Shown here in pieces: positions 1-22,810 of a DNA stretch of 22,810 bases; position 1 is the stretch's first letter; each line of letters begins with the position of its first letter. Below the pieces are notes generated by a model. That model saw only the letters and a list, made by a program, of their open reading frames with translations. It was not told where the DNA came from and did no database searches. The stretch comes from a virus. The stretch covers positions 1-22,810 of IMG/VR virus record IMGVR_UViG_3300042473_000204; one strand, 5' to 3'. The position numbers were made by a program, and so were the translations under genes.

Positions 1-1
1 A

Positions 2-166
2 TCTCAATTTGTATCTTTGCAGAACAGTAACTACATTTTCACTAACAATAAGTGGTGTGAGGTACTGAGAATTGAGTGGATTGATGAGAAAAGTGATGCA
101 AAAATCACATACAAAGAGCCACTTGATTGGGCAAATGGTAAGGTATTTTTAGATAAGATAAACTAA
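2..166 (+). CDS. C-terminal fragment of a phage protein, probably virion-associated
   Basis: Only the last 54 codons lie in the window; the frame is open from the left edge and stops with TAA at 164-166, overlapping the next ATG by one base (TAATG). The visible residues include ITYKEPLDWANGK and the end FLDKIN. I do not recognise a family. Position just before two large structural-type genes and tight coupling to the next gene suggest a tail or other virion gene. Upstream sequence is needed to name it. Confidence 0.6.
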   Translation, partial: SQFVSLQNSNYIFTNNKWCEVLRIEWIDEKSDAKITYKEPLDWANGKVFLDKIN

Positions 167-390
167 TGACACAGGATCAAGTAAATCAACTCAAGGCAAT
201 GTCTGAAAGCCTTGCTAATTCACTTCAAGGGGTGTTAACAATGGCACACATGGCAGTAAAAGAGGTGGCAAAAGATAACCCTGAGCAGGCAGATGAGTTA
301 CTGCGTGACTTATCAGAGGCACAACAGGCAAAAGACATGAGTCAAATCAATAATTTAATTAACAAGTATGCCAATTACAATAAGCAGTAA
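166..390 (+). CDS. small helical protein of unknown function
   Basis: A 74-residue protein starting at an ATG that shares a base with the previous stop. It is rich in Gln, Ala, Lys, Glu and Leu with no membrane segment or cysteine, and looks helical throughout (for example QADELLRDLSEAQQAKDM). The end overlaps the next gene by 23 bases, so it is translated as part of the late structural operon. It could be a small chaperone or assembly factor for the neighbouring tail proteins, but nothing in the sequence proves that. Confidence 0.6.
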   Translation: MTQDQVNQLKAMSESLANSLQGVLTMAHMAVKEVAKDNPEQADELLRDLSEAQQAKDMSQINNLINKYANYNKQ

Positions 391-2551
391 GTCATTTGAG
401 GATATGTTCTCAAATAGTCTGAACTTTTATCAGGCTAATGCAGGTGATAAGCAGGTTTTTACCTGTGATATTACAGAAAATATCTCAATTATTGAGACAC
501 CGGCCATTGTATTGAGCTACTTTGCAGGTCAAAATCAGATAAGTATATCCGGTGCAAGTTTTTTGTCAGAGGGATTTGAGGCAGGTGATGAGATTGAGGT
601 AATTATTTACAACTCAAATGGTAATGTACATCACACAAACACTGTTAACATAGTAAGTGTGACATCTAACTCAATGATTGTTGATGCATTGTTGACATGG
701 AAGAGTTCAACTCAATATGTTTACATCATAGCAAAGCAAAAAGGTGGCTCAAAGCGTAATGGATTAGAACTTAACTTGAATTTCATAACACAAACAGGAA
801 CACTAACACCAAACAGCTTAATAGATGGCTCAGTAAACAGGATATTATTTGATCTTACAGGCACTATCAATGGTCAAGTAGTGATTGGTACACAGGTAAA
901 CATCAAGTCAGGACAGTATGCTGTGAGTGCATTCATTACAGATAACACAACATACCCTAACAAAACACGTAGTTATGAACTCACAGTTGAGTTTATTCAA
1001 GGCGGTGCAATGTTGGAGTCAAGTTTTGATTTTGGTGGCTGTCTAAGACCTTATTTTGGCTTAGTATGGCAGCGTACTTTTGGCAATCCTAACAATAATA
1101 CTACCTATGTTATTTGTGATAATGCAGATACAGGATGGTATGACCAACCATTCAACTCTGGAGTCATTGATGCAACATTAGTTACAGGTATCTCAGCATT
1201 GGAATTCAACACAGTACAAACAGGGCAGATTGTAATTGATTCTGCAAGTACTGACTTTGGATTCGGAGCAGGATACATGCCAACAGATGCAACATATTAT
1301 AAGAACCAACCAATAGATCAGAGTGAGTTAAGCATGTTTGTTGAGACAACAACAAGTGCGGCTCCGATATTATTAACAGCTCCATCAAATCCAAGTGGAG
1401 CATCTTACACATTAGAGTTCAGCAACCCTGTGACAGTTGGAACACAAACCACATGGGATTGGGAGTTTACACCTAATGCCGCATTCATTACTTTTATGGA
1501 TGGCAGGAGCGTAAATGATAGGTTATTTTACATTTGGGCCAAGTATGGAACAGTTAACCTGTTGTTATTTGAGGACCAACTAACTGAGCAACCACCTGCA
1601 CCGGGTGTGTTAGACATGCCGGTTCATAGATTTGTTGACCATTCACAAAACTATGCAGATGATAATGTGACTAAGTTAGGATTTGAAGGTAATGTCGAGG
1701 ATGACATTGCATTCATTGGTAAGTTTTTAGTACCTATCAATGCTGATATACGATATGCTAAGGCTGAGATTTGGTCAGTTAATGCAGTGACAAATGAGGA
1801 GTTTCTATTAAACAGCTCTTATTTTGACTTTGCAGGTGTGCCAAAAGTAGGTGGATATTATCCTGTTAATCAATCTCAAAGTGTTATAACAACTTTGCCA
1901 TCAACATCTGAGAAGTTGACAGCTCAACTTGAAAGGGATTCATACATAGATACGATTACTCACTATGGTATGAGAATATACTTACCATTCTTTTACAGCT
2001 GGCAGTATTGGATTGCACAGCCTAATGCTAATGCATTCTTTTTTCCTAACAAACAAACACGTAACTGGGTACCTTATGGAACTGAAACAGATTGGAAGTT
2101 ACAGCTCAGAGTTACTGTTGATATCAATGAGTTAGATCACATCTACAGTGAGAATATTGTAATCAAAGACTACGATTCAGACCCTAACATTAATCAAACA
2201 ATGACACTGCAAGTGGTGAGCACAGCTCAGAACGTGGGAGTAATTGTTGAGGGTGAGCTGCACTATGTGGTAGCTACTCACTTATTGACTACAGGTGATT
2301 GGGATCAGTCAACTGTTTGGGGTATGATTACCATTGAGCCAACAGAGGCATCACCTCGCTGGATATGTTCAACGGTTGTTCCATATGATAATAACTTAGC
2401 TAATCCATTGACTCCGATTACAGGACTGTATGCAGACCTAACATTCTCTGCACCTAATTTGGCTGTGATTACTTGCTATTTTAATCCTAATAATGTTAAC
2501 CTATCCAATGGAGTTAAATTTACATCTAAAATAAAGGGCTGTTATGTGTGA
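368..2551 (+). CDS. large structural (tail/baseplate-type) protein
   Basis: A 727-residue protein rich in Thr, Asn, Ser, Val and aromatic residues, with the strand-and-turn texture typical of beta-rich tail or baseplate proteins. It has no signal peptide, membrane segment or recognisable catalytic motif. Long stretches read as tandem beta-sandwich-like segments (for example GDEIEVIIYNSNGNV near residues 75-90 and TWDWEFTPNAAF near 365-377). The start at 368 lies inside the end of the preceding gene; the end overlaps the next gene by 8 bases. Placement between the partial left-edge gene and the lysis cluster supports a late virion protein. I cannot assign a family, and a fibre or an adaptor remain equal possibilities. 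Confidence 0.7.
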   Translation: MPITISSKSFEDMFSNSLNFYQANAGDKQVFTCDITENISIIETPAIVLSYFAGQNQISISGASFLSEGFEAGDEIEVIIYNSNGNVHHTNTVNIVSVTSNSMIVDALLTWKSSTQYVYIIAKQKGGSKRNGLELNLNFITQTGTLTPNSLIDGSVNRILFDLTGTINGQVVIGTQVNIKSGQYAVSAFITDNTTYPNKTRSYELTVEFIQGGAMLESSFDFGGCLRPYFGLVWQRTFGNPNNNTTYVICDNADTGWYDQPFNSGVIDATLVTGISALEFNTVQTGQIVIDSASTDFGFGAGYMPTDATYYKNQPIDQSELSMFVETTTSAAPILLTAPSNPSGASYTLEFSNPVTVGTQTTWDWEFTPNAAFITFMDGRSVNDRLFYIWAKYGTVNLLLFEDQLTEQPPAPGVLDMPVHRFVDHSQNYADDNVTKLGFEGNVEDDIAFIGKFLVPINADIRYAKAEIWSVNAVTNEEFLLNSSYFDFAGVPKVGGYYPVNQSQSVITTLPSTSEKLTAQLERDSYIDTITHYGMRIYLPFFYSWQYWIAQPNANAFFFPNKQTRNWVPYGTETDWKLQLRVTVDINELDHIYSENIVIKDYDSDPNINQTMTLQVVSTAQNVGVIVEGELHYVVATHLLTTGDWDQSTVWGMITIEPTEASPRWICSTVVPYDNNLANPLTPITGLYADLTFSAPNLAVITCYFNPNNVNLSNGVKFTSKIKGCYV

Positions 2552-3680
2552 TTGTTTAAATATTTCGTTTCAATCTGGTACTTATCCTGTATTAACATTT
2601 GAGGTTGATGCATCAGGTACGTATAATGGTTTCAATACTTATGAGTTCACTTACTTTGGTAACACATATTACATATGGTTTGATGGAGCTGATACATGGT
2701 ACATGACAAATCTTGTTGGTGGTGGCACTTATATCGATAGTTTGAAGTCAACTGATCCATGTCCATTAGGTGATAGTATTGAATGGCTATCATTTGCTGT
2801 ATCAACTCAAACAACTGAGTGTGAATGTGCTAAGAATGAGGATAGAATGTTCTTTGATTACAAGTCTATTAAGATACCAGGTGTTTGCCCTCCACAGGAT
2901 AGAGGCTTTGAGGAGTGTTGTTGTGAGGAGTTGGTCCTTGCTAAGTCAACATCCAACAGTTGGGAGACAGATAAAACAAGTGCATGGATTAAGTTAAGTG
3001 ATCCTGCAGATACAGTGACCTTTGAGCTATACAAAGATGGGGTGTTGACAACTTACACACCAACAGCGGTTGCATTTCCTAATGAGCCTAATGCATACTA
3101 TACAACCATTGAGTGGATAGATGTACTTACATCGGATGGGATTGGATGCTATGAGTTAAAGGTAGTCTATGATATATCTGGTATTACAGGGATTATATCA
3201 TGGGGTAAGTATAGATTGTTACCATTCACAATACAGAATGCCATTGCAACTGCCAGGATAAGAGCTAACTTTGATGGATACCATGAGATTGAGCAGATTG
3301 ATTTCACAGGGTCAGGCATTGAGAGTACTTACAGATTCAATGGATTCATAGGCAACAGGCAACCTAACACTGAGATAGATAACATTATCTATAACAATAG
3401 AGAAATGAAACGTGTGATCAGAGAAAATCTGAATGAGTATGAGATACTTGTTGACCCTTCATTAAAGTGTGTTACTAAGCCATTGGTTGACCTGTATCTA
3501 TTGAGTGAGAATGAGTTGTATATCAGTGACTACAATGCTCACAACCATGACTATTGTATCAATGATTTGCCTGTGATAGTGAGCTCAAGTCCTGAGTTAA
3601 CATACTATGATTTCGCACGTAAAGCATCTTTGAAGTGTGTGGTAAGTGATAAATTTAAGAACAAAAGAACCTACTACTAA
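2544..3680 (+). CDS. cysteine-rich structural-type protein
   Basis: A 378-residue protein whose ATG overlaps the stop of the previous gene by 8 bases. It carries unusual cysteine clusters for a phage virion protein: CDC at residues 2-4, CECA near 93-96, a CPP at about 115 and EECCCEE near 123-129, with further single cysteines to the C-terminus. The rest is beta-rich with aromatic-Gly stretches (TYEFTYFGNTYYIWF). The cysteine groups could bind metal or form cross-links in a tail-tip or fibre protein. Family not recognised. It is followed by a 43-base A+T-rich gap, so it probably ends a tightly coupled four-gene block. Confidence 0.7.
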   Translation: MCDCLNISFQSGTYPVLTFEVDASGTYNGFNTYEFTYFGNTYYIWFDGADTWYMTNLVGGGTYIDSLKSTDPCPLGDSIEWLSFAVSTQTTECECAKNEDRMFFDYKSIKIPGVCPPQDRGFEECCCEELVLAKSTSNSWETDKTSAWIKLSDPADTVTFELYKDGVLTTYTPTAVAFPNEPNAYYTTIEWIDVLTSDGIGCYELKVVYDISGITGIISWGKYRLLPFTIQNAIATARIRANFDGYHEIEQIDFTGSGIESTYRFNGFIGNRQPNTEIDNIIYNNREMKRVIRENLNEYEILVDPSLKCVTKPLVDLYLLSENELYISDYNAHNHDYCINDLPVIVSSSPELTYYDFARKASLKCVVSDKFKNKRTYY

Positions 3681-3700
3681 AAAGTAAAGTAAATAAAATA

Positions 3701-3708
3701 TAAATTTG
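3701..3708 (+). promoter_or_regulatory. possible Bacteroidota -7 element upstream of 3724
   Basis: TAAATTTG fits TAnnTTTG, the -7 consensus known for Bacteroidota, and lies 15 bases before an ATG in the only gap between the structural genes. There is no TTG at the expected spacing upstream, so this is weak. Confidence 0.3.
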
Positions 3709-3723
3709 TAAAAAATAAAAATT

Positions 3724-4032
3724 ATGGCATCTCCAACAGTTTCTGCAATGAGTAATAAAAATGGCAATGATTCAGTCCTATCTGCATCTAATGGAACATT
3801 TGTATTGAATAGTACATCTGTTTACAATGCATTTAACTTTAAAGCTATTGTTGTTTTGGAGGATACTGTATTTGCATCCATTAAACATACATTAGTCAAT
3901 ACAGATGTTAGATCAACTTACTTAGGTACTGTTGCTGGCACTGTGAAAGCAGGTGCAATTATAAGACCTTTGGATAATAAAACATTTGGCTCAGTTCAAT
4001 TAACATCTGGATCTGTTAATATTGTTCTATGA
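3724..4032 (+). CDS. small beta-rich phage protein, possible spike/fibre base
   Basis: A 102-residue protein rich in Ser, Thr, Val and Asn with no charged core, following an A-rich leader. Regularly spaced strands (FKAIVVLEDTVFASI, then TVAGTVKAGAIIRPL and a C-terminal SVQLTSGSVNIVL) suggest a small beta-sandwich, as in short proteins at the base of tail spikes; that comparison is from memory and is tentative. Its TGA overlaps the ATG of the lectin-fold gene that follows (ATGA), so the two are probably made in step and may form one host-contact structure. Confidence 0.6.
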   Translation: MASPTVSAMSNKNGNDSVLSASNGTFVLNSTSVYNAFNFKAIVVLEDTVFASIKHTLVNTDVRSTYLGTVAGTVKAGAIIRPLDNKTFGSVQLTSGSVNIVL

Positions 4033-4649
4033 TAAGTGCATTAAATTTCAAGATTGGTGGCGGTGGGGCAGCTCCCACACCTGCACCTGTTGGTGCAACC
4101 TTAATGAAAACAGGTCAAACAACATCATACAGAACAGGTGATGATGGTGATATTGAGGCAGGGAGAGCAACATCATTCACAGTCTTAGCAAGCAATAATC
4201 CATTTGGTAACACCAATAGATTTACTGATACATTGGGAGGCACAGCTTATGCTAACAATATTGTACTTGACTGGAGTACGTATAACGGAACTACAGTTTT
4301 AGGGTGGCATAGATTAGCTATGCCAACTGTTGGAACTTACACATGGAACCAAGCTATTGACAATGCTTTGACTTTTACAAATGGATCTTTCACTACGGGT
4401 TGGAAGTTAGCAAATATTGCTGAATATTTTAGCTTATTTAATTGGGCAAACACGCCAGCAAATAAATTGAATTATGCACCTTTTACTTTGATTGGTGACT
4501 TTTGGAGTAGTACAACTACAGATGGGTCAGTAAACGCATATTATGTTGTAAATTCAACTACCTTACATATTTTTACAACAGGTAAAACTGCAGGCATAAA
4601 AGCATTATTTAATAGAACGTTTACAGTAACAGGAACAACTTTATCTTAA
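4029..4649 (+). CDS. Lcl/DUF1566-like C-type-lectin-fold protein, probable host-recognition protein
   Basis: A 206-residue protein. After a Gly/Ala/Pro-rich N-terminus (GGGGAAPTPAPVG, residues 9-21) comes a region with features of the Lcl_C/DUF1566 branch of the C-type lectin fold: TWNQAIDNAL near 103-112, GWKLANIAEYFSLFNW near 121-136, DFWSSTT near 157-163, a Tyr-Tyr-Val strand, and a short C-terminal FNRTFTV where family members usually have an Arg-Val strand. This fold is known in surface-binding proteins, including phage receptor-binding proteins. The Gly/Ala/Pro stretch may be the hinge that attaches it to the virion. It overlaps the preceding gene by four bases (ATGA). No reverse transcriptase is in the window, so diversification by a retroelement cannot be claimed. 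Confidence 0.6.
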   Translation: MISALNFKIGGGGAAPTPAPVGATLMKTGQTTSYRTGDDGDIEAGRATSFTVLASNNPFGNTNRFTDTLGGTAYANNIVLDWSTYNGTTVLGWHRLAMPTVGTYTWNQAIDNALTFTNGSFTTGWKLANIAEYFSLFNWANTPANKLNYAPFTLIGDFWSSTTTDGSVNAYYVVNSTTLHIFTTGKTAGIKALFNRTFTVTGTTLS

Positions 4650-4660
4650 TATAAAAAAAA

Positions 4661-4897
4661 ATGGCAACTTATAAATTCCCTCAATTCAACGTTGAAATAG
4701 TTAACCCAAAGGTTACGGTTACAACAGTAATTGATAATATCATTGACAAAGTTTGTACAGCAAATGTTATCCTTGAAACTCCTTCAACAAACTTTGGAGT
4801 TAGCTTTGATGGTTATACATATCAAAGTGATTGGAATGACCAGGACATTATTGATTGGGTTAATAATGTAGAACTACCAAAATACGAAGTGAAGTGA
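4661..4897 (+). CDS. small conserved-looking phage protein before the lysis genes
   Basis: A 78-residue protein after a poly-A leader. Its N-terminus (KFPQFNVEIVNPKVTV) and C-terminus (DWNDQDIIDWVNNVEL) look like a small beta-then-helix domain. I recall similar short proteins in the tail-to-lysis interval of other Bacteroidota phages but know no assigned function. The stop overlaps an upstream alternative GTG start of the next gene, which points to co-translation with the lysis genes. Confidence 0.6.
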   Translation: MATYKFPQFNVEIVNPKVTVTTVIDNIIDKVCTANVILETPSTNFGVSFDGYTYQSDWNDQDIIDWVNNVELPKYEVK

Positions 4898-4899
4898 AA

Positions 4900-5133
4900 A
4901 TGATACCTATAACTCAATTCTTAGAAATAATTAAAAAGCAGGGAGCAACAGGAGTACTTGCAATTTGGCTGGCTTACACACACTTTGAGGTGCAAGATGT
5001 TAAAGAACGATTATACAACTGTTTAGATGCAAGAGAGGCAATAAACAGAAAGCCATTACAACAGGCTCCCATTGAGAAAAAAGATACACTTGCAATACTT
5101 GAAGATAAAAAGCGTAAATTAGCAAAAATTTAA
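4900..5133 (+). CDS. small membrane protein, candidate holin
   Basis: A 77-residue protein from the ATG at 4900; a GTG at 4894 overlapping the previous stop would add two residues. One hydrophobic segment (GATGVLAIWLAYTHF, near residues 15-29) is followed by a charged, Lys/Glu-rich tail (EDKKRKLAKI at the end). The plan of short N-terminus, a single membrane helix and a basic soluble tail, and the position two bases before an endolysin gene, match small phage holins of the BhlA/UviB type. Role inferred from context; a release accessory protein is the alternative. Confidence 0.6.
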   Translation: MIPITQFLEIIKKQGATGVLAIWLAYTHFEVQDVKERLYNCLDAREAINRKPLQQAPIEKKDTLAILEDKKRKLAKI

Positions 5134-5135
5134 GT

Positions 5136-5510
5136 ATGAAACTAACAACTAACTTTGATCTATCTGAGTTCAATAAGCACAACTTTACTATCTCAGATAC
5201 AGTATTTCAGAACATCTTTGCACTGGCTAAGAATTTACAAGTGTTGAGAGATGAGGTAAAGAAACCAATCAAGATCACAAGCGGATACAGATCACCTGAG
5301 CACAATGCAAAGGTTGGCGGTGTAAAATCCTCACGTCATATTACAGGTGAGGCGGCAGATTTTAAGATAGCAGGCATGACACCAAAACAGGTGGCAGCTG
5401 TGATTGAGAAACTTATTGCAGCCGGTAAGATGGAAGAGGGAGGATTAGGAATATACAGCACCTGGATACATTATGACCACAGGAATGTTAAAGCACGTTG
5501 GACCAAATAA
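5136..5510 (+). CDS. M15-family peptidase endolysin (VanY-like)
   Basis: A 124-residue protein with the zinc-peptidase signature of family M15: ITSGYRSPEHN (47-57), the HxxGxAxD motif at 68-75 (H68, D75) and WIHYDHR with the third zinc ligand H112. Members cut peptide bonds in peptidoglycan stem peptides, and single-domain forms of about 120-150 residues serve as phage endolysins. There is no signal peptide, so it would reach the cell wall through the holin encoded just upstream. All expected metal ligands are present. The family is certain; the lysis role follows from size and neighbours. Confidence 0.92.
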   Translation: MKLTTNFDLSEFNKHNFTISDTVFQNIFALAKNLQVLRDEVKKPIKITSGYRSPEHNAKVGGVKSSRHITGEAADFKIAGMTPKQVAAVIEKLIAAGKMEEGGLGIYSTWIHYDHRNVKARWTK

Positions 5511-5516
5511 ATAGTT

Positions 5517-5804
5517 ATGGCAAAGAAAAAAGTAGTTAAGATTGATACACCTAATGTTGATGTAAACCTTGAAAAGGATGGCACCAACATTAAGTTAGAT
5601 ATTGATACAAAGAATGTGGATATTAAGTACATTAAAGATGAGGTGAACAAAGAGTTCAACCTTGATGGTAAGAACATTGATGTACACATCAATAAGACCC
5701 CGGAGGGTGTGGAGGTGAAAGTCGATGCCAAAGGGGTTTTTTGGAAGGCTGTTGCAAAGAGAGTAGTTAAGTTTATTCTCAAGAGATTTAAGTTAGGAAA
5801 ATAG
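5517..5804 (+). CDS. three-repeat protein with cationic amphipathic C-terminus, lysis cluster
   Basis: A 95-residue protein six bases after the endolysin. Residues 11-30, 31-50 and 51-70 form three 20-residue imperfect repeats with the pattern x-x-N-V/I-D-V/I, then a K at repeat position 10 and a hydrophobic-D ending; this looks like stacked beta hairpins. Residues 75-95 switch to a strongly basic stretch (starts FWKAVAKRVVK, ends FKLGK) which on a helical wheel puts Lys/Arg on one face and Phe/Trp/Val/Ile/Leu on the other, like a cationic antimicrobial helix. No signal peptide or cysteine. As it ends the lysis operon, a role in disturbing the outer membrane is possible; a small virion protein is the alternative. 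Confidence 0.7.
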   Translation: MAKKKVVKIDTPNVDVNLEKDGTNIKLDIDTKNVDIKYIKDEVNKEFNLDGKNIDVHINKTPEGVEVKVDAKGVFWKAVAKRVVKFILKRFKLGK

Positions 5805-5848
5805 TATCTGGATACTTACCATTAGAACAGTTACCGGATCAACTCCCC

Positions 5849-5869
5849 CATGTAATGTGGTGTTACATG
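5849..5869 (+). other. stem-loop in the 3' region of the late operon
   Basis: CATGTAA at 5849-5855 and TTACATG at 5863-5869 make a perfect 7-bp stem with a 7-base loop, directly upstream of the terminator hairpin. No poly-T follows it. It may protect the 3' end of the transcript or be part of a small RNA. Confidence 0.5.
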
Positions 5870-5873
5870 TCTA

Positions 5874-5900
5874 AGCTCACTAAATAAGGTGGGCTTTTTT
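5874..5900 (+). terminator. intrinsic terminator of the structural/lysis operon
   Basis: AGCTCAC at 5874-5880 pairs with GTGGGCT at 5889-5895 (one G-T pair), with an 8-base loop, followed by a run of six T at 5895-5900. It sits 70 bases after the last lysis gene. Confidence 0.8.
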
Positions 5901-5903
5901 AGT

Positions 5904-5925
5904 TATTAACATCCAATTGTTAATA
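5904..5925. promoter_or_regulatory. inverted repeat, possible operator
   Basis: TATTAAC at 5904-5910 and GTTAATA at 5919-5925 form an inverted repeat with an 8-base spacer, 18 bases upstream of the -33 element of the next promoter. The same two 7-mers occur upstream of the promoter near 14050. In such A+T-rich DNA chance is not excluded. Confidence 0.35.
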
Positions 5926-5943
5926 TGTTTTTTGTCTAATTAT

Positions 5944-5973
5944 TTGCATATATGAAAAAAGATACTAACTTTG
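5944..5973 (+). promoter_or_regulatory. Bacteroidota-type promoter for the accessory operon
   Basis: TTG at 5944-5946 and TAACTTTG at 5966-5973 are separated by 19 bases, matching the known Bacteroidota layout (-33 TTG, -7 TAnnTTTG). The first gene starts 26 bases later after a leader ending AAAAACAGT-ATG, the same leader end as at 14096. Confidence 0.75.
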
Positions 5974-5999
5974 TTTTATAAATAATTAACAAAAACAGT

Positions 6000-6356
6000 A
6001 TGAAAACAAAATTTACCAAAGAATGTAACACATGTTGCGGGAGTGGATCAGTAACATTCAATGACTCATGGGATGAGCATCCATCAAGAGATTACTCATT
6101 TGATTGTAAGGAGTGTGACGGTGAGGGCCATATCATTGATGAGGCTGAACTATGGACAGAAATCTGCAATGTTGAGGATATGATTGATGGCATGATCACC
6201 AGGATTAGAACAACATCTGACAATATCAAGATGTGTGCTAAGTTTGAAATGTTGCCTGATTTTGTTGCAAGATACAAAAATACACTGCACACACAGGCAA
6301 GAGCTCTTGCAAGATTAGAAACTTATTGTGCTAACCTTAAAACTCAGATGCCATGA
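6000..6356 (+). CDS. DnaJ-type zinc-finger protein
   Basis: A 118-residue protein with two CxxC zinc-ribbon units like those of the DnaJ central domain: CNTCCGSG (C9, C12) and CKECDGEG (C36, C39). Only two of the usual four units are present, so this is a small single-zinc knuckle and not a DnaJ chaperone. The rest (residues 48-118) is helical, with an even spread of Met/Ile/Leu and Arg. Such small proteins are common in phage early regions, where they may bind host proteins or nucleic acid. It is the first gene behind a strong promoter and overlaps the next gene by ATGA. Confidence 0.75.
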   Translation: MKTKFTKECNTCCGSGSVTFNDSWDEHPSRDYSFDCKECDGEGHIIDEAELWTEICNVEDMIDGMITRIRTTSDNIKMCAKFEMLPDFVARYKNTLHTQARALARLETYCANLKTQMP

Positions 6357-6442
6357 ATCAAGCCATTAAGGACATTTTAATCGCATATGCGGCACTTTCT
6401 CTTGTTGCAGGTATATTGATATACATCGGAGTAATTGGATAG
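6353..6442 (+). CDS. 29-residue single-pass membrane micro-protein
   Basis: ATG at 6353 overlaps the preceding TGA (ATGA). The product is a short polar N-terminus (MNQAIKD) followed by one continuous hydrophobic helix, about residues 8-29. The coupling and the clean membrane profile argue that it is real although very short. Function unknown; a membrane-acting host modifier is possible. Confidence 0.5.
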   Translation: MNQAIKDILIAYAALSLVAGILIYIGVIG

Positions 6443-6443
6443 C

Positions 6444-6659
6444 ATGAGAGAGAATAAAATAACATTAGCTTATGTCAGAGGATGGGATCACTTTGACATG
6501 GATAGATACAATAATTATTTAAAAGCATTAAACCATGTGGAAAATACGTTATCGCGGTTACATTGGAGGAGCTTGGAGGATATTAGAAAAGAACGTGAAA
6601 GCAGAATCAGAATGGGAAGCACGCAGAATGAGCAACCTTTGGGAGAAACTAATCATTAA
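6444..6659 (+). CDS. hypothetical 71-residue basic protein
   Basis: Starts at the ATG one base after the previous stop (a TTG nine bases earlier is in frame but less likely). The N-terminal half (ITLAYVRGWDHFDMDRYNN) looks like a folded small domain; the C-terminal half is very polar (KERESRIRMGSTQNEQ) and overlaps, in another frame, a second ORF at 6535-6675. The end therefore may not be under selection as protein. Family not recognised. Confidence 0.5.
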   Translation: MRENKITLAYVRGWDHFDMDRYNNYLKALNHVENTLSRLHWRSLEDIRKERESRIRMGSTQNEQPLGETNH

Positions 6660-6675
6660 AATTGAGAGGGTATGA
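6535..6675 (+). CDS. overlapping 46-residue ORF coupled to the HNH gene
   Basis: ATG at 6535 opens a frame for a Trp/Arg-rich peptide beginning MWKIRYRGYIGGAWRI and containing EWEARRMSNLWEKL. Its stop (6673-6675) overlaps the ATG of the HNH gene as ATGA, the coupling used all through this genome, which supports it against the longer overlapping frame 6444-6659. Four Trp in 46 residues suggests a small compact fold. No family recognised. Confidence 0.5.
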   Translation: MWKIRYRGYIGGAWRILEKNVKAESEWEARRMSNLWEKLIIKIERV

Positions 6676-7289
6676 CATTAGATGAGATAATAATCCAAAG
6701 ATATGCTAACATGCGTACTATTGACTTAGCTAATGAGCTTGGTGTTAAGTACTGCACTGTGGCCAACAAAGCATACAGAATGGGATTGAAGAAATCAAAG
6801 GAGTATCTTGCATCTGAATTATCAGGGAGGAGAAACTTACTTGAGAAAGGAATGGCAACCAGGTTTAAAAAAGGTAACATAGCTCACAACAAAGGAGCTA
6901 AGATGCCTGAGCATGTGTATGAGAAAGCTAAGGCAACCATGTTCAAAAAAGGTAACAAGCCATCTAACACACAACCGGTTGGAACTATCAATTTTAGAAC
7001 TGACTCAGCGGGTAGAACTTATGCATACATCAAGATAAAAGATAGTGATTGGAGGTTGATGCATAGAGTGGTATGGGAGGAGCATAATGGCCCAATACCA
7101 CGTGGTATGGTTGTGAGGTTCAAAGATGGCAACACAATGCATTGGGATATAAATAACTTGGAGTTGATTGGTCAGTGTCAAAACATGGAGCTGAACACCA
7201 TACAAAGGTATCCTAATGAGATTAGGCAAGTAATAAAGTTAAACAATAAATTAAAAAGAAAAATCAATGGCACGAAACAAAATCAATGA
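6672..7289 (+). CDS. HNH-family endonuclease-like protein
   Basis: A 205-residue protein in three parts. Residues 1-42 look like a helix-turn-helix (RTIDLANELGVKYCTVANKA). Residues about 61-99 hold two RFKKGN/MFKKGN units with basic linkers, like the NUMOD-type DNA-binding modules of homing endonucleases. Residues 127-166 hold an HNH-like core: WRLMHRVVWEEHNGP, then VVRFKDGNTMHWDINNLELI. The usual His at the start of the second block is replaced (RFKDGN), so catalysis is uncertain, although I recall similar FKDGN forms in other phage HNH proteins. Free-standing copies are common mobile or accessory phage genes. It overlaps the next gene by 23 bases. Confidence 0.82.
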   Translation: MTLDEIIIQRYANMRTIDLANELGVKYCTVANKAYRMGLKKSKEYLASELSGRRNLLEKGMATRFKKGNIAHNKGAKMPEHVYEKAKATMFKKGNKPSNTQPVGTINFRTDSAGRTYAYIKIKDSDWRLMHRVVWEEHNGPIPRGMVVRFKDGNTMHWDINNLELIGQCQNMELNTIQRYPNEIRQVIKLNNKLKRKINGTKQNQ

Positions 7290-7512
7290 TCTGCGTGATC
7301 ACTTATTCTCAGCATTAGAGAGATTAGATAATGATGAGCTCACAATGGAGGAGCTTAATAAGGAAATTGAAAAAGCACAGGCAGTGGCAACAATTGGATC
7401 TGTTATCATCCAGAGTGCAAAGATTGAGGTTGATTACATCAAGGCAACCGGCATGATTGAGTCAAGCTCTGAACTATTCAAAGGTATTAACGAACAAAAG
7501 AGATTATCATGA
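7267..7512 (+). CDS. small conserved phage protein, helical
   Basis: An 81-residue protein starting MARNKINDLRDHLFSALERL, with further helical segments (MEELNKEIEKAQAVATIG, then VIIQSAKIEVDYIKATG). I recall very similar proteins in phages of Bacteroidota, but no function is known. The sequence is charged and alpha-helical without motifs. It overlaps the HNH gene by 23 bases and the next gene by ATGA, so it belongs to the same operon. Confidence 0.65.
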   Translation: MARNKINDLRDHLFSALERLDNDELTMEELNKEIEKAQAVATIGSVIIQSAKIEVDYIKATGMIESSSELFKGINEQKRLS

Positions 7513-7784
7513 AAACAGCATTACAGCAAGCATTTGCAAGATTAGAGGAGTTACATCCATCACTGTTTGACATACACACTGAGAAAGGCAGGACATTTGT
7601 CAATGAGTTTAGTAAGTTTTTAGAGGTGGAGAGGGAGCAGATATTAGATTCGAGACTTGATGGTTTCAAAAATTCAGCAGAAGGATGGAATGGTGAATAT
7701 CCATTTGAAGGAATGACAGATTATTACATTTCATTAGACATTAAAAATGATGATTATTACAACGAAACCTTTAAATCAGAATAG
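7509..7784 (+). CDS. cassette-array small protein 1 (MKTA...YYNETFKSE)
   Basis: A 91-residue acidic helical protein starting MKTALQQAFARLEELHP and ending NDDYYNETFKSE. Start and end match those of the ORFs at 8365 and 8561, while the middle differs. An EVEREQILDSRLDG segment corresponds to VEQEQINNAHYEG and MEKQQIKNAYYTG in the other two, which points to a shared ancestral fold. The DNA across its stop and the next start (7758-7791) is repeated at the later junctions. Function unknown. Confidence 0.65.
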   Translation: MKTALQQAFARLEELHPSLFDIHTEKGRTFVNEFSKFLEVEREQILDSRLDGFKNSAEGWNGEYPFEGMTDYYISLDIKNDDYYNETFKSE

Positions 7785-7791
7785 AATGAAA
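7758..7791 (+). repeat. junction repeat copy 1
   Basis: A 34-base sequence identical to 8533-8566. It covers the last codons (YNETFKSE), TAG, one A and ATGAAA of the next ORF, so it spans the end of one gene and the start of the next. Confidence 0.85.
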
Positions 7792-8142
7792 GCAAATGAA
7801 TTGAGAATAGGTAATATTGTAAGTATGCATAGATATATTGGAAACTATTGGAGCTGGACATTTATTTCTCATGAAGATATTTATAGTATTGCTTGCGGTA
7901 ATGAAAAGAACTATAATCCAATACCACTAACAGAAGAATGGTTATTGAAGTTTGGAGCAAAAGAATTAAATGCCAAAAGAGATGTTTTAAAAGAGTTTGT
8001 TTTAAAAACAGTTAGAATTGAAATGTCTAATAGTGGTAATTTTTACTATAAAAATTCAAAATTAATTTTAGAATCAGTCCACCAATTGCAAAACCTTTAC
8101 TTTGCATTAACAGGTAAAGAATTAACCTTTAAATCAGAATAG
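7786..8142 (+). CDS. small phage protein of the MKANELRIGN type
   Basis: A 118-residue protein from the ATG two bases after the previous stop. It has the pattern I recall from a common but unnamed small-protein family of Bacteroidota phages: MKANELRIGN at the start, PLTEEWLLKFGA in the middle (about residues 50-61) and VHQLQNLYFALTGKEL near the end. Its last residues, LTFKSE, and the DNA below them match the unrelated neighbours' YYNETFKSE ends, so the 3' end seems to have been joined to a shared junction. Upstream in-frame ATGs at 7747 onward lie inside the previous gene and are unlikely starts. Confidence 0.75.
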   Translation: MKANELRIGNIVSMHRYIGNYWSWTFISHEDIYSIACGNEKNYNPIPLTEEWLLKFGAKELNAKRDVLKEFVLKTVRIEMSNSGNFYYKNSKLILESVHQLQNLYFALTGKELTFKSE

Positions 8143-8145
8143 AAT
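8124..8145 (+). repeat. junction repeat copy 2 (short)
   Basis: A 22-base match to the core of the other junctions (AACCTTTAAATCAG plus the TAG and GAAT). Here the downstream part is lost: instead of ATGAAA a hairpin follows. Confidence 0.8.
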
Positions 8146-8174
8146 ACCATAACGAGCGCATCCTCGAAATGGTA
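8145..8174 (+). other. hairpin in the gap of the cassette array
   Basis: TACCAT (8145-8150) pairs with ATGGTA (8169-8174), and inside it GAG (8154-8156) pairs with CTC (8163-8165), separated by a symmetric 3x3 internal loop. It fills most of the only non-coding gap of the array. No T-run follows, so it is not an ordinary terminator. Confidence 0.5.
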
Positions 8175-8189
8175 GTAAAATAAAATAAA

Positions 8190-8420
8190 ATGGAAATACA
8201 GAAAATAAAAAAGCGGTTACAGACAATTGAAAAAGAACTTGAAAAAGTAAGGAATTATAGTGCTCAAGCTGATGGCTGGCAAACACAACGCTTTGCAAAG
8301 AAGTCAAGGAAATATGATTATTTAGCATTAGAAAAATTTGAATTACAGAAAAAACTTGAAGAATATGAAAACAGCAGTAGAACAATTTACATTAGCCTTA
8401 ATAAGAGCAAAGGCAATTAA
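8190..8420 (+). CDS. coiled-coil small protein with a chimeric C-terminus
   Basis: A 76-residue protein: IQKIKKRLQTIEKELEKV and LEKFELQKKLEEYE are coiled-coil-like segments flanking a central DGWQTQRFAKKSRKYDY. From residue 60 onward the codons lie, in another frame, inside the next ORF, which begins at 8365 exactly where a 103-base repeat begins. The last ~17 residues (SSRTIYISLNKSKGN) are therefore probably not original: the gene was cut when the repeat unit was joined to it. Family unknown. Confidence 0.6.
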   Translation: MEIQKIKKRLQTIEKELEKVRNYSAQADGWQTQRFAKKSRKYDYLALEKFELQKKLEEYENSSRTIYISLNKSKGN

Positions 8421-8467
8421 ACCCAGTGCAACAAAAGATTTTGTAAAAGCAAATACAGATGCATTGG
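8365..8467 (+). repeat. 103-base direct repeat, copy 1
   Basis: Identical base for base to 8760-8862, 395 bases downstream. It begins exactly at the ATG of the small ORF and encodes its first 34 residues, then diverges. Confidence 0.95.
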
Positions 8468-8559
8468 CAGTTGAGCAAGAACAAATTAATAATGCACATT
8501 ATGAAGGTAGTGAAAATTACAGGAGACAATACTACAACGAAACCTTTAAATCAGAATAG
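8365..8559 (+). CDS. cassette-array small protein 2 (MKTAVEQF...YYNETFKSE)
   Basis: A 64-residue protein starting inside the previous gene. Its first 34 residues (MKTAVEQFTLALIRAKAI to NTDAL) are encoded by the 103-base repeat and are identical to those of the ORF at 8760. Its C-terminal half (VEQEQINNAHYEG, then QYYNETFKSE) matches the family pattern of the ORFs at 7509 and 8561. It reads as a recombinant of an N-terminal and a C-terminal module. Function unknown. Confidence 0.65.
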   Translation: MKTAVEQFTLALIRAKAIKPSATKDFVKANTDALAVEQEQINNAHYEGSENYRRQYYNETFKSE

Positions 8560-8578
8560 AATGAAAACAGCAGTAGAA
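8530..8578 (+). repeat. junction repeat copy 3
   Basis: 49 bases identical to 8729-8777, covering YYNETFKSE, stop, one A, and MKTAVE of the next ORF. Confidence 0.9.
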
Positions 8579-8758
8579 TGGTTGATTGAAAAAATGTCTT
8601 TAGAAGATGTTTGTAAATACTCTAATGAATTAGCAGAAGCCAAAGAAATGGAGAAGCAGCAGATAAAAAATGCTTATTACACTGGTGGCGATGATGTTGA
8701 AGATAACAGAGATAGAGAAGCTGAAAATTACTACAACGAAACCTTTAAATCAGAATAG
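8561..8758 (+). CDS. cassette-array small protein 3 (MKTAVEW...YYNETFKSE)
   Basis: A 65-residue acidic protein. It starts MKTAVEWLIEKM, has the central AKEMEKQQIKNAYYTGGDD that I recall from many Bacteroidota phage small ORFs, and ends ENYYNETFKSE. It may be the archetype of the local family, since both ends and the core are intact. It begins two bases after the previous stop. No metal site or membrane segment; function unknown. Confidence 0.7.
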   Translation: MKTAVEWLIEKMSLEDVCKYSNELAEAKEMEKQQIKNAYYTGGDDVEDNRDREAENYYNETFKSE

Positions 8759-8777
8759 AATGAAAACAGCAGTAGAA
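8729..8777 (+). repeat. junction repeat copy 4
   Basis: 49 bases identical to 8530-8578; its downstream part runs on into the second copy of the 103-base repeat. Confidence 0.9.
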
Positions 8778-8862
8778 CAATTTACATTAGCCTTAATAAG
8801 AGCAAAGGCAATTAAACCCAGTGCAACAAAAGATTTTGTAAAAGCAAATACAGATGCATTGG
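8760..8862 (+). repeat. 103-base direct repeat, copy 2
   Basis: Identical to 8365-8467. Both copies start at the ATG; after TTGG they diverge (CAGTTG against AAATAG). Confidence 0.95.
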
Positions 8863-8981
8863 AAATAGAAATTAAACAAGCACATGAATATGCTGAATTT
8901 GCAATTAGATGTGATAGAAAAGATATGAAAATATTAAACTTTGATGGATATATTAAACTTAATTCAGAACAATGCAAATAA
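8760..8981 (+). CDS. cassette-array small protein 4, variant C-terminus
   Basis: A 73-residue protein whose first 34 residues equal those of the ORF at 8365, followed by a different C-terminal half (KQAHEYAEFAIRCDRKDMKI). It lacks the YYNETFKSE ending and is the last member of the array. The new ending shows that the same N-terminal module can carry different C-terminal halves. It overlaps the next micro-ORF by 10 bases. Confidence 0.65.
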   Translation: MKTAVEQFTLALIRAKAIKPSATKDFVKANTDALEIEIKQAHEYAEFAIRCDRKDMKILNFDGYIKLNSEQCK

Positions 8982-9043
8982 CAAACCCAACACGTTTAGT
9001 CTTAGCATGGAAGGCTATGGCATACACATTAAAATTTAATTGA
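8972..9043 (+). CDS. possible 23-residue micro-ORF
   Basis: ATG at 8972 opens MQITNPTRLVLAWKAMAYT and ends at 9041-9043, one base before the next ATG. Only position in the operon supports it. It may be a remnant or a peptide read by coupling. Confidence 0.3.
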   Translation: MQITNPTRLVLAWKAMAYTLKFN

Positions 9044-9044
9044 T

Positions 9045-9170
9045 ATGACAGCAAAACAAATTAGGTGGTCACGAATAATTAAGCACTCAATACAGTATTT
9101 TTTTACACTGAATAAAATCTACAAATATGAGATTGAGCATTATTATTACATGGTAAAATTTAAATTATAA
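9045..9170 (+). CDS. 41-residue small basic protein
   Basis: Starts MTAKQIRWSRIIKHSIQYFF, one base after the previous stop, and ends with Tyr/Lys-rich EHYYYMVKFKL. It is aromatic and basic with no clear membrane helix. Unrecognised; real by position and spacing, but unproven. Confidence 0.4.
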   Translation: MTAKQIRWSRIIKHSIQYFFTLNKIYKYEIEHYYYMVKFKL

Positions 9171-9174
9171 GACA

Positions 9175-9258
9175 ATGGCAGAAGAGGCTAAAATGGCACT
9201 GTTACTTTTCACAGTGGGAATAATATTAATACTTATAGGATTATGGAAGAAATCTTAA
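9175..9258 (+). CDS. 27-residue single-pass membrane micro-protein
   Basis: MAEEAKM followed by one hydrophobic helix (LLLFTVGIILILIGLW) and a KKS end, so probably N-out. It overlaps the ATG of the DnaA-IV-like gene by 16 bases. It resembles the 29-residue membrane micro-protein at 6353 in plan but not in sequence. Function unknown. Confidence 0.45.
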   Translation: MAEEAKMALLLFTVGIILILIGLWKKS

Positions 9259-9611
9259 AATACATTGAGGATAACAACCTCAAAGCGAGACACAGATACA
9301 GAAAATACAGTTACAAAAGATTTTACCTGTACAACCTGCTAAGGAATGAAGGGTTCACTCTTTATGATATAGCAAATATGTTTGAAAGGGATCATGCAAC
9401 TGTAATCTATGGCATCAAAACACACAAAGATTTGATTTCAGTTAAGGATAAACTTTACCTTGATCATGTTGATGAGTTGATTGTCATGTTTGAGTCAACA
9501 CCTAAGTCATACAGTTTAGTAACAGATGTTATCAACTGTTATAGTTTAGAGAGATTGAAGAAAATTAAGTTCAGAATTAAAAACAACATGTATAAAGATA
9601 TATCTTTGTAG
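9243..9611 (+). CDS. DnaA domain-IV-like DNA-binding protein, candidate replication initiator
   Basis: A 122-residue protein. Residues about 24-64 match the plan of the C-terminal DNA-binding domain of DnaA: a basic helix (YKRFYLYNLLRNEG), then FTLYDIANMF and the signature helix ERDHATVIYGIK, which parallels GGRDHTTVLHA of bacterial DnaA. The bases-contacting Asp-His pair is kept (D50, H51), while the following Thr of E. coli DnaA is Ala here (A52), so the preferred site may differ from the usual DnaA box. There is no AAA+ ATPase domain; residues 65-122 are unassigned and helical. It lies directly upstream of the iteron region at 9723-9924, which suggests an initiator, an origin-binding regulator, or a decoy of host DnaA. 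Confidence 0.75.
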   Translation: MEEILKYIEDNNLKARHRYRKYSYKRFYLYNLLRNEGFTLYDIANMFERDHATVIYGIKTHKDLISVKDKLYLDHVDELIVMFESTPKSYSLVTDVINCYSLERLKKIKFRIKNNMYKDISL

Positions 9612-9641
9612 TCATACTGTTTGATTTTATTTATTGAAAAG

Positions 9642-9672
9642 ACCCTCTTTGCACTGCATGGAGGGTTTTTTT
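9642..9672 (+). terminator. intrinsic terminator after the accessory operon
   Basis: ACCCTC (9642-9647) pairs with GAGGGT (9661-9666), and a run of seven T follows (9666-9672). It closes the operon that starts at the 5944 promoter and separates it from the candidate origin. Confidence 0.85.
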
Positions 9673-9722
9673 GTGCTTTATTGCAATAGTAAAGTATTTT
9701 ATAACTAATTGATAATCAACAC

Positions 9723-9924
9723 TTGCAAGGGTAACAATGGTAAAAATGCTTTTTTTGAAAACTTTAAATAGAAATAATTTATTTTTATTTTTAAAATAAA
9801 ATATTATTTATCTCATATATAATTAAAATTTTTACCCTTGTATCCCTTGCAACCCAGTAAAACATTGACTTTTTACCCTTGCTTTACCCTTGCAAAATTA
9901 GATTTTACCCTTGCACCCCTTGCA
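9723..9924. repeat. iteron-like repeats of TTTACCCTTGCA (candidate origin region)
   Basis: One inverted copy at 9723-9734 (TTGCAAGGGTAA) and direct copies at 9831-9840, 9872-9882, 9883-9895 and 9904-9915, with degenerate units at 9841-9852 (TATCCCTTGCAA) and 9915-9924 (ACCCCTTGCA). Copies at 9872 and 9883 touch each other. Between the inverted copy and the first direct copy lies a 92% A+T tract. This is the layout of iteron origins: initiator sites beside a melting region. It fills the 410-base gap 9612-10021 together with a terminator and a promoter. Confidence 0.75.
9741..9830. other. AT-rich tract, candidate DNA-unwinding element
   Basis: By hand count, 83 of 90 bases are A or T, well above the surrounding ~65%. 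It is flanked on both sides by iteron copies and contains no ORF. Confidence 0.55.
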
Positions 9925-9950
9925 TATATGTTTTTTTATTTTTATATTTG
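9920..9950 (+). promoter_or_regulatory. promoter for the primase-helicase operon, overlapping the last iteron
   Basis: TTG at 9920-9922 and TATATTTG at 9943-9950 with a 20-base spacer fit the Bacteroidota promoter pattern. The TTG is part of the last iteron copy, so the iteron-binding protein would be expected to affect this promoter. The leader of about 65-90 bases after it contains a possible hairpin (TTCACGTT at 9989-9996 with AACGTGAG at 10019-10026). Confidence 0.65.
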
Positions 9951-10045
9951 CAAAGTGTAGTTTAGGCTTAGCGGCTTGACGCAAGTGGTTCACGTTCCAG
10001 CTGCACTCTTTTTTTAACAACGTGAGCAAAAACGTAAAAAATATT

Positions 10046-12172
10046 ATGATTAGTTATTGGATTAGTGTAAAAGACACAAAAAAAGATTTTGAACGTACAT
10101 CAGTTGATGAACTTTTAAATCGTATCAAGAATGGTTATTGGAAAGACCAAGTTGAACTGGTTCGTTCTGAACAAGATGAAGCAAGAAAAAAACAACAAAA
10201 GGCTGTACTTCCAAGTGTAACTATCGGTGGAGTATTTAATGAAAGAAAAGAACAAGGACTTGAAAAGCATTCAGGTTTTATCTGTATTGATGTTGATAAT
10301 TATACAGATAGATCTAAAATAAATGATGATCCATATACATATGCTTTATTTAGTTCTGTTGGAGGTAATGGATTTGCAGTTATTTGCAAAGTTGACCCAT
10401 TAAAACATAAAGAATCTTATAATTTTATTGCTGAACATTATTTTTTAAATTATGGAATAACAGTTGATCCAGCTCCAAAGAATGTTGCAAGCTGTAGATT
10501 TGTAAGTTATGACCCGGATTTGTTTTTAAATACAAAATCCAAAAAATCAAAGTACAAAATTGAAAAGAAAAGACTGCCTAAAAACATTTCTATAATTGTA
10601 CCTAAAACAGATATTGGTGAATTAGTAAATCAAGTCACCAAATCAGTGGCCGATGAATATCATGATTATTTAGCTTTGTCATTTTCAATTGCTGTTGGAT
10701 TTGATAATGATGGCCGCGAGTATTTTCACAAACTTTGTAGTTTTTCAGATAAGTATGATCCAGCTCAAACAGATAAGCAGTATGATATTGCTTTAAAAAG
10801 AACTGGAACGGGTATAACAGTAGGTACATTTTACTATTTTCTTAAAAAAGGTGGTGCTGATTTAACAAAATACAATTCAGATAAAGCAATTTCAAGTGTG
10901 AAACTGGCTAAAAGAATGAATACACCAAAGGTAGAAGTTGTTAAAGAGCTGGCAAGAGAGAAAAATATTGATGAAAATGAAGCTCTTGAGATAGTAAATG
11001 AAATTTTTGAGCGTAATGATATGGATATTAGGCATGAAGGAGGTGCTGAAAATATGATTATCAACTGTTCTAATTTTATTTTAAAACGGTTTAACATTAG
11101 AAAAAATCTAATTAGCAGAAAATATGAGTGGAATGGGATACCAATGTATGATAAAGAATTTAATACGGTTTTCCTTGAATGCAGAATGACCTTTGATGAT
11201 AAGTCTATAACATTTGATATTGTAAATCGTATAATTCAATCAGTTGCTATACCAGAATACAATCCATTTTTTGAATATATTGAAGCAAATAAGCATAGAA
11301 TTTCAACTGGAAACATTCAAAAATTATGTGATTCTGTAAAAAGTAACACATCATTAAAAGATAGATTTATTAGAAAGTGGATGATTGGAATTGTAGCATG
11401 TATTTATGGCAATCCTGTACGTTCAGTTTTAGCATTAACAGGCGGTCAAAATACAGGAAAAACAGAATGGTTTAGACGATTACTTCCAAGTGCACTTCAA
11501 CCTTATTATGCTGAATCAAATTTAGATAGAGGTAAAGATGATGAACTATTGATGTGTGAAAAACTCATTGTCATGGATGATGAGATGGGAGGTAAGTCAA
11601 AGCAAGATGAAAAGAAATTCAAAGAATTAACATCAAAAAATTATTTTTCTCTTAGAGCTGCTTATGGTAGATATAATGAAGATTATAAAAGACTGGCTAT
11701 TTTATGTGGCACATCAAATGACCATCAGTTAATAAATGATTCAACAGGTAACACAAGAATTTTACCCATAGAGGTAGTGTCTATTGATCATGCTTTATAC
11801 AATTCAATTGATAAAGATGATTTATTTATGGAGTTACATCGTGCATACACAAGTGGTGAGGTGTATAATTTAGTTGAAACTGAATTAAGTATTTTGAATG
11901 AAGTAGGTAGATCATTTGAATCTATACCATTTGAACGTGAGTTGATATTGAAATTTTTTGAAATACCATACAATAGAGGTGAATGGCTAACAGCAACTGA
12001 AATAAAGGATATTATTGAAACATATTCAAAACAGCGAATACTTTCTATGAAAAAATTAGGAAGTGAATTGAAACAAACTTTTGGAAATCCTATGTTTAAA
12101 GATAGGTCAAACAAATATTATGTAGAGAGAAAGTCTGAAATTATGGATCCATTTAATACTTTTTCGCTATGA
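10046..12172 (+). CDS. BT4734-like primase / VapE-like helicase
   Basis: A 708-residue replication protein. The N-terminal part (about 1-150) looks like the BT4734-like/VirE-N domain, with a FICIDVDNY strand holding D82 and D84, and NGFAVICKVD after it; this domain is thought to be related to primases, which I hold with moderate confidence. A linker follows, then a VapE-type SF3-like ATPase: Walker A GGQNTGKT at 466-473, Walker B LIVMDDE at 507-513, then a polar motif CGTSND near 555. The C-terminus (after about 620) is a small winged-helix-like region. I chose ATG 10046 because A-rich sequence precedes it; a GTG at 10022 would add eight residues. It overlaps the helicase gene by ATGA. Glu codons are almost all GAA, unlike most of the window. 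Confidence 0.85.
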   Translation: MISYWISVKDTKKDFERTSVDELLNRIKNGYWKDQVELVRSEQDEARKKQQKAVLPSVTIGGVFNERKEQGLEKHSGFICIDVDNYTDRSKINDDPYTYALFSSVGGNGFAVICKVDPLKHKESYNFIAEHYFLNYGITVDPAPKNVASCRFVSYDPDLFLNTKSKKSKYKIEKKRLPKNISIIVPKTDIGELVNQVTKSVADEYHDYLALSFSIAVGFDNDGREYFHKLCSFSDKYDPAQTDKQYDIALKRTGTGITVGTFYYFLKKGGADLTKYNSDKAISSVKLAKRMNTPKVEVVKELAREKNIDENEALEIVNEIFERNDMDIRHEGGAENMIINCSNFILKRFNIRKNLISRKYEWNGIPMYDKEFNTVFLECRMTFDDKSITFDIVNRIIQSVAIPEYNPFFEYIEANKHRISTGNIQKLCDSVKSNTSLKDRFIRKWMIGIVACIYGNPVRSVLALTGGQNTGKTEWFRRLLPSALQPYYAESNLDRGKDDELLMCEKLIVMDDEMGGKSKQDEKKFKELTSKNYFSLRAAYGRYNEDYKRLAILCGTSNDHQLINDSTGNTRILPIEVVSIDHALYNSIDKDDLFMELHRAYTSGEVYNLVETELSILNEVGRSFESIPFERELILKFFEIPYNRGEWLTATEIKDIIETYSKQRILSMKKLGSELKQTFGNPMFKDRSNKYYVERKSEIMDPFNTFSL

Positions 12173-13590
12173 TAGAATTGTATGATTATCAGAAACAGTA
12201 TATTTCAGAAATAAAAAAACACTTTGCAAATGGCAAAAAGCGTTTAGTATTATGTTCTGCAACTGGAAGTGGAAAAACAGTGATGTTTAGCTACATGACA
12301 AAACAAGCCTTTGAAAAAAATAAAAGGATTTTAATTTTAACAGATAGAAAAGAATTATTTAGTCAATCAAGTGGTGCACTGGTTGAAATGGGATTGCATT
12401 GTAATGAGATAAAGCCAAACAAAAAAGTAGATTTTTCACATTCTTTGTATGTTGGTATGATCCAAACAGTCACACGTAGAATTAAGAATGTAGAATATCA
12501 AGAATTAATTAAATCATTAGATTTGATTATTTTGGATGAAGCTCACAAATCTATATTTGATCCTATCTTTGAATATGTTTCAGATAAAACATTTGTAATT
12601 GGAGCAACAGCAACACCTCATCGTGAAGGAAAACAACAATCACTTGATAAATTTTACGATGAAATAGTTCAGGTGATAGACACACCAGATTTGATTATCA
12701 AAGAGAAATTATCACCATGCAAAACTTATGGAGTAAAAGTAGATTTATCTGGCATAAAAACTAAAAGTGGTGATTATGATGAGAAATCGATGGCCGACAA
12801 ATTCAGTGAAATAAAGTTATTTCATGGAGTATATGAAAATTATATAAGAATTTGTAATGGTAAAAAAGCAATTGTATTTGCTCCAAATGTAGAAAGCAGT
12901 CGCGAACTTGTTAATGACTGGACAGATTCAGGACTTCCAATAAAACATGTTGATTGCTACATGACAGATTTAGAACGAAAAGAAATAATTGAATGGTTTA
13001 AAAATACTGATGGTGCAATTATTTCAAACTATGGAATTTTAACTACCGGATTTGATGTTCCAAGTATTGAAGTAGTAATACTGTATAGAGCAACAAAATC
13101 ACTTCCTTTATTTTTACAAATGGTAGGAAGAGGATCAAGAATATCAGATGGCAAATATGAATTTATTTTACTTGATTTTGGTAATAATGTAAAAACTCAT
13201 AACTATTGGGAACATCCAAGACAATGGTCATTGAAAAAAAAAGAAAAGAAACAGGGAACTGCTCCAATTAAAGAATGTCCAAGTTGTTCTTTTTTAGTTC
13301 ATGCACCAGTAATGATATGTCCTGAATGTGGTCATGAATTTGAAAAATCTGAAAAAGAAAAAGAGCAACAAATAATTGCAGAATTAGTTTTGATGAGTGG
13401 TATTGACATAAAAAAACTTGCAGAAAAAGCATCAATACAACAACTAATTCAAATTCAAACAACAAAAGGATATCAAAAAAGCTGGATTTATCACTACTTA
13501 AAAACAGCTGATGATTTTAAAGAATATGGTAAAATAATGAAATATCACCATAGGTGGGCAACACATCAAATTCAAATGAGAAATTTATGA
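12169..13590 (+). CDS. SF2 DEAD/DEAH-box helicase with zinc ribbon
   Basis: A 473-residue protein with the superfamily-2 motif set: Q-like DYQKQYI (6-12), motif I ATGSGKT (31-37), motif II DEAH (123-126), motif III in FVIGATATPHR (142-152), and motif VI QMVGRGSR (317-324). A four-cysteine zinc ribbon follows (C370, C373, C384, C387; CPSC and CPEC) with a helical tail. This architecture is typical of phage helicases of the Res/SSL2 type placed beside replication nucleases. It overlaps its neighbours at both ends by ATGA and shares their GAA-rich codon use, so the three genes 10046-13931 behave as one block. Confidence 0.92.
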   Translation: MIELYDYQKQYISEIKKHFANGKKRLVLCSATGSGKTVMFSYMTKQAFEKNKRILILTDRKELFSQSSGALVEMGLHCNEIKPNKKVDFSHSLYVGMIQTVTRRIKNVEYQELIKSLDLIILDEAHKSIFDPIFEYVSDKTFVIGATATPHREGKQQSLDKFYDEIVQVIDTPDLIIKEKLSPCKTYGVKVDLSGIKTKSGDYDEKSMADKFSEIKLFHGVYENYIRICNGKKAIVFAPNVESSRELVNDWTDSGLPIKHVDCYMTDLERKEIIEWFKNTDGAIISNYGILTTGFDVPSIEVVILYRATKSLPLFLQMVGRGSRISDGKYEFILLDFGNNVKTHNYWEHPRQWSLKKKEKKQGTAPIKECPSCSFLVHAPVMICPECGHEFEKSEKEKEQQIIAELVLMSGIDIKKLAEKASIQQLIQIQTTKGYQKSWIYHYLKTADDFKEYGKIMKYHHRWATHQIQMRNL

Positions 13591-13931
13591 AAAATGAATC
13601 AGCAATACAGCAAGAATGTTTTATATGGTTTAACAACACATTTTGTTTAAAACATCATAATCCAAGATTTATTATGTTCAGCGTTCCAAATGAAGGGAAA
13701 AACGCAACTGAACAAATTAGAAAAAAACAAATAGGAATGCTTCCAGGTGCAAGTGATACAATTATAGTATTGAATAGTCAAGTAATATTCTGCGAGTTTA
13801 AAGATGAAAAAGGAAGGCAATCAGATAAACAAAAAGATTTTGAAGAGAGAGTTGAATCATTGAATCATAAGTACTGGGTGATACGATCACTTGAAGAGTT
13901 TAAAACTAATATACAAATTGAACTACTATGA
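13587..13931 (+). CDS. VRR-NUC domain nuclease
   Basis: A 114-residue single-domain nuclease of the PD-(D/E)XK group. Residues in order: SVPNEG with E36, GMLPGASDTII with D57, VIFCEFK with E70 and K72, then GRQSDKQ with Q78 and Q82, as in the VRR-NUC family (phage stand-alone forms, FAN1 C-terminus). It would cut flap or branched DNA in replication or recombination. The ATG at 13587 overlaps the helicase stop as ATGA; an upstream ATG at 13554 lies inside the helicase gene and is less likely. Stand-alone VRR-NUC next to an SF2 helicase is a known phage pairing. Confidence 0.9.
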   Translation: MKNESAIQQECFIWFNNTFCLKHHNPRFIMFSVPNEGKNATEQIRKKQIGMLPGASDTIIVLNSQVIFCEFKDEKGRQSDKQKDFEERVESLNHKYWVIRSLEEFKTNIQIELL

Positions 13932-14038
13932 GAATCAAGCTAAAATTTCCCCGCATCATTGTGAATTTAAAGCACAAAAAAAAGAAATATAAACACCCGG
14001 TCAAGGGTATTAACAACGAATCAACAGATAACTGTTAA
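13928..14038 (+). CDS. 36-residue highly basic small protein
   Basis: ATG overlaps the VRR-NUC stop (ATGA). The peptide starts MRIKLKFPRIIVNLKHKKKK and ends NNESTDNC; a third of the residues are Lys, Arg or His. It would bind nucleic acid or a negative surface. The coupling supports it; a function cannot be given. Its end overlaps the half-sites upstream of the next promoter. Confidence 0.45.
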   Translation: MRIKLKFPRIIVNLKHKKKKYKHPVKGINNESTDNC

Positions 14039-14048
14039 TAACTTTATT

Positions 14049-14078
14049 TTGTACTTATGCAATCTTTTCTTATCTTTG
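14049..14078 (+). promoter_or_regulatory. Bacteroidota-type promoter of the recombination operon
   Basis: TTG at 14049-14051 and TATCTTTG at 14071-14078 with a 19-base spacer, the same geometry as the promoter at 5944. It lies inside a false upstream extension of the ERF frame, which fixes the real start at 14096. The half-sites TATTAAC (14008-14014) and GTTAATA (14034-14040) lie upstream, as at 5904-5925. Confidence 0.75.
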
Positions 14079-14095
14079 ATGAAAATAAAAACAGT

Positions 14096-14650
14096 ATGGA
14101 AAAAGAAATCAAAACAGCGACTGAGAAAATCAAGGAGCTAAATGAGTTAGGTAACACCTTGACTCTACACCAAAAACTACACCGGGCAAAGTTAGCCATT
14201 GGTAAGGTAGTTAAGAACGCACAAAGCCATCATTCAAAGTATGCTGACCTCAATGCTATCATGGCAGAGGTTGAGCCTGTATTACTTGAGAATGGCTTAA
14301 TCTTATTACAGCCTATCCAAGCCAACAGTGTGTGCACTCAGATTGTTGACATTGACTCAGGTGACATGATTGTATCTATTATGGACTTACCTCAAGGTAT
14401 TACACCTCAGCAAATGGGTAGTGCCATAACCTACTATCGTAGGTACACCCTTCAAAGTGCTCTCTCATTGCAGGCAGTGGATGATGATGGTCAACAGGCA
14501 TCAAAGGACCAACCAACTGAGACTAAAAAAGAGTCATTGTCAGATGCACGTTTCAAGGCTGCTCTTGCTAAGATTAAGGCTAATGAGTTCACAGTTGAGG
14601 AGTTGAAAGCTAAGTTTTATTTAACCAAAGAACAGGAGGCACAACTATGA
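14096..14650 (+). CDS. erf: ERF-family single-strand annealing protein
   Basis: A 184-residue protein with the ERF signature: YADLNAIMAEVEPVLLENGL (49-68), GITPQQMGSAITYYRRYTLQ (101-120) and a DDDG acidic turn (129-132). ERF proteins anneal complementary single strands after resection and support circularisation or recombination of phage DNA. The frame is open upstream to an ATG at 14057, but a promoter lies in that stretch, so translation must begin at 14096 (leader AAAAACAGT). A Lys/Ala/Glu-rich C-terminal tail (150-184) may bind partners. The exonuclease follows with an ATGA overlap. Glu is mostly GAG here, the opposite of the block upstream. Confidence 0.9.
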   Translation: MEKEIKTATEKIKELNELGNTLTLHQKLHRAKLAIGKVVKNAQSHHSKYADLNAIMAEVEPVLLENGLILLQPIQANSVCTQIVDIDSGDMIVSIMDLPQGITPQQMGSAITYYRRYTLQSALSLQAVDDDGQQASKDQPTETKKESLSDARFKAALAKIKANEFTVEELKAKFYLTKEQEAQL

Positions 14651-15270
14651 AATGGAGGCCATCACAATTAGGTAAGCTCATGACTAACTCCAGGAGTAAG
14701 TCAGAGCTATTGTCTGAGACTGCTAAGTCTGAGATACGTAAAATAGCTAAACAGGATTTCTTTGGATACAGCTCAGACATTAAGACTAAGCCAATGATCA
14801 AAGGAACTGATTGGGAACAGGATGGCATTGATCTACTCAATGATGTTCGTTTCACTAAAAAGTACAGTAAGAACACAATCAGAGTAACTAATGAGCTAAT
14901 GTCAGGATGTTGTGACATCTTACTTGATGATGTAATCATTGACATCAAGAGCTCCTGGTCATTAGAAACCTTCCCGGCAACACCATCAGAAGGTGAGAAC
15001 TCCGATTATGAGTGGCAGGGAAGAGCATACATGTGGCTGTATGATAGGCCATCATTTGAGTTAGTCTACACCATGTATGATACAGATGATACTCTGCTCA
15101 CTGATTGGGATAACAAATCAATTCATAAAGTCAATCACATACCTGCACACCATAGGGTGACTGTGTTAAGATATGAGAGAGACTTAGCCATTGAGGAACA
15201 GATAAAAGAGAGATTAAGGGCATGCTCTGAATATTATGCTCAATATGTAAATGAGTTAAACAGTAAATAA
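14647..15270 (+). CDS. PD-(D/E)XK exonuclease, YqaJ/lambda-exonuclease-like
   Basis: A 207-residue nuclease. An early acidic helix TDWEQDGIDLL (54-64) is followed by SGCCDILL with D90, VIIDIKSSW with D99 and K101 (catalytic strand), and YEWQGRAYMWLY with Q124 and Y128, the usual QxxxY helix of the lambda-exonuclease/YqaJ and Cas4-like group. It would resect dsDNA ends to give the single strands used by the ERF protein. Its ATG overlaps the ERF stop as ATGA, giving a classic exonuclease-annealase pair. The start is fixed by this coupling. Confidence 0.85.
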   Translation: MKWRPSQLGKLMTNSRSKSELLSETAKSEIRKIAKQDFFGYSSDIKTKPMIKGTDWEQDGIDLLNDVRFTKKYSKNTIRVTNELMSGCCDILLDDVIIDIKSSWSLETFPATPSEGENSDYEWQGRAYMWLYDRPSFELVYTMYDTDDTLLTDWDNKSIHKVNHIPAHHRVTVLRYERDLAIEEQIKERLRACSEYYAQYVNELNSK

Positions 15271-15300
15271 TTTATTAACAATCAAAACAAAATATAAACA

Positions 15301-15636
15301 ATGTCAGATTCAACAATCAAAGGAGCTATCAAGCTCATTAACCCAATCAAAGTAATCAGTGATAAATTCTCAGTGAGAGAGTTCGTAATTACAACACCGG
15401 ATGCCAAGTATCCACAGGACATACTGTTCCAAACAATCAATGATAAGATGGGTGTCTTAGAGTCATTGGGTGTAGGTCAGCAAGTGGAAGTGTCATATAA
15501 TGTGAGAGGCAGGGAGTTCAATGGGAGGTATTACAATACTCTTGATGCATGGAAGGTTGAGGTCACAGGACCAAGAGAACAAACAGTTAATATTGCTCCA
15601 CCATTAGATATTGAACAAGATGACCTCCCGTTCTAA
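15301..15636 (+). CDS. DUF3127-like SSB-type OB-fold protein
   Basis: A 111-residue protein with an OB-fold-like pattern: IKGAIKLINPIKVISDKFSVREFVITT, then YPQDILFQTIND, VEVSYNVRGREFNGRYYNTLDAWKV are the strands I would expect in the DUF3127 family found in Bacteroidota. It ends DDLPF, the acidic C-terminal tip of single-stranded-DNA-binding proteins that recruits partners. It most likely coats ssDNA for the preceding exonuclease/annealase pair and for replication. A 30-base A-rich gap separates it from the exonuclease. Confidence 0.82.
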   Translation: MSDSTIKGAIKLINPIKVISDKFSVREFVITTPDAKYPQDILFQTINDKMGVLESLGVGQQVEVSYNVRGREFNGRYYNTLDAWKVEVTGPREQTVNIAPPLDIEQDDLPF

Positions 15637-15835
15637 AATTGTCTACATCAAAGATGATGAGACGTTCACTGACTCAGTGAGAGGTGAGCTCAAAGATAAG
15701 CTATCCAGGAGATACAAGATAGTACATTTGGCAGAGGATGTTGGTGTGGATAAGTTTCAAATGTACAGGTTCATGTATGGTAAGGAGGTGACAGGTAAGT
15801 TCTATGATAAGGTGTTTAAATACTTGATGAAATGA
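15620..15835 (+). CDS. small helix-turn-helix-like protein
   Basis: A 71-residue basic protein beginning MTSRSKIVYIKDDETF, overlapping the SSB gene by 17 bases. Residues 32-58 (YKIVHLAEDVGVDKFQMYRF, then MYGKEVTGKFYDK) look like a helix-turn-helix with a second recognition-like helix, similar to small phage regulators or Cro-like folds. The function is not known; a regulator of the recombination/replication operon is possible. An upstream TTG at 15611 would add three residues. Confidence 0.6.
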   Translation: MTSRSKIVYIKDDETFTDSVRGELKDKLSRRYKIVHLAEDVGVDKFQMYRFMYGKEVTGKFYDKVFKYLMK

Positions 15836-15999
15836 TAGAAGAGACACCATTCAAAGGATCACCATTACAAACTGAGATACGTAATGCTCAAGGTGATAAA
15901 CTGCATACACTACGAATATTAATAACAGTAGCAGCTAACAACAAGCCTGAGTCATTGTTTTGGAATGAAGCATTTGAAATGATAAACAAAAAGAAATGA
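15832..15999 (+). CDS. 55-residue hypothetical protein
   Basis: ATG at 15832 overlaps the end of the preceding gene (ATGA) and the stop overlaps the next ATG (ATGA again). It contains SPLQTEIRNAQGDKLHTLRI and ends NEAFEMINKKK; helical and basic at the end. Tight coupling on both sides makes it credible. Family unknown. Confidence 0.5.
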   Translation: MIEETPFKGSPLQTEIRNAQGDKLHTLRILITVAANNKPESLFWNEAFEMINKKK

Positions 16000-16118
16000 A
16001 CTACTTAGAACAATTAGTCAACAATCTAAACTTAGATGGGATATACTATACACCTAAGGAACTGATTGATAAGCTCAACAGCGATTGTATTATAGGCAAT
16101 CCACCTTTTAAAGTATAA
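15996..16118 (+). pseudogene. truncated N6-adenine methyltransferase-like fragment (NPPF motif)
   Basis: A 40-residue frame, MNYLEQLVNNLNLDG and then YYTPKELIDKL, ends CIIGNPPFKV before TAA. IIGNPPF is the catalytic motif IV of N6-adenine DNA methyltransferases, but the SAM-binding half and the target recognition part are missing. The sequence after the stop can be read as SGKP in the same frame and again, 64 bases on, in the +1 frame, because a 13-base repeat (CTCTGGTAAGCCA at 16121-16133 and 16185-16197) is present. I read this as a degraded methyltransferase gene; a genuine short protein is less likely. Confidence 0.55.
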
Positions 16119-16264
16119 AACTCTGGTAAGCCAACCCCCATGTCACTTAGATCGGCACTATGTCACAGGGGGAACATACTCAGGCTCTGGTAAGCCACAA
16201 GCCATCCAAGAAAGTAGACGTACAAGTAATGCAGGTGCATGGCAACACCTTCAATGGCAGCCAT
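16119..16264. other. GC-rich segment with 13-base direct repeat, remnant or structured RNA
   Basis: About 52% G+C by hand count over 16121-16260, against roughly 35% around it. It carries the 13-base direct repeat, CCCCC and GGGGG runs 28 bases apart that could pair, and an open +1 frame (about 16096-16266) with TYSGSGKPQAIQESRRTS and a Trp/Gln-rich end. It may be the rest of a broken gene or a structured transcript end leading into the terminator. Confidence 0.45.
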
Positions 16265-16292
16265 AAGGGGAGTGTAACAGCTCCCTTTATTA
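16265..16292 (+). terminator. intrinsic terminator of the recombination operon
   Basis: AAGGGGAG (16265-16272) pairs with CTCCCTTT (16281-16288) over an 8-base loop, followed by TTATT. An alternative hairpin just upstream (CCTT...AAGG with ATGG/CCAT) would compete for the same AAGG. Confidence 0.75.
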
Positions 16293-16320
16293 TGTTAATA
16301 ACTTTTACTAACTTAGCCAA

Positions 16321-16611
16321 GTGTTAATCATTGAACTGCATAGAAAACAGAAACCATTTGCCATTACAGTAACTAATGAAACACATGGGCGGCTGTACTC
16401 AATACTGTTCAAAGATAGATACATTAGGTGCCAGGAGCTCACACGATATGAGATCAGATGGTTCTGTGATAACATCAATCTATTCAAAGTGACACATGAG
16501 ACACCACATGGTAGGGTATATGAATACAGGAAGTTCAAGAGGTCAATCAGTAACTCAATGAGACATAATTTTTTAGTAAGAAATAAGATAATAAATGATA
16601 GATACATCTGA
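16321..16611 (+). CDS. hypothetical 96-residue basic protein
   Basis: Starts at GTG 16321, the first start after an in-frame stop (16309); no ATG is available near. The protein is rich in Arg, Tyr and His (GRLYSILFKDRYIRCQELTR, RVYEYRKFKRSISNSM), suggesting nucleic-acid binding. Upstream, GTTAATAACTTT (16294-16305) repeats the element before the 14049 promoter, but no good promoter follows. Family not recognised. Confidence 0.55.
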   Translation: MLIIELHRKQKPFAITVTNETHGRLYSILFKDRYIRCQELTRYEIRWFCDNINLFKVTHETPHGRVYEYRKFKRSISNSMRHNFLVRNKIINDRYI

Positions 16612-16747
16612 CATTGATAAGACCAAAATAATGGAGCTTATCAACCTAATCTCTGATATTGGATATGATTACATAAGCAATCCAACAGATGCACTGAATT
16701 ACACTAAGGCAATCAATCTTTTAAAATATGAACTCACAAGAGACTAA
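16595..16747 (+). CDS. 50-residue hypothetical protein
   Basis: ATG at 16595 overlaps the preceding gene by 17 bases and the stop lies 20 bases inside the next gene. It reads MIDTSDIDKTKIMELINLIS and later TDALNYTKAINLLKYEL, acidic and helical. The unbroken chain of overlaps suggests a real gene, but the short length leaves doubt. Confidence 0.5.
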   Translation: MIDTSDIDKTKIMELINLISDIGYDYISNPTDALNYTKAINLLKYELTRD

Positions 16748-16919
16748 GAAAATTTACTCATTCAACTTTGAGACCAAAACAGCTTACATCAATGATGAGC
16801 CATTGGGTGCTATTGTTGATCATTCAGACACATCCATAAATGTTCTATGGGATGATGGCATTGAGCAAGAGTTTAGGCTGTGGCAACCTGTTAAAAATTT
16901 CACTAACTTTGAGGCATGA
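16728..16919 (+). CDS. 63-residue hypothetical protein
   Basis: Starts MNSQETKKIYSFNFETKTAY and contains VDHSDTSINVLWDDGIEQEF and LWQPV, a beta-rich small fold with an SH3-like feel. Stop overlaps the next ATG (ATGA). No family assigned; early-late transition genes of this size next to terminase are common in phages. Confidence 0.5.
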   Translation: MNSQETKKIYSFNFETKTAYINDEPLGAIVDHSDTSINVLWDDGIEQEFRLWQPVKNFTNFEA

Positions 16920-17137
16920 GAAAGAAAATCAAAGTAGTATTAGGGCTGATCATACTTCCTATATTCACACTGTTATATTTTGCAGATAAGTTCGTTCTAT
17001 GGTTTATGCCATGGAAGAGTTCGGATACTATTCAGAAGTGGATATATGACCCTAAGAAAGCAACTCAGAGCCTATTCAGAGTGATTGGTGCACTGGCTAT
17101 CTTTGGTTTATATGAGTTGATAACTAATCTATTTTAA
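16916..17137 (+). CDS. small membrane protein, two helices
   Basis: A 73-residue protein with a basic N-terminus (MRKKIKVV), a hydrophobic segment at about 7-22 (VVLGLIILPIFTLLYF), a middle polar loop (MPWKSSDTIQKWIYDPKK) and a second membrane helix near 55-72. Two membrane helices with a charged loop are compatible with a holin or an exclusion protein, but it is far from the endolysin, so I make no assignment. It overlaps the previous gene by ATGA. Confidence 0.6.
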   Translation: MRKKIKVVLGLIILPIFTLLYFADKFVLWFMPWKSSDTIQKWIYDPKKATQSLFRVIGALAIFGLYELITNLF

Positions 17138-17138
17138 C

Positions 17139-17157
17139 TACACCGAAAATACACCGA
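17139..17157. repeat. tandem TACACCGA pair before terminase
   Basis: TACACCGA at 17139-17146 and 17150-17157, an 11-base period, end three bases before the ATG of the terminase small subunit gene. Such direct repeats next to terminase may be a packaging recognition site or an operator; no proof here. Confidence 0.5.
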
Positions 17158-17159
17158 TT

Positions 17160-17468
17160 ATGTCAAGGGAAGATAATTTAAAACCAGCGTGGCAGTCAGG
17201 TCAAAGTGGTAATCCTGGAGGCAGACCCAAAGGAGCACGCAACAGAAGTACTATTTTGAGAGAGTTACTTGATGTAAATGACCAAGAGTTAAAGATGCAT
17301 CAAGCTCAGATTGATAAGGCCATTGAACAAAAGGATACTAATGCCTATAAGGCTGTGTTAGATAGTGCATATGGTGCACCCGTTCAACAGGTAGAGCAGA
17401 CACAAACCAATGTGGACCTCACAGGGTTATCAACAGATGAGATAAAATTACTACTCAAAGGTGAATGA
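17160..17468 (+). CDS. terS: terminase small subunit-like protein (DUF5681-type)
   Basis: A 102-residue protein with KPAWQSGQSGNPGGRPKGAR near 8-27, the hallmark of DUF5681-type small proteins that often sit where the small terminase subunit does, then a helical part (TILRELLDVNDQELKM). It ends with TDEIKLLLKGE. The basic GRPKG segment would bind DNA. It is directly followed, with an 8-base overlap, by the large subunit; the role as DNA-recognition subunit follows from that position and the motif. Confidence 0.75.
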   Translation: MSREDNLKPAWQSGQSGNPGGRPKGARNRSTILRELLDVNDQELKMHQAQIDKAIEQKDTNAYKAVLDSAYGAPVQQVEQTQTNVDLTGLSTDEIKLLLKGE

Positions 17469-18810
17469 GACACAAAAAGCAATTAGGAACTTATTATATC
17501 TCGAACTTTGCAGGAGGGAATTTTGGGAGTTTTGTCAGTACTATGACCCGGCATTCTTTGAGAGTAGAGTATTTCTACACAGTGTCGCACAATCATTTCA
17601 AGATTTAGAGGAGGGTAGTATTAGATCACTCAGTGTATCCATGCCACCAAGGGCAGGCAAGTCATATATCAGTTCACTGTTTTGTGCCTGGACCATTGGC
17701 AGGAACCCGGCAAGATCAGTAATGAGAAACGCATGTACTGCCACATTATACCTTAAGTTCAGTTATGATGTTAGAAACATTGTCAAGAGTGATAAGTTCA
17801 AACAGGTGTTCCCATCTGTTCAGCTGAGTGATGACAAGGCTAACCTTCAAGGTTGGAACACCAATTACGCTAAGCAGGTGAGTTACTTTGGAGCAGGTGT
17901 TGGAGGTACTATCATTGGATTTGGAGCTGACAACATAGCAGTAACAGATGACCTTTACACAGGATTAGAACAGGCATTATCAGATACTCAGAATGAGAGA
18001 ATCATTCAATGGAAGGAGGCAACACATGACTCAAGGTTTGAATCTGGATGCAAGAGGATTGACATAGGCACACGTTGGTCACTCAATGATGTGATAGGCA
18101 GGCAAATGAATGATGGCATCTATGATAGATCCATTGTCATTCCTGCATTGATAGATGGCAAATCATTCTGTGAATCAGTCATGACTACAGATGAGTATCT
18201 GACTAAAAAGAAACGTACTGAGCCATCCATTTGGGAGGCTGAATACATGCAGAGCCCTGTAGATATTCAAGGTAGGTTATTCAATGACCTTAAAACCATG
18301 CAGTTAACTGAGTTTAATTCAATCAAAAGTACAGTTCAAGGTTGCATTGCTTACTGTGATGTGGCAGACCAGGGAGCAGATTTCACAGCATTTGCAATAT
18401 TAGCAGTGGCAGGTAATGAGTTCTATCTGGTTGACTATGTGTTCAACAAATCAAATACAGATGTGACCATGCCACTCATTGCAGCAAAGCTCAATCAATG
18501 GAATGTTACCTATTGCAGGGTGGAATCCAATAGCATGGGTGCCATGTTTGCAAGAGGATTGCAGAAACAAACTAACACAAAGATATTACCTGTTCACAAC
18601 TCAGTGAATAAGATAACCAGGATCATAATGCAATCTGTTTGGATACAGCAAAGGATTACATTTGTCAACAATGGCACTCCTGAAAGTGAGTTATTCATTC
18701 AGAATGTACTGCATTTCAGTAAGGAGGGTAAGAATAAGAATGATGATGCACCAGATTGCTTAGCCGGGTTGGCCATCTTTGCACAATCCATGTTCAGACA
18801 GTTGGCTTAA
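17461..18810 (+). CDS. terL: terminase large subunit
   Basis: A 449-residue packaging motor. ATPase part: Walker A PPRAGKS at 62-68 after the SVSM strand, and a Walker B-like NIAVTDDLYTG near 159-169 followed by the R-finger/coupling region. Nuclease part: CDVADQGADFTAFAI with D300 and D303, a VESNSMG strand near 356, and DDAPDCLAG near 434, which together make the RNase-H-like metal site. Starts at GTG 17461, overlapping the small-subunit stop, as no in-frame ATG lies nearby. Typical length and complete motifs indicate a working TerL. Confidence 0.93.
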   Translation: MNETQKAIRNLLYLELCRREFWEFCQYYDPAFFESRVFLHSVAQSFQDLEEGSIRSLSVSMPPRAGKSYISSLFCAWTIGRNPARSVMRNACTATLYLKFSYDVRNIVKSDKFKQVFPSVQLSDDKANLQGWNTNYAKQVSYFGAGVGGTIIGFGADNIAVTDDLYTGLEQALSDTQNERIIQWKEATHDSRFESGCKRIDIGTRWSLNDVIGRQMNDGIYDRSIVIPALIDGKSFCESVMTTDEYLTKKKRTEPSIWEAEYMQSPVDIQGRLFNDLKTMQLTEFNSIKSTVQGCIAYCDVADQGADFTAFAILAVAGNEFYLVDYVFNKSNTDVTMPLIAAKLNQWNVTYCRVESNSMGAMFARGLQKQTNTKILPVHNSVNKITRIIMQSVWIQQRITFVNNGTPESELFIQNVLHFSKEGKNKNDDAPDCLAGLAIFAQSMFRQLA

Positions 18811-18823
18811 TCAGACCCCCTTT

Positions 18824-18850
18824 TTGTTATGTAATTATTTATTATATTTG
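18824..18850 (+). promoter_or_regulatory. possible promoter before the portal gene
   Basis: TATATTTG at 18843-18850 fits the -7 consensus, but the only TTG upstream (18824-18826) is 16 bases away, shorter than at the other promoters. It lies in the only gap between terminase and capsid genes. Confidence 0.35.
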
Positions 18851-18865
18851 CCAAAACATTATTAA

Positions 18866-20290
18866 ATGGCATTTGATTTCATTAGTGCATTTGTTGATAA
18901 TTATGCCAATACAGACCGGTATCGTAACTTAACAAGGCAAATCTTCCCTCCTGCAATACAGATATGGGGTAAAAAAGAGGCTGTTTGGTTAGATACAGGT
19001 GATGCATGGAGGCTGTTTATTGATATTCCTGAGTTAAGGAGTGTTGTAAATAAGCGAGCCACAATGATGAGTACAAACATACCTACTTTGTATGATAAGG
19101 ATGGGAACTTAGTCACTGATCATTGGATTAATGACCTAATCAATAAGCCTAATGGGGTGCAGTCATGGTCAGATGTGGTATATTCAATGAGTGTACAGGA
19201 TGCATTATACTCTAATGTGGTTGCTTACTGTCCATTGAGATCATTTGGAGTTAGGAATCTAATCATAACACTGCCAAATAACAAGGTTAGAATCAATCTG
19301 AGTGGTAAAAAGCTCAAACAAATGGAGGCTAATGACCTCATTACTTCATTTGAGTTCACTTATGATGATGGATCTAAGGAGACAATTACCTTTGATGATA
19401 CAGTTTACTTGACCACAGCGGATGGAATGAACATAGTTAGACCTATCTCAAGGATAGACTCATTGAGATTACCTCTATCTAACATCATGGCAAGCTATAA
19501 CAAGCGTAATGTATTACTTGAGAACCTTGGAGCTATTGGAATCCTATCTGCTCAGAGTAATGACATGGGAGGAGCTATCCCAATGACCCCAGAGGAGCGT
19601 CAAAAGATACAAAAAGATTGGTACAGAAGGCAAAAAGATGAGTTAATTATCACTGAATCCAATGTAAATTGGCAGCCAATGAGTTATCCAACAAGGGATC
19701 TCATGTTATTTGAGGAGCTTACAGAGGATAAGTTGGCAATCATTGATGCATTTGGATTGAATTACAATCTATTCTCAAGTGAGAAAGGTGCGACATTTAC
19801 CAATGTGAGAGACTCAATCCGGATGTGTTACACTGATACAATCATTCCTGAGACACAGCAAATCTATGACTCAATGATATCTCAATGGGGTTTGCAAGGT
19901 CAGTACTATCTACAGGCTAACTTTGATCACTTACCAATCTTACAGGATGATGAGAATCAGAAAGCAACTGCAGAGAAAACCAAAGTAGATACATTCAGTG
20001 TCATGCTTAGAGATGGGGTAATTACACAGCAACAATATGCAGAGGAGTTTGATATTGAGTTACAGAAACAAGACAGAACAGAATCACAAGCGGCCGCATT
20101 AGCTCAGGCACAAACCAACCTCAAAGGAACTGTTGGGGGGTTAGATGGTATCATTGGACTCAATACTGCAGTTAGCAGTGGTGCAATGGATAGACAAACA
20201 GCTGTGAATACATTGGTTAACTACTATGGTTATGACAGTATCACAGCCAATTCAATGATAACTAATCCACAAGCCAATGCCAATACCTAA
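18866..20290 (+). CDS. phage portal protein
   Basis: A 474-residue protein. Its features fit HK97/SPP1-type portals: an early INKPNGVQSWSDVVYSMSVQ region, a central RPISRIDSLRLPLSNIMASY stretch (about 190-211) with conserved charged loops, and a long helical C-terminal end with Gln/Ala repeats. Portals form the ring that joins head and tail and through which DNA enters. It follows terminase and precedes prohead protease (14-base overlap), the standard head gene order. The call rests mainly on this order and on the protein's size and texture. Confidence 0.8.
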   Translation: MAFDFISAFVDNYANTDRYRNLTRQIFPPAIQIWGKKEAVWLDTGDAWRLFIDIPELRSVVNKRATMMSTNIPTLYDKDGNLVTDHWINDLINKPNGVQSWSDVVYSMSVQDALYSNVVAYCPLRSFGVRNLIITLPNNKVRINLSGKKLKQMEANDLITSFEFTYDDGSKETITFDDTVYLTTADGMNIVRPISRIDSLRLPLSNIMASYNKRNVLLENLGAIGILSAQSNDMGGAIPMTPEERQKIQKDWYRRQKDELIITESNVNWQPMSYPTRDLMLFEELTEDKLAIIDAFGLNYNLFSSEKGATFTNVRDSIRMCYTDTIIPETQQIYDSMISQWGLQGQYYLQANFDHLPILQDDENQKATAEKTKVDTFSVMLRDGVITQQQYAEEFDIELQKQDRTESQAAALAQAQTNLKGTVGGLDGIIGLNTAVSSGAMDRQTAVNTLVNYYGYDSITANSMITNPQANANT

Positions 20291-21155
20291 GCCAACAGGA
20301 GATGAGAATGAGGAGCAGTTCATTAGCAGATGTATGTCAGATGAGACAATGGCATCTGAATATGATAATGACCAGAGATTTGCAATATGTTCAACAGCAT
20401 GGACAGATAACACAAAAAGTATGAGTAAGTATGAAATAAAAAGCGGCTTTGAGATCAAGGACATGGACAGCAACAGAAGAGAGGTTGCAGTGTACTTAGC
20501 AAAGTTTGGTAACGTTGACAGTGACAATGATGTAATCCAAAAGGGTGCATTTAAAAAGTCTATCCAGGAACGTGGACCAGGTGCATCAAGTAACAGGAAA
20601 ATAGCATTCTTAAGACACCATGATTGGGAGAAACAAATTGGGGTGTTCAGCAAAATGGAGGAGGATGATAATGGCCTCTTTGCTGTGGGTAGATTAGGCA
20701 CCTCAACAATGGGTGAGGATGCATGGAGAGACTATCAAGATGGCATCATAAAGGAGCACTCAGTTGGGTTTCAAAGAGTATCTGATAAGACTAAGTTTGT
20801 CAAGGATACATCCAATCCAATGGGAGGCTTTACTCTATTGCAAGAAGTTAAACTTTGGGAGGGTTCTGCAGTTACCTTTGGAGCAAATGAGTTAACCAAT
20901 GTGGTGAGCATCATGAAGAGTGAGAATAAGAAAACTTTTATAGATAAGATTTCAGATGATTTACAAACAGTAATCAAGGCCTTAGTAAATGGAAAGGGGT
21001 CAGATGAGCGTTTGTATGAATTAGAAATGAAAGCCAACTTCCTATCAAGTCAATTGACTTTACTCGCACAAACAGAACCGGAAAGCCATTCTGTTAAATT
21101 GTATGAGCCGGAGCAACCAACCTTTGATTGGACAGAGGTAATTAGTAAACTTTAA
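20277..21155 (+). CDS. prohead protease (HK97/S78-like) with N-terminal module
   Basis: A 292-residue protein. Residues 1-43 (PTGDENEEQFISRCMSDE and RFAICSTAW) are a short conserved module I recall from other phage protease fusions. Then comes an S78-type protease core: REVAVYLAKFGNVDSDNDVI (69-87), FLRHHDW with catalytic His (114/115), and KEHSVGFQ with Ser 162. It would cut the scaffold part of the capsid protein and itself during head maturation. It overlaps the portal gene and precedes the capsid gene. All catalytic residues that I can place are present. Confidence 0.88.
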   Translation: MPIPKPTGDENEEQFISRCMSDETMASEYDNDQRFAICSTAWTDNTKSMSKYEIKSGFEIKDMDSNRREVAVYLAKFGNVDSDNDVIQKGAFKKSIQERGPGASSNRKIAFLRHHDWEKQIGVFSKMEEDDNGLFAVGRLGTSTMGEDAWRDYQDGIIKEHSVGFQRVSDKTKFVKDTSNPMGGFTLLQEVKLWEGSAVTFGANELTNVVSIMKSENKKTFIDKISDDLQTVIKALVNGKGSDERLYELEMKANFLSSQLTLLAQTEPESHSVKLYEPEQPTFDWTEVISKL

Positions 21156-21177
21156 TTAATTTAATTTTAAAAACAAA

Positions 21178-22389
21178 ATGGAAAACCAATTAACACCTGA
21201 GCAAGTTGTTGAAAAGATCAACGGTTTGTTCTCTGAAAAAATGGCAACTGTACCTACAAAGGATGAGGTTGCTCAATTAAAAAGTGAGCTTGATAACTTC
21301 AAAGCTATTGAAGTAAAGAACTCTGAAATGGAAAAAGCAATTGCAAAGATGGAAGGTCGCATTGAGGCAATGTCTGAGAAGGCAGTTGATGCACCAAAAG
21401 CTCAAGGAGCTAAAACTATCAAAGAGGCATTAGTTAAAACTTACACTGATAATGTAAAACAAATTTCTGAATCTATTGAGAAAGGAAGTAGAATTACATT
21501 AGATGTTAAAGTTGACACTACAATTGATGGTGATTACACAGGTAATGTTGCACTATCTGTATTAGAGCCAGGAGTAAACAGAATTTCAAGACCTATCAGA
21601 CGAATCAGAGAGATCTCTAATGTAGGTTCAACAACATCAAAATTTGTTACTTACATCCAACAAACTCAAAATGTAACACCAGGTGAAGGAACACTATGGG
21701 TTAATGAGGCTGGTCCTAAATTTAACGGAGAGGTTAAATATCAAGAGGTATCAGAGGAAGTGAAAAAAGTTGCTGCATACATCAAAGTATCAAAAGAAAT
21801 GTTGGCTGACTTAGCATTCGTAAGATCAGAAATCAACACTGAATTGATGGAAGCTATTGAGCAAAACATTGATTTCTCATTAGTAAATGGTGCAGGTGGT
21901 GTTGACCTTAACGGATTATTAGGTAATATTCCTAACTTTTCAGCAGGTACATTTGCAGGTACTATCCCAGGAGCTAACATCATGGATTTAATCCGTATCT
22001 GTAAAGCTCAGATTGAGGCTGCTAACTTTGTTCCAACACACGTTGTATTGAATCCAGAGGATGTTGCTAAAATTGAGTTGACTAAAACATCTACAGGTGA
22101 GTACACTTATCCTGCATTTTGGGATGCTAACATGAGAGTTGCCGGATTGGTTGTTGTTTCTTCAAACAACATCACTGCAGGTACTATGATTGTTGGTGAT
22201 TTCACTAAATTCAACATCAAGTTCAGAGAAGACATGAACATGTCAGTAGGTTATGAGAATGATGACTTTACACGTAACATGGTTACAATCCTTTGTGAGG
22301 CTCGTTTGGTATCTTACATTAAAGGTAATGACGTGAATGCATTTGTTGAGTCTGACATAGCAACTGACATAGCTCTAATCAACGACTAA
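21178..22389 (+). CDS. HK97-type major capsid protein
   Basis: A 403-residue protein. The first ~95 residues are coiled-coil-like (VPTKDEVAQLKSELDNFKAI) and match the delta/scaffold region that the protease removes, followed by KTIKEALVKTY at the likely cleavage zone. The rest fits an HK97 fold: VEPGVNR-type and IRRIREISNVG strands, then NVTPGEGTLWVNEAG, an A-domain with THVVLNPEDVAKIEL near 285-299, and a C-terminal FREDMNMSVGYENDDFTRNM. Its A-rich leader and codons ending in A/T fit a highly made protein. Confidence 0.9.
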   Translation: MENQLTPEQVVEKINGLFSEKMATVPTKDEVAQLKSELDNFKAIEVKNSEMEKAIAKMEGRIEAMSEKAVDAPKAQGAKTIKEALVKTYTDNVKQISESIEKGSRITLDVKVDTTIDGDYTGNVALSVLEPGVNRISRPIRRIREISNVGSTTSKFVTYIQQTQNVTPGEGTLWVNEAGPKFNGEVKYQEVSEEVKKVAAYIKVSKEMLADLAFVRSEINTELMEAIEQNIDFSLVNGAGGVDLNGLLGNIPNFSAGTFAGTIPGANIMDLIRICKAQIEAANFVPTHVVLNPEDVAKIELTKTSTGEYTYPAFWDANMRVAGLVVVSSNNITAGTMIVGDFTKFNIKFREDMNMSVGYENDDFTRNMVTILCEARLVSYIKGNDVNAFVESDIATDIALIND

Positions 22390-22402
22390 AATTTAATCCA
22401 AT

Positions 22403-22618
22403 ATGGAAAAGAAACCACGCAAAAAGAAGGTTGCTAATGTAGAATTAGAGAATAAGATTGATGCTCCAACTGTTGAGGTTGTGAGTTTAGATCCAAAAGC
22501 TGAGTATACATTCATTAGCAATGGCACTTTCCCTGGACTTGGCAAAGGTCAAGTATGGAAAATGTTAGGCTCAAAGGCAGAGATTTTGGTAAAAAAAGGA
22601 TACGGAAAAATAAAATAA
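22403..22618 (+). CDS. small phage head-region protein
   Basis: A 71-residue basic protein starting MEKKPRKKKVANVELEN and ending KKGYGKIK, with PGLGKGQVWKMLGSKAEILV between, a small beta-rich unit. It lies 13 bases after the capsid gene and just before a connector-type gene. A capsid-decoration or head-completion role is possible, but unproven; no family recognised. Confidence 0.6.
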   Translation: MEKKPRKKKVANVELENKIDAPTVEVVSLDPKAEYTFISNGTFPGLGKGQVWKMLGSKAEILVKKGYGKIK

Positions 22619-22619
22619 A

Positions 22620-22810
22620 ATGATACTTTCAATTCAAGATTTTACGGGCAAATATCAAGTATCTACAGGAATGTATGACCAGGCAAGATTGCAGGATTAC
22701 ATCAATAGATATGAGCCACGTTATTTGAAACAGTTGTTTGGTGTAACTTTTTACAATGAGTTTCAATCAGACCTGCTTAATAATGTGCCTCAAAGTCCTA
22801 ATTTCTTGAT
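22620..22810 (+). CDS. N-terminal part of a head-tail connector-like protein
   Basis: ATG at 22620 follows the preceding stop by one base; the frame stays open to the window's right edge (63 complete codons). It reads ILSIQDFTGKYQVSTGMYDQ and then LQDYINRYEPRYLKQLFGV, a helical pattern that I recall from DUF6712-like head-tail adaptor proteins of Bacteroidota phages. Its place after capsid and small head protein fits an adaptor. Truncated by the window, so length and end are unknown. Confidence 0.7.
   Translation, partial: MILSIQDFTGKYQVSTGMYDQARLQDYINRYEPRYLKQLFGVTFYNEFQSDLLNNVPQSPNFL

Follow-up and report, generated by a model that had tools for sequence, protein, structure and literature searches.

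The initiators of the SaPI and SCCmec replicons, Rep/PriRep1 (7PDS) and Cch2, combine a VapE/D5-type helicase with a primase domain and a C-terminal DNA-binding domain, and cognate short repeats (iterons) adjoin their genes; iteron recognition by SaPI Rep and SCCmec Cch2 takes place via the C-terminal domain (PMC7581432). In the PLE replicon of Vibrio cholerae, the initiator and its iterons are swapped as a module, and Odn, a T5orf172 nuclease of phage ICP1 that bears the initiator's DNA-binding domain, cuts PLE origins and requires the iterons to do so (PMC8263062). Here we describe a phage locus that resembles these systems in several respects. It lies in a 22,810-base virus record (the window, meaning the whole stretch of DNA that was analysed), which also carries phage structural genes (terminase, portal, capsid).

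Organization of the Locus

A stand-alone gene for a protein like DnaA domain IV (hereafter DnaA-IV), short repeats, an A+T tract, a promoter and a primase-helicase gene are all present where an earlier note on this DNA had placed them (Table 1). That note interpreted them as an origin read by the DnaA-IV protein; the origin-like module of iterons and A+T-rich DNA before the primase-helicase has held up, while the assignment of the iteron reader has not. Judged by sequence, positions 9724-9950 are most likely the replication origin of a Bacteroidota phage, and the best reading, which we regard as probable, is an origin working like a SaPI-type iteron replicon with the VapE-type primase-helicase as its initiator. 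As in SaPI and SCCmec, the replicase has a VapE/D5-type helicase, a primase domain and a predicted C-terminal DNA-binding domain, and its repeats adjoin its gene. We class the locus as working like the SaPI type and not as a member, because its repeats lie upstream of the replicase gene, unlike SaPI origins, which lie directly downstream of rep. It also differs from both SaPI and Cch2 in its two inverted arms around an A+T tract, in its BT4734-like primase domain and in belonging to a Bacteroidota phage.

Ahead of the DnaA-IV gene, positions 7509-8981 form a variable small-gene region, with several small open reading frames that carry a repeated terminal module (YYNETFKSE) and common internal repeats.

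Table 1. Features of the locus; positions are those of the window unless a contig is named.
Feature	Position	Strand	Basis or detail
Membrane-type micropeptide ORF, 27 aa (MAEEAKMALLLFTVGIILILIGLWKKS)	9175-9258	+	Overlaps start of DnaA-IV gene; sequence
Stand-alone DnaA domain-IV-like protein, 122 aa	9243-9611	+	Pfam, PDB profile matches, AF2 model
Terminator-like hairpin 3' of DnaA-IV gene	9637-9671	+	Inverted repeat; alignment
Left repeat arm, inverted	9724-9746	-	CCCTTGCA 9724-9731, weaker TTTTTACCATTG 9735-9746
A+T tract, 83 bp, 91.6% A+T, proposed melting region	9747-9829		Base composition
Right repeat arm, six CCCTTG copies	9831-9924	+	Starts 9835, 9844, 9876, 9887, 9908, 9917
Putative promoter: TTG (9920-9922), 20 nt, TATATTTG (9943-9950)	9920-9950	+	Sequence
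Structured leader RNA, type I	9954-10025	+	Covariation; covariance-model matches
Leader helices	P1 9954-9960/10001-10007; P2 9962-9967/9974-9979; P3 9986-9988/9997-9999
Leader pseudoknot and U-tract	Loop 9989-9996 with tail 10019-10025; U-tract 10009-10015
Second, partial tail copy before start codon	10030-10035	+	Permutation test
Primase-helicase, 708 aa, proposed initiator	10046-12172	+	Pfam; 7PDS PriRep1; AF2 model
SF2 helicase (ResIII/DEAD), next gene of cluster	12169-13590	+	Pfam
ERF single-strand annealing protein	14057-14650	+	Pfam; 90-96% conserved beyond swapped cassette
T5orf172-winged helix nuclease, 183-185 aa	L012:1169-1726; L031:3229-3780; L032:2967-3518		Inside origin, same place

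Repeats Around an A+T Tract

The repeats are beyond chance: CCCTTGC occurs six times on the two strands within 9672-9950 (279 bases), and the best of 2000 dinucleotide shuffles reached four. In its degenerate form, TTTACCCTTGC with at most one mismatch, the repeat has five copies in the 22.8-kb record, all within 9725-9914, and the same word read backwards has none. The claim that iterons flank the A+T tract stands for this degenerate form and fails for the exact 12-mer TTTACCCTTGCA, which has only two copies (9883-9894 and 9904-9915), the remainder being variants, and is absent from the left side. The left arm of the window holds one clear inverted copy and weaker ones, and in L017-L029 the same site holds CAAGGG two or three times. 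Between the arms lies the 83-bp stretch with the highest A+T content of the window.

The elements TTG-N20-TATATTTG downstream fit the consensus of a Bacteroidota-type promoter. Its TTG lies within the last repeat copy, as would suit repeats that are operators only and let the replicase, or else a regulator, shut down transcription from the replicase promoter. We consider this improbable as the full explanation, given that an inverted left arm is conserved some 200 bp further upstream, on the far side of the A+T tract, and that the geometry persists as primase identity falls from 100% to 70%; one site can be both operator and origin.

To follow the repeats further, 80 relatives of the primase were taken for a distant comparison. 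Wherever upstream sequence is available for a primase at least 80% identical, CCCTTG repeats stand before it in the same two-arm arrangement, apart from the cases with a nuclease in the origin. At greater distance, the word at this site drifts in concert with primase divergence, from CCCTTGC, still kept by L033 (71%), to CCTTTGC in L030 (76%) and CCTATGC in L034 (70%), with CCTTTGC again in L037 (70%). Among cultured phages the origin DNA has no match, and primase identity there does not exceed about 35% over most of the protein's length.

A Replicase Cassette Swapped Between Close Relatives

We compared eight IMG/VR contigs (L006-L013) whose DnaA-IV protein is 94-100% identical to that of the window. 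Their DNA is alike through the DnaA-IV gene and its terminator and then diverges, with the relatives that carry other replicases losing likeness just 3' of the terminator-like hairpin; likeness resumes beyond the cassette at the ERF gene. L006 and L009 have the repeats and primase of the window. The replicase is of the Prim-Pol type with TCCGAAATATTT repeats in L007 and L008, of the DUF3987 type with AGTTTACAGT repeats in L010 and L013, and of another VapE kind with no clear repeats in L011. In L012, the left arm and the tract are followed by a single right copy, a nuclease gene and a window-type primase. The repeats thus belong to the cassette and not to the DnaA-IV gene. On this sequence comparison, repeats, leader RNA and replicase most likely constitute a unit that phages exchange, with the switch just 3' of the terminator of the DnaA-IV gene, much as initiator and iterons move together in PLE.

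The wider set of loci agrees. Across 64 dereplicated loci with both a DnaA-IV gene and a replicase, we compared repeated words with protein identity: repeat similarity followed replicase identity (r 0.92, partial 0.91) far more closely than DnaA-IV identity (r 0.42, partial 0.26), permutation p-values over these loci being descriptive because the loci are related by shared history. The 134 pairs with DnaA-IV proteins at least 90% and replicases less than 40% identical have a mean repeat similarity of 0.016, and the sole pair among them at 1.0 (L007/L008) has a Prim-Pol replicase in common, encoded by the gene after the first. Each replicase family has words of its own: CCCTTGCA for the VapE family beginning MISYW, ACTGTAAAC for DUF3987, TCCGAAATA for Prim-Pol, and AAAGTGACA, GGTACACA, AGGGCACA and AGTACAC for further families.

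The DnaA-IV-Like Protein

The Pfam profile Bac_DnaA_C matches the 122-aa protein at E=6e-6 (26.6 bits, under the cut-off of 31.5), and a relative in L115 exceeds the cut-off. Moreover, the family profile matches the DnaA DNA-binding domains of E. coli and M. tuberculosis in the PDB (1j1v, 3pvp), and an AF2 model (pLDDT 87.5) has the DnaA DNA-binding domain 3pvp as its top, weak Foldseek match (E 0.25). By these profiles the protein is genuinely related to DnaA domain IV. It shares with 1J1V and 3PVP the helix-turn-helix fold and the RDHxxV signature; it differs in standing alone, in having about 50 extra C-terminal residues and, as the earlier note recognized, in lacking the AAA+ ATPase domain, the match being to domain IV only. 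Arg26 and the signature His51 are invariant across the family and align with DNA-contacting residues of DnaA, the former with the minor-groove Arg (1J1V), and together with the modelled fold they suggest DNA binding.

This predicted DNA binding, and the position of the gene, which in most loci that have it precedes the replicase by about 320-490 bp even when the replicases are very different, would be expected of a protein that binds the iterons and recruits the primase-helicase. The comparative evidence makes that role very unlikely. Five close relatives with 94-98% identical DnaA-IV proteins (L007, L008, L010, L011, L013) do not have the repeats of the window; all carry other replicases and four have different repeats. 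A search for the gene-iteron pairing in related phages, which had been suggested as a check, thus found the iterons missing where a near-identical DnaA-IV gene stays, the result by which the note itself would have its model refuted. Conversely, identical repeats adjoin DnaA-IV proteins that are only 35-43% identical or still more divergent. In addition, no DnaA-IV gene is detectable on contigs L030, L031, L032 and L035 (20-30 kb), and L031 (30 kb) keeps a CCCTTG origin. The Thr-to-Ala change in the signature, previously read as a fit to a non-standard site, loses that meaning among full-length Bacteroidota DnaA proteins, which read RDHTTV, RDHSTV or KDHATV; it was rejected as a change of specificity, since Ala is found in a full-length host DnaA as well.

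DnaA boxes were also rejected as sites of the DnaA-IV protein, being in no clear excess in the window (39 with at most one mismatch, 46.6 expected) or, over about 60 loci, upstream of the DnaA-IV gene or in the intergenic origin DNA; nor was a cluster of TTATnCACA boxes, the hallmark of a DnaA-dependent origin, found. Many iteron origins also require DnaA, but a host protein, DnaA or another, as reader of the repeats or of nearby boxes is scarcely credible here, given this lack of excess and repeats that vary with the phage replicase.

In the reading that we prefer, with the replicase as initiator, the DnaA-IV-like protein would be a separate DNA-binding protein kept at the locus, with sites other than the iterons. 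That it acts as a competitor of host DnaA or as a regulator of early genes are guesses. A membrane-type micropeptide open reading frame of 27-30 aa that overlaps the DnaA-IV start codon, similar to that in the window, was seen upstream of the DnaA-IV gene in 13 relatives read by eye and is apparently conserved.

The Primase-Helicase as Candidate Initiator

The primase-helicase comprises a BT4734-like N-terminal domain, PriCT-2, a VapE-like helicase (VapE/D5 type; Pfam 5.5e-29, and 7PDS at 2.5e-12 by profile) and a C-terminal winged helix at about residues 629-695. SaPI PriRep1 with double-stranded DNA (7PDS) is both its only sequence match in the PDB and its top fold match. In the AF2 model (pLDDT 82, pTM 0.57), residues 629-695, the last approximately 70 ordered residues, form an alpha-beta-alpha-alpha-beta-beta arrangement predicted to be a winged helix. 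The protein more likely starts at ATG 10046 (MISYW...) than at GTG 10022, because homologues begin there and the GTG lies within the RNA tail element.

Two contrasts point to the C-terminal domain as the probable repeat reader. A wing residue is Asn in proteins that accompany CCCTTG (the window, L017, L025, L029, L031, L033), Ser in L030 and Gln in L034, a small sample. Similarly, the replicases of L115 and L129 are 64-95% alike until the last 76 aa, where the figure drops to 37-44%, and they go with different repeats, AGGTACACA and AGGGCACA. We propose that the replicase binds the TTTACCCTTGC repeats of both arms through its C-terminal winged helix, that the A+T tract between them would then melt, and that the helicase would load itself and prime with its own primase domain. 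Several observations count against this model: GC skew is positive throughout the site with only a local dip, and is uninformative as an origin marker; the repeats lie on the other side of the gene from those of SaPI; the C-terminus evolves faster than the rest of the replicase anyway, so that L120, which has the same repeats as L115, goes down to 57-67% there; and L012 has lost most of its right-arm repeats with a primase still 99.6% identical.

A Nuclease Inside the Proposed Origin

The nucleases found in the origins of L012, L031 and L032 have an N-terminal T5orf172 domain (Pfam) and a C-terminal stretch that resembles the winged helix of the primase (49% over 61 residues in L031 and L032, 36% over 126 in L012). 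This fusion supports the winged helix as the repeat reader. By its architecture the protein looks like Odn of ICP1, a T5orf172 nuclease bearing an initiator's DNA-binding domain, and is a candidate for origin-directed cleavage. Unlike in PLE and Odn, the initiator is of an unrelated kind (a VapE winged helix and not RepA_N), and unlike for odn the gene lies within the origin, with most of the right-arm repeats lost. By replacing most of the right arm in L012, the nuclease would spare the origin of L012 itself. A nuclease in the origin suggests pressure for cassette exchange. No chimeric nucleases were found for the other replicase families.

Between leader and replicase, endonuclease-like open reading frames were observed in L010 (594 bases after the DnaA-IV stop) and L190 (395 bases after it, HNH-like by eye). 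They may be another sign that this gap attracts nuclease genes.

A Structured Leader RNA

Between the likely transcription start and the start codon of the replicase lies a predicted three-way junction, with its third loop paired to a tail that directly follows a U-tract. Among ten leaders of the window type, 94.7% of cells pair, with double-sided changes in 20 cells (matched by 0 of 500 shuffles) and a covariation score of 0.43, compared with 0.225 for shuffled and 0.01-0.09 for slid controls. The U-G pairs are compatible with the + strand only. Simple folding energies of the leaders, at z -2.8 to 0.1, do not decide the matter. A covariance model of the ten leaders recovered L052 at E 1.7e-7, where the primase is 51% identical; this type I leader is also present in L018, L022, L094, L098 and others.

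A second subclass has a 27-base core common to 63 stretches of viral contigs. The loop-tail pairing was examined by a loop-by-tail permutation test, because MAFFT columns set the pseudoknot of the second subclass out of register: for 12 distinct loops, pairing with the own tail exceeded that with foreign tails (98 pairs in total, reached by 0 of 20,000 permutations). A type II leader, with 25 distinct copies, precedes several replicases and diverse genes (L007:2286, L008:1256, L010:2232, L011:5735); its loop finds an exact partner in all 25 own combinations and in none of 175 others, and a second loop seemingly pairs with bases before a U-tract.

Rfam 15 gave no match at the gathering score in the window and 14 loci, and nothing relevant up to E 1. 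Cultured phages gave no type I match and only short chance matches to type II, and 301 genomes of one Bacteroidota family gave no leader RNA, in a search that had no positive control. Other structured-looking leaders were seen upstream of more distant primases (L042, L061, L071, L073, L079, L085); in two of these, L071 and L073, the upstream DNA contains the complement of a hairpin loop (CTTGCTC/GAGCAAG and CTTACTC/GAGTAAG).

The leader stands ahead of VapE, DUF3987 and other replicases and is therefore not the operator of one replicase. It may be a cis-acting translation switch, a transcription attenuator, or a terminated small RNA that acts on the tails. In comparison with the pseudoknot controls of plasmid rep leaders (IncI-type repZ), it is likewise structured and directly before a replication gene, its scaffold is conserved while its loops vary, and a loop forms a pseudoknot with sequence downstream; it differs in its phage context and its two tail copies, and the likeness is a resemblance only.

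Implications for Phage Replication

On these comparisons the replicase, and no longer the DnaA-like protein, would be the reader of the origin. A single phage lineage with at least four replicase-origin cassettes in a constant neighbourhood also amounts to a natural swap experiment, which makes iteron recognition by a VapE-type winged helix directly testable. The nuclease is apparently a second case of one built from the replicon's own initiator domain. The most novel part is the RNA structure ahead of phage replication genes, which is undescribed. Tentatively, and with considerable doubt, we suggest that it represents a novel phage RNA class, one that sets the timing of replication initiation or restrains it. 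A conserved three-way-junction scaffold would end in the U-tract, and the fast-changing loop would pair downstream with either of two sequences complementary to it, of which one is at the start codon. Such a choice would give each cassette a specificity of its own, like the incompatibility loops of plasmids, and the cassettes may be swapped under the pressure of nucleases that are directed at origins by a winged helix taken from the initiator itself.
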